6,083 bases of DNA from a bacterium (lineage in GTDB: Bacteria; AUK180). Where the stretch lies: the NCBI GenBank assembly GCA_030622125.1, contig JAUXGM010000136.1:1-6083 (forward strand). The letters are read 5' to 3'. A model generated the notes under the pieces. That model was not told the origin of the DNA, did no database searches, and saw only the letters and a list, made by a program, of their open reading frames with translations. Below, in pieces: positions 1 to 6,083 of this stretch (the first letter of the stretch is position 1; every line of letters starts with the position of its first letter). The position numbers and the translations under genes are program-made.

Positions 1-102
1 ACGATAATTACATCATATTTTATCTTAAAAGAAAGTTTAACAAAAAAACAATTATTTGCTTCTTTCCTAATAATTATCGGGATAATTTTATTTTTTCTAT
101 AG
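1..102 (+). CDS. C-terminal fragment of a probable EamA/DMT-family membrane transporter
   Basis: An open frame runs in from the left edge for 33 codons to a TAG at 100-102. The visible protein has a short polar stretch (LKESLTKKQ) followed by a strongly hydrophobic helix rich in Ile, Leu and Phe, and it stops right after the helix. That pattern, a 'hydrophobic - LxExLTxxQ - last transmembrane helix - stop' ending, is typical of the last helix of EamA/drug-metabolite transporter proteins, which have about 10 helices and roughly 300 residues. Only the end is present, so substrate and full family cannot be judged. It is convergent with dapB, with 31 bases between the two stop codons and no convincing terminator hairpin there. 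Another polytopic membrane protein with a similar last helix is possible. Confidence 0.6.
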   Translation, partial: TIITSYFILKESLTKKQLFASFLIIIGIILFFL

Positions 103-133
103 AAATAAAATCAAAAATAACTCTGTCATTTCT

Positions 134-859
134 TTATCCCAAAACATCCTGCATTGAATAAAGTCCTTTTTCCTTACCAAAAAGGAATTTCATTGCATTG
201 ATGGCACCAACGGCAAAGGTGTCTCTATTTGATGCACGATGCGTAAGTTCTAATCTTTCACCATTTCCAAAAAAATAAACGGTATGTTCTCCGGCTACAT
301 CCCCGCCTCTAACAGCAAATATTCCAAGTTCTTCTTTTTCTCTCTTTCCCGTATGTCCTTCTCTTCCATAAATAATTTTCTTATCACTACTTGCATTTAG
401 GATTTCCCCCAATCTTTTTGCTGTTCCGGATGGAGCATCAACTTTTCTATTGTGATGTATCTCAACGATCTCATTTTCAAAATCGGGGAATGCTCTTGCT
501 GCTATATCCGTAAGCTTGAAAAGAACATTTACACCTAAACTCATATTCGGAGAAAATAAGATCGGAATAAATTCCGAAGCAGCTTTTATTTTCTGCTTTT
601 GTTGATCATTAAATCCCGTCGTTGCTATTACTATCGGTATCTTATTATCAATAGCGAACTTTAAAAGCTCCATCGTAAGAATCGGTGAAGAAAAATCTAT
701 TATTCCATCACTTGGTTTTAATTTTTCAAGAGATGTTACCGTTTTTTCATTTGGGATCTTATCTAACCCTTGAAAAAATTCAAGGTCATTATTCTTATTC
801 AGCAGACGAATTAGGCGTTTTCCCATATCTCCAAGGGAACCGCCGACCGTTATTTTCAT
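134..859 (-). CDS. dapB: 4-hydroxy-tetrahydrodipicolinate reductase (DapB)
   Basis: Cytoplasmic enzyme reducing the DapA product with NAD(P)H to tetrahydrodipicolinate in the diaminopimelate/lysine pathway. The 241-residue protein has an N-terminal Rossmann nucleotide-binding loop (about residues 6-13, GGSLGDMG), the ATTG motif at 79-82 (usually GTTG), SPNMSLGVN at 103-111, and the catalytic segment EIHHNRKVDAPSGTA at 133-147 with the expected His135, His136 and Lys139. RGG at 184-186 and GEH at 190-192 complete the family pattern, and the C-terminus ends in the usual DVL-type tail. It is shorter than the E. coli enzyme (273 residues) but all core motifs are intact. The start codon overlaps the dapA stop as ATGA, preceded by AAGGA six bases upstream (866-870), so translation is probably coupled. 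Oddity: the position equivalent to E. coli Arg16 in the glycine loop is Asp11, which may affect cofactor choice. Confidence 0.96.
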   Translation of the reverse strand: MKITVGGSLGDMGKRLIRLLNKNNDLEFFQGLDKIPNEKTVTSLEKLKPSDGIIDFSSPILTMELLKFAIDNKIPIVIATTGFNDQQKQKIKAASEFIPILFSPNMSLGVNVLFKLTDIAARAFPDFENEIVEIHHNRKVDAPSGTAKRLGEILNASSDKKIIYGREGHTGKREKEELGIFAVRGGDVAGEHTVYFFGNGERLELTHRASNRDTFAVGAINAMKFLFGKEKGLYSMQDVLG

Positions 860-1731
860 AAGATGTCCTTGTTAATTAAGATATCTCTCAAATGATCGAG
901 TGTTTTTTTATCCATTTTTGTAAGTGGCAATCTAAATTCATTTTTTATCATTTTCATCAGGTATAAACAGGTTTTGACGGGTATCGGATTTGTAGTTAAA
1001 AACATTGCTTTATGTAATGGATACAATTTATTATGCTGGGTTGCCGCTTCCTTTAATTTACCACTGTTAAAAAGGTCAATTACCTTTTGGATCTTCTTGG
1101 GTATTAAATTTGCCGTAACCGAGATCACGCCAATACCGCCAATTGAAAGAAAAGGAAGTAAAGTAAGATCATCACCACTTAACATAAGAAATGAATCCGG
1201 AACTAAATTTTTGATCTCGATCGCCTGGTTCATAGAACCTGTTGCTTCTTTTATGCCGATAATGTTTTTAAATTTTGAAAGTCGTCCTACCGTTTCGGGA
1301 GCAATGCTTACCCCTGTTCTGCCGGGAACATTATAGATCACTACCGGGAACTTTGATTTTTTCGCAAGATAAGAATAATGTTCATACAAGGAATCCTGAG
1401 GCGGTTTATTGTAGTAAGGTGTTACCACAAGGGCTGCATCCATACCATTTTCTTTCGCCATCATCGTTTTTTTGAGGGATTTTCGGGTAGAGTTTGTGCC
1501 CGTACCGGCTAAAAGCGGCACCTTATTTTTTAATTTTGTAACTGCAATTCTAAATAAATTATGGAGTTCCTCATCGGTTAAGGTCGGCGCTTCCCCCGTT
1601 GTACCACCTATTAGAATTCCACTTGTTTTTTTAGCTTTGTGAAAATCAAGTAATTTACTGTAAGCATCGTAATCTATCTTTCCATTTTCATCGAATGGTG
1701 TTACCAGAGCAACTATTGTACCTCTAAACAT
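856..1731 (-). CDS. dapA: 4-hydroxy-tetrahydrodipicolinate synthase (DapA)
   Basis: Condenses pyruvate with aspartate semialdehyde, the first committed step to diaminopimelate and lysine; cytoplasmic TIM-barrel aldolase. The 291-residue protein matches the family length, and its catalytic residues fall at E. coli numbering without shift: GGTTGE with Thr44 and Thr45, TPYYNKP with Tyr107, YNVPGRTG with Tyr133 and Arg138, and the Schiff-base Lys161 in IKEATG. This separates it from sialate lyases and other pyruvate aldolases of the fold, supported by dapB directly downstream. The start is fixed by AAGGAG seven bases upstream (1739-1744) and by the conserved N-terminus beginning F-x-G-T. The gene starts 8 bases inside the end of ftsH and overlaps dapB by 4. 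Residues that bind the feedback inhibitor lysine in E. coli are mostly replaced (position 49 Pro, 53 Asp, 56 Leu, 84 Lys; Asn80 kept), so I infer weak or no lysine inhibition. Confidence 0.96.
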
Positions 1732-3550
1732 TTTTATTCTCCTTTCTTTTATATCTATTTATTATTCTATTTAATTCGGTGCCGGTCAAGGTCTCTTTTT
1801 TTATAAGTTCCTTTACAATCGTTTCAACTAATCCCTTATTTTCTTTTAATAAATTACTTGCTTTTTCATGCTCATTCTCAATTAAGAATTTTATTTCATT
1901 GTCTATTTTCTCAATTGTAGCTTCGCTTATATTTTTATGTGCTATCAACTCTTTACCCAAAAATATCTCCTCATTTTCAGATGGAGCATAAAAAAGAGGA
2001 CCAAGTTTATCACTCATTCCCCATTTTGTTACCATCATTCGTGCCAGATCGGTTGCCCGCTTTAGATCATGTTCCGCACCGGTAGTTTTTGTTTTAAGAA
2101 ATACCTCTTCCGCTGCTCTACCACCAAGAAGAACAGTGATCTTATTGGTAAGATTCTCTTTTGTATAGTTATGCACTTCCTTTTTAGGCAACTGCACCGT
2201 CATTCCAAGTGCCATACCTCTTGGAATAATAGAGACCTTATGAATATCCTCACCTTTGTCTATCAGAACACCGATCAAGGCATGGCCGGTCTCATGATAA
2301 GCAATCGATTTTTTCTCCTCGGGTGAAAGAATCATACTTTTCCTTTCAAGTCCCATTAGTACCTTGTCTTTTGCTTCTTCAAAATCAACCATCTTTACAC
2401 TCTTTTGATTTTTTCTTGCTGCAATTAGAGCTGCTTCATTAACAAGATTAGCAACATCGGCACCCGACATACCCGGAGTACCCTTTGCAATAATACTTAA
2501 TTTTACATTTCTGTTAAGTGGGATATTTTTTGTATGGACTTTCAAAATACCTTCTCTTCCTCTGACATCCGGAATAGGAACAATAACTCTTCTATCAAAT
2601 CTGCCCGGTCTTAAAAGAGCAGGGTCAAGTATATCAGGTCTATTTGTCGCCGATATAATTATAACACCTTCATTTGCATCGAAACCATCCATCTCAACAA
2701 GGAGTTGGTTCAGCGTTTGTTCTCGTTCGTCATGACCGCCGCCAAGCCCTGCTCCTCTATGTCGTCCAACCGCATCAATCTCGTCAATAAAGATTATACT
2801 TGGGGCAAGCTGTTTAGCCTTATTAAAAAGGTCTCGTACCCTTGATGCCCCGACACCGACAAATAATTCTACGAACTCGGATCCGGAAACGGTCAAAAAT
2901 GGAACCTCCGCCTCTCCCGCCACTGCTTTTGCAAGGAGTGTTTTTCCAGTTCCGGGTGCACCGATCAGAAGTACACCTTTTGGTATTTTTCCACCAAGCT
3001 TTGTAAATTTCTTCGGATTTTTCAAAAACTCAATGATCTCTTCCAATTCCTGTTTTGATTCTTCACATCCCGCGACATCCGAGAATTTAACATCTACATT
3101 CTTCTGTATCTTTTCTTTTACCTTACCAAAGGTCAAAGCACCGCTGTTAGCGGAATTGATCTGTTTAAATATCATAAAAAATATAACAATTGTTAAGGCA
3201 AAAAAACCTACTGTTGAAAGTATTTCAAAAAATGAAGGACCCTCCCTTTTTACATTAACGGTAACACCTCTTTTAACCATTTTATCTACAAGTTGATTAT
3301 TATCAAATGGGATCTGTGATGTAAAACGATAAAAATCCTTCCCATCTATTTTTACAGCTTGATTAAATTCACCGTTGATCGTTCTATTTATAAATACAAC
3401 TTTTTTTATATTCCCGTTTTCAAGTTGCCAATTTAATTTAGTTAGATCTATCGGGATCGTTGTCATTGACATCCCTAATTTCACTAAAAAATATGCAATA
3501 ATGATAATTGTAACTATTATTAGCCCTTCCCTAAAAAAATTCTTTTTCAT
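1724..3550 (-). CDS. ftsH: ATP-dependent zinc metalloprotease FtsH
   Basis: Membrane-anchored hexameric AAA+ protease that extracts and degrades misassembled membrane proteins and selected cytoplasmic regulators. The 608-residue protein has the full family order: transmembrane helix at about 8-27, a periplasmic/extracytoplasmic domain of about 85 residues, a second helix at about 112-129, then the AAA module with Walker A GAPGTGKT (197-204), pore loop FVGVG (230-234), Walker B IIFIDEID (252-259) and the second region of homology ending RPGRFDR with arginine fingers Arg314 and Arg317. The zinc protease site is HETGH at 419-423, with the third ligand probably Asp495 in TTGAEHD. The C-terminus is a short charged helix, making it somewhat shorter than E. 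coli FtsH (about 644). The start is supported by GGAGGT at 3554-3559, close to the ATG, and by an ATGA overlap with the tilS stop. The tilS-ftsH pairing is known from Firmicutes, but the hpt gene usual between them there is absent. Confidence 0.98.
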
Positions 3551-4815
3551 TTTACCTCCAGAATATCTTTTAAACCTTCATCAAAGATTCTGATGCCCGG
3601 AACAATTGCGATCCTTGAATTGTATATTATCAATGGATAGAATTGCCTCAGCAGCAGATCAACTTTATTTTTTTTAAAAAGTTCGGAAATAAGGTATTTT
3701 TTTCCTTCTTTTTCTACCTGATCACCGTATTTAAATGGTCTTATTTCGATATTAATATCCCTTTTAAGACCTATACTCCATCTTTTGAACGGCATAATCA
3801 GTTCATAACCGCCCTTTTCAGTAAGTCTTCTTTTTATTGCTATCTTTTTCAATTCACTCTCTTTATAGACATAAACATATCTATATCCTTTAAATATATA
3901 ATAATTTTGACTTATTTTCAAATATTTTCCACCTTTTTTTTGAAAAAATGTTCTTAACTCATCAAAATATACCCTTTTTATTAAGTCCTGCGGATAATCA
4001 AGTTCAAATAACATTTGCTTTAATACCTCGAAATGAATTATTTGGAAGCCGTTTTCAGAAATTGGAACACGATAGATACCAAGGTCGGATTCGACATTCT
4101 TATTATAAAATTTTGACACTTCATCATTGGCATAATCAAGTAATTCCCGTTCATCGTTATAAAAATCAATAAAGTGCTCCTTCCAGTTATGAAATCTCTC
4201 TGAAAGCGGATTTAAAATATCCCTCCGTAAAAAATTTCGGGTGTATCTTATATCGGAATTTGATCTGTCAATCCTATATTTGATCTTCTTTTTTTCTAAA
4301 AATTCAATGATCTCTTTTTTTTCAACAGAAAGTAACGGTCTGATGATGTTCATACCGTTATTTTTTGTCTTTTCAGTCATTCCAAAGATGGTATTTATTG
4401 ATCTGCCTGATATGATCTTCATAAAAAATGTTTCAATCAAGTCATCAAGGGTATGAGCGATAAAGATATTTTCTTCATTGTATTCTTCTAATATCTCTTT
4501 AAAAAAAGCATATCTTATATCCCTTGCCCATTTTTCAAGATTTCCTTTTGATGGACGCTTGGCATCTTTAACTAAAATATCTATACCCCATTTTTTGCAG
4601 GTCTCTCTGACAAGATACTCATCCTTATTTGAATCATCACTGCGTAAATGATAATTTATGTGAAGAGCAAAAAGTTTAAAGTTAGAACCTTTTCTCGCTT
4701 CATTTAACATATAGAGGAGAAAAATAGAATCAGGTCCACCTGATACACCGATGAAAACATGCTCTACTTTTTTACAATAATTGTTTATATTTGAAATGAT
4801 TTTTTGCATACCCAT
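3547..4815 (-). CDS. tilS: tRNA(Ile)-lysidine synthetase (TilS)
   Basis: Ligates lysine to C34 of tRNA-Ile2(CAU), changing its decoding from AUG to AUA and its charging from Met to Ile; normally essential. The 422-residue protein has the N-type ATP pyrophosphatase loop SGGPDS at 25-30, HINYHLR at 52-58, ARDIRYAFF at 97-105, AHTLDD..ET at 120-129 (usually AHHxDDQxET), RPLL at 159-162, and DRSN (183-186) followed by YTRNFLR (191-197). The C-terminal region at about 356-412 (RPFKYGD ... [10 protein letters not shown]) resembles the TilS C-terminal tRNA-binding domain, so the protein looks full length. Residue 1 at 4815 and residue 3 at 4809 are both possible ATG starts; the PP-loop distance allows either. 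Neither has a Shine-Dalgarno sequence, because the DNA upstream is the acceptor stem of a tRNA ending only 3 bases before the first ATG. Its stop overlaps the ftsH start. Confidence 0.95.
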
Positions 4816-4818
4816 ATA

Positions 4819-4893
4819 TAGCGGGACTGGGGATCGAACCCAGGACCTTACGGGTATGAGCCGTACGCTCTAACCAGTCTGAGCTATCCCGCC
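4819..4893 (-). tRNA. tRNA with CAU anticodon, probably elongator tRNA-Met
   Basis: Folded by hand on the minus strand. Acceptor stem GGCGGGA pairs with TCCCGCT (six normal pairs plus G1-U72) and discriminator A73. U8 and A9 are in place, the D stem is GCTC/GAGC, the anticodon stem TACGG/CCGTA surrounds loop CTCATAC (anticodon CAU, 4856-4858), and the T stem is CTGGG/CCCAG with loop TTCGATC. Every stem is intact. No CCA is encoded; the next bases are TAT and then the tilS ATG. CAU is shared by elongator Met and by Ile2, the TilS substrate. The G4-C69 and G5-C68 pairs differ from the C-G pairs at these places in E. coli tRNA-Ile2, and the C at position 38 and G1-U72 look Met-like, so Met is preferred, but Ile2 is not excluded. 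Confidence 0.93.
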
Positions 4894-4903
4894 CGAAAAA
4901 AAT

Positions 4904-4980
4904 TGGTGGCGGGGACTGGATTTGAACCAGTGACCTTTGGGTTATGAGCCCAACGCGCTACCAAACTGCGCTACCCCGCG
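4904..4980 (-). tRNA. initiator tRNA-fMet (CAU)
   Basis: Folded by hand on the minus strand; 77 bases including an encoded 3' CCA (4904-4906). The acceptor stem CGCGGGG/CCCCGCC leaves position 1 unpaired with 72 (C1 against C72), the initiator hallmark that permits formylation and blocks elongation use. The anticodon stem TTGGG/CCCAA carries the three consecutive G-C pairs (29-31 with 39-41) needed for P-site entry, around loop CTCATAA. The D stem is GCGC/GCGC and the T stem ACTGG/CCAGT with loop TTCAAAT. Two features differ from the usual bacterial initiator: mismatch C-C rather than C-A, and C11-G24 rather than the purine11-pyrimidine24 pair. It is the first gene of the minus-strand unit, and its 5' end lies 10 bases from the -10 box. 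A 10-base spacer with seven T's separates it from the next tRNA. Confidence 0.95.
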
Positions 4981-4990
4981 TTAAATTGTT

Positions 4991-5039
4991 ATTATACCTA
5001 TTTTTATTATCTTTGTCAAGGATTTTTTTTGTTTTTTTT
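4991..5039 (-). promoter_or_regulatory. Consensus sigma70 promoter with A-tract upstream element for the tRNA-tilS-ftsH-dapAB unit
   Basis: On the minus strand a perfect -35 box TTGACA (5014-5019) and a perfect -10 box TATAAT (4991-4996) are separated by exactly 17 bases. Directly upstream of the -35 are two A8 tracts (5023-5030 and 5032-5039) resembling an UP element contacted by the RNA polymerase alpha subunit. Start of transcription is expected near 4982-4987, leaving a leader of only a few bases before the initiator tRNA at 4980. A full 12/12 match with ideal spacing fits strong constitutive stable-RNA transcription. No attenuator or riboswitch can fit in so short a leader. Confidence 0.9.
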
Positions 5040-5066
5040 GCAAAATTTTGTTTTTAATGTTATATT
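5038..5066 (+). promoter_or_regulatory. Candidate promoter for the divergent methyltransferase gene
   Basis: On the plus strand TTGCAA (5038-5043) and TATATT (5061-5066) are separated by 17 bases, matching the sigma70 consensus at 4/6 and 5/6. This would start transcription at about 5072-5073, on top of the ATG at 5072, implying a leaderless mRNA. The region is so A+T-rich that such matches arise by chance, so support is modest. A perfect 10-base palindrome, CAAAATTTTG (5041-5050), sits in the spacer. Confidence 0.35.
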
Positions 5067-5071
5067 ACCTT

Positions 5072-5896
5072 ATGTTTAACCAAAAATATAAAGAAAAAAC
5101 CGACTCATTCGGAAAGATCATTATTACAGAAAATTTAACAAAATTTGCAAACAAAGAAGAATTAAATTGGCGCAATCAAAAACAATTCAGTAAGGATGAG
5201 AAGTATAACAGTTTTGAGAAATGGAAAAAAATCTATAGTGATGGTAGGATTTGCATTCCTGAATTTTTAAATAAAAAATTCCATTTGAGAGGAAAAATAC
5301 TTGAGATCGGAACAGGTTCCGGTTGGCTGACCTCGTATATTTCAAGATTTAATGATATTAAAGAGATTTACGCACTTGATTATTCCTTTGTTACGCTTTC
5401 CGAAAATTTTCCCAGGGTCGGTAAATGGATGAATGCAAATAAAGATAAGATCATTAGGGTTCTCGGTGATTTTCACTCTCTGCCTTTTGAGGATAATAGC
5501 CTTGATTTTGTGTTATGTGATGCTGCACTTCACCATTCTGATCATCCCGATATCATCCTGAAAGAAGTAAAGAGGATCCTTAAAAAAGATGGGATATTTC
5601 TTGCTTCTTCTGAACCGATAGCATCAAAATGGCGGATAAAAGAACAGAAAAGAAATTTTGGGAAGGAAGAAAAGGAACATGGAATTACTGAAAATATCTT
5701 TACAAGAGATGAATGGGTATCATTTTTTAAAGGAGCAGGTTTTACTCTTGAATTTATCCCATTTACTTTTTCAGAAAACTCATCAAAATTTAAAAACCTT
5801 ATTAAAAAATATACCCCATTGAGATTTTTTAACGGGTATCTGTTTTCAAACTATATATTCTGTGTAAAAAAGAGGCATTTGCGAAATTCTAAATAG
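5072..5896 (+). CDS. Class I SAM-dependent methyltransferase of unknown substrate
   Basis: Soluble protein of 274 residues if started at the ATG at 5072. Residues below count from there. A polar N-terminal region of about 70 residues precedes the Rossmann methyltransferase core: motif I ILEIGTGSG at 76-84, the acidic ribose-binding Asp103 after the second strand (ALDYS), LPFEDNSLDFVLC at 137-149 (motif II/III region), DAALHHSD at 150-157, and KEVKRILKKDG at 164-174, the usual Methyltransf_11 pattern. A later FTRDEW (210-215) resembles the TxxEW segment found in many small-molecule methyltransferases. Nothing points to a substrate. ATG at 5057 and TTG at 5048 extend the frame to 279 or 282 residues with a hydrophobic leader (FLMLYYLMF), but no candidate has a Shine-Dalgarno sequence; 5072 gives the more natural N-terminus. 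It is transcribed away from the tRNA unit and is functionally unlinked as far as can be seen. Confidence 0.85.
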   Translation: MFNQKYKEKTDSFGKIIITENLTKFANKEELNWRNQKQFSKDEKYNSFEKWKKIYSDGRICIPEFLNKKFHLRGKILEIGTGSGWLTSYISRFNDIKEIYALDYSFVTLSENFPRVGKWMNANKDKIIRVLGDFHSLPFEDNSLDFVLCDAALHHSDHPDIILKEVKRILKKDGIFLASSEPIASKWRIKEQKRNFGKEEKEHGITENIFTRDEWVSFFKGAGFTLEFIPFTFSENSSKFKNLIKKYTPLRFFNGYLFSNYIFCVKKRHLRNSK

Positions 5897-5901
5897 CCAA
5901 T

Positions 5902-5950
5902 AATATTAACCACAGAGCACACAGAGACAGAAAGAAGAGCACCAGAGCAC
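5902..5950. repeat. Degenerate purine-rich short repeat (CACAGAG/GAGCAC type)
   Basis: Starts six bases after the methyltransferase stop with AATATTAACCACAGA, followed by CACAGAGCA and CACAGAGAC in a 9-base rhythm, then decaying AGA-rich sequence. GAGCAC occurs three times (5915, 5937, 5945). The 15-base opening sequence recurs exactly at 6038-6052. No coding frame here is credible; this looks like dispersed intergenic repeat debris. Confidence 0.65.
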
Positions 5951-5974
5951 AAGTTACAAGTCAAATACAATTCA

Positions 5975-6026
5975 GTCATATTGAGCACTTCACTTTGTTC
6001 AGCACAGGCTCCGCGAAATATCCAGC
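5975..6026. repeat. Putative dispersed intergenic repeat element with small hairpin
   Basis: The stretch opens GTCATATTGAGC and closes CCGCGAAATATCCAGC, the two halves of a short intergenic element that I recall as common in many environmental bacterial genomes, here separated by about 25 bases. TGAGC (5982-5986) can pair with GTTCA (5997-6001) around a 10-base loop, including one G-U pair. The segment is more G+C-rich than its surroundings. Recognition is by memory of the motif style; dispersal elsewhere in this genome cannot be seen from one window. Confidence 0.45.
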
Positions 6027-6037
6027 ATTTAAATAAC

Positions 6038-6073
6038 AATATTAACCACAGATTAGACAGATTTGACAGATTA
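6038..6073. repeat. 9-bp tandem repeat, three units, with 15-bp lead shared with the upstream repeat
   Basis: AATATTAACCACAGA (6038-6052) repeats 5902-5916 exactly. It leads into three consecutive 9-base units, CACAGATTA, GACAGATTT and GACAGATTA (6047-6073), which differ at the first and last positions only. The array is close to the window's right edge and the units appear to end at 6073. Confidence 0.7.
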
Positions 6074-6083
6074 AAAACTTTAT

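Follow-up and report, generated by a model that had tools for sequence, protein, structure and literature searches.

A tilS gene directly behind tRNA-Met: a possible near-leaderless mRNA made by tRNA 3′-end processing

In the 6,083-nt stretch of DNA from an uncultured bacterium analysed here (the window), the reading frame of tilS begins only a few nucleotides behind a tRNA-Met gene on the same strand. This arrangement raises the question of where the 5′ end of the tilS mRNA comes from, and how translation starts behind a leader that would leave so little room for a Shine-Dalgarno (SD) sequence.

The transcription unit and its tRNA-Met/tilS junction

The features of the unit, from the promoter to the last gene, are the following.

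4991..5019, minus strand: sigma70-type promoter TTGACA-17-TATAAT with 12/12 consensus matches, preceding both tRNAs and tilS-ftsH-dapA-dapB
4904..4980, minus strand: initiator tRNA-fMet(CAU), found by ARAGORN, with encoded CCA, anticodon-stem GGG/CCC and a 1-72 mismatch
4819..4893, minus strand: elongator tRNA-Met(CAU), found by ARAGORN, without encoded CCA; A73 is base 4819
4810..4818, minus strand: leader after tRNA-Met, UAU before ATG1 (4816-4818) or UAUAUGGGU before ATG2 (4810-4818), without SD
3547..4815, minus strand: tilS, tRNA-Ile lysidine synthetase (TIGR02432), with ATG1 at 4815 and the likelier start, ATG2, at 4809
1724..3550, minus strand: ftsH, with its own SD GGAGG (3555-3559) and an ATGA overlap with the tilS stop
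856..1731, minus strand: dapA, with its own SD AGGAG (1739-1743)
134..859, minus strand: dapB, with its own SD AAGGA (866-870) and an ATGA overlap with the dapA stop

The assignment of TilS is based on TIGR02432 (E = 4e-54, 183.4 bits against a cut-off of 93.6) and on the SGGxDS motif, present as SGGPDS at residues 25-30. The promoter is the sole promoter-like site on the minus strand within 4500-5200, a scan of that strand found no terminator or internal promoter between tRNA-Met and tilS, and the successive reading frames overlap by 4 (tilS/ftsH), 8 (ftsH/dapA) and 4 (dapA/dapB) bases. We infer that the two tRNAs and the four genes form one transcription unit; this co-transcription belongs to the overall explanation set out below, and is held with the same moderate confidence. 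A terminator-like hairpin, ATCAGG-TGGA-CCTGAT followed by TCTATTTTTC, lies inside tilS at 4729-4744 (minus strand), over the SGGPDS codons; with one found and 0.4 expected, it could be a chance product of the codons for this motif. On the other side of the promoter, a divergent SAM-dependent methyltransferase-like gene (5048-5896, plus strand) has its upstream region in common with the promoter of the tRNAs, and a short repeated intergenic motif (ATATTAACCACAGA...) is found downstream of this gene, in 5900-6083.

The adjacent CAU tRNA was also considered as tRNA-Ile2, the substrate of TilS, and this identity was rejected, the tRNA being of the elongator Met type. In the related genomes G003, G004 and G005, a third CAU tRNA has the same GGGCC acceptor as tRNA-Ile(GAU) and is the expected tRNA-Ile2. 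It was not found among the 40 tRNAs of the host genome, probably because of an assembly gap, since the Asp and Asn tRNAs are missing as well. The 1-72 mismatch of tRNA-fMet is C1.C72 in the host and is kept in the relatives with varying bases (C.C, C.A in G002 and C.U in G005). It is reported in PMC5143459 that genes for initiator tRNAs frequently encode CCA where other tRNA genes do not, and the pairing of a CCA-encoding tRNA-fMet with a CCA-less tRNA-Met fits this description.

On the minus strand, the junction reads CCCGCTA73 followed by TATATGGGTATGCAA. An earlier reading of this DNA, made from the sequence alone, had placed the end of the CCA-less tRNA at A73 (4819) and the first tilS ATG at 4815, and both coordinates proved exact by ARAGORN and by the sequence itself. 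The gap of 3 bases that it derived from them stands for ATG1. A second in-frame ATG, at 4809, would give a leader of 9 nt, and the protein begun there (MQKII) aligns without gaps with the starts of the relatives' proteins (MYKII, MQFLL, MIESL), whereas the use of ATG1 adds two residues (MG) to the host TilS. For this reason ATG2 is the likelier start: the tilS leader is probably 9 nt long, and ATG1 is probably an upstream in-frame ATG instead of the real start, although, as the one nearest to the 5′ end, it could still be used if the mRNA begins at A73+1.

The same reading held that tilS has no ribosome-binding site, unlike the other three genes of the unit, and the computed SD energies agree with it on both counts: 0.0 kcal/mol at ATG1 and +2.6 at ATG2, against -9.9 for GGAGG of ftsH, -9.0 for AGGAG of dapA and -4.9 for AAGGA of dapB. 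The strong SD that ftsH possesses bears on the further suggestion that tRNA processing might control the whole of tilS-ftsH-dapAB. The statement that SD absence is not a genome-wide habit went too far, as only 37-50% of 40 host ORFs (at least 180 aa), all from the sampled loci, have an SD at or below -4 kcal/mol. The host genome is AT-rich, about half of its genes lack a strong SD, and several further genes directly behind tRNAs also have an SD-less leader of 9-11 nt. The released 5′ region of the tilS mRNA is computed to be unstructured, and the start of the gene is AT-rich.

Short leaders behind tRNAs in related and distant genomes

The order promoter, tRNA-fMet, tRNA-Met, tilS is the same in 4/4 genomes of the family and in one relative from the class (G005). 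The leader between tRNA-Met and tilS measures 9 nt in G003, 12 in G002, 13 in both G001 and G004, and 10 in G005, where the tRNA-Met encodes CCA. Thus, the comparison of spacings that had been proposed as a check shows that the ultra-short leader is kept across the family and in the class relative. No family genome combines the loss of the tRNA with the presence of an SD, the case named as a refutation; yet G001 and G004, which belong to one genus, hold an SD-like AGAGGA inside the 13-nt leader, a motif lacking in G002, G003 and G005. In more distant phyla, tilS follows at 7 nt after CCA in G052 and at 13 nt after A73 in G048, in both cases without SD. G048, whose class comprises four genomes only, has a true RNase Z together with its CCA-less tRNA-Met 13 nt before tilS, and a relative from its family (G293) retains tRNA-Met directly upstream.

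A wider survey of 142 bacterial tilS loci covered the 260 nt before the SGG motif and found a tRNA there in 45; 43 of these tRNAs were CAU tRNAs, elongator-like by appearance and without rigorous classification. CAU tRNAs ordinarily make up about 3 of 45 tRNA genes, so the adjacency with tilS is a real and widespread neighbourhood. The gap between the two genes varied in the survey, and some loci carry a terminator and a new promoter between them; for example, the two genes are separated in L119 and L165 (in G142 and G277) by a hairpin of the terminator type and by a promoter, TTGACA/TATATT, that ends about 10 nt before the ATG. An SD was found in 5/28 tRNA-linked and 34/110 unlinked tilS genes, and this weak trend led to the rejection of the idea that linked tilS genes are poorer in SD across bacteria. 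Taken together, the variable gap, the intervening terminators and promoters, and the SD counts indicate that the tight fusion is a trait of certain lineages and not of tRNA-Met/tilS in general.

The junction of tilS is not the only one of its kind. Inspection of the tRNA 3′ junctions (all those available for the host, G003 and G004, and part of those of G005) revealed SD-less genes 9-13 nt behind tRNAs for Gln, Gly, Arg, Leu, Glu and Ser in addition to Met; the host tRNAs with this geometry are Met, Gln, Gly, Arg(cct) and Leu(taa), and more were found in relatives. A GlmU-like nucleotidyltransferase gene follows tRNA-Gln(UUG) at 10, 10, 10 and 13 nt, and three genera have the same distance of exactly 10 nt despite spacers (AAATTTGTAT, TAATAAAGAT, GAATATTGAT) whose sequence is not conserved. 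Further cases are tRNA-Gly(CCC) and a gene for a PHP-domain protein (11, 15 and 9-10 nt), tRNA-Arg(CCU) and a gene for an HD-domain protein (9 nt, in the host), tRNA-Leu(UAA) and a gene for a membrane protein (11 nt), tRNA-Glu(CUC) and a glycosyltransferase gene (10 nt), and tRNA-Arg(CCG) and the next gene (11 nt). The PHP gene (L036:647-1489, minus strand; L231:1583-2419, plus strand) resembles that of RNase RNM / 3′,5′-nucleoside bisphosphate phosphatase, below the cut-off, so that a tRNA would here be joined to the gene of an RNA-related enzyme.

Independent pairs with a leader of at most 13 nt all fall at 9-13 nt (9/9). Furthermore, the presence of an SD at the tRNA/gene junctions depends sharply on leader length, with 2/16 for leaders of at most 13 nt versus 18/21 for longer ones (Fisher p = 1e-5, from a hand-curated table in which homologous pairs from related genomes are counted and are hence not independent). 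The tRNA 3′ ends contain no -35/-10 pair from which transcription would start within a leader, and the lone strong match, at the Gly-PHP junction of G003, would start inside the gene; the simplest reading is therefore that these genes are transcribed from the tRNA promoter. In G004 (L271, G004:C26), the HD gene lies 43 nt from tRNA-Arg(cct) and is preceded by TTGAAA-17-TATAAT, which ends 6 nt before the ATG, so transcription itself apparently makes this gene leaderless, as though the near-leaderless state had been retained despite the gap of 43 nt.

Origin of the tilS 5′ end and alternative explanations

The explanation that we prefer, and hold to be moderately probable, starts from a single transcript of the whole unit. 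In the course of tRNA-Met maturation, an endonuclease would cut the 3′ end at A73 or immediately behind it and so part the tRNA from the mRNA. The tilS mRNA would keep no more than 9 nt in front of its start (3 nt in the case of ATG1), which is too short for an SD, and translation would begin in a leaderless-like, SD-independent way. tilS would then be one case of a class that recurs in the family, namely protein genes situated 9-13 nt behind a tRNA and probably freed by its processing. The cut, the mRNA 5′ end and the mode of initiation are all predictions from sequence comparison, and we claim neither that the enzyme is RNase Z nor that the arrangement is regulatory.

That tRNA maturation creates the tilS 5′ end had been proposed in the sequence-only reading, and this part of the proposal gains from the upstream promoter, the lack of a terminator or further promoter, the conservation and the recurrence at other tRNAs. 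Its choice of RNase Z as the cutting enzyme fares worse. In the host genome, which is 96% complete, no protein scores above the TIGR02651 cut-off, with weak metallo-beta-lactamase-fold matches only, the best of which resemble a YycJ-type hydrolase and further proteins of this fold. Short RNase Z-like proteins occur in G003 (L066:1462-2088, about 74 bits) and G002 (about 72 bits), against a cut-off of 293; the former has the RNases Z of B. subtilis and T. maritima among its PDB matches. In addition, tRNAs with encoded CCA (Gln, Arg-CCU), which RNase Z of the bacterial type normally spares, are followed by SD-less leaders just as short as that of the CCA-less tRNA-Met. CCA inhibits the bacterial-type enzyme, and the T. 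maritima type lacks a motif implicated in this inhibition (PMC3161902), while cleavage 3′ of CCA-less tRNAs also takes place in P. acnes, which has no obvious RNase Z (PMC3848588). The host has the CCA-adding enzyme, RNase Y and RNase PH, and a search found RNase E/G to be absent from it.

The best surviving alternative, to which we give a minor but real chance, is that the junction reflects simple compaction with no special consequence: general nucleases (RNase Y, RNase PH) would cut and trim the transcript, and tilS would be translated by the SD-independent route common to about half of the genes. The enzyme content of the host suits this view, as do the half of the sampled ORFs that lack a strong SD and the AT-rich, unstructured start of tilS. 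Against compaction stand the clustering of short leaders at 9-13 instead of 0-8 nt in independent pairs, the exact 10-nt distance of the Gln/GlmU-like pair with its differing spacers, and the sharp change of SD presence with leader length.

The lower bound of about 9 nt would be unexpected if leaders of 0 nt were acceptable after cleavage, and this speaks for another, improbable alternative in which initiation takes place on an uncut tRNA-mRNA chimera. The tRNA would then act as a stable 5′ cap, with its acceptor helix near the site of the SD helix on the 30S subunit, and 9-13 nt would be the distance needed; CCA-encoding tRNAs with the same spacing and the lack of a clear RNase Z are consistent with it. 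On the other hand, the chimera requires ATG2 and not ATG1, the leader of G052 is 7 nt, and the tRNA has to mature for use. To our knowledge, such initiation has no precedent. Least probable of all is a tilS promoter within tRNA-Met that yields an ordinary short-leader or leaderless mRNA, as the lineage of L119 and L165 might suggest; this candidate was rejected because the promoter scan gave no site on the minus strand near 4819.

Known systems and implications

Pairs of tRNA and protein genes are conserved elsewhere, as in tRNA-Thr/tuf and tRNA-Trp/secE, which resemble tilS and its tRNA in being close together on one strand. The longer-leader pairs of this type in the genomes examined here, among them a tRNA-Leu/trigger-factor-like pair, differ from tilS in that their leaders are mostly 12-36 nt long with a good SD.

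If processing at A73 is confirmed, the tRNA-tilS arrangement, which is real and conserved, would be a new form of a known phenomenon. In the open-licence papers searched, no account was found of tRNA 3′ processing making bacterial mRNAs leaderless or near-leaderless. Several mRNAs of a bacterium would then owe their 5′ ends to tRNA 3′ processing, which would join, on one transcript, the supply of tRNAs with the expression of protein genes, including that of a tRNA-modifying enzyme. It would also provide a natural set of near-leaderless mRNAs for the study of SD-independent initiation, and the widespread adjacency of CAU tRNAs and tilS offers species of other phyla as a testing ground.

Leaders shorter than 10 nt have been classed as leaderless by transcription, with 264 cases in S. 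coelicolor and 5 in E. coli (PMC4681348). If its 5′ end is A73+1, tilS, which lacks an SD, would belong to this class, its leader being 3 or 9 nt long. Unlike that of the transcriptional cases, this end should carry a monophosphate left by processing and not the triphosphate of a transcription start. Leaderless mRNAs are also made by RNase III in S. aureus (PMC3386247) and by MazF in E. coli (cited in PMC3848588). The likeness to these cases is that an RNase and not a promoter would set the near-leaderless mRNA; the difference is that the cut would belong to housekeeping tRNA 3′ maturation, with no toxin or RNase III.

The closest parallel is tRNA punctuation, established in mitochondria (Ojala, Montoya and Attardi 1981, as described in PMC10941002), where tRNAs abut reading frames and the processing enzymes free mRNAs that are almost devoid of leader. 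The bacterial loci have same-strand frames directly after tRNAs, with no terminator or promoter between them, and this recurs at several tRNAs. They differ from the mitochondrial system in that a subset of genes is involved, the spacers are mostly 9-13 nt, other genes have SDs, and the processing is proposed from sequence. With more reserve than the explanation given for tilS itself, we put forward as a tentative possibility that tRNA punctuation has a counterpart in this bacterial lineage, a system in which unrelated genes would obtain near-leaderless mRNAs through tRNA 3′ maturation, with a preferred spacer of 9-13 nt and SD-independent initiation, and in which tRNA-Met/tilS would be an old and widespread linkage. 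If so, the logic of the mitochondrial transcripts would reach a bacterium.
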